Positions 1-36,339 of a stretch of DNA of 36,339 nucleotides are shown here, piece after piece. Positions within the stretch are counted from its first letter, which is position 1. The number at the start of each line of letters is the position of its first letter. The position numbers and the translations under genes were made by a program. The notes under the pieces were generated by a model. That model saw nothing but the letters and a program-made list of their open reading frames with translations, did not search any database and was not told where the DNA came from. Source of the stretch: a virus; IMG/VR virus record IMGVR_UViG_3300020451_000014, positions 1-36,339 of that record. One strand, given 5' to 3'.

Positions 1-534
1 GATGCGGCTGGTGCGTTGAGTGATGTAGATGTTAATACCAGTAAAGATCTTAGCAAGTTAGTTCAGCAGTTAAAAGATACTGAGGAGCAACTTGAAAAGC
101 TCGATCAACAACAAAGGCACTTGAAGTTTGTTGCTCACAAGATAAAGACCGAACATATTCCTGCATTGATGGAAGAGATGGGTCAATCAAGTGGCACATT
201 CAATGGTGTCGAAGTTAAACTTGTACAGAAAGTTGATGCTAGAATCTCTGAAGGTAAAAAGGAAGAGGCTTTTGCATGGCTCCGAAGTAATGGACATGAT
301 GGTATCATACAAAATACTATCAATCTTTCTTTTACAAAAGGAGAAGACAACCTAGCCGGAGATGCTATGGGGATGTTGAGGGAGAAAGGATTTAACCCTG
401 TGCAAAAAGAAACAATACATGCCAACACATTGAAAAGTTTTATAAGTAAAGGTCTTGAACAAGGCATACCTATGGAACTTGATTTGTTAGGTGCGTATGT
501 CCGTAACGAAGCCAAGATAGGGAGGAAAGTATAA
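1..534 (+). CDS. Conserved phage protein of unknown function, 5' end cut by window edge
   Basis: The reading frame is open from base 1, so the gene probably starts upstream; the first possible in-window start is a TTG at 16, and the ATG at base 2 is in another frame and stops at once. Residues about 10-50 (from the TTG) are charged and predicted as a coiled coil. The rest is a compact alpha/beta-looking domain without a motif I can name. Its stop overlaps the start of the SSB-like gene (TAATG at 532-536), so the two are translationally coupled. Position suggests a role in DNA metabolism, but that is inference only. Confidence 0.75.
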   Translation, partial: DAAGALSDVDVNTSKDLSKLVQQLKDTEEQLEKLDQQQRHLKFVAHKIKTEHIPALMEEMGQSSGTFNGVEVKLVQKVDARISEGKKEEAFAWLRSNGHDGIIQNTINLSFTKGEDNLAGDAMGMLREKGFNPVQKETIHANTLKSFISKGLEQGIPMELDLLGAYVRNEAKIGRKV

Positions 535-1322
535 TGGCAACAGCAGTAGCACAAGTAAAAGGAGTATCAGTTTCAACTGAAATGGCTGATGATATATTTG
601 ATATGGCAGGAGCAGGTGCAGATTTCTCAAGTGATGAGATGCAAATGCCCTTCATTAGAATAGCACAAGCTATGTCACCAGAGATAAAGAAGTCTGATGC
701 TAAGTTTATCGAAGGATGTGGACAAGGTGATATCTTTAATAACCTTACCCAAGAATACTGGGGTGAGGGTGTTGAGGTAATACCATGTTACGTTCAAACC
801 AAGTACACCGAGTGGGTATCACTTGATGATGGTGGTGGATTTGTAGGTGAGATATCTCCTACAGACCCGGTGCTTCAGCAAACTACTCGTGAAGGTAGCC
901 TTGAAACTTTACCTAATGGGAACGAGGTTGTTAAAGCTGACAACTATGTTGTGTTGGTAAAGTCTGGTGATGGTTCTTGGACACCAGCTATACTTGATAT
1001 GAAAAGTACAGCACTTAAAGTTAGTCGTAGATGGAAGACACAAATCAATCTACAAACTATCACACATCCAAAGACTAAGAAGATTGCTAAGTGTCCTATC
1101 TTTGGAAACATCTGGAAACTCAAGACCGTTGAGGAAACCAACAAACAGAATCAAACTTACTTTAATTATTCTGTAACTAAGGTTGGTCTTATTGAGGATG
1201 CTGACTTGTTTACCCAGGCTAAAACATTACATGTTTCTAGTTCTAAAGGTGAAGTAAAGACAGATGCTCCAGAGCAAAGTCAAACGAACCCGTCAACTGA
1301 TACTGACGAAGTTCCATTCTAA
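534..1322 (+). CDS. Putative single-stranded DNA-binding protein with SSB-type acidic tip
   Basis: 262 residues. The last residues read DTDEVPF, closely resembling the acidic C-terminal tip of bacterial SSB (DDDIPF), which recruits replication and repair proteins. The tip follows a low-complexity Gln/Ser/Thr/Asp linker at about residues 235-255, the usual SSB layout. I do not recognise the core (residues 20-230) as a classical OB fold from sequence, so the SSB assignment rests on tip, linker, length and position just before the primase. The start is supported by GGAGG 8 nt before the ATG. The gene is coupled to its neighbours by TAATG upstream and an immediately adjacent TAA/ATG downstream. 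Confidence 0.6.
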   Translation: MATAVAQVKGVSVSTEMADDIFDMAGAGADFSSDEMQMPFIRIAQAMSPEIKKSDAKFIEGCGQGDIFNNLTQEYWGEGVEVIPCYVQTKYTEWVSLDDGGGFVGEISPTDPVLQQTTREGSLETLPNGNEVVKADNYVVLVKSGDGSWTPAILDMKSTALKVSRRWKTQINLQTITHPKTKKIAKCPIFGNIWKLKTVEETNKQNQTYFNYSVTKVGLIEDADLFTQAKTLHVSSSKGEVKTDAPEQSQTNPSTDTDEVPF

Positions 1323-2858
1323 ATGATTCACGCACAAGAAATGCTTGCCGCCTTTGAGGGATCGAAGGCGGCTCATGGCACTACCCATGTTGGAAGAGTT
1401 GGTAGGAACGGCAAGGCTGATGCTGATAGCCGGATTGTGCGTGAGCCATTAACTACGGATAAGATACAAGCACATCTTGATGGGAAGCAGGGGGTCGGAG
1501 CTATACCCATCAATGATAAGAACGAGTGCAGATGGGGAGCGCTAGATATAGATGTGTATGACTTAGATCATGCCAGCTTGCAGCAGAAGATACAGAGGTT
1601 AAAGTTACCTCTGGTGCATTGTAGGTCTAAATCTGGTGGAGCGCACTTGTTCTTGTTTCTCACCCACTATGAACAAGCATCTGTAGTACGAGAGTACCTA
1701 TTAGAAATGGCAGTTGCCTTGGGTCATAGTGGGAGTGAGATTTTTCCAAAGCAAGATAAGATACTATCAGATCGAGGTGATGTGGGTAACTTTATTAATT
1801 TACCATACTTCAATGCAGATGAACCAATGAGATATTGTTTCAATAAAAAAGGTGAGGCAATGGAACTTGAAGAGTTTGTAAAGTTCCTACAGAAAAGCAA
1901 GGTATCTACAGACAAACTAGAAAAGTCTACTGTATCCGGGAAGAGAAAGTATTTTTCTGATGGACCTCCATGCTTGGAACATCTGTTTGCTAATGGTCCG
2001 AGTGGCGAGGATCGAAACAAAAAGTTATTTATGTGTGGTGTTTACTGTAGGTTAAAGACACCAGATGATTGGGTTAAGGAATTTGAAACTATGAATAGGC
2101 AAATGTTTACAACGCCATTAGATGCCAAGGAAGTGATGAACTTACAGAAGTCTTTAGATAAGAAAGAATATTTTTATACGTGTGAACAAGAACCATTTAA
2201 AAGTTATTGTGACAAACAACTTTGCATGACCAGAAAGTATGGGGTAGGAGATGATGGACCAGAGATGCCAGCTATTGGTAGCTTAACTATTCTATTATCA
2301 GAACCACGATTGTATTTTATGGACGTTGGTGGACAGAGAGTTCAGTTATCTACAGAACAGTTACAGAACCAGCTGCTATTTCAACGTGCTTGCATGGAAC
2401 AAATACTGGAGATGCCACCAACTATGCGTCCTAACAAATGGAATGCAACTGTATCTAAACTATTGAAGGATGCAACTAAGTTAGAAGTACCAGAAGAACT
2501 AACCATTAGTGGTCAGTTCGTAGAGTTATTACAAACGTTCTGTACAAGTAGGATCAAAGCTATGCACCCGGAAGAAATGAATCATGGCAAGCCTTGGACA
2601 GATGAAGGGGTAACCATGTTTACTATGCCAGGTTTGATGGAGTTCTTAAACAATCGTAGGTTTACCCATTTCACCAGAGCGCAGGTTCAAGAACAACTTA
2701 AACGTTTGAACAATGACCAAACTTGTCATGGACATAAGAGTGTCAAGAAAGAGAATGGTGGTAGAACTACTATACGAGTGTGGTGGGTTCCAGAATTTAA
2801 AGTAGAAGAAGTGGAAATGAAAGTAGAGGACATGAGCAATGACGAAATACCCTTCTAA
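1323..2858 (+). CDS. Archaeo-eukaryotic primase (AEP, TOTE-like) with Cys cluster and acidic tip
   Basis: 511 residues; probably makes replication primers. The AEP core is visible: GVGAIPI at about 57-63, the metal-binding pair D75-I-D77 (WGALDID), SGGAHLF at 104-110, and SGSEIFPKQ at 136-144 followed by GNFINLPYF. This order matches the primase domain of the AEP/TOTE group. Downstream, PPC (C217) is followed by a conserved-looking RN pair and then C287, C296 and C301, which could bind zinc or an Fe-S cluster. The C-terminus ends NDEIPF, again an SSB-like acidic tip. The ATG follows directly after the SSB-like gene's stop. No DnaG or DnaB-type primase/helicase is seen in the window, so this is the likely replicative primase. 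Family assignment is strong; the metal cluster is inference. Confidence 0.85.
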   Translation: MIHAQEMLAAFEGSKAAHGTTHVGRVGRNGKADADSRIVREPLTTDKIQAHLDGKQGVGAIPINDKNECRWGALDIDVYDLDHASLQQKIQRLKLPLVHCRSKSGGAHLFLFLTHYEQASVVREYLLEMAVALGHSGSEIFPKQDKILSDRGDVGNFINLPYFNADEPMRYCFNKKGEAMELEEFVKFLQKSKVSTDKLEKSTVSGKRKYFSDGPPCLEHLFANGPSGEDRNKKLFMCGVYCRLKTPDDWVKEFETMNRQMFTTPLDAKEVMNLQKSLDKKEYFYTCEQEPFKSYCDKQLCMTRKYGVGDDGPEMPAIGSLTILLSEPRLYFMDVGGQRVQLSTEQLQNQLLFQRACMEQILEMPPTMRPNKWNATVSKLLKDATKLEVPEELTISGQFVELLQTFCTSRIKAMHPEEMNHGKPWTDEGVTMFTMPGLMEFLNNRRFTHFTRAQVQEQLKRLNNDQTCHGHKSVKKENGGRTTIRVWWVPEFKVEEVEMKVEDMSNDEIPF

Positions 2859-3063
2859 GCTAATGAAAGTTAGTGAGATATCAGAATGGTTAAACGTATC
2901 TGAAGCAGCCATATATAAGTGGGTGAATGAAGAACGTTTTCCAAAGCCAATTAAGTTTGGCGAAGAAGATAACAAGCGACAATCTTCTCGATGGGTTCGA
3001 GAGGACATAGAGAATTGGTTAGAAGAAAAAAGAACCAAGAGTATAAGAAGCCAATTTGAATGA
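2839..3063 (+). CDS. AlpA/excisionase-like helix-turn-helix protein
   Basis: 74 residues. The N-terminal half reads as a MerR/AlpA-type winged HTH: a helix-turn-helix at about 10-30 (ISEWLNVSEAAIYKWV), then FPKPIKFG and RWVREDIENWLEE, the hallmark order of AlpA/excisionase-like DNA binders. The start lies inside the primase gene (20-nt overlap), with GAGG 9 nt ahead of the ATG. The stop overlaps the helicase start as ATGA. Members act as transcription regulators or excisionases. No integrase is seen, so a regulator or replication-initiation accessory is at least as likely. Confidence 0.75.
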   Translation: MTKYPSKLMKVSEISEWLNVSEAAIYKWVNEERFPKPIKFGEEDNKRQSSRWVREDIENWLEEKRTKSIRSQFE

Positions 3064-4589
3064 GAAATAGTAAACTAATACTGGGTCCACCTGGTTGTGG
3101 AAAGACGCATACTTTGATAGAAGAAGTAAAGAAAGCTATTGGAGAAGGTGTATCTTCTACACGTATTGGTGTCGTATCTTTTACCAAGAAAGCTATCAGC
3201 GAATTTATAGATAGAGCCTGCTCTGAGTTCCCTAATCTAACCAAAGATAATTTCCCCCACTTCAAAACTCTACATGCTACCGGGTTTCATGGTCTTGGTT
3301 TAGAATCGTCTGACGTTATGGGAAGAGAAGACTATAGATTATTGAGTGGTATGCTTGGAGTAGACTTCGAGGGTGGAGATGCAACATCAGTAGATGATGG
3401 TATTAGTATTCCTGCTATTGGTGGGTCAGGTGCTAAGTATCTACAGATGATAATGAGAGCAACGTATAGAGAAGTTACTCTTGAACAAGAGTATAATATG
3501 CAAGGTGATTACAATTTATTTTTTGAAAAGTTAATGCAGATATCTTTACAGTTAACTTCTTATAAAAGTCATGTCACTAAGTTAGACTTCTCTGATATGA
3601 TATCTCAATACATAGAGAACGTAGATCCACCACACCTAGATCTTTTGATTATTGATGAGGCTCAAGATCTCACACCACTACAATGGACAATGGCAAGAAA
3701 GATGGCAGATAATGCAGGAGAAATTATTATTGCTGGTGATGATGACCAAGCAATTCATCGGTGGACAGGCGTAGATGTCCAGAGGTTCGTTGATTCTTCT
3801 GACAATGTAAAGGTACTTAATAAATCATATCGCCTACCACGAGCCGTATTTAACGTATCTCAGAGCATTGCTAGACGTATACCTAATAGAATACCTAAAC
3901 CATTTTATCCAAGAGAAGATGAAGGGAATGTGCAATGGGTGTACAGAGTAGAAGACTTACCCTTGGAGCAAGGTTCATGGACTATCATGGCAAGAACGAA
4001 TGGTTTCGTTAAGAACATAGCTGACCGACTAAGGGGGATAGGATATTTCTTTTCGATAAAAGGTTATCCATCTATTAAACAAGAGTACATACACGTTATG
4101 TCTATCTGGAAAGACTTACAACAAGGATATGCTCTGCCAGTAGAAACAATCAAAAGGTTCTATAGATCAGTTCCAAAAACAAAAGAACATGCGGTGGTAG
4201 CAAGAGGTTCTGCGTCTTTGCTAGATATGTTGGAACCAGATGCAGACGTAGATTATCACCAGTTAGTTAAGGACTTTGGTATGCTTGCTCCATTGGATCG
4301 AGATGCGAAGGACATAGCTAAATTAAGCAGAGAAGAAAGACTATACATGGAAGCTATCGAAAGAAGAGGAGAATCTATTGACGGTATTCCACGTATAAAA
4401 CTATCAACTATCCATGCCATGAAAGGGGGAGAGGATGATAACGTTGGTGTTTACCTAGGATCTACACAAGCATGTATGGAAGGTAAGCATCCAGAAGATG
4501 AACATAGAGTATTCTATGTGGCAGTTACTCGAGCAAAACAAAACTTATATTTAATTGAATCAGATAAAAAATACAGGTACGAAATATGA
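3060..4589 (+). CDS. SF1 DNA helicase, UvrD/Rep/Dda-like
   Basis: 509 residues, an ATP-driven DNA helicase. Motif I (Walker A) GPPGCGKT is at 9-16, motif Ia near VSFTKKA at 39-45, motif II DEAQD at 199-203, motif III GDDDQAIHRW at 226-235, and motif IV region YRLP at 257-260. Motif V (TIHAMKG) and motif VI (YVAVTRAK) lie in the last 70 residues. Length is short for UvrD (about 700) and near phage T4 Dda (about 440). It lies between the HTH gene and the DUF6378 gene with 4-nt overlaps on both sides. Probably the fork or recombination helicase of this phage. Confidence 0.93.
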   Translation: MRNSKLILGPPGCGKTHTLIEEVKKAIGEGVSSTRIGVVSFTKKAISEFIDRACSEFPNLTKDNFPHFKTLHATGFHGLGLESSDVMGREDYRLLSGMLGVDFEGGDATSVDDGISIPAIGGSGAKYLQMIMRATYREVTLEQEYNMQGDYNLFFEKLMQISLQLTSYKSHVTKLDFSDMISQYIENVDPPHLDLLIIDEAQDLTPLQWTMARKMADNAGEIIIAGDDDQAIHRWTGVDVQRFVDSSDNVKVLNKSYRLPRAVFNVSQSIARRIPNRIPKPFYPREDEGNVQWVYRVEDLPLEQGSWTIMARTNGFVKNIADRLRGIGYFFSIKGYPSIKQEYIHVMSIWKDLQQGYALPVETIKRFYRSVPKTKEHAVVARGSASLLDMLEPDADVDYHQLVKDFGMLAPLDRDAKDIAKLSREERLYMEAIERRGESIDGIPRIKLSTIHAMKGGEDDNVGVYLGSTQACMEGKHPEDEHRVFYVAVTRAKQNLYLIESDKKYRYEI

Positions 4590-4849
4590 AAAGAGAAAAG
4601 ATTCTACAAGAAGCAGAAAGACTAATCAATGGTGACAGAGCAGCTGCGTATGGAGATGCGTATGTGAACCATAAAAGAATAGCTGACATGTGGTCAGTAA
4701 TCTTTGGTCAAGAGGTAACAGTAAAGCAAGTATTGTTGTGTATGATAGCTTTGAAAACTGCAAGGCTTGTGCATGATAGCCATGAGGATTCATGGGTTGA
4801 TATCTGTGGGTATGCAGGATTAGGGGGTGAGATAGATGGCAAGGGATAG
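4586..4849 (+). CDS. DUF6378-like small phage protein
   Basis: 87 residues. The sequence matches, from memory, a small family often found near phage replication and nucleotide genes: helix, then GDRAAAYGDAYVNHKRIADMW at about 17-37, then VKQVLLCMIALKTARLVHDSHEDSWVDICGYAG. All-helical and His/Asp-rich. Function is unknown; a nucleotide-pyrophosphatase-like role is imaginable but unproven. It is coupled by ATGA to the helicase and overlaps the polymerase start by 14 nt. Confidence 0.75.
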   Translation: MKREKILQEAERLINGDRAAAYGDAYVNHKRIADMWSVIFGQEVTVKQVLLCMIALKTARLVHDSHEDSWVDICGYAGLGGEIDGKG

Positions 4850-6746
4850 GAAAGATAAAAGCACTATTGATTTCTACCACAGATATGATGCTGATGTAAT
4901 AGATAAACCTTGGAATATACCAACTGAATTTCCAGACCTTACAAAGTACAAGCAAGTAGCAGTAGACTTAGAAACATGTGATCCTAATATTAAAACCTTT
5001 GGTCCCGGGTGGGCGAGGAAGGATGGTTTCATTGTAGGTGTGGCAGTTGCAGCGGGTGATTACTATGGGTACTTCCCCATTCGACACGAGAATGGACACA
5101 ACCTAGATCCAAAGATCACATTACGTTGGCTCAAGAAACAGATGGAAACACCTCACATAGATAAGATTATGCACAATGCTACGTATGATTTAGGTTGGCT
5201 CCGTGCTGAAGGTATCGAGGTACAAGGTAGAGTGATTGATACTATGGTAACGGGTGCTGTTGTTGATGAGAATAGGTTTTCTTATAGCTTGGATAATCTA
5301 GGTAGAGATTGGATTGACATGCGTAAGAATGAAAAGTTATTACGTGCTACTGCAAAAGATTGGGGAGTAGATCCAAAGGCACAGATGTACGTCCTTCCAC
5401 CAACTGAGGTTGGTGCTTATGCAGAACAAGATGCTATTATGACTTTGAAACTTTGGGAAAGGTTAAAGCTAGAACTAGAGAAACAGGATCTATGGAACAT
5501 CTGGAGATTAGAAACAAGTCTTATACCTACCATGTTAGACATGAGAACAAATGGAGTTCGTGTAGATTTAGACAAAGCTGACCAGATTGAAATAGCTTTA
5601 AAGGAAAAGGTTGAGGACTTGAAGAAGTTTATCAAGAGTAAATCAACTATAGATATCCAGCCCTGGGCAAGTGATTCGGTTCGCCAAGTCTTTGAGAAAC
5701 TAGATTTGAAATACCCAAAGACAGAAGAGACAGGCGCTCCATCTTTTACTAAACAGTTTCTTGCGAACCATCAACACGAGGTGTGTCAAGCTATTGTAAA
5801 GTTGAGGGAGTTCGATAAGGCAGGATCTACGTTTATCAATACAATTAAAACTCATGCACATAAGGGAAGGATACATGCAGAGTTCCACCAGTTAAGAAGT
5901 GATGATGGTGGTACAGTAACCGGAAGGTTTTCTTCATCTAACCCTAATCTGCAGCAGATACCGGCTAGAGATCCAGAGATTAGAAAAATGATACGAGGTT
6001 TATTCCTTCCAGAAGAAGGAACCAAGTGGGGATCCTTTGACTACTCAAGCCAAGAACCAAGGCTCTTGGTACATTTTGCTGCAAGTCTAGGATCAGGTAC
6101 ACATGAGATGGTAGCTGGTATCGTAGAGGAATTTAATAATGGTGATGTAGATTTACACCAGATGGTAGCAGACTTTGCAGGCATCACTAGGAAAGAAGCA
6201 AAGACCGTAAACCTTGGTATTATGTATGGCATGGGTAAAGGTAAACTAGCCAATCAGTTAGGTGTGGATATAGATACAGCATCTGAAGTATTGGAAACAC
6301 ATAAATCCAAAGTTCCTTTTGTAAAAGGTCTGGCGGATAGGGCAAGTAAACAAGCATTAAAGCATGGAGTGATTCGTACTTTACTTGGTAGACGTTGCCA
6401 CTTTCATTTGTGGGAACCAAAAACTTTTGCATATAACAAACCTCTTCCTTTGGAAGAAGCGCAAAAGACATACGGTCCACCATTGAGGAGAGCCTTTACT
6501 TACAAGGCTTTAAATAAACTGATACAAGGTTCAGCTGCAGATCAGACCAAGAAAGCTATGGCTGATTGTTATAAGGAAGGACTTCTTCCTATGTTAACTG
6601 TGCATGATGAACTATGCTTTTCAGTAGAGAACGATAAACAAGCAAAGGAGATAAAAGATATAATGGAAAACGGATTAAATGATATATTGAAAGTACCATC
6701 TAAGGTAGATGATGTACTCGCAAATAATTGGGGAGAAGTAGAATGA
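4836..6746 (+). CDS. polA: DNA polymerase I-type (family A) with 3'-5' exonuclease
   Basis: 636 residues; the replicative polymerase, without the 5' nuclease domain of cellular Pol I. Proofreading motifs: Exo I D44-x-E46 (AVDLETCD), Exo II N114 to D118 (HNATYDLG), Exo III Y195 to D199 (YAEQD). Polymerase motifs: TGRFSSSNPNLQQIP at 362-376, motif A FDYSSQEPR with D402, motif B R452-KEAK456-TVNLGIMYG, motif C H590-D591-E592. The residue equivalent to E. coli Phe762 is Leu460. All catalytic residues are present, so the enzyme should be active. The start overlaps the previous gene by 14 nt and the stop overlaps the next gene as ATGA. Confidence 0.97.
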   Translation: MARDRKDKSTIDFYHRYDADVIDKPWNIPTEFPDLTKYKQVAVDLETCDPNIKTFGPGWARKDGFIVGVAVAAGDYYGYFPIRHENGHNLDPKITLRWLKKQMETPHIDKIMHNATYDLGWLRAEGIEVQGRVIDTMVTGAVVDENRFSYSLDNLGRDWIDMRKNEKLLRATAKDWGVDPKAQMYVLPPTEVGAYAEQDAIMTLKLWERLKLELEKQDLWNIWRLETSLIPTMLDMRTNGVRVDLDKADQIEIALKEKVEDLKKFIKSKSTIDIQPWASDSVRQVFEKLDLKYPKTEETGAPSFTKQFLANHQHEVCQAIVKLREFDKAGSTFINTIKTHAHKGRIHAEFHQLRSDDGGTVTGRFSSSNPNLQQIPARDPEIRKMIRGLFLPEEGTKWGSFDYSSQEPRLLVHFAASLGSGTHEMVAGIVEEFNNGDVDLHQMVADFAGITRKEAKTVNLGIMYGMGKGKLANQLGVDIDTASEVLETHKSKVPFVKGLADRASKQALKHGVIRTLLGRRCHFHLWEPKTFAYNKPLPLEEAQKTYGPPLRRAFTYKALNKLIQGSAADQTKKAMADCYKEGLLPMLTVHDELCFSVENDKQAKEIKDIMENGLNDILKVPSKVDDVLANNWGEVE

Positions 6747-6994
6747 AAGATCCTTGGAAGAATTTTAAAGTTGAGAAGTGTTTAGGTTTGAAACAAATGC
6801 ACCCAATGCAGGTAGAAACTTTGATGGATTTTATTGGTCTTAGTCTTATGGCAGGTGCAGAATCGGGAGAGGATGATCTGATGGATCAGATAGAAAACAA
6901 AGCAGACGAACTTATTCGTATGTTTGGTGGATCTGGCATTAGAATAAAAACTACAGATGATCTACCAGATGGGTTTAAAAAAGGACTACATTAA
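6743..6994 (+). CDS. Small hypothetical phage protein
   Basis: 83 residues from the ATG at 6743, which overlaps the polymerase stop as ATGA; a TTG 15 nt upstream is also possible but has no advantage. The protein is acidic in the middle (SGEDDLMDQIENKADELI) and helical. No motif is recognised. The stop shares a base with the next start (TAATG), so it belongs to the replication operon. Confidence 0.7.
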   Translation: MKDPWKNFKVEKCLGLKQMHPMQVETLMDFIGLSLMAGAESGEDDLMDQIENKADELIRMFGGSGIRIKTTDDLPDGFKKGLH

Positions 6995-7749
6995 TGCCAG
7001 ATATAATTTTTAAAACATGGGAACCTTATTTTGGCACACTAGAGGAACCCATGCCAGCTACCAAGTGTGTTCCAGAATACTATAAGAAAATGGATATGTG
7101 GGTACATGAACCAAAAGTCTATAATCACAATCAATTATCATCTGGTATGACTATGAAAGCATGTATTCCCATAAGGGATTTACTAACAGCAGGATATATC
7201 ATATCTCTTTGGGAAGAATTATTTGTTGAGAAAAGAGTACATAATGAAAGTGATGACGGTAGAGTTTTTTCTTTTGCAGGGACAGCAGATGGTAAAGATG
7301 TAACTAGTGGTACGGGTCTTTCCACAGTAGAAGCTCATGGAATAAGACAGTTTCAAGCATCTCCCTTATTTAAAAAAGCTAGAGATAAAGAAACTGGAAA
7401 TCGAGTACCAAAGATGAGTTGTCCTTGGACTTTTCATACCCCTCCCGGATATTCTTGTTTGTTCTTACCACCACAGTATAGAGAGAATAGAATAGAAATA
7501 TTACCTGCTATTGTAGATACAGATAAATGGCATCTAGTTCAGTTCCCATTCTTGTTTAATGGATTTAAAGATAAAGAAACTGTACCAATAGGAGAACCAG
7601 TAATTCAAGTGATACCTTTTAAAAGAGAAAACTGGAAGATAAAGGTGCAGGAAAACAAATCGAATAGAGCAAGTCTTCTTTATAGTTTATTCAGAAAGTT
7701 AACAAGTGCTTATCACAAGTTTCATCATACCAAAAAAAATTGGCGTTAA
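6994..7749 (+). CDS. Conserved marine-phage protein of unknown function
   Basis: 251 residues, last gene of the + strand operon. The segments TAGYIISLWEEL, HTPPGYSCLFLPPQYREN, VDTDKWHLVQFPF and IQVIPFKRENWK look like hallmarks of a beta-rich family that I recall from cyanophages and other marine phages, without known function. The two Pro-rich motifs flanking a beta core suggest one folded domain. It ends in the TTAA that also holds the stop of the convergent internal virion protein gene. No role is assigned. Confidence 0.7.
   Translation: MPDIIFKTWEPYFGTLEEPMPATKCVPEYYKKMDMWVHEPKVYNHNQLSSGMTMKACIPIRDLLTAGYIISLWEELFVEKRVHNESDDGRVFSFAGTADGKDVTSGTGLSTVEAHGIRQFQASPLFKKARDKETGNRVPKMSCPWTFHTPPGYSCLFLPPQYRENRIEILPAIVDTDKWHLVQFPFLFNGFKDKETVPIGEPVIQVIPFKRENWKIKVQENKSNRASLLYSLFRKLTSAYHKFHHTKKNWR
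7746..7749. other. Shared convergent stop (TTAA)
   Basis: The palindrome GTTAAC at 7745-7750 contains TAA on both strands: it ends the + strand operon and the - strand structural operon at the same place. There is no intergenic space and no clear GC-rich hairpin within about 50 bases either side, so no conventional intrinsic terminator separates the two arms. Confidence 0.9.
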
Positions 7750-10700
7750 CCCGTAACCTTGGCGATGGTCTGTGTGTTTGGATTGTCGCCTACAACAATA
7801 GGGTTTGTTCTAATGTTAGGATTGGTTGTATTAGATGAAAGAGGTACACCACCAAAGCGACCGGGGGGAGGAGCAGGTGGTGAGAAAAGTTTATCAATTC
7901 CTTTGTTGAATAACTCAAGAGGAGTAGGACCTTTTTGTTCCTCTTTCAGTTGTTGATTAACACTAGGCTCTATAGGTACACCACCAAAACGTGACTCACC
8001 ACCCGGTACTAAACTTCTATTTATCATCATCTTTTGTATTCGTTCAATAGATTGTCTTGGATATAAATTAACATTGTTAAATCGTGACAGTTTCATAAAG
8101 TCTGTTCTACTAACTTTGTATGGTTGAAACTTACCCGCCAAAATACTTTTTACTCCACCTATCTTTTCTTTTTGAAGTATCTCACCTATTTTCTGGTCAT
8201 CTAATCCTAGCTTTCGGTAGCCTTCTATGACTTGATAATATTTTTTATCAAGTTCAAATTTGTTTTTATTTGCTGTCATGTAGCCATCTAGGATTTGTTG
8301 TGAATTTACATTCGCATCATCTAAAACGCTACTAAATGCACTCTTTAATCTTTTTTGTGCTGATGACAATTCATAAACTGAAAATCTAAAACTTACTTCG
8401 GGATCAAACTCTTGTGGAGTTACTGCCATTAAAGAATATATAAGTTGTTCTGGTCCATACTGTCTACCTAACTTATCTTTAGGATCCACTATGTCTGGAG
8501 CTATTGCACCTATAGTTTGACGCAATATCTTCTTTGGCTTTATCTTAACACCAAGAGGATTAAAGTTTAAAGGATCAAGAGGATTTAACTCTGCTTGAAG
8601 TGGATTTATTCTTTCAAGTGTAAAGGGTACGAAGTTTGGTATAACAGTATTCAAGATGTGTGCAAATCCTTTAGCAATTTTATCTCCAGCAGGGTCTTTT
8701 GGATCATATATTCGCGCTCCAGTTGCAGTTTGGTTTTGGACTACTGCATCTACTATAGACTCAGTAAGCATGGCTTCTGATACAAAAGGTTCTGCAATCT
8801 CATATAAAGAACCCAAAACAGCATTGTTAAATATTTGTTCTGTACTAGCACCTGTTTTTTCTGCGTTGTCTACCTCTCGTATAAGACGAACAAGAGGACG
8901 TACTAAAGTGTCATAAGGATTTGATATACTAAAGTTGATGTATTGTATCTTACCATCTTCTTTACCAAGAGGAATTAAGGTAGCTCCTTTTTCCCAAGGT
9001 GCGCCCGCTACTTGTTGGTAGGCTTCCATCTCTTCTCTTGAAACACCACTAATGTCGTGCATGAAATGTTTAAACGCTATAGGAGCAGCCACAGTTGTAC
9101 CAAGTAATCCAGTTAATCTTTGTCTACCCCTAGCTTGTATTCCCGCTATGTCAGATGCCATGTCATCAATAGCTTGACGCGCTATATTAAAACTAGTTCT
9201 GTATATCTCCATAGGGAACACAATGAAGTTACCAAAGGGTAGTCTACGCAAAGTAGAAACCAAACTAGATGCAGCTTTATTGTAGTTTGGTACAGTATCA
9301 CGAACAATCTGTGCTGCTCTATCTTTAATCAAGGTATCATACAAACCTGGATACTCATTTAGATTTATTTTTGATAGATCATCAGTAGATACACCTGCTC
9401 TTCGTAAGGTATTAAGTGTATCTGGATCTAATCCTTTACCCCCTTTTACTAGGTAAGAAAGTTTTTGCGTGTCAGACACACCTTCCAAAGCATACTTTAG
9501 TTTGGTTTGTTCCGCATGATAAGAATAATATTTCCAAAAATCATCCGAACCTTGATAAAATTCTTCAGCAAGTCTGGTTCCTTTCATAACAGTCTTTGCA
9601 CCAGGTGCGCTCTTAACTTTTCTAGCTATTTCTTCTCCAAGTATAGCACTCATGCCATCTCGATTTGACATATCTCTTTCAGAAGAAAGAATACCTTTTC
9701 TCAAGCTGTCTTGTATCTCTCTTAGCTCTGTATTCGTACCAAGTATACCTCTTCTTCTCGCATCTTCTAAATCTCTTAATACAGCTTCATCACCTTTTTT
9801 AAATATACTTGCTGAAATGGCAGCTTTTGCGTCACTTAAACTACCACCTCTTCCAAATGCTGGAATGTTTCCGTTAGCAGTTGCAAACGCAATAGCAGTA
9901 TAAAAGTTTCTTGCCTGTGTGACTGGAGATAAAACTGTTTTAGAATACTGTGATAATGCCTTACCACGTAAGAAAGCATTTGCTAGATATCTTATTCCTG
10001 CTGCACCAAACGTATCATCTCTAGCAACAAATCTAGTTAAATCATTGTAAACATCTTTTGGAACGTAATAACCATCTAGCTGACCCCATCCTTGTTGGTT
10101 CAGTTGTTTAAAAACTTGATCCTCTTGTCCCGGTTTTTTAGCTATACTCTGACCTTCCTCTGAACCAAGTCTTACGTATCCTTTTTTCTTTAGATCAAGT
10201 ATAAACTCATCATCTACACCAGCCCTTGTCATAGAGGGAGGAATAAATAGTTGTCTTATGGTAGGACTTTCATCTGATAATCGCGCTATCGTAGCAAAGT
10301 AATCATCAACAGCTGAGAATTGTGATAGGTCGGCAACAGTAGATAGATACGCTTCTCTTGGATCTTTAACCTCACCCATCAAAGCTCTTAATGTTTTTGG
10401 AAGTTCAGTTCTAGTAACAAAGATACCAGTATCTAATTTATCACGAGCCACTCGTGTAACACCCGGCAATCCAAATCTAAGATTTCCTTCTTGGTTATAT
10501 ATGGTATGTCTATCAAGAAAAGTTTGTCTTGCTTTTTCCGCTAGTTCTTGTGTGACTTCTCCATTAATCTTTGCTGTTGCTGAATTAGTTCCTATGTTAT
10601 TAACAGTTATATTATTCTTTCTAATAAAATCATCAGTAAGAATTTTTCTAAATTTATCTTTTTTAGCTAAAGTAGTTAGCTCTGATTCTGTCATCTTTTT

Positions 10701-12113
10701 ATTTCCTCTGAAAAAAATGTCAGCAGCTTTAATAGATTCTTCAGTAGGTTTATATTTACTATTTGTGTATATCTCGTAGTTCCTTCTAAGATAACTACCC
10801 ATACCTTTTCGTATGATATCTTCTACGTTCAATCCTTCTGGTGTTGTGTATCCAGCTTTTTGTAAGAAGTCACTTTGTAAAACTTTATTACTTAATGTAT
10901 CAACATGCTTTCTCATTCTTAATACTGGTTGCCGCATACTTTCAGGTAGTTCAGAAAGTATTCTTGATTTTAAACCTGCATCTTTCTCCACCAAGTAATC
11001 ATCAATCCTATTAATAAAGTAAGCATCTGTTAAAGAACCTTGTTGTGGAGGTAAATTTTCCATAGCTTTTTTTATTTCTTTATCAATATCAGCTAGGTTT
11101 TGTTCTGCCCTTCGCATATCAGTTTGAATTTTTGGATCTAAAAATAGTCTTTGATCTCCTACTTGCTCTGGTAATACACCTCTGTATCTACCAAATGCCA
11201 AAAGTCCAGCTAATCTATTTCGAAAAGTAGACAGATCATCTGGTGCTGTCATTCTTTTATAAATTAAATTGTCTATGTTGTTGGCGGTTTGTGCAAGATA
11301 GTCACTAGCCTTTTTAGAAATCCTTTGTCCAGTTGTAGTTCTACCTGCAGCTCTAGCTCCAACTCCACCACTATACAATAGACCACCCACTACATTACCA
11401 ATTACATTTGCTTCAGTAAAAATTTTAGCTTTGTTCAAAAGTCTTTGTGCAGCTGCCTCTCTACCTGATAATCCAATCAAGTCAGTAGTTTTCATAGGAT
11501 TAAAACCAATCCAATCACCAATGACTGTACTGGCTTGGTCATCTGCAACTACAGTTTCTACGCCTGCAAAAATTGCACCATCTTTTACGTATTGACCTAG
11601 CTTACCCATCTTAGTTTTAGGTACAGCTTTTGCTGCTTTACCTACCTTAGATGCAATATTTACTGCACCAAGACCCGGTGCAAGGTATTGAGTTACAAAC
11701 TCTGTGCCTTTACCTGCAAGACCTTCTGGATTTATGTCAAGGGATTCTCTTAGTTTGTCACCACCTCTATCTATTGCACCTCCAATGTCACTACCCGCCA
11801 CCATATCTGGCACAATACTTGCCAAACCACCAATACCTTCCAGAATACCAATAACTCCAGAAACAAAACCTTCGCCCGCTTCTCCTATTGGTTTTGTTAT
11901 AAATTCACCAAGAGAAGTAACACCATCATCCACACCTACAATGTTATCAACTACCATATCAATAGCAGAACGGTCTGGATTAAATAAGAATGATTTTTCT
12001 AAGAATGATTTTTCTTTTTCGTTTAAAGGGTTTCCTCTATCACCAAGAGGTTCACCTCCAAAACGATTGGATGGTGGTTGTGAAAAAGGATTGTCACCAA
12101 AACGATTTGCCAT
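7746..12113 (-). CDS. Large internal virion (ejection) protein
   Basis: 1455 residues, the largest gene and the last of the - strand arm. Size and position after the tail genes match podovirus internal virion proteins that leave the particle during DNA ejection (T7 gp16-like role, inferred). The first 150 residues carry Gly-rich hydrophobic stretches (VSGVIGILEGIGGLASIV) that could contact membrane; most of the rest is helical and charged. A motif RFGGxP occurs near both ends: R17 near the N-terminus, R1375 and R1419 near the C-terminus, plus NRFGD at 3-7. I see no transglycosylase signature. The ATG at 12113 has only a weak purine-rich ribosome site. It follows the 359-residue gene by 2 nt. 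Confidence 0.75.
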   Translation of the reverse strand: MANRFGDNPFSQPPSNRFGGEPLGDRGNPLNEKEKSFLEKSFLFNPDRSAIDMVVDNIVGVDDGVTSLGEFITKPIGEAGEGFVSGVIGILEGIGGLASIVPDMVAGSDIGGAIDRGGDKLRESLDINPEGLAGKGTEFVTQYLAPGLGAVNIASKVGKAAKAVPKTKMGKLGQYVKDGAIFAGVETVVADDQASTVIGDWIGFNPMKTTDLIGLSGREAAAQRLLNKAKIFTEANVIGNVVGGLLYSGGVGARAAGRTTTGQRISKKASDYLAQTANNIDNLIYKRMTAPDDLSTFRNRLAGLLAFGRYRGVLPEQVGDQRLFLDPKIQTDMRRAEQNLADIDKEIKKAMENLPPQQGSLTDAYFINRIDDYLVEKDAGLKSRILSELPESMRQPVLRMRKHVDTLSNKVLQSDFLQKAGYTTPEGLNVEDIIRKGMGSYLRRNYEIYTNSKYKPTEESIKAADIFFRGNKKMTESELTTLAKKDKFRKILTDDFIRKNNITVNNIGTNSATAKINGEVTQELAEKARQTFLDRHTIYNQEGNLRFGLPGVTRVARDKLDTGIFVTRTELPKTLRALMGEVKDPREAYLSTVADLSQFSAVDDYFATIARLSDESPTIRQLFIPPSMTRAGVDDEFILDLKKKGYVRLGSEEGQSIAKKPGQEDQVFKQLNQQGWGQLDGYYVPKDVYNDLTRFVARDDTFGAAGIRYLANAFLRGKALSQYSKTVLSPVTQARNFYTAIAFATANGNIPAFGRGGSLSDAKAAISASIFKKGDEAVLRDLEDARRRGILGTNTELREIQDSLRKGILSSERDMSNRDGMSAILGEEIARKVKSAPGAKTVMKGTRLAEEFYQGSDDFWKYYSYHAEQTKLKYALEGVSDTQKLSYLVKGGKGLDPDTLNTLRRAGVSTDDLSKINLNEYPGLYDTLIKDRAAQIVRDTVPNYNKAASSLVSTLRRLPFGNFIVFPMEIYRTSFNIARQAIDDMASDIAGIQARGRQRLTGLLGTTVAAPIAFKHFMHDISGVSREEMEAYQQVAGAPWEKGATLIPLGKEDGKIQYINFSISNPYDTLVRPLVRLIREVDNAEKTGASTEQIFNNAVLGSLYEIAEPFVSEAMLTESIVDAVVQNQTATGARIYDPKDPAGDKIAKGFAHILNTVIPNFVPFTLERINPLQAELNPLDPLNFNPLGVKIKPKKILRQTIGAIAPDIVDPKDKLGRQYGPEQLIYSLMAVTPQEFDPEVSFRFSVYELSSAQKRLKSAFSSVLDDANVNSQQILDGYMTANKNKFELDKKYYQVIEGYRKLGLDDQKIGEILQKEKIGGVKSILAGKFQPYKVSRTDFMKLSRFNNVNLYPRQSIERIQKMMINRSLVPGGESRFGGVPIEPSVNQQLKEEQKGPTPLELFNKGIDKLFSPPAPPPGRFGGVPLSSNTTNPNIRTNPIVVGDNPNTQTIAKVTG
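11986..12015 (-). repeat. Two tandem copies of a 15-bp unit
   Basis: The unit AAGAATGATTTTTCT (+ strand) occurs twice without a gap. In the 1455-residue protein it encodes a duplicated EKSFL pair near residue 35. The copies are identical at DNA level, which suggests recent slippage. Confidence 0.95.
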
Positions 12114-12115
12114 GT

Positions 12116-13195
12116 TTAAGTTTTCTTATATGGTTTGCCATCTGCCTTGTCTATATATATCGTTCCCGGTTTTAACGCATCATACTCTTCTTGTGTATTA
12201 ACAACTTTATATTGTGGTGTACCTGGGGTAGTAGTTGTTCCGGGGATGGGTATACTACCTGGTGCAACGGTGCTAGGATCCATACCATAAAGTCTTGATA
12301 CTTGTTGTATAGCTTGTGACATTGCAACATCAGGATCAGCATTGAATTGACTTGCCATAATGTCATTGAACACTCTAATCACAGCATTTTGAAAAGGTTC
12401 TACAGTTTTACCACCACTACCAGTTTTACCAGCACCAGCTCTCAACATAGCTGTCTCACGTTTACCAGCAAGACCCAAAGCGTAGGCTTGCGCTATTCTT
12501 GCACCTAAACTACCCGGTTGAGCCAGACTACCACTAACTAAAACTTTCATAATTCTATCATCTAGTTCATCAATGGATAATCGTTCTGGAGCTTTATTAC
12601 CAGTTACAATTTTATAGGATTCTTTAACCCCTTCTTCTGTAGGTGGTTGCCCTGTTATACTAGTAACTGCTTTGGTCTTTTCTTCTGTAGTTCCATTAGT
12701 AGCCTTACTTATTTTAGTAATATCTTCTTTAACTTGCTCTTCTGAACCAGGCATCATATTCTTTATTAGTTCATACAAACCAGCAAATGCTTGAGGTACA
12801 GCCATAGGACTAGGAGTTTGAGTAATGTTACCAGAACCTGCACCTTGTTTAAACATCTCCATTAAATTTGGAGTAGTGGGTCCACCATTTGACAACATCT
12901 TTGGAGCAGGCTTTTGATTTGGTGGCGTAGGCGGGCCCTTAGGAATAGGTGGTTTCGCAACGCCCATAGGCTTTCTCGTAGGTTGTACTGGAGAAAGAGA
13001 AGCCATACGCATCTCAGGTAGTCTTATGTTTGGTGGTGTAGTCATAGGTTGTGGCATAGCTCTCATTGGATTATTAAGCTGAGAGTTAAGTAGTTCTGTA
13101 GAGGATGCCATGATCCCTGCCATCATACTTAATTTATCACGAGCCATTCTATCATTTACATTAAACAAAGCCGGATTATTAATTCCTCCAAACAT
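12116..13195 (-). CDS. Putative internal virion / structural protein, Pro-Met-rich N-terminus
   Basis: 359 residues. Residues about 40-110 are rich in Pro and Met (PMRAMPQPMTTPP and similar), a likely unstructured linker. Residues 130-300 are helical, with GARIAQAYALGLAGKRE. The C-terminal tail YKVVNTQEEYDALKPGTIYID is a short beta motif I recall at the ends of phage internal virion proteins. The start overlaps the previous gene's stop (TAATG). It is one of three large genes (with the 1455- and 415-residue genes) that probably form the ejected core; this is inference from order and composition. Confidence 0.65.
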   Translation of the reverse strand: MFGGINNPALFNVNDRMARDKLSMMAGIMASSTELLNSQLNNPMRAMPQPMTTPPNIRLPEMRMASLSPVQPTRKPMGVAKPPIPKGPPTPPNQKPAPKMLSNGGPTTPNLMEMFKQGAGSGNITQTPSPMAVPQAFAGLYELIKNMMPGSEEQVKEDITKISKATNGTTEEKTKAVTSITGQPPTEEGVKESYKIVTGNKAPERLSIDELDDRIMKVLVSGSLAQPGSLGARIAQAYALGLAGKRETAMLRAGAGKTGSGGKTVEPFQNAVIRVFNDIMASQFNADPDVAMSQAIQQVSRLYGMDPSTVAPGSIPIPGTTTTPGTPQYKVVNTQEEYDALKPGTIYIDKADGKPYKKT

Positions 13196-14442
13196 TAGCC
13201 ACTCCCACTTGTATTAGCCAAACTTCCTAACCCAAACAATCCACCGCCGCCACCACCAGCAGATAGTGTGTTAGCTACGGTAAAAATATTTCCTATTGGA
13301 TTTGCCTTGGGCGCTCCAGTTACACCAAGTGTAGATTGTCCACCGGGTAAACCAGTTAATATATCTCTCATGTATGCGAACCTACCAAATGGTTCGTATG
13401 CGTCTTCTAGTTGTCCTGCTCTAGCCACATCAAACTCTGATTGTAATTGTGCTTGCTCTAAAGAACCAACGTTAAACAATGCGTTCACATCTTTTGCTAG
13501 GCTTTCTTGTGCAGCTTGACCCAATGCACCTTGCTGAACACCAAGTGAACCAATGCCCTGACCAAGTTGTCCAAACAGTTGTGCAGCTTTTTGACCATAG
13601 TTAAGAGCATTATCAAATGCTTTAGCTCTAATGTCTGCACCAGTTTTAGCTTTTATATCTGCAAGATTTCTTTGTAACTCTGATTCTTGTACAGCAGCAC
13701 GGGATCCACCAAATGCACCAGATCCAATAGCTTTGGCTCGTTCTCCTATCTTTGCTATGTCACCTTGTCTGTCAAGTTCTGCCATTGTAGTGTCAAGAAC
13801 TTTTTCTACAAAAGGATTGTAGAACTTATCTATCTGACTTGGATCAGCAAACCCACCTTGCATCTCTTGTATTGGGTTACCTTGTGCATCAAGAATTTGA
13901 TTACCTTCTTTATCTGTCTTGTAGATAGGTACTTGGTTTCCTTCTGCATCAGTTGTAAACATAGGAGTTCCAATACCCATCTGATAGGCTTGTTGTCCTA
14001 AGTCTAAAGTACCTTTTGCTTTGCCTAGTTGTTCCTTGTAAGCACCTATACCACCATAGTCATAGGTCTTCTCTCCTGTGTCTGGATCTATTGTTGGCGC
14101 TCCAGTTAACAACTCCATTGCTTTAATTTGTGGATCAGTAAATCTAATAATGTCTGGTTGTGCTACTCCACCCTCATAGACTTGTATAGGATCACCATAT
14201 TGGTCATACTGAATGTTACCTTCAGCATCTTTCTGGTACATAGGTGTACCATCTTCGTTAAATTGTGGAGTACCAAGTAACGGGTTCTGAGTAGCAAAGC
14301 CACTAATCTCTTGACCAATTACATTACCTTCTGCATCAAGTACATCTTCAGTTTGAAAAACGTTTGCTAATAAATTTTTTAGAAAATCTTCTTGATACTG
14401 CGGTAGCAGCGTCATACTTTTTTGAACGGTATCCTGCGCCAT
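13195..14442 (-). CDS. Putative internal virion / structural protein with D-x-x-G-N repeats
   Basis: 415 residues. The N-terminal half carries DAEGN-type repeats at about 36, 62, 72, 80, 165, 177 and 185, reminiscent of beta-hairpin YD-like repeats. Residues 200-350 are helical (GERAKAIGSGAFGGSRAAVQES is typical of phage internal virion or injection proteins). The C-terminus is glycine-rich (GGGGGG at about 398-403). A good ribosome site (AAAGGAAAG) lies 8 nt before the ATG. It sits between the 299- and 359-residue structural genes. Confidence 0.68.
   Translation of the reverse strand: MAQDTVQKSMTLLPQYQEDFLKNLLANVFQTEDVLDAEGNVIGQEISGFATQNPLLGTPQFNEDGTPMYQKDAEGNIQYDQYGDPIQVYEGGVAQPDIIRFTDPQIKAMELLTGAPTIDPDTGEKTYDYGGIGAYKEQLGKAKGTLDLGQQAYQMGIGTPMFTTDAEGNQVPIYKTDKEGNQILDAQGNPIQEMQGGFADPSQIDKFYNPFVEKVLDTTMAELDRQGDIAKIGERAKAIGSGAFGGSRAAVQESELQRNLADIKAKTGADIRAKAFDNALNYGQKAAQLFGQLGQGIGSLGVQQGALGQAAQESLAKDVNALFNVGSLEQAQLQSEFDVARAGQLEDAYEPFGRFAYMRDILTGLPGGQSTLGVTGAPKANPIGNIFTVANTLSAGGGGGGLFGLGSLANTSGSG
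13876..14337 (-). repeat. Region of degenerate D-x-x-G-N coding repeats
   Basis: Seven degenerate copies of a D-A-E-G-N type turn (DAEGN, NEDGT, DAEGN, DQYGD, DAEGN, DKEGN, DAQGN) occur in two clusters of the 415-residue protein (residues 36-84 and 165-189), each followed by a short beta-like stretch. Confidence 0.7.
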
Positions 14443-14445
14443 AAC

Positions 14446-15345
14446 TTAGACTTTCCTTTCAAAGTTTTTCATCATCTTGTACATCTGAGCCGCGCCTTTA
14501 TTTCTATTCCCATCACCTGCTCCTTTAACAGCATCAGCGGTCATAACAAATTCACCGTCCGAGAGGCGAGCTTCTTGAACCCTGCCACCATTTTGATAGA
14601 TAGCAGCGGGTATCGAATCACTTTTACCAGTACCGGGTCCCTCAATCATACCACCCATTGCTCTATTCATAACTACTTGTCTTGGAACGTTTGGTACTTG
14701 AACACCTCTGAAACTAGGATTTCTTTCTCCAGTAGCAAATTGTTGTTCTTGTAAAGGTGTCATGCTTGGTTGTGGTTTAAGTATGTTATTTAAAATCATA
14801 GACATTAGTATTGGATCATTTACCTGACCACCTTTTGTTACACCCGTAAGATCAAAAAGATTACTAATACCACCAGTAATACCACCCAACATTTGTTTAC
14901 CTTGTCCTGCTACGGTGTTCATTACATTCTGTCCTACGTTACCTTGTCCTGCTGTACGAGGACCTTGAGAAATAGCATTCATCAATGCTGCACCCCTTTG
15001 TTGTGCAGAGTTACCAGAACTATCACCAGCATATCCAAGTAAATCTAAAGTTAGACCTGTTGGACCCATAGTAGCACCACTAAACAAACTACCAATTCCA
15101 GATTGGATAGCATCTTCGATTGAACCACCTGCGGCTAAAGCACCAAGACCACCACCAAAAGCTGCACCCATAGGATTGCCACCACTAGCAACCATACCAA
15201 CAAGCGCACCTATTGAACTAAATAGATCGCTACTTGGTTCTGCCATAACTGATTTGTTTGAAGTTGTAGTAGCTGGTGCTGAACTACCCCCACCAGATTT
15301 ATTGACGTTAGAATACATCTCCTCTATAACTTGTGGGTCGATCAT
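14446..15345 (-). CDS. Virion structural protein with GPGTG-SDSIPA C-terminal motif
   Basis: 299 residues. The N-terminal two thirds are Gly/Ala-rich and hydrophobic (ALVGMVASGGNPMGAAFGGG at about 47-66), possibly membrane-active or coil. The last 80 residues carry MIEGPGTGKSDSIPA, then an NGG turn, then RLSDGEFVMTADAVKGAG, a conserved tail motif I recall in structural or tape-measure-like proteins of many marine phages. The start follows the zinc-ribbon gene by no gap. Probably part of the internal virion protein group. Confidence 0.7.
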   Translation of the reverse strand: MIDPQVIEEMYSNVNKSGGGSSAPATTTSNKSVMAEPSSDLFSSIGALVGMVASGGNPMGAAFGGGLGALAAGGSIEDAIQSGIGSLFSGATMGPTGLTLDLLGYAGDSSGNSAQQRGAALMNAISQGPRTAGQGNVGQNVMNTVAGQGKQMLGGITGGISNLFDLTGVTKGGQVNDPILMSMILNNILKPQPSMTPLQEQQFATGERNPSFRGVQVPNVPRQVVMNRAMGGMIEGPGTGKSDSIPAAIYQNGGRVQEARLSDGEFVMTADAVKGAGDGNRNKGAAQMYKMMKNFERKV

Positions 15346-15567
15346 TTAGGTTTCTCCTGATATAGCTTCGGGCGCTGTTACTGTTATACTTGTACTACGT
15401 TTTTCCTTTCCTGTCCATAATTGTCCACAGATTGGACATGTTCCATCTGGATAACTAGCAATTTCTTCTGGAGTGTCTACTTCATTACCACAACTTACAC
15501 ATGTTATTTTATCTGAACTTGTAGCGGGTCGCCATTTAGAACCATTTGGCATAGTTATTACTGTCAT
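15346..15567 (-). CDS. Small zinc-ribbon protein
   Basis: 73 residues. Two knuckles, CVSC (about 23-26) and CPIC (about 44-47), 17 residues apart, form a classic four-Cys zinc ribbon. The N-terminus MPNGSKWRPAT and the C-terminal beta tail have no known motif. It overlaps the upstream 98-residue gene by 4 nt (ATGA). Function is unknown; such ribbons may bind nucleic acid or staple a small virion protein. Confidence 0.75.
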   Translation of the reverse strand: MTVITMPNGSKWRPATSSDKITCVSCGNEVDTPEEIASYPDGTCPICGQLWTGKEKRSTSITVTAPEAISGET

Positions 15568-15860
15568 GTTGTCACCACCGTTACTGATCCTACGTTTCCT
15601 GTTCCAGTAGAACCTCTGACATGAGGTCTATTAACTAAAGGTATCTTAACAAATCCATCGTGAGAGAACAATCCCCCATTTTCCAATCCCGAATCATCAG
15701 TTGGTAGGTCTGTTATAACTAATTTTGTGTGTCGTCCTTCTCCCGGATTTTGTATTTGTTCCATGTATAATGAAAAGGCACGAACAATTTCTGCAAAGTA
15801 TTGTGGAGTATATTGATTTGGTGGTATTGGAAAGAATGGTAATGGTAGATTACGTGACAT
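15564..15860 (-). CDS. Small conserved structural-module protein
   Basis: 98 residues, starting with a Pro-rich segment (LPLPFFPIPPNQYTPQY) and followed by a helix (FAEIVRAFSLYMEQIQNPGEG). The C-terminal end is GT/V-rich. It is linked to both neighbours by 1-4-nt overlaps. No function is recognised; position between the gp10-like tail protein and the internal virion genes suggests a tail component. Confidence 0.6.
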   Translation of the reverse strand: MSRNLPLPFFPIPPNQYTPQYFAEIVRAFSLYMEQIQNPGEGRHTKLVITDLPTDDSGLENGGLFSHDGFVKIPLVNRPHVRGSTGTGNVGSVTVVTT

Positions 15861-17776
15861 TACCTTCTCCCGTCTGGACGTATCTCAAGTCTTGGTGTAC
15901 CTAATCTCCAAGTTACACCTTGATTAACTGATTCTATTCTAAATGCAAAACTTCTACCACGAACCCGTATAAATACTTGATCTGTAAACTGTTCAACAGG
16001 AACAGATGAAGTCTTTGTTACGTTCTGTGTATCAGATTGAAGATAGTTTCCACCGGGGAAGTTTCTAGTTTTGATTGTAAAAACTGCTTCTGGTGTGGAC
16101 ACAGAAGAGTTCAAGAACGTAATGTCTGGAACAAGTCTTGTCATAAAAATAAACCTATCGCCCTCACCTAAATCTATTTGACTTGATTCAATGTGCGCTT
16201 CTATAGGTTGAACAGGATCATAGGAACCATCATCAAAACCATTTTCATGTTCATATAAATAACCATTACTAGCTGCGATTGGAAAGTCATTTATTCCTCT
16301 GTCTATCCAGGCAGTTCTTCCAAGATTACCAAAGTACCAAACCTTTTCTTGGTAATTATATACAACATACCTATCTACATTTTCGCTAGAAGAAGATGGA
16401 TAAAACCACCATATCTCTGAATTAGCACTATTCAAACCAGCTGTTACTTTGTTTGCTTGTAAATCATTGAAGTCATCAAAAACATGATCTCTTACGGTGC
16501 AAGGTAATTTTTGTACTTGACCAGTATATACATAGAACTCATTTCTACCCATCCAAAACACACTATCTTCAATAGCAATAGCTGCTAATGGTCCTCTTAC
16601 TGTAATGTTTTCTGATATAAGATTAACACCAAAGGTAAAAGGTGGACCTAGAAACTGCATAGAATATAAAGACTCATCTGTGAATACCAGTATTTGTTGT
16701 CTTGTTTCTTGTGCTGTAATGATCTCAGAACCAGAACCAAGTCTTAATTCACCTGCTGTATTGGTTGCAGTTGCTGCCCAATCAGTTAGAGATTCTTGGC
16801 TCGAGAACCTAATAGACAAAGGATCTTGTACTCCGGGATTAGCTTCTGTATCACAACCAAAAGCTATAATATGTCTATCTTTATCAGATACCATAATCTG
16901 TTTTGCTATAGTAGGTGCGCTAATGGAACCTGCCAAACTACTTAATGCTACTGCCCTAGTACCTGTACCATTGGTTGCATCCCAATAGTAAATATTACCA
17001 TTTCTTATATTCATAAGAAGATCTTCACCAAAGTTATCATGTGACCAAATTCTTAAAGTGTCAGTAGCTAGGTTAATAGTTGCAGCTTCACCCCATCCTG
17101 CTCTACCCCATGTTCCAACTCCCCAACCATTACTAAGAACTACAGTATCTATTCCACTATTGACTTGATATTGTCCAGTTGTACCACCACCATTACCAGA
17201 ATCAGAACCATCTGCATTAACCTCAGTAGGAGTATATACTCCATTTACAGATATATCACTTAGATCTTGTACAGTTCTTGCTCTAATCGTGTAAGAGTTT
17301 GCGTTTACTACCTCATCTATTTTATATTCTTGTTGAAGAATAGCTTTAGTTATTTGACCACCTAACCCACCTGCAGTAGTTACAGAGCTATAGATAACAA
17401 AATCACCTTGTACTGCACCATGACCTGTATGAGTAACAGTAAGTACAGAAGAACCATTTACTGCAGCAAAAGTTATACCCGTTGCAGCGTTAGTTCTTAT
17501 TGGAGTAATGTCATAGTATACACCAGATTGTTCAATGTAATACTTTGCATCACAACCAAGACCAATAAATTTATCAAGGTTTAAAGAAACCCAAGGATGT
17601 AATGCACGACAAGTTCCAAGGAACGAGGTAGTAGATTTTTTTAACCAACCACCAATTTTTTCTGGCAGACCGAATCTAAACCTAACTTTGTCTACATCAA
17701 ACCAACCACCCTCGTTTGTATAAGAAGTAGTTTCTTTATTAACACCGGGTTTAAATTGAAGTTTTTGTAAAGGCAT
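15860..17776 (-). CDS. Putative tail accessory / DNA stabilization protein (P22 gp10-like)
   Basis: 638 residues, beta-rich throughout, without transmembrane segments. The N-terminus has KPGVNKETTSYTNEGGWFDV, then FRFGLPEKIGGWLK, a start I associate with phage packaged-DNA stabilization or tail-needle-platform proteins. Repeated W/G and beta-strand blocks (WGVGTWGRAGWGEA at about 220-233) fit a beta-propeller. A region at about 100-165 looks like an inserted Ig-like or beta domain (VLTVTHTGHGAVQGD). The ATG is preceded by TAGGAG and by a candidate promoter. The gp10 name is by analogy; certainty is moderate. Confidence 0.6.
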   Translation of the reverse strand: MPLQKLQFKPGVNKETTSYTNEGGWFDVDKVRFRFGLPEKIGGWLKKSTTSFLGTCRALHPWVSLNLDKFIGLGCDAKYYIEQSGVYYDITPIRTNAATGITFAAVNGSSVLTVTHTGHGAVQGDFVIYSSVTTAGGLGGQITKAILQQEYKIDEVVNANSYTIRARTVQDLSDISVNGVYTPTEVNADGSDSGNGGGTTGQYQVNSGIDTVVLSNGWGVGTWGRAGWGEAATINLATDTLRIWSHDNFGEDLLMNIRNGNIYYWDATNGTGTRAVALSSLAGSISAPTIAKQIMVSDKDRHIIAFGCDTEANPGVQDPLSIRFSSQESLTDWAATATNTAGELRLGSGSEIITAQETRQQILVFTDESLYSMQFLGPPFTFGVNLISENITVRGPLAAIAIEDSVFWMGRNEFYVYTGQVQKLPCTVRDHVFDDFNDLQANKVTAGLNSANSEIWWFYPSSSSENVDRYVVYNYQEKVWYFGNLGRTAWIDRGINDFPIAASNGYLYEHENGFDDGSYDPVQPIEAHIESSQIDLGEGDRFIFMTRLVPDITFLNSSVSTPEAVFTIKTRNFPGGNYLQSDTQNVTKTSSVPVEQFTDQVFIRVRGRSFAFRIESVNQGVTWRLGTPRLEIRPDGRR

Positions 17777-17800
17777 AGATCATCTCCTATATGCACACGT

Positions 17801-17829
17801 ATCATACTCTAAAATGTATGATAGAGCAA
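17801..17829 (-). promoter_or_regulatory. Candidate sigma70-type promoter overlapped by an inverted repeat
   Basis: On the - strand TTGCTC (17824-17829) and TATGAT (17801-17806) are separated by exactly 17 bases. A 7-bp inverted repeat, ATCATAC and GTATGAT (17801-17807 and 17816-17822), covers the -10 box and half the spacer and could be an operator. The promoter lies in a 59-bp gap, one of the few in this arm, and would drive the gp10-like gene and the genes after it. The -35 box is weak (3 of 6). Confidence 0.5.
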
Positions 17830-17835
17830 TACTGC

Positions 17836-18426
17836 CTACAACACCTTTGGGATATCATCTTTAGGTTTTTCCTTTTGAGATGGAACTTCCATGTAATCTA
17901 TGATACCATTTATCCTTGGTATTTCTCCAGTATATGCTACTGAATGTGGTAATCTATTGTTGATTTCTATTGCATCCCCTTCATACATATCTACTTTTTG
18001 ACCAGCAATCATAAAGTGCATGTTGTCATAATCTCCATCTATACACCAATGTATTCTATGCGTAACTCCAAAGTAAGGGTGAGAATCACTATGGTTAGCA
18101 ATATTACTATTTGGTGCTAACTTAACAAAAATTGCAGTAGTGCAAACAAAAGGTTTATCTAAATACTTTTCGCAGAAAGCATCACCAATGGGTTTTACCC
18201 ATTCCATTAATTTTTCTGTATGTTTATACTGGTGCATGTTTAGATGAGGATAATTACTTCTATCTGGAAAGATAGCAGCAATAGTGTTTGTTGCTTTGTG
18301 CGCATCAAACTGGTCTTGTCTTTGTGTAAATTCCCCCCAATCTTCGGGTGGTAAACTTTCAAGAAACTCCTTTACTGGTGTTGGGTCAAATTTACCTATC
18401 ATTAAACTTCTAGCTATTATATCCAT
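17836..18426 (-). CDS. Aspartyl/asparaginyl beta-hydroxylase-like 2OG-Fe(II) dioxygenase
   Basis: 196 residues from the ATG at 18426, chosen because GGGAGG lies 9 nt ahead and the ATG overlaps the sulfotransferase stop (TAATG); an ATG 9 nt upstream sits too close to that site. The iron triad H112-x-D114 (NHSDSHPYFG), H161 (RLPHSV) and the 2-oxoglutarate-binding R171 (PRINGI) are all present, with THRIHWCI between. This matches the Asp_Arg_Hydrox fold, which hydroxylates protein side chains or small molecules. Substrate is unknown. It ends a cargo block with a sulfotransferase and a methyltransferase. Confidence 0.85.
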   Translation of the reverse strand: MDIIARSLMIGKFDPTPVKEFLESLPPEDWGEFTQRQDQFDAHKATNTIAAIFPDRSNYPHLNMHQYKHTEKLMEWVKPIGDAFCEKYLDKPFVCTTAIFVKLAPNSNIANHSDSHPYFGVTHRIHWCIDGDYDNMHFMIAGQKVDMYEGDAIEINNRLPHSVAYTGEIPRINGIIDYMEVPSQKEKPKDDIPKVL

Positions 18427-19226
18427 TATATCCATTCCTCCCAGAATATGTTGTAACGTTCTCTTAAATTGTTTGCGAAAGGTTCTACTCTGCCTAAGTC
18501 AGTTCTTCCAGATCGCATTTCTTTTTCAATAGTGTGCATAGTATCGTACATTCCATAGTGTCGATCAAGTTGTTTATTTGCATTTTGAATGTTGTTTGTT
18601 TGAAAATTAAAAGCACTAGCTCCTATGTAGTCACAAAGTTTATTTAATTCTTTTTGTGGGTTAGCACAAAGTTTATGATAATCTATAAACAAAAAGTCTT
18701 TAGCTCTTTGTTGGATTACAGATGCTTCATACAAAGCAGTATACGTTCTACCTATGGCTCCTTTGTAACTCATAAACTCTTCAACCAATCCTAATGTAGT
18801 AGGATAAAGTTCTTGTTTTACTAAATCAGTTTCGTATGCTGTATAAGTAATTGGTTCTTTTTCTTTCAGACGTAAGAAAGAAGCAACACATTCTACAGGA
18901 TCACGAACCAAAACTACAACTTTATAGTCATCAAAAACTTGATCTGCCATGTCCAAATAAAAAAGCCACTCTCTATTCTTATCAAACACAAATTGATTGT
19001 GTGAATATAAATAAGAATGCAAAGATCCTTTTAATACTTTTAAACATTCTTTTTGTTGGTTAGTAGCCAATGACTTTGCATTATTATAAAATACATTTCG
19101 TATAGCATTTGAAATACCAATCGACAAAGATCCTTCTATAACTTTAAAATCGTCATGTTGACTCAACAACCCACACAAAATGGTGGATCCACTTCGTGGA
19201 AGACTAAATAAAATTACTGGCTTCAT
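18426..19226 (-). CDS. PAPS-dependent sulfotransferase
   Basis: 266 residues; transfers sulfate from PAPS to a hydroxyl or amine. The 5'-phosphosulfate loop FSLPRSGST (7-15) and the 3'-phosphate motif VLVRDPVECVASF (105-117, with R108 and S116) are clear. The C-terminal part is helical. No signal peptide, so it acts in the cytoplasm. Length is typical of the family. It overlaps the methyltransferase stop as ATGA and the hydroxylase start as TAATG. Target is unknown; a cell-surface glycan or a phage tail protein are options. Confidence 0.88.
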   Translation of the reverse strand: MKPVILFSLPRSGSTILCGLLSQHDDFKVIEGSLSIGISNAIRNVFYNNAKSLATNQQKECLKVLKGSLHSYLYSHNQFVFDKNREWLFYLDMADQVFDDYKVVVLVRDPVECVASFLRLKEKEPITYTAYETDLVKQELYPTTLGLVEEFMSYKGAIGRTYTALYEASVIQQRAKDFLFIDYHKLCANPQKELNKLCDYIGASAFNFQTNNIQNANKQLDRHYGMYDTMHTIEKEMRSGRTDLGRVEPFANNLRERYNIFWEEWI

Positions 19227-19873
19227 ACGTCTGCGGTTACTAGAATATTACCTGCCCAATTAGAAGAATAAGAGCTTGGATTTTTCCAAGTAAGACTACT
19301 ATACGAACTATCTAAATAAGATTTTATATTATTTATAGTAGGAACTTTAGTTTTTGCATACCAATTACCTACTCCAGAATCTGGATTAGTTCTTTCTACA
19401 GAATCAGCAGAGGTACATACAGGTCCTTCAAGAATAAGTTTATCTCCAAAACTAGCTAGTTTTGTTATAAGTGTGGATTGAGTAGTTCCAAGATGGATCA
19501 TGCCTGCACAAAAAACTACATCAATATCAGCAGGTGCTGTATAATCTTCCCACTTAGAAATCGCTAAAGTATATTTGGAAGTAGCAAAGTATTTTTGTAA
19601 ATTAGTATTAGCAACACCAATGACACCACTATCAGAATCAATACCAACAACGTGACTTGCGTTTTGATCTAATAGCCAACTCATCCATCTTCCATTGTTG
19701 CAACCTACATCAAGAACTTTTTTACCACTAACTAAAGATGCAATACTATTAAAAAACGTAGCTCTGTCATTTAGTACCGTTTTAGAAATACCTGTTCCTT
19801 TGGATCCTACGTTCTGTTCAGTAAGTCCATCTGCTTCGTCCGTAAAATCTAATTTGTCATTGAAGTAAGTCAT
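19223..19873 (-). CDS. Class I SAM-dependent methyltransferase
   Basis: 216 residues. Motif I VLDVGCNNGRW (53-63) and the acidic residue after the second strand (GIDSD, D79) define a Rossmann methyltransferase; DVVFCAGMIHLG at about 120-131 is the motif IV region. No NPPY, so a DNA-adenine substrate is unlikely. It may act on a small molecule, a glycan or a protein. The start overlaps the upstream gene by 17 nt. It belongs to the cargo block next to the adhesin. Confidence 0.82.
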   Translation of the reverse strand: MTYFNDKLDFTDEADGLTEQNVGSKGTGISKTVLNDRATFFNSIASLVSGKKVLDVGCNNGRWMSWLLDQNASHVVGIDSDSGVIGVANTNLQKYFATSKYTLAISKWEDYTAPADIDVVFCAGMIHLGTTQSTLITKLASFGDKLILEGPVCTSADSVERTNPDSGVGNWYAKTKVPTINNIKSYLDSSYSSLTWKNPSSYSSNWAGNILVTADV

Positions 19874-20690
19874 CTGGTTCTAACCTTATGTTTGCTAATT
19901 GTACGAGATCTTCTATTGTATCTAAATGATTTAAATATTGTATAGCATTTGATTCAACTTTGCGAACATAATCTGTTACGTGTTTACAAAACTTCACCAT
20001 AGTTTCTTCATTCATTGTTACTGTCCTGCCCGAAGAATCATACCACTCAAAATCTTCTGGTATATCATTGTGACTTGCTCTTAGCCCAAGCAAAGATATG
20101 TAAGCAATGTTTCTAAACTTCAAGTCATAGTGTCTGTTACCAAATTCAAAACCTTCCGCCCAAATCATATCTTTACAAAAATCTAAATTATCTTTTTTGC
20201 TGTGCATAATTTCTTCTCTACCAAACTCGTGAACTTCAAAAAATTCTATTGCGTTTGGGCTACCATCTCCTGCTAGTCTGTAACGAGGATCCATTCGATA
20301 GGCTTTGTGATATACATGTTTGTATTTATCAAAATTAAAAGGAACCACTCTAAGTATACCTAGCTCCCATAGTTTACTATCATAAGTATTTTCATCCAAG
20401 ATATGTCCATGAAAATTTATTACTGGATCTACATATTCCGCAGTAAATCTACCATCCATGTATCTTACCCATTTAGGACCGGGTACATGTTTCCATTGTT
20501 TTTTATATTTTTCTTTATCTTTTTTTGCTCCTACTGGATTACCTACCCATGACCGAGGCGCCATAGAATTTACCCAAAAGTCATCTGGATAATCTCTATA
20601 CCCATTTGGTTTCAATGGATACTTCTTATCTTTTTCTACATCATAATTAAAAAACTCATCATATTTAAGTCTATTTGGATCAAATCCCAT
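19857..20690 (-). CDS. Unknown protein downstream of the adhesin, possible tail-fiber chaperone
   Basis: 277 residues, rich in Tyr, Trp, Asp and Lys, without transmembrane segments. Residues about 205-270 form a helical tail (RTVTMNEETMVKFCKHVTDY and following) that resembles the DUF4376-like tail often found in phage tail-fiber assembly proteins. The location right after the glycine-rich adhesin fits that idea. The first 200 residues have no motif I recognise. Evidence for chaperone function is weak. Confidence 0.55.
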   Translation of the reverse strand: MGFDPNRLKYDEFFNYDVEKDKKYPLKPNGYRDYPDDFWVNSMAPRSWVGNPVGAKKDKEKYKKQWKHVPGPKWVRYMDGRFTAEYVDPVINFHGHILDENTYDSKLWELGILRVVPFNFDKYKHVYHKAYRMDPRYRLAGDGSPNAIEFFEVHEFGREEIMHSKKDNLDFCKDMIWAEGFEFGNRHYDLKFRNIAYISLLGLRASHNDIPEDFEWYDSSGRTVTMNEETMVKFCKHVTDYVRKVESNAIQYLNHLDTIEDLVQLANIRLEPDDLLQ

Positions 20691-20702
20691 GCCTTTCCTC
20701 CA

Positions 20703-21605
20703 TTAACTCCATGACACTTTGGCATACCCAACGTTTGAATTTTGTCCTACTGTAGTATCGTGATAAGTACCAGCTGTCAAAGTACCACCCGTTGATTTAC
20801 TTGAGCCAGAGTGACCACCATAATTACCTGTGTTGTTTGCAGGACCACCACCATTTTCTCCACCACCAGAACCACCAGAAGTATAGTAACAACGACCACC
20901 ACTATTACTTTCTCCATTAGTACCATTATTATTTGTGATTACACGACCACCACCAAATACATTATTGTCTGTAGCTAAAGCTGCATCCGCATCACTTGCT
21001 CTACAATAATGATAAATGTTACTATAATTATAATAGGTTTGCCCTCTATCTGGTCTACCAGAAGCACCACCACCACCAGCAGAAAGATGAACACTATTAC
21101 CAGCTGCGTTGTAAGCAACCGTAGCGCATCCTCCCGGAGCGCCAGAATAATTTACTTGATTGGCGCGAGTAGCTTCTGATCCAGAATAAACATTAGCCGC
21201 AGTACCAGAACGCCAAGCGTACTTGGCAGCACCTGCTTGTGTCGAACCATCTGGAGTTCTAAAAGCTAGATCTGTAGGATCCATACTAGTATGCACAACT
21301 TTAGATGCTTTACCTACTAATTGTCCCGGGCCACAACCAGGTGTAAAACCATTGTTTGCTTGTGGTTGATTAAAGATTACATCACTAGGGTTCCAACCTC
21401 TATTGGAATTTGGTGTATAAACATTTGAACCATTAACACCTATAATTTCAACCGTTACCGTTGAATACCCAACGGGTTGATAAGATGCTTGTAAGTTTTG
21501 TGAGTCAGAAGCAAACCAACTTCCCGCTGCTTCACCACCACCACCAGCTATGCCACAGCCATAACCTCTGGCTGAAGCTGCTCCGAACGTTGCTAATATA
21601 GGCAT
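20703..21605 (-). CDS. Glycine-rich tail-tip adhesin-like protein
   Basis: 300 residues; probably the host-recognition tip. From residue 130 on it is loaded with Gly/Asn/Ser blocks (GGGGASGRPD, FGGGRV, SGGSGGGENGGGP, NYGGHSGSS), as in T4-type gp38 adhesins whose polyglycine sheets carry variable loops. It ends in VGYAKVSWS, a short closing strand. The N-terminus begins MPILATFGAASARGYG. It lies between the repeat fiber and a possible chaperone, the usual place for a receptor-binding protein. Host receptor is unknown. Confidence 0.72.
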   Translation of the reverse strand: MPILATFGAASARGYGCGIAGGGGEAAGSWFASDSQNLQASYQPVGYSTVTVEIIGVNGSNVYTPNSNRGWNPSDVIFNQPQANNGFTPGCGPGQLVGKASKVVHTSMDPTDLAFRTPDGSTQAGAAKYAWRSGTAANVYSGSEATRANQVNYSGAPGGCATVAYNAAGNSVHLSAGGGGASGRPDRGQTYYNYSNIYHYCRASDADAALATDNNVFGGGRVITNNNGTNGESNSGGRCYYTSGGSGGGENGGGPANNTGNYGGHSGSSKSTGGTLTAGTYHDTTVGQNSNVGYAKVSWS

Positions 21606-21615
21606 TTATCCTCCT

Positions 21616-22893
21616 TTACGCAAATTGAACTTGACTAGCTAATACTGTATATGCTGCACTTCCCGTTTTAAAAATTGTAAATGAATACACATCAACACTA
21701 TTAGCATTACCTGCACTTGGTGCAGTACCACCTTGCCATTCTGGGGTAACACTTGAACCATCAATCTGAACAGCATTTAAGTAATAAGCACTACCAGTTT
21801 GTGTCATCATTACAGAAATGGTTATAACATCATTATCACTCATATAAGCGTTTAACGTTGTACTACCATCTCCTCTAAAGTTAATTGTTCTATTAGCGGT
21901 TTGTGCAACGTTAAAAAAGATAACTCCTTTTGAATCACAATCAACGTTTATTGTACCACTTGTGCTTGATTCAACTGAACCTTCTTCTGTAACTGGAGTA
22001 ATCTTTAACTCTCCTGCCGACGTATCAGCAACTCCACCTGAACCAAGAGTAACATTACCACCCGTAATAGTACCAGTAGTTGTTATAGTAGAAGATCCAT
22101 TATCAATAGAACCAAATCCAGAAGTGATTGATCCACCATTCAAAGCACCAGTAGTTACTAGTGATGTCATACTTGTAATTTCGTTACTAAAGTATGTAGC
22201 AAAAGTTGTAACGTTTGTCTGTCGCATGGTTCCACCATCGTTAGTCACGATACCATCACCATCTGCAACAGCTGTTGTGCCTACAGTTGAACCACCATCC
22301 ATTAAGTTTAGTTCTGTGGTTGTAGCAGTTACGCCATCCATGATGTTTAACTCTGTAGCAGTAGCAGTTACACCATCTAAAATGTTTAGCTCTGCGGTTG
22401 TAGAGGTTACACCATCCATAATGTTAAGTTCAGATGCAGTAGCAGTTACACTAAGATCTGAAAGTGTTGTAGTAGATGTAAATAATGCAGTTAAATCTGT
22501 AACAGCAGCACCAGATCCTGCACCATCACAATAAATTATTGCACCTTTTCCATTTAAAACATTAACGTTAGCTCCAGAACCTTGAGTAAAGGTAGCTGTT
22601 TGACCAGATGCGTTCTGAACCATGTACATTCTTTTTGTATCATTTGGAGAAACCGTAATGGTATTTGTACCAGAAGGAGATCCTCCAAGTTTTAATAAAT
22701 GATATTGTCCATCTGATGTAGAACCATCTGATGTAGTTAATGTGTGCGTTGTATTAGATAGTGTTATATCACCAACACCATTGGTTAACCTATCTATTAT
22801 ATCAAAATTTGTATTCGTGGACGTACCCCAAGTTCCTGATTCGTCCCCGGTGGAGATCTTTTTGATACCTCCGTTCGTTGTATATGTAGCCAT
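21616..22893 (-). CDS. Tail fiber with 13-residue LNIMDG repeats
   Basis: 425 residues. The N-terminus (MATYTTNGGIKKISTGDESGTWG) is a conserved virion-attachment segment. Residues 149-200 hold four tandem VTxTxxELNxxDG units, typical of marine phage fibers and likely to form a triple beta-helix or coil shaft. The remaining part is Ser/Thr/Gly-rich beta structure ending in YTVLASQVQFA. No catalytic motif. It precedes the glycine-rich adhesin, suggesting shaft and tip of one fiber. Confidence 0.8.
   Translation of the reverse strand: MATYTTNGGIKKISTGDESGTWGTSTNTNFDIIDRLTNGVGDITLSNTTHTLTTSDGSTSDGQYHLLKLGGSPSGTNTITVSPNDTKRMYMVQNASGQTATFTQGSGANVNVLNGKGAIIYCDGAGSGAAVTDLTALFTSTTTLSDLSVTATASELNIMDGVTSTTAELNILDGVTATATELNIMDGVTATTTELNLMDGGSTVGTTAVADGDGIVTNDGGTMRQTNVTTFATYFSNEITSMTSLVTTGALNGGSITSGFGSIDNGSSTITTTGTITGGNVTLGSGGVADTSAGELKITPVTEEGSVESSTSGTINVDCDSKGVIFFNVAQTANRTINFRGDGSTTLNAYMSDNDVITISVMMTQTGSAYYLNAVQIDGSSVTPEWQGGTAPSAGNANSVDVYSFTIFKTGSAAYTVLASQVQFA
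22294..22449 (-). repeat. Four tandem 39-bp repeats in the fiber gene
   Basis: Four in-frame 39-bp units encode VTxTxxELNxxDG four times (residues 149-161, 162-174, 175-187, 188-200). The DNA copies differ at several third positions, so the repeat is not a very recent duplication. Confidence 0.9.
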
Positions 22894-22905
22894 TTCTCTA
22901 TTCCT

Positions 22906-23913
22906 TTATGCAGCTATATTGTTCCAATTTGTACCAGGAGCCGGTATGATCTCTCCCCAAACAGGTGGAGGTGCGGGATTGGTTTCACCAGTTGCAGTTA
23001 CACCAGTTGGAAAGACCGTACAACTTCCAATAACGATTATAACAGAAGCAGTTCCAGTTGTCGAGGAAACTCCTGTTACAGCTGCAGGGGTTAATGGAGC
23101 TACTACAAGAGAACCCACTTGCCCTGTTCCAACTAGACTTCCTAAAGCACCAGTTGTTGAATCACCAATAATTTCTGTATTAGTACCCACACTACCTATT
23201 AGTGGAAAAGGTACACTAATTTGAGTTCCAGCATCTCCTACTTGACCAGTAGCGGCTAATCCAGTTGCAGGTACATTTTGTGTGGTTATAGCTGTAATTG
23301 TGCCTGCTCCACTTGTGCTAGATACACCAGTTACACTTACAGATAATCCAGTAAAAGTTGTAACGCTTCCAACAGTTGCAGTTCCAACAAGAGAACTTGT
23401 TAAAGTTACTGTTTCATCTATTCTAATAGTTACAGTACCTGGTTGACCAGTTGCAGTTACACCAGTTGGTGCGATTGAACCATCTGTAGAAACATTAACG
23501 CCACCTATCTGACCAGTAGCGGAAACACCAGTTAATTGATTTGTTACTTCATTTGTAGAACCTGTGCCAGAAAGACCAGTAGCAGTAACAGAAGAATCAC
23601 CTGTAACAGAAGAAAGACTTCCAACTGTACCTGTGCTTGATAATCCTGTTATAGTTGGAATAGCTCCGGCTTCTACCGTTACCGTTCCAACGCCACCTGT
23701 TCCAGCAATACCAGTTACATTAATACTAACTCCGGGTGGAGATCCCCAAGCACTAGAACCCCAAGTTGATCTACCCCAACCTAAAGCAACGTCGGATCTA
23801 CCCCATTCATTATCACCCCAAGCGCCACGACCCCAACCATAGGTGACCGTAACAGCTTCTCCCCATTTTCCAGAGGACCACGTACTACGACCCCAACCTA
23901 AAACATTGGTCAT
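22906..23913 (-). CDS. Repeat-rich virion protein (WGR and TG repeats)
   Basis: 335 residues. Residues 6-57 are built of three units starting GWGR (G6, G26, G45), each with several Trp. Residues 60-310 are about ten degenerate units of roughly 22 residues around xxTGxxxTGxxGxVxV, likely a beta-solenoid. The C-terminus is PAPPPVWGEIIPAPGTNW. Composition is nearly free of Cys and Met. Probably a tail or fiber component; the repeat resembles the central part of the cupredoxin-like protein encoded at 25338. Confidence 0.65.
   Translation of the reverse strand: MTNVLGWGRSTWSSGKWGEAVTVTYGWGRGAWGDNEWGRSDVALGWGRSTWGSSAWGSPPGVSINVTGIAGTGGVGTVTVEAGAIPTITGLSSTGTVGSLSSVTGDSSVTATGLSGTGSTNEVTNQLTGVSATGQIGGVNVSTDGSIAPTGVTATGQPGTVTIRIDETVTLTSSLVGTATVGSVTTFTGLSVSVTGVSSTSGAGTITAITTQNVPATGLAATGQVGDAGTQISVPFPLIGSVGTNTEIIGDSTTGALGSLVGTGQVGSLVVAPLTPAAVTGVSSTTGTASVIIVIGSCTVFPTGVTATGETNPAPPPVWGEIIPAPGTNWNNIAA
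23743..23898 (-). repeat. Three Trp-rich GWGR repeats
   Basis: Codes for residues 6-57 of the 335-residue protein: three imperfect units of 19-20 residues (the third shorter), each starting GWGR and containing WG pairs. The corresponding + strand DNA shows repeated CCCCA-type blocks. Confidence 0.85.
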
Positions 23914-23925
23914 AGTACCCTACCT

Positions 23926-24372
23926 TTACGCTATACGTATAATGGCGTTGGAAGCATCGGCTGTTGGAAACACAATCTGAAAATCACCTGCTGTTGATGC
24001 TTTATCTGATCCAAAATCTAATACAACAACTGTGTCTGTAGTTCCAGAACCACCAGCAGTTTGTGTGTTATAGATCAAAGCGCCACGAGCCGTAATTGTT
24101 GCTGATGTAAATGTTTTATCAGCAAAGTCAGTAAAAGCAGTTGTGCTTGCTGATGTTGGTGTTACGTTTGTTAAAGCACCCCCACCTGCACTATATGATC
24201 CAGAGTTACTAACTTCATTTGATGAGGTATAGTCTGTAGTAGATGCAGTAAAAGTTGCACTATTGGTATATAGAGCAATCTTAAATACATCGTTTCCATT
24301 TGTAAAATCGTGTTGACCTTTCAAGAGTTCTACCTTGAAAGACGTACACATAAAGTTTCCGCTGAAAGCCAT
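23926..24372 (-). CDS. Conserved virion protein
   Basis: 148 residues. Begins MAFSGNFMCTSFKVELLKGQ, then FKIALYTNSATFTASTTDY and GGGALTNVTPT, a pattern I recall from many marine phage structural modules. All-beta, no Trp-rich or catalytic motif. It follows the 98-residue gene with a 1-nt gap. Probably a decoration or tail component; function unknown. Confidence 0.65.
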   Translation of the reverse strand: MAFSGNFMCTSFKVELLKGQHDFTNGNDVFKIALYTNSATFTASTTDYTSSNEVSNSGSYSAGGGALTNVTPTSASTTAFTDFADKTFTSATITARGALIYNTQTAGGSGTTDTVVVLDFGSDKASTAGDFQIVFPTADASNAIIRIA

Positions 24373-24373
24373 G

Positions 24374-24670
24374 TTACAATCTCCTTATTAGTTCAGCCAG
24401 TTTGGGGTTACCAGAATCTACCAATGCGTTATACACAGTAGTCCTATCGCTGCGAACCGCTTCTCGCATATAGAATGCAATGAGCTTTTCGATGTGCTTT
24501 GAGAAAGCACGTGCTTGGTCCCGTATGCCCGGATGAGCATTGTCGGAAACCGAAATCACTTTTTCCATACATTGTTCCGCCAGTTCGTCTGGTGTAAATC
24601 CCCTATGATTGGTCGTTCTTACACCAACAATGGGTTCATCTTTTGGAACATTTAAATCTAATTTAAACAT
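24374..24670 (-). CDS. Small conserved helical protein
   Basis: 98 residues. Contains HRGFTPDELAEQCMEKVI (about 22-39) and a helical second half with Arg/Lys (FYMREAVRSDRTTVYNAL). No signal or membrane segment. It overlaps the upstream neck gene stop by 1 nt. Unknown function, likely a small structural or assembly factor. Confidence 0.6.
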   Translation of the reverse strand: MFKLDLNVPKDEPIVGVRTTNHRGFTPDELAEQCMEKVISVSDNAHPGIRDQARAFSKHIEKLIAFYMREAVRSDRTTVYNALVDSGNPKLAELIRRL

Positions 24671-25329
24671 TATTGTTTTTGCCTTATCACTTGTCCAGTT
24701 CTATCTTGATCTGTGGTTTGTCTTGCTTCACCTAACATCTTAACACCAATTAGTGCTTCTTGAAAGCGCGAATTATACATCTGCATTACATCTGGTTCAC
24801 CCTTCATAAATATGTATGCTTCAATTAAAGAACCATATAGCATAGCCATTTCCGCATTAGTAGTTAACCAAGTAGAACTTGCATCTGTATACACAGAGGT
24901 ATCTGTAATACTTGCTGGTCTATAAAAGTAATGAAGTTCACAAGTATATTCTACATCAGGAGTAGGTCCTAGAATAAAATTATCTACATCAAACTGAGCA
25001 TAATACTTAGGAGTTCCAGTTGTAGTAGAATCTGGTGTATATGTTTGTATAAATGTCACATCTTTAAACTCTACAAACCCTTTGTCACCATTTGATCCTG
25101 CTAGACTTAATGAAAAAGGAGCTAAAAAGTCTGAAGGACAAGCTAAAAACTCATCATTAACAGTAGTAACTGCACTTGCGTTCTTTCTAAAAATAGTTAG
25201 TTGTACACTTTTTAATATTCTTTCTTCTGCTGTACGAATGAAAATAGGAAGATTAGACACAAATTGAGTTTCTGTGTTTTCTGTATACTCTTGTATGGCT
25301 GCCTTTAATTGTCCGTATGTAAATGCCAT
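24670..25329 (-). CDS. Putative neck / head-tail adaptor protein
   Basis: 219 residues. The pattern YGQLKAAIQEYTENTETQF, then IFIRTAEERILKSVQL, then CPSDFLAPFSL, then LHYFYRPASI, then AEMAMLYGSLIEAYIFMKGE is one I associate with phage adaptor or neck proteins: helical ends around a small beta domain. With the 221-residue gp4-like gene it would form the neck. No catalytic residues are evident. The function name is inferred. Confidence 0.65.
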   Translation of the reverse strand: MAFTYGQLKAAIQEYTENTETQFVSNLPIFIRTAEERILKSVQLTIFRKNASAVTTVNDEFLACPSDFLAPFSLSLAGSNGDKGFVEFKDVTFIQTYTPDSTTTGTPKYYAQFDVDNFILGPTPDVEYTCELHYFYRPASITDTSVYTDASSTWLTTNAEMAMLYGSLIEAYIFMKGEPDVMQMYNSRFQEALIGVKMLGEARQTTDQDRTGQVIRQKQ

Positions 25330-25337
25330 TAGCTACC

Positions 25338-26114
25338 TCATGGTGTGTTTGCTTGTCCACCCATGCCTGAGTGGTACTGACAATAGTAATACAACGTTGG
25401 AGCGCCTGATGCAACTGTTATGGTAGTTGTATATCCAGACATGTCTACTGTTACACCTGTTGTGTATTCAGTACCACTTCCATGAGTACCATCAGAAGTT
25501 GTAGAAAATCTTAGTGGATGACCCGAGGCTGCAGACCAATCAAAGAAGAATGTAGATCCTTCAGTTAATGTTAATGTTGGGGTAAGAACCCCATCTATAT
25601 AGTATTTGTTACCAGAACCTGGGTTAGCCACAGTTACAGTAAACTTTTGTCTAGCGATTGCCGACCCAAGACCACTTGTTCCTGCTAAACCAGTTAACGT
25701 GTGAGTTGCACTTGTTGGACCGATTGCTTGTCCTACATAACCTATTATTGTAGGAACGCCACTTACTGCCGCAACTTCAGACGTACCAGTAAGAGCATTT
25801 ATGGTTACAGTTCCTACTTCCCCTACTGGAGCAAGATTGTTAGCAGGAGTAATTCCCGGTATCTCTGCAAACCCCACAGGATTAAACCCATGTTGTATTG
25901 CTCTTTCTACGTTTAATTGTGGTTCTGGTCTTGGATTTCTAAGAGCTTGTGGATCTGGTGCTGCTTTTGGAGGAAATAACTGTGGATGTTTAGGATCAAA
26001 TTCATCTGGACCAACCTTTGCACCAGTCCATTCTGTCTTCATATCTCGAAGTCTGTACCTTCTTCCAGATCTGTCTGATATTCCCCAAGCATTTTTACCA
26101 CTAGCATAGGTCAT
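25338..26114 (-). CDS. Virion protein with C-terminal cupredoxin-like domain
   Basis: 258 residues. Residues 1-65 form a conserved head (KNAWGISDRSGRRYRLRDMK, then KHPQLFPP and DPQALRNPRPE) that I recall from several marine phages. Residues about 95-150 are TG-type beta repeats. Residues 156-258 look like a small cupredoxin: H199 (SGHPLRFS), then C245, H248 and M251 in YYYCQYHSGMGG, the His/Cys-x2-His/Met order of type 1 copper sites, though the Cys-to-Met spacing (+6) is shorter than in plastocyanin (+8). It sits between the two neck genes, so it is probably displayed on the virion. Copper binding is not demonstrated. Confidence 0.68.
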   Translation of the reverse strand: MTYASGKNAWGISDRSGRRYRLRDMKTEWTGAKVGPDEFDPKHPQLFPPKAAPDPQALRNPRPEPQLNVERAIQHGFNPVGFAEIPGITPANNLAPVGEVGTVTINALTGTSEVAAVSGVPTIIGYVGQAIGPTSATHTLTGLAGTSGLGSAIARQKFTVTVANPGSGNKYYIDGVLTPTLTLTEGSTFFFDWSAASGHPLRFSTTSDGTHGSGTEYTTGVTVDMSGYTTTITVASGAPTLYYYCQYHSGMGGQANTP

Positions 26115-26779
26115 TACACCCTCAAGTAATCAAGACTAGGCTGTAACTTCAATGGTGTTCTTCCTTCATCTTCATCTGCAGCTCTTTGAAACTCTTCTTC
26201 ATATACAGCTTTAAGCATCTGAACCCTATCTGGCGCTCTTTTCATAGCTAGGTAATAAGCTAACCCTGCTACCATGCAAGGATAAAACCTAAATGGTAAG
26301 TCATTAGTATTAACTAATGTATCAGCATCTTGTATTCTTCTTACATAGTAATAGATAATTTGATCTGTAGAGTTTTCTGGTACTGCCCACAAATTTAGGA
26401 TTGGTGTAATTTGTCTATCAAAATAATATTGGCTAGTTCTACCTTGAGTGGTTTTATCAGGTAATGTAACATACTCACCTCTACTGATTCGCTGAACAGT
26501 ATAGTCAGTAGAATCACGACGGAGTACAACCTCTAACAAATCAACAATATCACTTGCTAAAGTTTCTTGTCCTTGTCCTTGTGTTAAATTAATCGTTCCT
26601 TGATTAACTGTCCAAAGATTTAATCCACGATTAGCCCAATCCGCAAACATAAGATTCAAAGATCTACGCGCTGTTTTTGCATCATAACCAGTACGAACTT
26701 CTAATCCACACCTTTCGTATGCTTCTTCTATAACTTCTCCAACGTCTAAGTTGAAATCTCTTGAACCAGATGTTGTCAT
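26114..26779 (-). CDS. Putative head-tail adaptor (P22 gp4 / tail tubular A-like)
   Basis: 221 residues. The N-terminus has FNLDVGEVIEEAYERCGLE, then TARRSLNLMFADWANRGLNLW, followed by a beta part and a helical C-terminus (YYLAMKRAPDRVQMLKAVYE). This pattern is typical of small proteins that extend the portal ring in podoviruses (P22 gp4 or T7 gp11-like role). Name is by similarity of pattern and position. Confidence 0.7.
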   Translation of the reverse strand: MTTSGSRDFNLDVGEVIEEAYERCGLEVRTGYDAKTARRSLNLMFADWANRGLNLWTVNQGTINLTQGQGQETLASDIVDLLEVVLRRDSTDYTVQRISRGEYVTLPDKTTQGRTSQYYFDRQITPILNLWAVPENSTDQIIYYYVRRIQDADTLVNTNDLPFRFYPCMVAGLAYYLAMKRAPDRVQMLKAVYEEEFQRAADEDEGRTPLKLQPSLDYLRV

Positions 26780-26783
26780 AGCA

Positions 26784-26954
26784 TTAACCCATGTGTGGTT
26801 TTTGATTCGTCTTTGTAATTACTGCACCACCGTTTTTGTAACCTTTGACCATTCCACCTTTTTTCATGTACCCCATCTTATTACGTACACTTGTAGGTAG
26901 TTGTGATAAACCAGGGTTCTTTTGACTATCTACGGGTTTTAGACTTTTTTTCAT
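26784..26954 (-). CDS. Small Lys/Gly-rich protein (56 residues)
   Basis: A short gene below the usual length cutoff. Translation begins MKKSLKPVDSQKNPG and includes MGYMKKGGMVKGYKNGGAV, ending HMG. AAGGAG lies 6 nt ahead of the ATG, and the stop lies 4 nt before the start of the gp4-like gene. The KGYKNGG stretch also occurs in the 49-residue protein encoded at 27835. Strongly basic; function unknown. Confidence 0.7.
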   Translation of the reverse strand: MKKSLKPVDSQKNPGLSQLPTSVRNKMGYMKKGGMVKGYKNGGAVITKTNQKPHMG

Positions 26955-27150
26955 TTTTAGCTCCTTTAGGTCTTCCTCGTTTTCCTTTTTCTCTATCTAC
27001 GTGAAAGGATTGTGGTGTTTCTGTACTCGCACCTCCACCCAGATATTTAGGCTCCTCAGTATCTTTTCTTTTTATTCCCGGTAAAGCTGCAGCAATATCC
27101 AAGAAAAGACCTGATATAGACAATAATATTTTTCTAATAAAACTTATCAT
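26926..27150 (-). CDS. Small basic protein with AT-hook-like motif and N-terminal hydrophobic segment
   Basis: 74 residues from the ATG at 27150, chosen because an AAAGGAT site lies 8 nt ahead; two upstream ATGs (27168 and 27177) are alternatives. Residues 2-24 are hydrophobic (ISFIRKILLSISGLFLDIAA), possibly a membrane helix. The tail has KRGRPKGAKN at 57-66, an AT-hook core (GRP) in a Lys/Arg-rich stretch. It overlaps the upstream stop by a few bases or is adjacent, depending on start choice. Confidence 0.6.
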   Translation of the reverse strand: MISFIRKILLSISGLFLDIAAALPGIKRKDTEEPKYLGGGASTETPQSFHVDREKGKRGRPKGAKNEKKSKTRR

Positions 27151-27154
27151 AGTT

Positions 27155-27835
27155 TTAATCCTTTTCATAGTCTGCATATAAATTATCAAAAGTTGTTCTT
27201 GGATCAAGATAACTATTGTGTATTTCTGCAGCGTGAAGGTGCTGACTAGGTTTAAAATCAGGTGGTCCTTCCCCTGTTTCCCATAAAGCAGGACTTGTGG
27301 CTCTAACTCTATTGTTAGGTAAAGCTACAATATTTCCTGTCCACTCTCCTGCATCTGTTAACTGCAACACATGACTTTGCTTGTGTTGTGCAGGGTCGTC
27401 TGCAATATGACTTTCTGTATAATCTACGGTAAACAAATACTTACCTTGATAAAACTCACCATCAATCTTGCATATCCAAGGTGAGGAACTTACCCTCTCC
27501 ATATTGATAACAGAATGATAATGTGAACTACAATCCCAAGGCTGTACCAAATGTGTTTCCATAAGTGTAGGCCACTCTTGTAGTGGTATATCTGCAACTA
27601 AGGCGGTGATAGGCATTCGCGCCCACATTGCACCACCATGAATTGTGTCTTCTGGTTCGCCATCTGCTTCACAACCAGTAAAGACAATTTGAAAACTCAA
27701 ACATCTATCTGGTATTGTATTGACAGCAATGGCTAAACCGTGAAGAAATTCTCCATGATATTTGAGATGATTACATGTAAACTCTCTCCGCACCCAACAT
27801 TTAAAATGTGGAATGTTACTTATTAAATAAGACAT
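27155..27835 (-). CDS. Conserved marine-phage protein of unknown function
   Basis: 226 residues. The start MSYLISNIPHFKCWVRREF is a segment I recall from cyanophage and other marine phage proteins. Later blocks include HGEFLHGLAIAVNTIPDRCLSFQ, ADGEPEDTIHGGAMWARMPI, PWDCSSHYHSVINMERVSS and QSHVLQLTDAGEWTGNIVALPNNRVR. Rich in His, Cys and Trp, beta-looking, no known catalytic motif. It overlaps the 49-residue gene's stop (TAATG). Unknown; probably virion-associated or assembly. Confidence 0.65.
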   Translation of the reverse strand: MSYLISNIPHFKCWVRREFTCNHLKYHGEFLHGLAIAVNTIPDRCLSFQIVFTGCEADGEPEDTIHGGAMWARMPITALVADIPLQEWPTLMETHLVQPWDCSSHYHSVINMERVSSSPWICKIDGEFYQGKYLFTVDYTESHIADDPAQHKQSHVLQLTDAGEWTGNIVALPNNRVRATSPALWETGEGPPDFKPSQHLHAAEIHNSYLDPRTTFDNLYADYEKD

Positions 27836-27984
27836 TAGGCTTTAGATATTTTCATACCCATCTTTTTAGCAGCAGCTCTAAGTTGTGGTAGTGACATTCC
27901 TACCTTACCACCATTCTTATAGCCTTTAGTTTTTACTTTGCCACCAGCTTTCATGCCTTTAGTTTTCATTTTACGACCCATCAT
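27835..27984 (-). CDS. Tiny Lys/Gly-rich protein (49 residues)
   Basis: A short gene. Translation starts MMGRKMKTKGMKAGGK and continues KTKGYKNGGKVG, then SLPQLRAAAKKMGMKISKA. The repeat KTKGMKAGGKV / KTKGYKNGGKV is nearly tandem. AGGAG lies 9 nt before the ATG at 27984, the start overlaps the previous stop as ATGA, and the stop overlaps the next start as TAATG, so it is embedded in the operon and very likely real. Strongly basic; function unknown. Confidence 0.78.
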   Translation of the reverse strand: MMGRKMKTKGMKAGGKVKTKGYKNGGKVGMSLPQLRAAAKKMGMKISKA

Positions 27985-28259
27985 TTTTTCTTTCTCCTTT
28001 TCAATGATTTCACTCGTCTTGGTTTACCAGCTGGTTGACCCAACCGTTTCTTCTGACTTACTCTACTTTTCTTTTCAGCAGCTGTCATTTCTGAAGATGT
28101 TTTAGGAGTTTTAGAACTTACCCGTTTAGAAGGACGACAATAAGGAGTACCACGTTTCTCTCCTTTCTTACGCCCACAAGCCTTGCCTGTACGTACATCT
28201 TTCCAATCTTCTTTGAACCATCTCTTGAGAGCTAGTCCTTCTTTTGTTTTACGAACCAT
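27981..28259 (-). CDS. Small very basic phage protein
   Basis: 92 residues. Contains GLALKRWFKEDWKDVRTGKACGRKKGEK, then YCRPSKRVSSKTPKT, ending KRRKKK; nearly 35% Lys/Arg. I recall this CGR ... YCRP pattern as a small conserved phage and giant-virus-like family with unknown function. Possibly a DNA-binding, packaged protein. It shares one base with the upstream gene's stop. Confidence 0.7.
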   Translation of the reverse strand: MVRKTKEGLALKRWFKEDWKDVRTGKACGRKKGEKRGTPYCRPSKRVSSKTPKTSSEMTAAEKKSRVSQKKRLGQPAGKPRRVKSLKRRKKK

Positions 28260-28549
28260 TAGTACGTCTTCGTTATTTTTCTTTTACTAGAATCAATATC
28301 ACCACAACCTGCGGCAATAAACGCGCCATTCTTAAATCCTTTAGGTGCGGGTCTTTTAGGATTATCTATAGCAGCAATAATACCCCCATTAGCTTTCTTA
28401 ATTGTTTTTTTCTTTTTCTTCTTCTTGCCACCAGTTCCATAATTAGCAGCTCCTACTTTACGACACTTTGCTATAGCGCCGCTTGCGTAAGCTGATGGGA
28501 ACACTTTGTATCTTGCTTTTACCTTTCGGTAACATGCGTCTTTTGGCAT
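28259..28549 (-). CDS. Small basic protein with Cys/Lys pattern
   Basis: 96 residues. Begins MPKDACYRKVKARYKVFPSA, then YASGAIAKCRKVGAANYG, a widely found conserved motif of unknown function, then a stretch of seven Lys (GGKKKKKKKTIKK) and a C-terminal region with KGFKNGAFIAAGCGD. The run of Lys codons is a slip-prone A/T tract in DNA. Coupled to the neighbours by 1-nt overlaps. Confidence 0.72.
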   Translation of the reverse strand: MPKDACYRKVKARYKVFPSAYASGAIAKCRKVGAANYGTGGKKKKKKKTIKKANGGIIAAIDNPKRPAPKGFKNGAFIAAGCGDIDSSKRKITKTY

Positions 28550-28785
28550 TAGTTCTCCTCCGTGAAGGTGACTTTGTAATTTGCTTTCTCATTTGACTTC
28601 TGGATATAGCCAATTTGAATCTCCTCTAAACGTTCTGCTATAGCACTTAGTTTAACTTCCATGACTTCAGTTCTTTTATCTACTTTAATTAAAGTTTCTG
28701 TAGTCCATGATCCCCATGTATAGAAGATAGTTCCTACTCCACCTATTGATAAAACAACAACGGATATGCCTATTTGTTTTAACAT
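28549..28785 (-). CDS. Small single-pass membrane protein with coiled coil
   Basis: 78 residues from the second ATG (28785), since AGGAG lies 9 nt ahead of it; the ATG at 28791 is only 3 nt from that site. A transmembrane helix at about 4-26 (QIGISVVVLSIGGVGTIFYTW) is followed by a charged helix (VDKRTEVMEVKLSAIAERLEEIQ). Size and layout fit an accessory membrane protein of lysis or infection; function unknown. Confidence 0.65.
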   Translation of the reverse strand: MLKQIGISVVVLSIGGVGTIFYTWGSWTTETLIKVDKRTEVMEVKLSAIAERLEEIQIGYIQKSNEKANYKVTFTEEN

Positions 28786-29078
28786 TTCCATCTTCTCCTA
28801 GCTTGTCTAATCCTACTATTAGGATCATTTCTAGTTTTAGCAGAACTTCTTTTCAACTGTCCTAAAGATCTAGCACAGTATGACTTTCTTCTTTTAGCAT
28901 CTTTACTACCCTTCTTTGGGGAACCAGTAACAGCTGTCTTTAGTTTAGATCCGGGATTCTTTTTCCGATACGCAGCAACACCTTTCTTGGTCATGCCTGC
29001 ACCCTCTTTCGTGGGTCTGTAGTTAGCACCTTTACCCTTGGTGGTTCTGCGTATCGGTTTGCCTTTTTTCTCAGCCAT
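28779..29078 (-). CDS. DUF6321-like small basic protein
   Basis: 99 residues. Very basic; N-terminal KKGKPIRRTTKGKGANYRP, then AYRKKNPGSKLKTAVT, then KRRKSYCARSLGQLK and DPNSRIRQARRRWKC. This order matches a small phage family (DUF6321, from memory) of unknown function. Possibly DNA-bound in the head. Its end overlaps the membrane-protein start. Confidence 0.75.
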   Translation of the reverse strand: MAEKKGKPIRRTTKGKGANYRPTKEGAGMTKKGVAAYRKKNPGSKLKTAVTGSPKKGSKDAKRRKSYCARSLGQLKRSSAKTRNDPNSRIRQARRRWKC

Positions 29079-29347
29079 CAGCCAAAGAAACCAGTAATGG
29101 AAGTTACGTTAGTTAATGTAACATGACACTCATCAGAAAAAATCATTCCATGATCTGGAATAGTAACTTGTACATAGTCTGATGCCTTGAATACCATATC
29201 TAACTGAGTTGAACCTCCAGAGCCATTTTTAAAAACGACTTGAGGAGAACCACTAGCACACAAAACATTAAAACTTTTTAAACGTGTGCGTCCACCATTC
29301 ATTGTTCCAGTAGCTGTTACGGTCTTTGCAAATATAGATGCAGCCAT
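29078..29347 (-). CDS. Small beta-rich virion protein
   Basis: 89 residues. All-beta pattern: SIFAKTVTATGTMNGGRTRL, then SGSPQVVFKNGSGGSTQLD, ending TSITGFFG. AGGAG lies 7 nt ahead of the ATG. Its place next to another beta-rich protein after the capsid terminator suggests a decoration or minor structural role; no family is certain. Confidence 0.6.
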   Translation of the reverse strand: MAASIFAKTVTATGTMNGGRTRLKSFNVLCASGSPQVVFKNGSGGSTQLDMVFKASDYVQVTIPDHGMIFSDECHVTLTNVTSITGFFG

Positions 29348-29357
29348 TTAACATCTC

Positions 29358-29828
29358 CTATGGGTTAATAGCAGTATTAAAAGCCTGTGCATACAATACT
29401 GTAAAAACAACGGATCCTGCATTACACGCAGCACTAGAAGTAGCTGTAAGTTTTAAGTCAGCCGTTCCAGTATTTTTCCATGTAAGAGTACCACCACCAG
29501 ATACGCCTAGTGCTTTAATACCTACAGTTGTTCCTGATGCTAATGTGTTAACAAGAGTTGCAGCACCACCTACGGTATCTCCAAGACTAATGTTTGTTGT
29601 AGTATTAGCAGCTACTTCTAAATCAACTATGATATCAACAATCTTAGAGTTAGCAGGTATAACTATATCTGTAGCTTCCGCTGCAACAGCTCCACCTGAT
29701 ATATCCATTACATGTTGTTGACACATTACAACATAGCCAACATTAGCTATGTTTGTTCCAACTGTCGTTCCAGTTGTATTTCTTATATTACCGGCTCTAA
29801 TAGGACCGGAAAAAGTAGTTGAACCCAT
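29358..29828 (-). CDS. Conserved beta-rich virion protein
   Basis: 156 residues. Starts MGSTTFSGPIRAGNIRNTTG, then NIANVGYVVMCQQHVMDISG, a start I recall from many marine phages near the capsid gene. Ala/Thr/Gly/Val-rich beta structure throughout. AGAGGAG precedes the ATG by 6 nt. It is the first gene after the capsid terminator and may have its own promoter in 29829-29905. Probably a capsid decoration or minor head protein. Confidence 0.65.
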   Translation of the reverse strand: MGSTTFSGPIRAGNIRNTTGTTVGTNIANVGYVVMCQQHVMDISGGAVAAEATDIVIPANSKIVDIIVDLEVAANTTTNISLGDTVGGAATLVNTLASGTTVGIKALGVSGGGTLTWKNTGTADLKLTATSSAACNAGSVVFTVLYAQAFNTAINP

Positions 29829-29853
29829 CTTATTCTCCTCTGTCTGGTTAAGT

Positions 29854-29872
29854 CAATCACACCATGTGATTG
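29854..29872. promoter_or_regulatory. Inverted repeat CAATCACA-N3-TGTGATTG
   Basis: A perfect 8-bp inverted repeat with a 3-bp centre, 26 bp ahead of the 156-residue protein's ATG and inside the 131-bp gap (29829-29959). It may be an operator or a 5'-leader hairpin. No convincing -35/-10 pair was found beside it. Confidence 0.5.
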
Positions 29873-29900
29873 TCAGGGATATAAATAAGATAACATACTT

Positions 29901-29935
29901 TAAAAAAAAATAAAGGGCGAATAAATCGCCCTTTA
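29901..29935 (-). terminator. Intrinsic terminator after the major capsid gene
   Basis: A 10-bp perfect stem (29911-29920 with 29926-29935; GGGCGA core) with a 5-base loop is followed, in - strand sense, by nine T (29910-29902). It starts 25 bp past the capsid stop. This would limit transcription of downstream tail genes relative to the capsid. The strongest terminator seen in the window. Confidence 0.93.
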
Positions 29936-29959
29936 CTTTATATTAGGGAGAAAGTGCTA

Positions 29960-30871
29960 TTATGCACCAGGTGATCCAAAGATGCAACGAGGATCTGAAA
30001 AACCAAAAGAATATCTTTCTCTGGCTTTATACCTCATGTTTCCTGTATCAAAATCTGCTTCCATATTAGTTGAAAGTGCAGTTCTCTCAAAGTGTATCAT
30101 TCCACGTGGAGCATCTGTCATAATGAAGAATGCGTCTGGATCTGTAAGGAAATCATTTACTGCGTAGCCTTGCGGTAACATCCCCATAGATCTAAGAGCA
30201 TTTGTATCATTATCAGCGGTTCCTACTCTAAGATTAGAAACCATCAACCTTTCAGCTACAAACTGTAACTGTCTTGGTAAAATAAGTTTCATTCCTCTAA
30301 GAGCAACTTTTAAGCCACGTTCATCAACAAAGCCAGCAATACTGATTAAAGCATCTTCAAGAGATGTTTCATTCAAGTCTGCAGCTGTGCCTGGTTCGTT
30401 GGCAAAAGTACCACCACTCGTTAATGGATGTGATGCGTCACATAAAGCCACACCATCTCCACCAGCATTAGCGCCTGCGAGAAAAGCATTGTTAAGTACT
30501 GAAGCAGCCTTAACTTGCTTTGTGTGAGCCATAGAACGAGCTAATGCACGAGTGTATCTCGCACCAAGACGATCATAAAGATTGTCTTCAATAGCTTCTT
30601 CTGTAATAGAAAATGCTAGTGCGATTGTTTCGTGATTATAACGTGCGGTATAGGCCTCGTTTGCATCATCAAAGTTGACATTTCCACCTTCCGATTTGGT
30701 AGGTGCTGCGCCAAAACCTGACAACATTACTTCTTCTTCAAACGCACGGTCTGAATTTTCAGTAGTGTAGATTTCAGCATGTTGGTTCTCGTACCGATCA
30801 TACTCCATTCCAAACAGGGCATTAAGACCGGGTTCTAACTCTTTCGCTAGTTGTGCGCGAGATATAGCCAT
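29960..30871 (-). CDS. Major capsid protein
   Basis: 303 residues. N-terminal RAQLAKELEPGLNALFGMEY, then FEEEVMLSGFGAAPTKSEGG, YNHETIALAFSITEEAIEDNLYD and later TDAPRGMIHFERTALSTNMEADFDTGNMRYKARERYSFGFSDPR, the known pattern of phage capsid proteins in marine tailed phages (HK97-type fold inferred). It follows scaffold and decoration-like genes and is itself followed by a strong terminator, as expected for the most abundant product. AAGGAG lies 7-8 nt ahead of the ATG. Confidence 0.88.
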   Translation of the reverse strand: MAISRAQLAKELEPGLNALFGMEYDRYENQHAEIYTTENSDRAFEEEVMLSGFGAAPTKSEGGNVNFDDANEAYTARYNHETIALAFSITEEAIEDNLYDRLGARYTRALARSMAHTKQVKAASVLNNAFLAGANAGGDGVALCDASHPLTSGGTFANEPGTAADLNETSLEDALISIAGFVDERGLKVALRGMKLILPRQLQFVAERLMVSNLRVGTADNDTNALRSMGMLPQGYAVNDFLTDPDAFFIMTDAPRGMIHFERTALSTNMEADFDTGNMRYKARERYSFGFSDPRCIFGSPGA

Positions 30872-30883
30872 AGATTATTCTCC

Positions 30884-31519
30884 TTATACGCCTGTGGTAG
30901 ATGGAGTACCAGCAGCAATCGCACCATTTGGTGAATTGAAGCTGTTATTCAATCTAACGATTAATGGAATACCAGCAGCAGCAAAATCAGAATTTGAAGG
31001 ATCTTCTTGGATACCCATAATTCTGAGATGTAATGTGTTGGTAGTTGCGATAGTTCCAACTGCAAGTTTTGCGCTAGATATACCAGTTGTTGTAGAACCG
31101 GATGCGCCTGTAGCAAAATTTGCATTTGCGAAAATATGCGCTCTGGCAGAGGCTTCATTTGTAAGCGTACCATCTGAACAGATCACAAAAGTTTGCATTG
31201 GGTTATCGTAAACGAAAGCCTTGACGGGGTGGTTAGAATCCGCGCCAGAGCCGGGCCAATAGTTGGAAAAGATTTTTTCACCAGTAGTGCTTGAAACGTA
31301 CTCACAACCCCAAAAAACTCCTAATAATCCTACACTTCCACCTGCGGCAGCACCAACTTTATCTATAACACCAGCAGCAAGAGGTATTACGGGTGAGCCT
31401 TGGAACATAGTATTTGAGTTATTGTAAGCTATGCGATACTCAGTTGCACCAGTAGTGTTGTAAGCCGATCCGACTACACCAATCGGTCTTAGACCGAAAG
31501 CACCATTGATATTTGCCAT
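30884..31519 (-). CDS. Putative capsid decoration / head protein
   Basis: 211 residues. Begins MANINGAFGLRPIGVVGSAY, followed by NNSNTMFQGSPVIPLAAGVI, EYVSSTTGEKIFSNYWPGSG and NPMQTFVICSDGTLT. All-beta. It lies directly between the 152-residue gene and the capsid gene, the position of decoration or cement proteins in lambda-like heads; the role is inferred from position. TAGGAG is 8-9 nt ahead of the ATG. Confidence 0.68.
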   Translation of the reverse strand: MANINGAFGLRPIGVVGSAYNTTGATEYRIAYNNSNTMFQGSPVIPLAAGVIDKVGAAAGGSVGLLGVFWGCEYVSSTTGEKIFSNYWPGSGADSNHPVKAFVYDNPMQTFVICSDGTLTNEASARAHIFANANFATGASGSTTTGISSAKLAVGTIATTNTLHLRIMGIQEDPSNSDFAAAGIPLIVRLNNSFNSPNGAIAAGTPSTTGV

Positions 31520-31541
31520 ATTGACAATCTCCTAAGTTAAA

Positions 31542-32000
31542 TTATTCGGAGTTTTTACCCCCGAAGGTTACACGACTTTGCCTACTATTACTAATAGGCA
31601 TCGAAGGATGTTGCTCCTTCATTAAGTCCTGATCGACAGCTGTCATTTGTTCGCGGGTTCGGCCCCCGTAGTACTCGTTTCTTTCCTGCGCTGTTTCTTC
31701 AGGTATGCGGCACAGCATCAATCCACCTTGTCCTATAACTCCTTGATATTGACCATCATCAATAACAGGTGCTTCAAAATTTGGATATTCGTCTGAACGG
31801 ACGGGTTCCCATCCTTCACGTAGTTTAGAATGAACATTCATCTTGTCCTCTTCTCCACGCATTGCGACTCTTATCCATCTATGCACAAAACCTTTTGGTG
31901 GGTCTGGTGCTTCAAGGTGGGCAGGCGGCGCCCAAGGTTTTCTGCGCATATCTGCTTCTCTCGAAGCATCTTTTCTTGCGATTCTTTTTTCTTCAGTCAT
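31542..32000 (-). CDS. Conserved phage protein between scaffold and capsid genes
   Basis: 152 residues, charged, Pro/Trp in the N-terminal part (KPWAPPAHLEAPDPPKGFVH, RWIRVAMRGEEDKMN) and a tail of Arg/Gln/Ser. No Cys cluster, no membrane segment. I recall similar proteins in the same position in other marine phages; no function is known. Likely a head-assembly factor. Confidence 0.6.
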   Translation of the reverse strand: MTEEKRIARKDASREADMRRKPWAPPAHLEAPDPPKGFVHRWIRVAMRGEEDKMNVHSKLREGWEPVRSDEYPNFEAPVIDDGQYQGVIGQGGLMLCRIPEETAQERNEYYGGRTREQMTAVDQDLMKEQHPSMPISNSRQSRVTFGGKNSE

Positions 32001-32002
32001 AT

Positions 32003-32902
32003 CTAGTCCTTCACATATTTAGCATATTGTTCAAGAGGTACTCCTAACTTTTTTGCTATCGCAACTTGCGAAGGCGATAGTTTGACCGTCCTGCGCCCGG
32101 TTTTGGTATTGCGGGATGCGGAGTTACCAGCCGAGGCGACCTGGGTTCCACCCGTAGATTTCTTCGTTTGGAACTTCTGTGGAAACTCCGAACGTATTCT
32201 TTTATCTATCTCACTATAATACTCTTCTGTCTTCGGGTCAAACCCTTCTTCGTTTGTAAGAATATTATGTAAAGTAAAAGCAGCTGTTGTCATAATCTTG
32301 TCACTACCAAACCATTCGTTCTGACTTGCCCACTCTTTAGCTCTAGGATCTGGTTGAGCTTGAGCTTGTGGTTGTTGAGCTTGTTGTTCTGGTCGTGGTG
32401 CTGGTGCTTTAGCTTGTTGTTCAACACGAGCTTTAGCTGTATTGTACCTTTGTTTATCTACAGCTATTTGAGAAAGCATCTCTTGTGCTTGCACCATTTT
32501 ATCCGAATCACCTGCTTCGTAGGCTTCTTTGTACATACGTTTAGCTGCTTCTGATTGTGAATTTATTCTATTGCCATATTCTGCAACATAGCCAGTATCT
32601 AAGTTTTTAACTCTAGCTTGAAGTTTTTTGTTCTCTTCCAGTAATTGTTGCGATACTCTTAGAGCTTCAGCCTTATCTCTTTCTTCTTGTCGATACTTTT
32701 CTGTTAGTTTCTTTATTCTAGCTTGAACTCCCTTGCTATAAGAATCTAACTCTTCTTCTTTCTTTTCTTCGGTTGCTGTTTCTTCAACCTTTACTTCAGG
32801 TGTTTCACGTGAAACATCTTCTTTAGATTCTTGTTTCTCTTCTTCTACAACAATCTCTTCTTTAACTTCTTCTTGCTTATCTTCTACTTTTTCTTCTGCC
32901 AT
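32003..32902 (-). CDS. Capsid scaffold protein
   Basis: 299 residues. Strongly acidic N-terminus (residues 1-53, Glu/Lys repeats), a long coiled coil at about 58-108, a Gln/Pro/Ala-rich linker at 165-190, and a C-terminal basic helix (LSPSQVAIAKKLGVPLEQYAK), the usual layout of scaffolding proteins whose C-terminus contacts the coat. It lies two genes before the capsid gene. Codons for residues 29-34 (D-V-S-R-E-T) contain a perfect parS palindrome. No protease motif is seen. Confidence 0.85.
   Translation of the reverse strand: MAEEKVEDKQEEVKEEIVVEEEKQESKEDVSRETPEVKVEETATEEKKEEELDSYSKGVQARIKKLTEKYRQEERDKAEALRVSQQLLEENKKLQARVKNLDTGYVAEYGNRINSQSEAAKRMYKEAYEAGDSDKMVQAQEMLSQIAVDKQRYNTAKARVEQQAKAPAPRPEQQAQQPQAQAQPDPRAKEWASQNEWFGSDKIMTTAAFTLHNILTNEEGFDPKTEEYYSEIDKRIRSEFPQKFQTKKSTGGTQVASAGNSASRNTKTGRRTVKLSPSQVAIAKKLGVPLEQYAKYVKD
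32801..32816. promoter_or_regulatory. parS: Perfect parS-like ParB site inside the scaffold gene
   Basis: TGTTTCACGTGAAACA is a complete 16-bp palindrome and matches the conserved chromosomal parS site bound by ParB. It lies in coding sequence (V-S-R-E-T of the scaffold). No parA or parB gene is seen in the window, so host ParB would be the likely binder. Site identity is certain as sequence; function is not demonstrated. Confidence 0.8.
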
Positions 32903-32910
32903 GATAACCT

Positions 32911-33378
32911 CTACACGTTTTTAATATCATCGGGATCTAATAGAGTAGCAATAACTTCGTCATCATTGATGATACGAACTTCTCCACCATCTATCTTAAA
33001 TCTTGAGCCAGAGTATCTTCCTATACATACCCATTCTTTTTCTTGACACCAAGGCTTATCACCAAATTTATTTTGATCTGCATAAGCTAATGGACCAAGT
33101 TTGAGTACATACGCCACAACTGTAGCTACCGATTCTCTTTCTCTCACCTCATCAGGAACATAAATACCACCAGTTGTTTTAGCTTTCCCTTGATATGGCA
33201 TAACTAAAACTCTCCAACCAGTTGGTTGAGGTAGTCTTTCCATTAAACTTTTATCGAGAAGTGAGGGATCTAATACTCTATTACCAGGTTCTACGTAAGG
33301 AATTTTGGTTTCTTTCTTCTTTTCAATTTCCTTTTTAACGTGGTCAGGAACGTAAAGTGTCTTCGTCATAATTGTCAT
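32911..33378 (-). CDS. GroES-like co-chaperonin (Cpn10)
   Basis: 155 residues from the ATG at 33378; GGAG lies 4 nt ahead, and the ATG at 33369 is a second candidate; an upstream TTG lacks support. The Cpn10 domain spans about 48-150: TGWRVLVMP, the mobile-loop segment GKAKTTGGIYVPDE (64-77), VATVVAYVLKLG, then PWCQEKEWVCIGRYSGSRFKIDGG and a final strand. The chaperonin-binding tripeptide is IYV rather than the IVL of E. coli GroES. Lies next to the scaffold and capsid genes, as with T4 gp31, so it may adapt host GroEL to coat folding. No phage GroEL is seen here. Confidence 0.85.
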   Translation of the reverse strand: MTIMTKTLYVPDHVKKEIEKKKETKIPYVEPGNRVLDPSLLDKSLMERLPQPTGWRVLVMPYQGKAKTTGGIYVPDEVRERESVATVVAYVLKLGPLAYADQNKFGDKPWCQEKEWVCIGRYSGSRFKIDGGEVRIINDDEVIATLLDPDDIKNV

Positions 33379-33556
33379 TATTCTCCAGCAGGGCCTTGAT
33401 TTCTTCACGTGCAAGAGAAAGACCCCGTATTTCTCCTACTGTCATTTTGTACTCTTCCCAACTTTTAACACCACCAGCAGCAAGAGCAGAGGTAAGGTTT
33501 TCTTCCCTCTCCTTTAACCTTTTATACAAATATTTCGAGAAGTCAACAACATCCAT
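33344..33556 (-). CDS. Small helical phage protein
   Basis: 70 residues from the ATG at 33556, preceded by GAGGG 9 nt ahead; an in-frame TTG at 33571 is less likely. Helical and charged: SKYLYKRLKEREENLTSALA, then SWEEYKMTVGEIRGLSLARE, ending in acidic residues. The ends overlap the GroES gene by 35 bp. Unknown function; similar small helical proteins occur next to phage lysis genes. Confidence 0.65.
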   Translation of the reverse strand: MDVVDFSKYLYKRLKEREENLTSALAAGGVKSWEEYKMTVGEIRGLSLAREEIKALLENNDNYDEDTLRS

Positions 33557-33567
33557 ACAATTATCCC

Positions 33568-33768
33568 TCAAGTTTCTTTATTTAATTTAATTTTTTGACA
33601 CAAAGGTTTAACATGATGTATGGAAGGATTGTCAATTAAAATCCTTGCTTTGTCTACAGAAACAGATAAACACTCATCTAGCGTATCATAAAATTCCCAA
33701 TTCCTTGTTACTACTAAACAATCTTGTGCAAACATACTAGCACAAACCAAAAGAATTGGCATCCACAT
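33568..33768 (-). CDS. Small secreted protein with signal peptide, after endolysin
   Basis: 66 residues. The N-terminus MWMPILLVCASMFAQDC looks like a short signal peptide (cleavage likely near residues 14-16); three further Cys at about 17, 33 and 57 may form disulfides in the periplasm. Location directly after endolysin suggests a spanin-like or other lysis accessory role, but no lipobox is convincing. One base separates it from the endolysin stop. Confidence 0.6.
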   Translation of the reverse strand: MWMPILLVCASMFAQDCLVVTRNWEFYDTLDECLSVSVDKARILIDNPSIHHVKPLCQKIKLNKET

Positions 33769-33769
33769 A

Positions 33770-34225
33770 TTATTGTATCAATTCGAAATGAGGTCCATCT
33801 ATGAAAGGCCGTCTACCCTGGCTACGCCGTAGATCAATATAGCTATTCATAGCACCTTCCATACCACTATTCCATTGAGCAATATCTCCTATGCTCCACG
33901 CTGCTCCCCATTTAATTGCAACGTTATGTGTCTTAGCAGCTTTAGCCATTGCATCAGCTATATCATCATAAAGATTCAACTCCCATGATGCTCTTGAGCC
34001 ACAGTAAGCCATGAGGTCGACCGCTAAACCTTCAAGGTGTTTCGATGCCATTGTTTGGCTCGCGCCTTTATCTACAAGCGCACGTTGTTCGGCTTCCGTG
34101 CGCATCCCGCAGATCACACCAAAATCCACCTTGGTCCATTCTATGGCGCTTTTGACACACTTCACCATATCTGGATGTACCCCTTCTAGTTTATCAAGAG
34201 ATCTTTGACTTAATTTAAAACTCAT
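33770..34225 (-). CDS. Endolysin, M15 peptidase (L-Ala-D-Glu or D-Ala-D-Ala type)
   Basis: 151 residues; cuts peptidoglycan peptide cross-links at lysis. The zinc site SKHLEGLAVDL (S61, H63, D70) and DGPHFEL (H146) match the SxHxxGxAxD and distal His of M15 peptidases such as the T5 endolysin; R42 in GMRTEAEQ fits the substrate Arg. No signal peptide, so a holin is needed for export. The ATG overlaps the holin stop as ATGA. Confidence 0.9.
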   Translation of the reverse strand: MSFKLSQRSLDKLEGVHPDMVKCVKSAIEWTKVDFGVICGMRTEAEQRALVDKGASQTMASKHLEGLAVDLMAYCGSRASWELNLYDDIADAMAKAAKTHNVAIKWGAAWSIGDIAQWNSGMEGAMNSYIDLRRSQGRRPFIDGPHFELIQ

Positions 34226-34623
34226 TTTGTTAACCCTTTCTGCTTTTCGTATGTCCGTAATCCTCCGATTCCTAGCATTCCGGCTAAAACCGTAAGAAGT
34301 GTATTCATGTCAAATTTTGGTAATTCTGGTATTTCTATACCAATTAACGCCACTACAAAAATAATAACAGGCTGAAGAACAAAGTGATAGCCAAAAGCAA
34401 TCCCACAGATCCAACCAATGCAAGGACGCCAGCCACCTTTAAACAGGCTTCCACTAGCAGCCTCTGCTGCATTGACCTTAATTTGGGCGAGGGCCAACTG
34501 TTGAGCATGTTTCTCTGACATGGTTGCAATCTCATGGGATAATTTACGCTTGAGATCTTGGTCAGGTATTGCTTTATCTAATAAACTAGATACTGGTTCT
34601 ATAAGACTACTGAGCAGGCTCAC
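34222..34623 (-). CDS. Holin of the 3TM (gene-transfer-agent) family
   Basis: 133 residues from a GTG at 34623, chosen because AAAGGA lies about 7 nt ahead; the track-like upstream extension runs deep into the preceding gene. A helical N-terminal half is followed by FKGGWRPCIGWICGIAFGYH (61-80), the signature of the 3TM holin family, then hydrophobic stretches at about 82-97 and 107-122. It acts in the inner membrane to release the endolysin encoded next. Confidence 0.82.
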   Translation of the reverse strand: MSLLSSLIEPVSSLLDKAIPDQDLKRKLSHEIATMSEKHAQQLALAQIKVNAAEAASGSLFKGGWRPCIGWICGIAFGYHFVLQPVIIFVVALIGIEIPELPKFDMNTLLTVLAGMLGIGGLRTYEKQKGLTK

Positions 34624-34825
34624 CTTTGGTTCCTTTCTCTCCACTACACCAAATACCAAAACAACCCGTGAGGGCGCCAAATGACACCGAAACTAGTCCG
34701 GCTTGTTCTAAAGTTGGTGCTTCAATCTGCATAAACCAATGGACACTTTGATATGTCAATACTGTTACTGCAGCCATCATAATTCTAGGAAAAATTTTAT
34801 AGTCATCTATTATTGTCGCTGGCAT
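34607..34825 (-). CDS. Small two-helix membrane protein, holin-like
   Basis: 72 residues from the ATG at 34825 (GAGAGGG just ahead). Two hydrophobic helices at about 13-31 and 41-60, ending in a charged tail. The opening MPATIIDDYKIFPRIMMAAV is a segment I recall from other marine phages. Could be a second holin, an antiholin or an unrelated membrane protein. It overlaps the 3TM holin gene by 17 nt. Confidence 0.65.
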   Translation of the reverse strand: MPATIIDDYKIFPRIMMAAVTVLTYQSVHWFMQIEAPTLEQAGLVSVSFGALTGCFGIWCSGEKGTKGEPAQ

Positions 34826-35369
34826 GATACCCTCTCGAATAAAATTTAAATTTATCTGGATCCTGTTTAGGTTGTCCACTAAATAGATGCCATGCTACAT
34901 TATCTTTACCTGTATGTCTACTATTAGCAATCCATTTTACTCTACCTACTGGTTGAACCTTATGTAGATATTGTATGTACGGAACGCTTTGTTTTGTGTG
35001 CATCCAATCAGAATCTAACAATAACCACGTGGGTCTGACCATACAAAGCCATGTTATACTTTGATGTAAAAAATCCCTAGACCAAGGAGGATTTGTGATA
35101 ATTACGTCACATGCCATAGTGTATTCTGATAAGGTTAAATCAAAAACATCTCTTTTTAGTATGTCGTCACGTTGTGGTTCTATGTCAGACTTCCATAAAC
35201 ACTTCATACCAGTTAAGTTTTCTATAGCATCTATCAATGCTCCATTCCCTGCCATTGGCTCTGCAAACGTAGATAATCTGTGTAGGTGAGGTATTAAAGG
35301 TTCTACTGCATTAAAAGGGGTAGGGTAAAAATCTCTTGGCTTTCTGGGAAAGTCAGATCTCTTACCCAC
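34803..35369 (-). CDS. DNA methyltransferase-like protein (NPPW)
   Basis: 188 residues. RDFYPTPFNAVEPLIPHL precedes the SAM motif TFAEPMAGNGAL (34-45), and the catalytic-type motif DVIITNPPW lies at 88-96, in the order of adenine or cytosine-N4 methyltransferases. Short for the family and without a recognisable target-recognition domain; orphan phage methyltransferase or an altered relative. It lies at the head of the lysis genes. Confidence 0.78.
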   Translation of the reverse strand: MGKRSDFPRKPRDFYPTPFNAVEPLIPHLHRLSTFAEPMAGNGALIDAIENLTGMKCLWKSDIEPQRDDILKRDVFDLTLSEYTMACDVIITNPPWSRDFLHQSITWLCMVRPTWLLLDSDWMHTKQSVPYIQYLHKVQPVGRVKWIANSRHTGKDNVAWHLFSGQPKQDPDKFKFYSRGYHASDNNR

Positions 35370-35926
35370 TACATCAACGAACCAAGCATACCACCTATGC
35401 CACCACCAAGCATACCAGATGGCATTGAAGAAACTTTTGTAGATTGTATAGGTTGTTGAGTAGTGCTTCCTGTTAGTGAACCAAGTGCTTCTAAAAATTT
35501 TGATTGATCGAATGTTCCAGCATTAAGTGGATTATCTGGATAATTAATTGGATCGTTTACTGGATCTGGAACTCCAAAACTTAGAATACCACCACGACCC
35601 CCATAAGGTTGATATGGACCGGGTTGCTGCATAGGACCTTGAAATTCGTTTAAAGGTGGGGGATATGCTTGTCCAAAGCTAGGAAAGTTTTCATTAACTA
35701 AAGATCTAACCCCTGATATGGTATTATTTACCCTTTGCATATTAGCCATTGCATTATCTTTATTAGCCAATTTATGCAAAGCCATTGTTAATTGCATCAT
35801 TGGTTGTAATGGTTGTTGCCTAAACCCTCCAATTCCTAAAGAACCAAGTGGTTTTGGAGTGATTGAAGGAAACCCTGATTTTGGGTCTATTGGTCCTTCA
35901 TCAAATAAGTCAGGGTTATACATCAT
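35369..35926 (-). CDS. Pro/Gly/Met-rich hypothetical protein
   Basis: 185 residues, low complexity: PLGSLGIGGFRQQPLQPMMQ, then FGQAYPPPLNEF, and a C-terminal GMLGGGIGGMLGSLM. No catalytic motif. The ATG has no clear ribosome site, and a strong -10-like box lies only about 10 nt upstream, so translation may be leaderless. Similar Pro/Gly-rich proteins occur near phage structural genes; function unknown. Confidence 0.55.
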   Translation of the reverse strand: MMYNPDLFDEGPIDPKSGFPSITPKPLGSLGIGGFRQQPLQPMMQLTMALHKLANKDNAMANMQRVNNTISGVRSLVNENFPSFGQAYPPPLNEFQGPMQQPGPYQPYGGRGGILSFGVPDPVNDPINYPDNPLNAGTFDQSKFLEALGSLTGSTTQQPIQSTKVSSMPSGMLGGGIGGMLGSLM

Positions 35927-35935
35927 AATTTTCGT

Positions 35936-35964
35936 AGTATACCTAAATTAATTATTATTGTCTA
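35936..35964 (-). promoter_or_regulatory. Strong sigma70-like promoter with near-zero leader
   Basis: On the - strand TAGACA (35959-35964) and TATACT (35936-35941) are 17 bases apart, close to the TTGACA / TATAAT consensus. The transcript would start near 35929, about 3 bases before the ATG of the 185-residue gene, which lacks a ribosome site. Confidence 0.65.
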
Positions 35965-36066
35965 CTTCAACATTATCCACCATTTTGTAGGATGAGGATA
36001 TAACGTATGGAAATAATAAGCAGCTAACACGATACTTATAAGTATAAGATCTTTTATTTCATACAT
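35962..36066 (-). CDS. Membrane micropeptide (34 residues)
   Basis: A very short gene. Its start overlaps the previous stop (ATGTATGA) and AAAAGG lies about 10 nt ahead. Sequence begins MYEIKDLILISIVLAAYYF, one hydrophobic helix, ending WWIMLK. Its 3' end overlaps the promoter at 35936-35964. Real only if it is conserved in relatives. Confidence 0.5.
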   Translation of the reverse strand: MYEIKDLILISIVLAAYYFHTLYPHPTKWWIMLK

Positions 36067-36339
36067 TATCAGCTTGCCTTTTTAACCAAATAACAAAAGC
36101 AATAAATCCTACAATAGTACAAAGTAACACAAAAATAAAAAATCCTTCAATACATTGTTGTTTAAATTTTTGTCTTGCATACAATTTTTCTGAGCGCTCC
36201 TTACGGATATTCCCCTCCATCCGCAATAAATCATCCCAGGCTTTAGACCCATACTTGAATTTTATAAATTGTTGAAGGTCATATCGCTGTTGTTCCAGTT
36301 GTTTTTTAGCTGTAAAACATTGTACTGCAGCTTGCTCAA
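36059..36339 (-). CDS. Partial protein with coiled coil and C-terminal membrane helix
   Basis: Open to the window edge, so the start lies beyond 36339; 92 codons are visible. The visible part is helical and charged (AKKQLEQQRYDLQQF, then SKAWDDLLRMEGNIRKERSE), followed by a membrane helix (GFFIFVLLCTIVGFIAFVIW) and a short LKRQADNV tail. Tail-anchored layout. Function unknown. Confidence 0.6.
   Translation of the reverse strand, partial: EQAAVQCFTAKKQLEQQRYDLQQFIKFKYGSKAWDDLLRMEGNIRKERSEKLYARQKFKQQCIEGFFIFVLLCTIVGFIAFVIWLKRQADNV

Follow-up and report, generated by a model that had tools for sequence, protein, structure and literature searches.

Orphan chromosomal-type parS in the putative scaffold gene of a phage family with no detectable ParB

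Judged from its sequence and its distribution, a 16-bp palindrome on a marine phage with no detectable ParB is very likely a functional parS site that is under selection at the DNA level and would load the ParB of the host. The site was found in a 36,339-nt stretch of viral DNA (hereafter the window; positions 1 to 36,339 of IMG/VR record IMGVR_UViG_3300020451_000014). It is the perfect palindrome TGTTTCACGTGAAACA at 32801–32816 (no strand assigned), an exact match to the 16-bp palindromic consensus of chromosomal-type parS, TGTTNCACGTGAAACA (Livny et al., 2007, as cited in PMC10197239), and no other match exists in the window even when up to three mismatches are allowed. The number of exact copies expected from base composition in 36 kb is about 1e-5, in agreement with the chance of about 1 in 100,000 given by the first-pass annotation. 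The same annotation had placed a perfect parS palindrome inside a scaffold gene and read it as codons for V-S-R-E-T, and both points hold: the exact 16-mer lies within the ORF 32003–32902, and on the minus strand it is read as GTT TCA CGT GAA ACA, encoding V30-S31-R32-E33-T34. Perfect palindromes of at least 16 bp occur only twice in the window, the other being an unrelated one of 18 bp, CAAAACTAGCTAGTTTTG, at 19447–19464 within a methyltransferase-like ORF (19223–19873).

The ORF carrying the site (32003–32902, minus strand, 299 aa) probably encodes a capsid scaffold, as suggested by its position and by its charged composition rich in Glu, Lys and Gln; the PHROG that it matches, phrog_28737, carries no assigned function. 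The parS lies in the N-terminal acidic linker of this protein. The surrounding late module is arranged in the order GroES-like gene, putative scaffold ORF, two ORFs and major capsid gene. The GroES-like co-chaperonin gene (32911–33414, minus strand, assigned by synteny, with an uncertain listed start codon) adjoins the scaffold gene, the major capsid gene (29960–30871, minus strand) lies downstream, and an endolysin gene (33770–34225, minus strand) is probably within spreading distance of parS. The order GroES-like/scaffold/capsid is common to the Pelagibacter phages HTVC027P and HTVC023P, and also to 023Pt_psg01, DSL-LC04 and the Roseobacter phages CRP-901/902. The sequence of the window phage, parS included, is found in two other IMG/VR records. 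One of them (L600, IMGVR_UViG_3300012953_000401) overlaps the end of the window (31491–36339) with 99.98% identity over 4,849 bp and adds about 13 kb, including an ORF of 1,817 aa, so that the phage is at least 49.6 kb long.

No partner of the site was found in the phage itself. The statement of the first-pass annotation that neither parA nor parB is visible is borne out by the scans: the ParB_N domain (PF02195) has no match in the window, ParA/ParB motifs are absent from the window and the ~13-kb extension (49.6 kb seen of a phage that may be longer), and a motif test for the Walker-type sequence KGGxGK[ST] of ParA was negative over the same region. A cognate parB, as in P1-type ParABS, was likewise sought by PF02195 in the window and 44 related records without any match, and a phage-encoded ParB was rejected as the partner of parS. 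As to signs of a temperate lifestyle, a search directed at tyrosine integrases found none in 45 records of the phage family and its relatives. As far as its sequence tells, the window phage appears to carry the parS of another replicon without par genes, which is the mark of an orphan-parS hijack. Of the 96 parS-bearing viral records searched, 92, including most of those of 30–200 kb, are without PF02195, and only four contain it.

Indeed, parS is far from rare in viral contigs. The first-pass annotation had proposed that many marine phages be scanned for the site, and a scan of IMG/VR gave a strong enrichment: TGTTTCACGTGAAACA occurs in at least 120 stretches, whereas two palindromes matched to it in composition, used as controls, occur in 1 and 6, so the enrichment is at least 20-fold and probably more than 150-fold. 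The GG-flanked form accounts for 14 of the first 120 stretches, and a separate scan for this form alone gave at least 120; given the same scan order, the total is therefore probably about 1,000 places or more, a count possibly inflated by records that may be host or plasmid DNA. Just outside the 16-mer, A and T are preferred with dyad symmetry in the viral sites (A at −1 in 58% and at −2 in 51%), and such symmetric flanks are expected of a protein-bound site, not of a random word. Among 263 distinct viral sites, 88 (33%) are intergenic, as against 7.3% of non-coding DNA. The remaining sites are read in the VSRET frame (136) or the FHVK frame (39) and never in the stop frame, in mostly unrelated proteins; when ten parS-bearing proteins were scanned against PHROGs, seven matched, among them members of terminase small subunit, endolysin, head assembly and transglycosylase families.

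The match in the window could still be a chance event or an assembly artefact, given that the window has a single site and many relatives have none. This is hardly credible, because the two further IMG/VR records of the same phage both carry the site, parS recurs in the phage family, and it exceeds the control palindromes at least 20-fold; a chance origin was rejected by these two controls.

Several arrangements of parS in other viral contigs are recorded here in their own right. In L215 (IMGVR_UViG_3300021068_000287), four parS sites with an exact spacing of 30 bp lie within one ORF at 2833–2938, forming a coding parS minisatellite with the repeat ...NRGVSRETMDNRG.... Three to five sites are clustered within 0.7–3 kb in L017 (2657–3444), L044 (10535–11462), L274, L220 and L053, with no ParB_N where it was searched for; such clusters may represent centromere arrays of phages, or else DNA from hosts. 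Furthermore, in L054 (3045–3779) and L112 (182–958), VSRET/parS lies near the N-terminus of a scaffold-like head protein from another family, so that parS may be located in scaffold genes more generally.

Within the family of the window phage, the site appears to have been acquired repeatedly, in the same scaffold gene and elsewhere, as the following comparisons of sequences indicate. A first protein search with the window scaffold gave 80 relatives, among which a scaffold parS was found only in the same phage; the N-terminal linker is variable, and the nearest relatives are without the VSRET residues altogether. One relative from this search (L057) has parS between two genes, about 2 kb from the scaffold gene. 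Two proteins from a collection-wide scan (L242 and L008) proved to be members of this scaffold family whose parS lies elsewhere in the protein. Directed scans that followed brought the parS-bearing scaffold ORFs to 58, of which 18 have two copies. Three positions in the protein are used: the extreme N-terminus (about residue 15), the N-terminal acidic linker, as in the window and others, and a central Q/P-rich linker. The 39 parS-bearing rows in a tree built from 139 homologues need six gains or losses, of which at least five are forced by well-supported branches. Each phage of one clade has three parS sites: a pair within the scaffold gene and a third about 7 kb upstream, which is read as M-N-V-S-R-E-T where a small ORF begins. 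Another family phage also has three, of which two are intergenic, and one of these two shares its gene junction with the site of L057. HTVC023P and near-complete relatives of 52–59 kb have no parS at all; since many relatives lack it, the site is optional. The nearest parS-free relatives of the window phage are only 64–72% identical, so a gain within its own small clade is drawn from few sequences. HTVC027P has a near-parS, CGTTTCACGTGAAACA, at 16412, inside an unannotated ORF (16216–16498) for a nuclease-like protein (...SPHQYAFHVKHP...); constraint on this protein may explain the near-parS, which is given little weight.

The codons of the scaffold genes bear on whether DNA or peptide is kept. 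If VSRET were a selected motif of the scaffold protein, as the prevalence of this frame among in-gene sites might suggest, the parS match would be a by-product, and the same residues should be free to change codons. In a sample of 80 homologues, chosen because their proteins resemble a scaffold that carries parS, exact parS is present in 24, and VSRET in other codons was found in none. Every VSRET has the exact parS codons, and the homologues without the site lack the whole peptide rather than recoding it. Thus, no relative was found that keeps the protein and changes the synonymous positions, the outcome that the first-pass annotation had named as evidence against its reading, and its claim of a genuine orphan parS in a phage gains support from the codon test. 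The repeated gain of parS at different positions of one gene, and the large excess of parS in viral contigs, go beyond what that annotation had noticed. Four near-sites occur in the sample, TGTTCCACGTGAAACA three times and TGTTTCACATGAAACA once; in the former, a functional parS of Bacillus type, the peptide is altered to VPRET and the parS spelling is retained. Over 21 distinct trimmed sequences, the five VSRET codons are identical, whereas only 17/159 of the other invariant residues use a single codon; the mean pairwise codon difference is 0 at VSRET and 0.33 at the other invariant residues (p about 5e-6). These 21 sequences were picked for carrying parS, so the unbiased part of the test is the lack of alternative VSRET codons among all 80. 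All 14 distinct sequences of the two-site clade have an intact N-terminal parS, which was not a search criterion. Selection on the peptide is very improbable and was rejected by the codon test, considering also that the location in the protein differs between clades, that other viruses have the 16-mer between genes or read it in the FHVK frame, and that the VPRET variant stays parS. The comparison indicates that parS is kept as DNA beyond its protein coding in related clades, those covered by the test, the clade of the window being too small for it.

If the host is a SAR11 bacterium, the host side is consistent with loading of host ParB. SAR11 is the host of the cultured relatives HTVC027P and HTVC023P, and is the presumed host of the window phage by this kinship rather than by direct identification; the GC content of the window, 39%, is above that of HTVC027P (about 35–37%) and counts against it. 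Among 30 partial SAR11 genomes, parS (at most one mismatch) was found in 22, nearly always in one copy, and ParB in 26; where both were seen, they are usually about 1.5–2 kb apart. The reversed control palindrome ACAAAGTGCACTTTGT (at most one mismatch) occurs once each in three of the 30 (G120, G132 and G146).

During infection, the host ParB–CTP clamp would load at the phage parS and from there slide along the DNA into the adjacent late genes, and a host-type partition complex would be formed on phage DNA. Binding by host ParB and a benefit to the phage are both predicted. The likeliest benefit would be that the ParA/SMC machinery of the host positions, spreads or separates the replicating phage genomes, and the next would be that ParB is titrated off the single chromosomal parS of the host as phage copies multiply. 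Among the possible uses, host positioning/segregation or SMC recruitment would thus come before titration, and transcriptional effects would come third; positioning of phage DNA, SMC recruitment and ParB titration cannot be separated by sequence. Probably, coding linkers of the scaffold are favoured as locations because five extra residues are tolerated there and the late module is away from the early genes.

Other roles for the site have to be weighed against ParA positioning. Phage genomes might serve as decoys that soak up ParB and block segregation and division of the host, positioning not being the point. A single parS in most SAR11 genomes would be outnumbered by tens of phage copies, some phages of the family have two or three sites, and surplus parS copies destabilize a resident replicon in the case of SGI1 and IncC (PMC10954446). 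A decoy would be expected to have many sites, however, and most parS phages have only one, while a late block of segregation would be of little gain to lytic phages; titration as the main role is possible but doubtful. It can also be proposed, tentatively, that ParB is recruited not for ParA positioning but for loading of SMC condensin, with compaction or disentangling of concatemers, or as a road-block to late transcription. The parS sites of the family cluster in the late structural module, and in many bacteria SMC is loaded by ParB, whose spreading covers kilobases, which fits such a role, but sequence does not set it apart from positioning. The palindrome might instead be the operator of another phage or host regulator that shares the recognition sequence of ParB. 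Perfect palindromes are typical of operators, and several sites immediately precede a gene (L057, L599); this is nevertheless improbable, because the same 16-mer is found in viral contigs of 27–72% GC without a common neighbour gene, and because it equals the chromosomal parS of the host, the tolerated T/C position included.

The reading as a parS that loads host ParB has parallels in known systems. The phage site and bacterial chromosomal parS of ParABS share the same 16-bp sequence and the tolerated T/C variant, with A/T flanks in the viral set, but the phage site is without parA/parB, lies within or between structural genes, occurs in 1–3 copies per genome and is optional. For parS on a mobile element that has no par genes, SGI1 is a direct precedent: it stabilizes itself and expels its helper IncC plasmid through stolen parS sites (PMC10954446). 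Like the window phage, SGI1 has parS but no par genes to go with it, and it exploits the ParB of another replicon, a use that is presumed for the phage; it differs as an integrative element that mimics a plasmid centromere, whereas the site here is of chromosomal type, in phages where no integrase was found. Phage-plasmids such as P1 likewise have a ParB-binding centromere on phage DNA (binding being predicted here), but P1 encodes its own ParA and ParB with a distinct parS, and phages of the window family have no detectable ParB. Engineered lambda-parS phages, whose infecting genomes are marked by CFP-ParB (PMC13190303), show that loading of ParB on the DNA of a phage is possible inside a cell; these are artificial heterologous pairs, in contrast to the natural orphan site of the window phage.

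The sites and proteins concerned, parS and ParB, and the theft of parS by one mobile element are already known. The open-access literature, preprints aside, yielded no earlier description of natural phages that carry an orphan parS of chromosomal type, and within that literature the orphan parS in phages with no detected integrase, its repeated gain in one structural gene and its conservation at the codon level appear to be new. It is somewhat more likely than not that this is a general strategy, in which many lytic phages of unrelated families and habitats use an orphan parS to put their DNA under host ParB/ParA/SMC, with repeated in-frame gain in the family described here.

How phage genomes are placed, separated and tethered in cells is largely an open question, especially for phages of slow-growing ocean bacteria. 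If the reading is true, one synonymous mutation would suffice to test it, and the 16-bp site would be a marker for searches of viral genomes. The orphan parS would form a direct link between infection by a phage and the centromere system of bacteria, and loading of ParB could influence infection or be exploited in it.
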